5,549 nucleotides of DNA from Pseudomonadota bacterium. GTDB taxonomy: Bacteria; Desulfobacterota; Syntrophia; Syntrophales; JADFWA01. This document shows positions 1 to 5,549 of the stretch, one piece after another. The position numbers and the translations under genes were made by a program. Each line of letters starts with the position of its first letter. Position 1 is the stretch's first letter. Under the pieces are notes generated by a model. That model was not told where the DNA came from, searched no databases, and saw nothing but the letters and a program-made list of their open reading frames with translations. The stretch lies in assembly GCA_030610915.1 (NCBI GenBank), contig JAUWQS010000131.1, positions 1 through 5,549 on the forward strand, given 5' to 3'.

Positions 1-371
1 GAGCCGGGGGACAACATGTAAACAAGACTGACTCAGCCGTCAGGATTACCCATATTCCTACAGGGGTTGTTGTGCAGTGCCAGAATGAAAGGTCCCAGCA
101 TAAGAACAAGGCTATGGCGATGAAGGTTTTAAAATCAAGGCTCTTTGATCTCAGACTCCAGGAACAGAATGAGAAGTTAAGTGAGATGAGTAAGTCGAAA
201 AAAGGAATTGCCTGGGGAAGCCAGATACGCTCATATGTGCTTCACCCCTATAAAATGGTTAAAGATCACAGGACAAATATTGAGATTGGAAATGCCGATA
301 GTGTCCTGGATGGGAATATAGATGTCTTTATCGAGGCATATCTACAGTGGTCAGTGATCAGTGGTCAGTGA
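1..371 (+). CDS. prfB: Peptide chain release factor 2, C-terminal part (5' end outside window)
   Basis: RF2 recognises UGA and UAA stop codons and triggers peptidyl-tRNA hydrolysis on the ribosome. The reading frame is open from the window edge. Bases 6-14 encode GGQ, the catalytic loop of class I release factors, followed by [13 protein letters not shown], a typical RF1/RF2 continuation. Further on come [11 protein letters not shown] and [20 protein letters not shown]; the SYVLHPY(K)MVKDHRT stretch is characteristic of RF2 rather than RF1. Only about the last 122 residues are present, and the internal ATG at 72 is not the start. The normal protein seems to end near FIEAYLQW. The final residues SVISGQ and the stop come from a heptamer repeat array that begins at about 345, so the C-terminus has been changed by repeat insertion. 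mltD follows 59 bp downstream on the same strand. Confidence 0.95.
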
Positions 372-412
372 ACAGTATTTTCTGCCCACTGCCCACTGCC
401 CACTGACCACTG
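345..412. repeat. Inverted arrays of a tandem heptamer at the prfB/mltD junction
   Basis: The left arm holds four heptamers of the AGTGGTC type (346-373) and the right arm four of the GCCCACT/GACCACT type (384-411). The arms are near reverse complements: CAGTGGTCAGTG at 345-356 and again at 359-370 matches CACTGACCACTG at 401-412. Mismatches fall mostly at two positions of each heptad. The transcript can fold into a stem of about 29 bp with a loop near 374-383. The array overlaps the last codons of prfB and ends six bases before the mltD Shine-Dalgarno sequence. It is followed by A residues rather than a T run, so a standard intrinsic terminator is unlikely. Tandem heptamer arrays are a known class of dispersed repeat in bacteria; assigning this one to a named family is not possible here. 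Confidence 0.85.
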
Positions 413-430
413 AAAAAAAGGAGTCCCTAA

Positions 431-2230
431 ATGAAACGACTAAAGATTTTATTATTACTAACAATACCCTGTCTTTTTTTCCTTGCCTGCTCATATCCAA
501 TGCGGACAATCTCTGGAACATCTTTGAATCACCATCCAAAAGAGACTCTTTCTACTGGTAAAAAAACCGGCGAGGAACTGTGCAAGGCAGATGTCAAAAC
601 CACGGTTGATGAAACAACAGAAAAAACACAGCAGAATAAAGAGGAGAAGACCGAAAATGGTAAAGTAAACAAAAAAGTGAAAAATCATGAGCAGGAGACC
701 ATGGATGAAGCCCTCGACCTGCTCGGTGAGTCCCAGGATTCCTGGGAAAAAGGAGACCTTGAAAGCGCCTTGAAATCATTAGATAAGGCGTATGAGCTCA
801 TACTGGATGTCAATGGGAACCTGGATATCTCCAGGCAAAAAGATGACCTGCGTTTCATGATATCCAAACGCATCCTGGAAATTTACGCCTCAAGATACAC
901 TGTCGTAACGGGAAATGGAAGTGAAATACCGCTTATTATAAATGAAGCCGTTAAAAAGGAAATTCAACGTTATACTACTTCAGACCGCAATTTTTTTATA
1001 AGGTCTTATCGGCGCTCCGGCCTTTACCGTCCAATTATCCTGAAATATCTGAAAGAGGCGGGGCTGCCTGAGGAGCTTTCCTGGCTGCCGCTGGTCGAAA
1101 GCGGGTTTAAAATTAAGGCGCTTTCAAGCGCCCGCGCCCTTGGATTGTGGCAATTCATTCCTTCGACAGGCTATAAATTCAGTCTCAAGCGTGACCGTTT
1201 CGTGGATGAACGGATGGATGTGGAAAAATCGACAGAGGCGGCAATTGCCTATCTTAAAGAACTTCATGGAATGTTTGGAGACTGGACGACGGTGCTTGCC
1301 GCTTACAATTGCGGTGAAGGAAGGGTTTTAAGAGTCATATCAAGACAGCATGTTAATTATCTTGACGACTTCTGGGATCTTTACCGCCGGCTGCCTTATG
1401 AAACTGCGCGTTATGTTCCCCGTTTTTTAGCAACGCTTCATATCATTAAAGATCCGGCTAAATATGGGATGGATCTAAGTGACAATCCCGAAGACCCGCT
1501 TACTTATGAGACGGTTGAGACGAGCAGGTGTATGCGTTTGCGGGACATTGCCCTCTATCTGAATATTCCGGTGAAAACATTAAAGTCGCTCAATCCGGAA
1601 CTCAGGTATGAAATAACGCCTGACAGGGAATACGCGTTGAAAGTTCCCCCTGGAGCGGGGGAGCAGTTTGTTCTGATTGCCGGAAAGATCCCCAAAGCAA
1701 AAGCGCCCAGTCCTGCTTATGTAAGGCACAGGGTGAAACGGGGCGAATCGCTTTCCGTCATTGCCAAAAAATACAGAAGCTCTGTGCGGGCCATAATGGC
1801 CTATAACAATCTGAAGAGCGTGCATTGGATCAGAGAGGGACAGCGGTTGAAGATTCCAATGCGTGGCTATGGCTATGTCCAACCGGCAACGAAAAAACGT
1901 GTCAGAGTCAGCAAGATTCTCTTAACCGGCAAGATCATCGAGTACAGGGTAAAGCATGGGGATTCACTCTGGTCTCTGGCAAGATATTTCAACACGACAG
2001 TTTCTGAAATAAAAAGGATTAACAACCTTCGGAGCGCTAAACTTGGGATAGATCAGGTCCTCCGGATTAAGAGTCGCGTTGCTGAACGAACATATACAGT
2101 TCGAAAGGGGGATAGCCTCGCCATGATTGCCAAACAAGAGGGGGCAAGCTTAAATTCCATTTTAAAACTCAACGGCCTTAGCCGTAACTCTCACATTTAT
2201 CCCGGCCAGGTCGTAATTGTGAAAAGATAG
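431..2230 (+). CDS. mltD: Membrane-bound lytic murein transglycosylase D-like lipoprotein with three LysM domains
   Basis: Enzymes of this family cleave the MurNAc-GlcNAc bond of peptidoglycan and leave 1,6-anhydroMurNAc ends, acting from the periplasmic face of the outer membrane. Residues 1-20 form a lipoprotein signal with lipobox-like FLAC and lipidated Cys20 (Phe at -3 is unusual). Residues 21-90 are a polar, Lys/Glu/Thr-rich linker, and 91-130 look helical and TPR-like. The SLT catalytic domain spans about 170-335: catalytic Glu223 in LPLVESGF, then GLWQFIPSTG (238-247), AAYNCGEGRV (290-299) and LPYETARYVPR (321-331). A degenerate LysM-like stretch lies near 366-406. Three clear LysM domains follow at about 432-476, 504-546 and 554-598, with (V)xxGxSLxxIA starts; these bind glycan strands. 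The start is supported by AAGGAG at 418-423, seven bases before the ATG. The length of 599 aa fits multi-LysM MltD proteins. It probably shares transcription with prfB. Confidence 0.93.
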   Translation: MKRLKILLLLTIPCLFFLACSYPMRTISGTSLNHHPKETLSTGKKTGEELCKADVKTTVDETTEKTQQNKEEKTENGKVNKKVKNHEQETMDEALDLLGESQDSWEKGDLESALKSLDKAYELILDVNGNLDISRQKDDLRFMISKRILEIYASRYTVVTGNGSEIPLIINEAVKKEIQRYTTSDRNFFIRSYRRSGLYRPIILKYLKEAGLPEELSWLPLVESGFKIKALSSARALGLWQFIPSTGYKFSLKRDRFVDERMDVEKSTEAAIAYLKELHGMFGDWTTVLAAYNCGEGRVLRVISRQHVNYLDDFWDLYRRLPYETARYVPRFLATLHIIKDPAKYGMDLSDNPEDPLTYETVETSRCMRLRDIALYLNIPVKTLKSLNPELRYEITPDREYALKVPPGAGEQFVLIAGKIPKAKAPSPAYVRHRVKRGESLSVIAKKYRSSVRAIMAYNNLKSVHWIREGQRLKIPMRGYGYVQPATKKRVRVSKILLTGKIIEYRVKHGDSLWSLARYFNTTVSEIKRINNLRSAKLGIDQVLRIKSRVAERTYTVRKGDSLAMIAKQEGASLNSILKLNGLSRNSHIYPGQVVIVKR

Positions 2231-2255
2231 ATGTAACTACCCAGGTATCCATTTA

Positions 2256-2282
2256 CCACAGAGAACGCAGAGCTCGCAGAGA
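2256..2282. repeat. Short dispersed repeat with 9-nt period (CCACAGAGA type)
   Basis: Three consecutive 9-nt units, CCACAGAGA, ACGCAGAGC and TCGCAGAGA, share the core (C)RCAGAG. Repeats of this form (ACCACAGAGAACGCAGAG) are widespread as dispersed non-coding repeats in bacterial genomes, as far as I recall. The array starts 25 bases after the mltD stop codon. It is analogous in period and unit number to the CCACGAAGA repeat at 4120-4146. Confidence 0.6.
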
Positions 2283-2420
2283 TGGCAAAACAGTTAAAAA
2301 GGAGTAACTACTCACATAGTCAGGCTGAAGCTATTTAGGCTGAAGACTGTCAGGAAAAGCGGGGATACTGCACACTTTGAAGGTATCAGCTCAATGAATA
2401 GCGGAAGGCATATGGCAGAA

Positions 2421-2541
2421 GCATGTAGCGGAAGGCTTCAGCCTTCCATGTGCTTCAGTCATACTGTGTTACGTGAATATGGAGACCTTCAGGTCTCCAT
2501 TTCTCTTTTAATGTGAGGTTAAAGCCTTCTCCGCTACGTGC
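2421..2541. repeat. 121-bp MITE-like element with terminal inverted repeats and two TTCA-loop hairpins
   Basis: The left end GCATGTAGCGGAAGGC (2421-2436) is an imperfect inverted repeat of the right end GCCTTCTCCGCTACGTGC (2524-2541), with one substitution and a two-base insertion. Inside lie two hairpins of identical design: GGAAGGCTTCAGCCTTCC (2430-2447) and GGAGACCTTCAGGTCTCC (2481-2498). Each is a perfect seven-bp stem with a TTCA loop. There is no coding capacity. The size and structure resemble REP or MITE-like non-autonomous repeats. The second hairpin is followed by a T-rich run (2500-2509) and could also act as a weak terminator for + strand transcription. Confidence 0.5.
2481..2509 (+). 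terminator. Possible intrinsic terminator (hairpin plus T-rich tract)
   Basis: The stem GGAGACC/GGTCTCC closes a TTCA loop and is followed by ATTTCTCTTTTA, which is T-rich but interrupted. It lies 250 bases after mltD, so it could only end long read-through transcripts. A repeat origin is at least as likely, because the neighbouring hairpin at 2430-2447 has the same architecture without a T tract. Confidence 0.3.
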
Positions 2542-2572
2542 CTGCGACGTTGCCGTTGCATCCGGTAAATCA

Positions 2573-2600
2573 GCGGGGCAAGTTGTTCAACAATGCCCGC
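2573..2600. repeat. Bulged palindrome of unknown role
   Basis: GCGGG and TTGTT on the left pair with AACAA and CCCGC on the right around a single C (2588). The unpaired bases (one extra G and the AG at 2581-2582) are all on the left arm. Asymmetric bulges of this sort are seen in recombination hairpins such as attC, but no convincing flanking core motifs were found here, so the role is left open. Confidence 0.35.
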
Positions 2601-2723
2601 GTTTAGCGACAACTCCGGTTCTTCTAACAACAACAGCGAATCTCATTCCCACACATACATGGCGGGTATCCGTTCACCGCAGAGCTTCTCGCCCCGAATT
2701 ACCGATTTGCCATTCTTTTTCTT

Positions 2724-3005
2724 TTATCTATCCTTCAAGTATCTTTTTAAATCTCTGTAATAATTCTCATGAGGTCCGATCATTATTAATTCCAAAGTAT
2801 TACCACCAAACCGATAAGACAATAAGTACTGAATAGTCTGGATCTTGAACTTATGGATATAAACTCCTCGAAGGTCACCTTTCTTTTCCGGTCCGATAGT
2901 AGGATTATTCAAGATTCTCTTGATCTGTGCGTCCAATATCTTTTTCTCTTGTTTTCTGAATTGCTTGACTTTTCTTTCAAAGGAACGAGACTGTATGATT
3001 TTCAT
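2724..3005 (-). CDS. Type II toxin, RelE/ParE family
   Basis: The product is about 93 aa, a normal size for RelE/ParE toxins, which either cleave mRNA on the ribosome (RelE) or poison gyrase (ParE); the sequence alone does not decide which. Visible family features are the N-terminal KIIQSRSFERKVKQF helix start, a basic central helix (KKILDAQIKRILNNP), the strand pair GDLRGVYIHKFKIQTIQYLLSYRF, and the C-terminal ELIMIGPHENYYRDLKRYL, which closely resembles the common IGxHENFYRDLK ending. It follows the antitoxin stop codon by only a few bases, so the two are probably co-transcribed and translationally coupled. The ATG at 3005 is preferred; a TTG two codons upstream (3011) is also possible and would abut the antitoxin stop directly. 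No strong Shine-Dalgarno sequence is visible for either start. Confidence 0.85.
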   Translation of the reverse strand: MKIIQSRSFERKVKQFRKQEKKILDAQIKRILNNPTIGPEKKGDLRGVYIHKFKIQTIQYLLSYRFGGNTLELIMIGPHENYYRDLKRYLKDR

Positions 3006-3011
3006 GAGCAA

Positions 3012-3230
3012 TTATCCAAATGTGTATTCTGAGGACTCTCCTTGATCTAACTCTGATAGTCCAATCAAGATTTCCTTAATCAAACGGTATGTCAAGTCAG
3101 GATTTTCTTCCGCACACTTCCCAATTTTCGACCAGTGTTCAATCTGCCCTGTTATAGATCGGTTGTCAATTGCACTAAATATTTTTGCGTCTCTGACCAG
3201 ATTGTCAGAAACTCTCACAGCAGTCGTCAT
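3012..3230 (-). CDS. ParD-like antitoxin of a type II toxin-antitoxin system
   Basis: This 72-residue protein has the pattern of the ParD_like family (TTAVRVSDNLVRDAKIFSAIDNRSITGQIEHWSKIGKCAEENPDL, described here by its segments VRVSD, DAKIFSAIDNRSITGQIEHW and KIGKCAEENPDLTY). The N-terminal part would form a ribbon-helix-helix DNA-binding fold, and the acidic C-terminal tail (ELDQGESSEYTFG) would bind and neutralise the toxin encoded immediately downstream. The start is well supported by a perfect AGGAGG (3239-3244 on the opposite strand) eight bases before the ATG. A palindromic operator lies 27-68 bases upstream of the start, consistent with autoregulation by the antitoxin or the complex. 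Family assignment is by recall of the conserved pattern. Confidence 0.85.
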   Translation of the reverse strand: MTTAVRVSDNLVRDAKIFSAIDNRSITGQIEHWSKIGKCAEENPDLTYRLIKEILIGLSELDQGESSEYTFG

Positions 3231-3256
3231 AGTAAAATCCTCCTAAGCATTGTTTA

Positions 3257-3298
3257 GATGTTGCAAGGTTAGCACAAACAGTTGCATTATGCAACATC
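3257..3298 (-). promoter_or_regulatory. Promoter and palindromic operator of the ParD-like/RelE-like operon
   Basis: A perfect 7-1-7 palindrome, GTTGCATTATGCAAC, occupies 3281-3295. A longer pair, GATGTTGCA (3257-3265) and TGCAACATC (3290-3298), brackets it, giving three copies of the TTGCA half-site. Read on the - strand, TTGCAT (3289-3294) and TAACCT (3266-3271) are spaced by 17 bases and make a plausible -35/-10 pair. The half-sites would thus cover the -35 box and lie just past the -10 box, as expected for antitoxin autorepression. The -10 match is weak. Confidence 0.6.
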
Positions 3299-3530
3299 TT
3301 TCTGCAGAATTGGTGAAGCCCTCTTGTTCTGATTGACTCTGATAAGAACTTCCTTTTTTAAAAGGGAATTTCAAACAGCTAAAATGTTACCACTGTCTTT
3401 GCTTTCAGCTTCGAACTTTGAATGGACCGCCATTGCTGCTTTAAGGAGGCTCAAGGGTCTAAAACCCTTAGGAATTCCCCCGCATCGCATAAAGTCGGAT
3501 TAGATTAATGTGTCATGCCTGCCTGTAGCG
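3299..3530. other. Gene-poor spacer with small hairpins
   Basis: No gene is supported in this stretch between the toxin-antitoxin promoter and the truncated ATPase. It contains a nearly perfect palindrome around 3350-3368 (TTCCTTTTTTAAAAGGGAA) and a hairpin AAGGGT/ACCCTT with loop CTAAA (3453-3469). A short - strand frame starting at an ATG near 3430 encodes about 20 residues (MAVHSKFEAESKDSGNILAV) with no visible Shine-Dalgarno sequence. It could be a remnant, but no family is recognised. Confidence 0.4.
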
Positions 3531-4010
3531 TTACGGGCTTAACCGGAACTGTGCATTGGTGTTTACCTGTTCCAGAAATGTCTGTTTTAATCGTTCGGGA
3601 TCTTCTTTGTCTTGTGAATCCGGCCGGTCTAACAATTTCTTGTTACCCTGCGACACACGTTCAAATGACAGGATGGGTTGTCTGTAACCACGTATTTCCT
3701 GCTTCAGTCCTATTGCATAATACCAAACGGGTTCCTCATCCGGGCTATTTGCCAGGTAGACTTCAACTATTATTTCCGGATCTCGTCTTGCGGCCAGACT
3801 GCGAATTTTTGACACACCGCCGCGGCTTTTAACGGCTTTCTGTAAACTGCCGCCCTCGGGTTTTGCAATATCACGCAGAAATCTAAAAACATCCAGGAGG
3901 TTTGATTTTCCCGATGCATTCGGACCAACGAGAAACTGACGCTCCCGCAAGTTTACATCTACGTGCCTGAAGTTTCTCCAGTTCTTCAAGATCGGTCGTG
4001 ATACAATCAT
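3531..4010 (-). CDS. Truncated AAA ATPase (N-terminal fragment, probable pseudogene)
   Basis: The 159-residue product starts MIVSRPILKNWRNFRHVDVNL and carries a good Walker A motif, GPNASGKS, at residues 29-36, followed by NLLDVFRFLRDIA. This is the N-terminal half of the AAA_15/AAA_21 (OLD/RecF-like, SMC-type) ATPases, usually about 350-420 residues and often found in phage-defence or accessory loci. The ABC signature, Walker B and the C-terminal half are missing. The family-like sequence runs to about NAQFR (residue 157), then a stop follows after only LSP. No continuation was found in another frame downstream, so the loss looks like a deletion or recombination junction at about 3540 rather than a frameshift. 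GAAGG at 4017-4021 could serve as the ribosome binding site. The product is unlikely to be an active ATPase. Confidence 0.75.
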   Translation of the reverse strand: MIVSRPILKNWRNFRHVDVNLRERQFLVGPNASGKSNLLDVFRFLRDIAKPEGGSLQKAVKSRGGVSKIRSLAARRDPEIIVEVYLANSPDEEPVWYYAIGLKQEIRGYRQPILSFERVSQGNKKLLDRPDSQDKEDPERLKQTFLEQVNTNAQFRLSP

Positions 4011-4033
4011 GCTATGCCTTCGTTACCCTCTAC

Positions 4034-4050
4034 GTAATTACACCAATTAC
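4034..4050. promoter_or_regulatory. Small inverted repeat upstream of the ATPase fragment
   Basis: GTAATT (4034-4039) and AATTAC (4045-4050) form a perfect six-base inverted repeat around ACACC, 24-40 bases upstream of the ATPase ATG. It could be a regulator site, with TATATAT-like sequence (4054-4060) nearby as a -10 candidate. A short AT-rich palindrome of this kind can easily arise by chance. Confidence 0.25.
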
Positions 4051-4070
4051 ATGATATATACTTTGCACTG

Positions 4071-4337
4071 TCACAGACTGCGCTTTTTCAAACGGTCGGA
4101 ATTATCAGAAAAGGTTAAACCACGAAGAACACGAAGAGGCACGAAGATTAGAAGTAATGCTTTTATAAATTTATGAGATTCCTCGCTATCAATAACTTTA
4201 GAAATGATTCTGAAAGGCCTTGTAATTTCCTCTATTGCTCCTTCATCATTTCTTCGAAAGCTTTTGTTATCGAGAGACTTGCTCAGATAAACACGGTCAG
4301 GCCTTTTTTTCGAGAAATATTCGTAATCATCTGTCAT
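4071..4337 (-). CDS. Small hypothetical protein, C-terminus altered by a dispersed repeat
   Basis: This 88-residue frame encodes a charged N-terminal part (MTDDYEYFSKKRPDRVYLSK, then SLDNKSFRRNDEGAIEEITRPFRIISKVIDSEESHKFIKA). I do not recognise its family. The start is convincing: GAGG (4344-4347 on the opposite strand) lies six bases before the ATG, and the gene begins 32 bases past the GTTATGC end of the attC-like site, as a first cassette gene would. From about residue 62 the reading frame passes through the CCACGAAGA repeat (4120-4146), yielding FVPLRVLRG, and then an unrelated tail. The real C-terminus was probably lost or replaced when the repeat arrived, so this may be a 5' gene fragment. 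Confidence 0.55.
   Translation of the reverse strand: MTDDYEYFSKKRPDRVYLSKSLDNKSFRRNDEGAIEEITRPFRIISKVIDSEESHKFIKALLLIFVPLRVLRGLTFSDNSDRLKKRSL
4120..4146. repeat. Short dispersed repeat with 9-nt period (CCACGAAGA type)
   Basis: Three 9-nt units, CCACGAAGA, ACACGAAGA and GGCACGAAG, lie inside the 3' part of the small hypothetical gene. This AACCACGAAGAACACGAAG sequence is, as far as I recall, a common dispersed repeat in environmental bacteria. Its - strand reading supplies the VPLRVLRG residues of the hypothetical protein. Confidence 0.65.
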
Positions 4338-4368
4338 TTAAGGCCTCAATTTCAAGTAATGTGAATTT

Positions 4369-4504
4369 GCATAACGGCTGGCATGAGGGGCTGGAAAGGC
4401 TTGCTATAGCTTTGAAAACAATAGCAAATATGACTTTTAGACGGCTTGTGCAAAAGCGAAAAAGTCGCCGCCTTTCCCAGCCCCTCTCCATGCCTTGGTT
4501 CGGC
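4369..4504 (-). repeat. attC-like integron recombination site (cassette-associated inverted repeat)
   Basis: In the orientation of vapBC this element starts GCCGAAC (4504 to 4498; close to the R'' consensus RYYYAAC) and ends GTTATGC (4375 to 4369; close to GTTRRRY). The inner arms pair well: GGCATG (4380-4385) with CATGCC (4489-4494), AGGGGCTGG (4386-4394) with CCAGCCCCT (4477-4485), and AAAGGC with GCCTTT (4395-4400, 4470-4475). The unpaired bases (C4476 and 4486-4488) are all on one arm, as for attC extrahelical bases. The terminal part folds into two sub-hairpins: TTGCTAT/ATAGCAA (4401-4407, 4421-4427) and GACTTTT/AAAAGTC (4432-4438, 4460-4466). The total of 136 bp lies at the long end of known attC lengths. 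It starts 11 bases past the vapC stop. Without an integrase in view, a repeat of another type remains possible. Confidence 0.65.
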
Positions 4505-4515
4505 GTAGCTGAAAT

Positions 4516-4896
4516 CTATATTTGTATTTTAAGGGTGAGGATATCTTTCATTAGGCTAAAATGATTGTCCAGTGAATAAATTTCACAATCATTTTGTTTT
4601 GCGTTTTGGACGATTATTAAATCTGGTATACCAACACCATTCAATCCATTTTTGAGGCATTTGTATTGATACTCAATGATTTGCCCCCAATTAATGGACA
4701 AATTCAACCTGTTGATATTTAGCAATAAATTGGTCAATTTTCTTTGATTTCGAACTCTTAGGAAGGGTATCAGCTCCGCCAGAATTAGATCATTTGTTAT
4801 AATGAGATTTTCATCAATTAAGAAATCAAGTATTTCAGAATTATTTCCACTCCTGAAATACTCAACCCATACTGAAGTATCGACTAATACTGACAT
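4516..4896 (-). CDS. vapC: VapC-type PIN-domain toxin ribonuclease
   Basis: This 126-residue PIN-domain protein is a metal-dependent RNase; VapC toxins cut tRNA or rRNA and stop translation. All four acidic active-site positions are visible: Asp6 in VLVDTSVW, Glu41 in ILAELIPF, Asp92 in VGIPDLII and Asp110 in YSLDNHF. The size is normal and no disruption is seen, so the toxin should be functional. Its start overlaps the end of vapB by 13 bases, and AGAGGG about five bases before the ATG gives it a ribosome binding site inside vapB, a typical coupled toxin-antitoxin arrangement. The stop codon is 11 bases before the attC-like site. The cognate antitoxin is the VapB encoded upstream. Confidence 0.93.
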   Translation of the reverse strand: MSVLVDTSVWVEYFRSGNNSEILDFLIDENLIITNDLILAELIPFLRVRNQRKLTNLLLNINRLNLSINWGQIIEYQYKCLKNGLNGVGIPDLIIVQNAKQNDCEIYSLDNHFSLMKDILTLKIQI

Positions 4897-5087
4897 TGAC
4901 GCCCTCTGATTGCGTTTAAATCAATGTCCAAATCGACTTTTCCTTTAAATTCTTTTAACTCCGCAATTTTTGATTTTCTGATTAATTCTTCCAAGGCTAT
5001 GATGATGACTTTGGTTTTTGTCTTAATATGGGTGGCTTTCATAGCCTCATCTAATAAATCTATAGGTAAATCAAGCGTTGTTCTCAT
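4884..5087 (-). CDS. vapB: VapB-type antitoxin
   Basis: This 67-residue protein begins MRTTLDLPIDLLDEAMKATH and continues IKTKTKVIIIALEELIRKSK, the pattern of the VapB antitoxin family: a short strand and helices for dimerisation and DNA binding, then a C-terminal tail (ELKEFKGKVDLDIDLNAIRG) that would block the VapC active site. AAGGAG (5096-5101 on the opposite strand) lies eight bases before the ATG. It overlaps vapC by 13 bases. A promoter and palindromes directly upstream suggest autoregulation by the VapBC complex. Confidence 0.92.
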   Translation of the reverse strand: MRTTLDLPIDLLDEAMKATHIKTKTKVIIIALEELIRKSKIAELKEFKGKVDLDIDLNAIRGRQCQY

Positions 5088-5105
5088 AATCGGTTCTCCT
5101 TATCC

Positions 5106-5144
5106 TTTATGCATAAAAATATCATATTGTGCATAACGTATCAA
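5106..5144 (-). promoter_or_regulatory. vapBC promoter and likely operator
   Basis: On the - strand, TTGATA (5139-5144) and TATTTT (5116-5121) are spaced by exactly 17 bases and make a good sigma70-type promoter. A perfect 12-base palindrome, TTTATGCATAAA, lies at 5106-5117, and its half-site TGCATAA (5110-5116) recurs at 5130-5136, 20 bp or two helical turns away. These are likely VapBC binding sites. The GTTATGC cassette-end motif (5131-5137) falls in the promoter spacer, so the -35 box would lie outside the putative cassette. Confidence 0.55.
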
Positions 5145-5174
5145 GTTTTACATGCCGAACATTTACATCACCAG

Positions 5175-5198
5175 CACCCAGCGGCTTTTTGCTGGGTG
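5175..5198. other. Strong stem-loop upstream of the group II intron
   Basis: CACCCAGC (5175-5182) and GCTGGGTG (5191-5198) form a perfect eight-bp stem with loop GGCTTTTT. It ends 17 bases before the likely intron start. Some group II introns (class IIC) insert downstream of terminator or attC stem-loops, so it may be part of the target site. No T tract follows the stem on the + strand. Confidence 0.5.
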
Positions 5199-5215
5199 TC
5201 TGCGTGAATGCGGTG

Positions 5216-5549
5216 GTGTACGCCCGGCATGGGCGTGAACTTATGGGGTGAGACTTCCACTGAGCTCAGCCGAAGTCAAGTCCCCTATACGTGAAGCCTG
5301 CTAATATGGTGAACATATTAGCAAAAGTATTAGCCGAAGGCAAGGGCCTTTCCGTGAGGAAGGGTCTGAAGGAAGCCGGAGTGCAAAGCTATGAGCCGAC
5401 GGACAGAAACAGCATACAAGGCCAAGTTTCCGGGTAAGTTAGCACAACATAACGAAGCCCGGGGTTCAGGAGATATGGTAAATGCTGCGGTTGTGTAGCG
5501 AAAGTTCACGTTCTTATCCGGGGAGATCTGCTCGACATGCAGTTCGCAT
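5216..5549 (+). mobile_element. Group II intron, 5' ribozyme part (continues beyond window)
   Basis: From about 5216 the sequence matches my memory of the conserved 5' region of bacterial group II introns: GTGTACGCCCGGCATGGGCG, CCCCTATACGTGAAGCCTGC, GAAGGCAAGGG, CGTGAGGAAGG, CTGAAGGAAGCCGGAG, GCAAAGCT, CGAAGCCCGGGGTTCAGGAG, GCGAAAGTTCACG and GGGGAGATCTGC. These fit ribozyme domains I onward. Structural support includes CGCCC/GGGCG (5221-5225, 5231-5235) and GCTAATATG/CATATTAGC (5300-5308, 5314-5322). The 5' boundary is uncertain by two bases: GTGTA at 5216, or GTACG at 5218 if aligned to a GTGCGCCC start. The reverse transcriptase/maturase and the 3' end would lie beyond 5549. The intron is on the strand opposite to the neighbouring toxin-antitoxin genes. 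The structural class is not assigned. Confidence 0.8.
5252..5277. repeat. 26-nt palindromic insertion inside the intron's domain I region
   Basis: GACTTC (5252-5257) and GAAGTC (5272-5277) enclose the perfect palindrome CTGAGCTCAG (5260-5269). Removing exactly this block rejoins GGGGTGA with AAGTCCCC, restoring GGGGTGAAAGTCCCC, a hairpin I recall as conserved in related introns. This suggests insertion of a small palindromic repeat in a ribozyme loop. The conserved form is from memory, not alignment. Confidence 0.5.

Follow-up and report, generated by a model that had tools for sequence, protein, structure and literature searches.

The window, by which we mean the whole stretch of 5,549 nucleotides that was analyzed, carries on its minus strand a vapB antitoxin gene (4884 to 5087; Pfam VapB_antitoxin, 1e-10) and a vapC gene for a PIN-domain toxin (4516 to 4896; Pfam PIN, 3.6e-11). 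The end of vapC lies 12 nt before a 136-base hairpin sequence that occupies 4504 to 4369 on the same strand and is the main subject of this study. Directly after the last box of this hairpin, the region 4071 to 4375 (minus strand) holds an 88-aa open frame without a Pfam family. On the other side of the toxin-antitoxin pair lie a shorter, interrupted sequence of the same kind (5154 to 5215, minus strand) and the 5' part of a group II intron on the plus strand (5216 to 5549), which runs off the window.

Other features of the window were also seen. Short tandem CAGTGGTCAGTGA units with inverted copies lie at 345 to 412, at the end of an RF-1 domain frame. Positions 1 to 2230 are 97% identical to a contig (L002) of G001, the closest relative of the window among the genomes compared; this identity stops at 2230, which is the end of a LysM gene, and beyond 2230 the window had no further match in L002. 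A ParE-like/ParD-like toxin-antitoxin pair occupies 2724 to 3230, and the searches of the window showed no attC site behind it. An AAA_21-type ATPase at 3531 to 4010 covers only profile positions 3 to 111 of 304 and is apparently truncated; a 94% identical stretch exists in genome G003 (contig C19).

Structure of the attC site at 4369 to 4504

Read on the minus strand, the site begins with R'' GCCGAAC (4504 to 4498) and, after a spacer, L'' (4494 to 4477), continues through a tip of two hairpins to L' (4394 to 4380), and ends, after a second spacer, with R' GTTATGC (4375 to 4369). As in attC sites, R'' ends in AAC and R' starts with GTT. Folding of the minus strand from 4360 to 4510 gave arm pairs GGCATG/CATGCC (6), AGGGGCTGG/CCAGCCCCT (9), and AAAGGC/GCCTTT (6), with unpaired GAG and G both on one arm. 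The fold energy was -30.4, compared with -19.5 (SD 2.9) in 200 shuffles (z = -3.8), none of which equaled it. In a scan for paired arms anchored on AAC...GTT, the interval 4369 to 4504 scored 44 and was the sole interval in the window at 26 or above, while the top score among 60 shuffled windows was 30. The first-pass annotation had placed an attC-like site at exactly these coordinates, and the end motifs, the 6, 9, and 6 paired bases, the unpaired bases on one arm, and the two sub-hairpins that it described were all reproduced by the fold and the arm score, with the site reading on the minus strand.

The consensus for attC R boxes is RYYYAAC/GTTRRRY, and both boxes of the window site depart from it by one base, as had been noted from the sequence at the outset. 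In 42 attC sites that we collected by pattern from the cassette array of Vibrio sp. HDW18, only 9 R' boxes fit the consensus, whereas 29 were one base off and 4 two bases off; 32 of the 42 R'' boxes were likewise one base off. A one-base departure is thus usual. PMC7923331 prints the consensus as RYYYACC and GTTRRRY.

A model of attC sites was also built from Vibrio alone, with 15 of the 42 sites aligned and arm pairing built in. This covariance model, the kind of check that the first-pass annotation had proposed for its likeness to the attC structural signature, matched 4504 to 4369 over its whole length and with exact ends (E = 4.7e-7; E values of the covariance models are rough). Together with the fold, the match identifies an imperfect hairpin with L box, spacer, and variable tip, as attC sites have. 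In a search of the window and loci L001, L002, and L085 (64,197 bases, E ≤ 10), the only other match was to positions 20135 to 19997 of a plasmid from Desulfosarcina sp. BuS5 (E = 1.3e-6); a second BuS5 copy and a decayed copy in G001 were missed at E ≤ 10, and 576,698 bases from 35 other loci, taken out of a set of 74, gave no match at that threshold. In the reverse direction, a model was built from the window site and the two BuS5 sites. Of the 42 Vibrio sites, it recovered 29, all at E ≤ 0.014, and the remaining 13 escaped it even at E ≤ 10. At Rfam's own thresholds, the group II intron was the only match in the window.

Two to three extrahelical bases are a feature of attC sites that the integrase contacts, according to PMC11641012, and the window site has such bases on one arm. 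In all five of the sites picked for comparison (the window site, the upstream site in the window, one of the two BuS5 sites, one of the 42 Vibrio sites, and one site from genome G146), L'' accommodates the whole L' arm plus exactly three additional single bases, spaced 3 to 4 apart. In the window site, the minimum-energy fold stacks these bases otherwise, as GAG plus one G.

The window site shares several features with the Vibrio repeats (VCR-type attC) of chromosomal integrons: the three extra bases lie on the same arm, the same junction rule (see below) applies, R' reads GTTATGC in 7 of the 42 Vibrio sites, and the covariance models of the two types find each other. In contrast, the inner tip of the Vibrio repeats is unlike that of the window site, L'' reads CGCCT in most of them rather than GGCATG, and they measure about 124 to 129 bases rather than 136.

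Cassette borders and the interrupted upstream site

Once a gene cassette has been inserted, its R'' pairs with the R' of whichever site precedes it and not with the R' of its own site. This junction rule held exactly in 34 of the 41 consecutive Vibrio sites, and R'' matched its own R' in only 5 of the 41; when the order of the sites was shuffled 1,000 times, the rule was met on average 5.4 times and at most 13 times. In the window, R'' GCCGAAC (4504 to 4498) is the exact complement of a GTTCGGC on the same strand at 5160 to 5154, 72 nt before vapB. It follows that 5159 to 4375 is a cassette of 785 bp that carries VapB and VapC and lies between two G/TT crossover points on the minus strand. The mismatch between R'' and the site's own R' is explained in the same way, as the junction left by cassette integration. 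Because of this, and because Vibrio R boxes are usually one base off as well, the divergent attC family suggested by the first-pass annotation is not needed. A promoter match at 5144 to 5116 fell within chance numbers.

The stretch at 4071 to 4375, directly after R', is the start of a next cassette whose end is missing. Its closing site would have to begin with the complement of GTTATGC, and since GCATAAC is absent from the minus strand of the window, the window holds no matching next attC.

The GTTCGGC at 5160 to 5154 is the R' box of a second attC, of which 5154 to 5215 remains (minus strand): R' is followed by L' (5182 to 5166), a loop, and L'' (5210 to 5191), and R'' is cut off by the intron. 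Within this remnant, 22 nt match an attC of G146 (L159, 8691 to 8814) at 95%. Its arms score 36, a value that none of 200 letter shuffles equaled, and L'' again carries three extra bases. We had considered an attI site upstream of the cassette and dropped it on the match of 5154 to 5215 to the G146 attC and the same pattern of three extra bases.

The intron is recognized by RF02001 at 5348 to 5512 (143.6 bits). Several intron copies in G001 and G004 start matching at 5216 (GTGTACG), which would be its 5' end; should the GT be part of R'', the intron begins at 5218 instead. It occupies the bottom strand of the upstream attC, points against the cassette genes, and interrupts the site at R'' or within it. 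PMC7923331 describes group IIC-attC introns as inserted at TTGT/T on the bottom strand of attC sites, in the orientation opposite to that of the genes; the strand, orientation, and place of the window intron agree with that description, whereas its 5' exon ends in TGGT rather than TTGT. The same paper reports many toxin-antitoxin cassettes in intron-bearing arrays. With an exon that ends in TGGT, and with the 3' exon and the intron protein both beyond the window, membership of the intron in the group IIC-attC class is only likely. Five other intron copies share its start and have 5' exons ending in TTGT; two of them (L099 and L104) are accompanied by attC-like arms and a GTT box (none of 200 shuffles equaled them), and in the other three (L106, L110, and L101) the score test found no attC arms. 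A sixth copy (L100) does not share the intron start.

Related sites and integron integrases in other genomes

Local alignment of the DNA found relatives of the site on the BuS5 plasmid (NZ_CP087953.1; 88% and 82% identity) and one decayed copy in G001 (79%), on a 3-kb contig. When seven relatives were compared with the window site from end to end, the two BuS5 sites were nearest (86.8% and 82.4%), and the sites of G146, G036, and G001 stood at 77.9%, 76.5%, and 74.6%. On the plasmid, the close attC copies bound a toxin-antitoxin cassette and, as in the window, end it; its genes, however, encode a RelE-type toxin and an HTH regulator, and the record carries no attC annotation. The junction rule holds there for two neighboring pairs (AGCGAAC/GTTCGCT and GCATAAC/GTTATGC). 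It fails at a third border: GTTCGGC, the partner expected for R'' GCCGAAC of the site at 20135 to 19997, is absent from that strand in the 40-kb stretch. In a plasmid collection, the BuS5 record alone contained the site, and it alone contained the BuS5 cassette.

A model search (E ≤ 0.01), whose filters drop part of the weak matches, found relatives of the site in 12 of the 155 genomes of the order to which G001 belongs. Sixteen places were listed, of which we took 14 loci; a place on G001 contig C4 was already included, and one in G061 was left out. Borders were examined by script in 12 of the 14, with L165 and L167 excluded as model matches without AAC or GTT ends. An exact junction link to a neighboring site was present in 7 of these 12 loci (L159, L160, L161, L162, L163, L169, and L170), and the other 5 had a model-matched site without such a link. 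The same-orientation array copies that the first-pass annotation had named as a test thus appear on the BuS5 plasmid and in relatives, though not at every locus. One of the junction-linked cassettes, in G172 (L163), carries a ParD-ParE pair whose members share 79% and 74% identity with those encoded at 2724 to 3230 of the window.

Relatives of VapC occur in 7 of the 155 genomes. We considered these as clear cassettes and rejected the idea, as there was no model match at E ≤ 1; the only VapC-relative locus with a site (L183) had it at a distance of about 960 nt, with an arm score exactly at threshold. When six G001 contigs were scanned with the strict pattern GTTRRRY/RYYYAAC, which is too strict, no site was returned. 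A DNA search of the Desulfosarcina alkanivorans (G005) family, covering 30 genomes and run with no positive control, found none; no copy of the site was found in a phage collection, and one exact pattern found nothing in viral contigs. Among the papers searched, none joined integron, Desulfosarcina, and attC.

The window, whose sequence breaks off within the intron, contains neither an intI gene nor an attI site. In G001, the integron-integrase profile TIGR02249 is matched over its cut-off on contig C323 and by a split match on C227, and no array was recognized on either contig. Across the order, 64 of the 155 genomes match it at E ≤ 1e-60 and 59 over the cut-off, and none of 14 control genomes does so. 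When the threshold is relaxed to E ≤ 0.001, all 14 controls match, none of them over the cut-off. The search for intI that the first-pass annotation had called for succeeded in G001 and in the order and came back empty for the window itself. The BuS5 plasmid has no TIGR02249 match. On contig C1 of G036, a related site and an integron integrase are divergently arranged, 3 kb apart. As a side observation, the match on G001 C323 (L094, 1993 to 3342) falls in an open frame of 449 residues, about 117 of which precede it, and frames of about 430 to 480 residues with an integron-integrase match recur among genomes of the order.

Nature and possible role of the element

Taken together, we are left with very little doubt that an integron gene cassette with a VapBC pair has its attC site at 4504 to 4369, in a cassette array on the minus strand. 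A dispersed hairpin repeat of the MITE or REP type that merely resembles attC would account for the long hairpin, which is typical of such repeats, and for copies in several genomes, one of them decayed on the 3-kb contig of G001. It would not account for ends that vary as the cassette junction rule demands, nor for a site found by an independent attC model, and we regard it as highly improbable. Still more remote is a transcription terminator of the vapBC operon. The strong fold 12 nt past the end of vapC is what one would expect of a terminator, but no T run follows the stem on the minus strand, and the R boxes, the junctions, and the relatives after unrelated genes would all be left unexplained. 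A terminator scan found none there, although that scan sees only loops of 3 to 8 bases.

A different question is whether the site can still move. It could be a former attC that is now locked, in a remnant array without integrase and with an immobile cassette, a reading that is compatible with attC by descent. No intI was seen nearby, the next cassette lacks its end, and the upstream attC is split by the intron, all of which fit such a remnant. Against this, the site appears intact, and G001, the closest of the genomes compared, carries intI. We consider a locked site rather unlikely.

If the attC at 4504 to 4369 is active, its bottom strand, which is the plus strand of the window, would fold into the hairpin. 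By analogy with the family, an integron integrase would bind the R and L boxes of this hairpin and cut beside the conserved AAC, and strand exchange at the G/TT of R', with attI or another attC, would move the cassette. It is in this sense that an integrase may act on the site. The VapBC pair may in turn help to keep the array, as reported for Vibrio, where, according to PMC11023631 and PMC8876359, toxin-antitoxin cassettes have their own promoters and are toxic when excised, so that the array is kept.

The BuS5 sites are nearer to the window site than the G001 site is, and none was found in the search of the D. alkanivorans family. On this basis we suggest, tentatively and with more doubt than confidence, that this type of attC could represent a VCR-like lineage that moves toxin-antitoxin cassettes among distant groups related to sulfate reducers, probably of different orders, and partly on plasmids.

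The window attC represents a known kind of gene-shuffling element, of which it is a good specimen but not an unusual one. Judged by the 7-base consensus alone, the site would seem doubtful, and it is the border rule that settles the matter. What the locus adds, for a lineage in which many genomes have integron integrases, is a clean attC whose cassette has both of its borders and whose neighbor is split by an intron.
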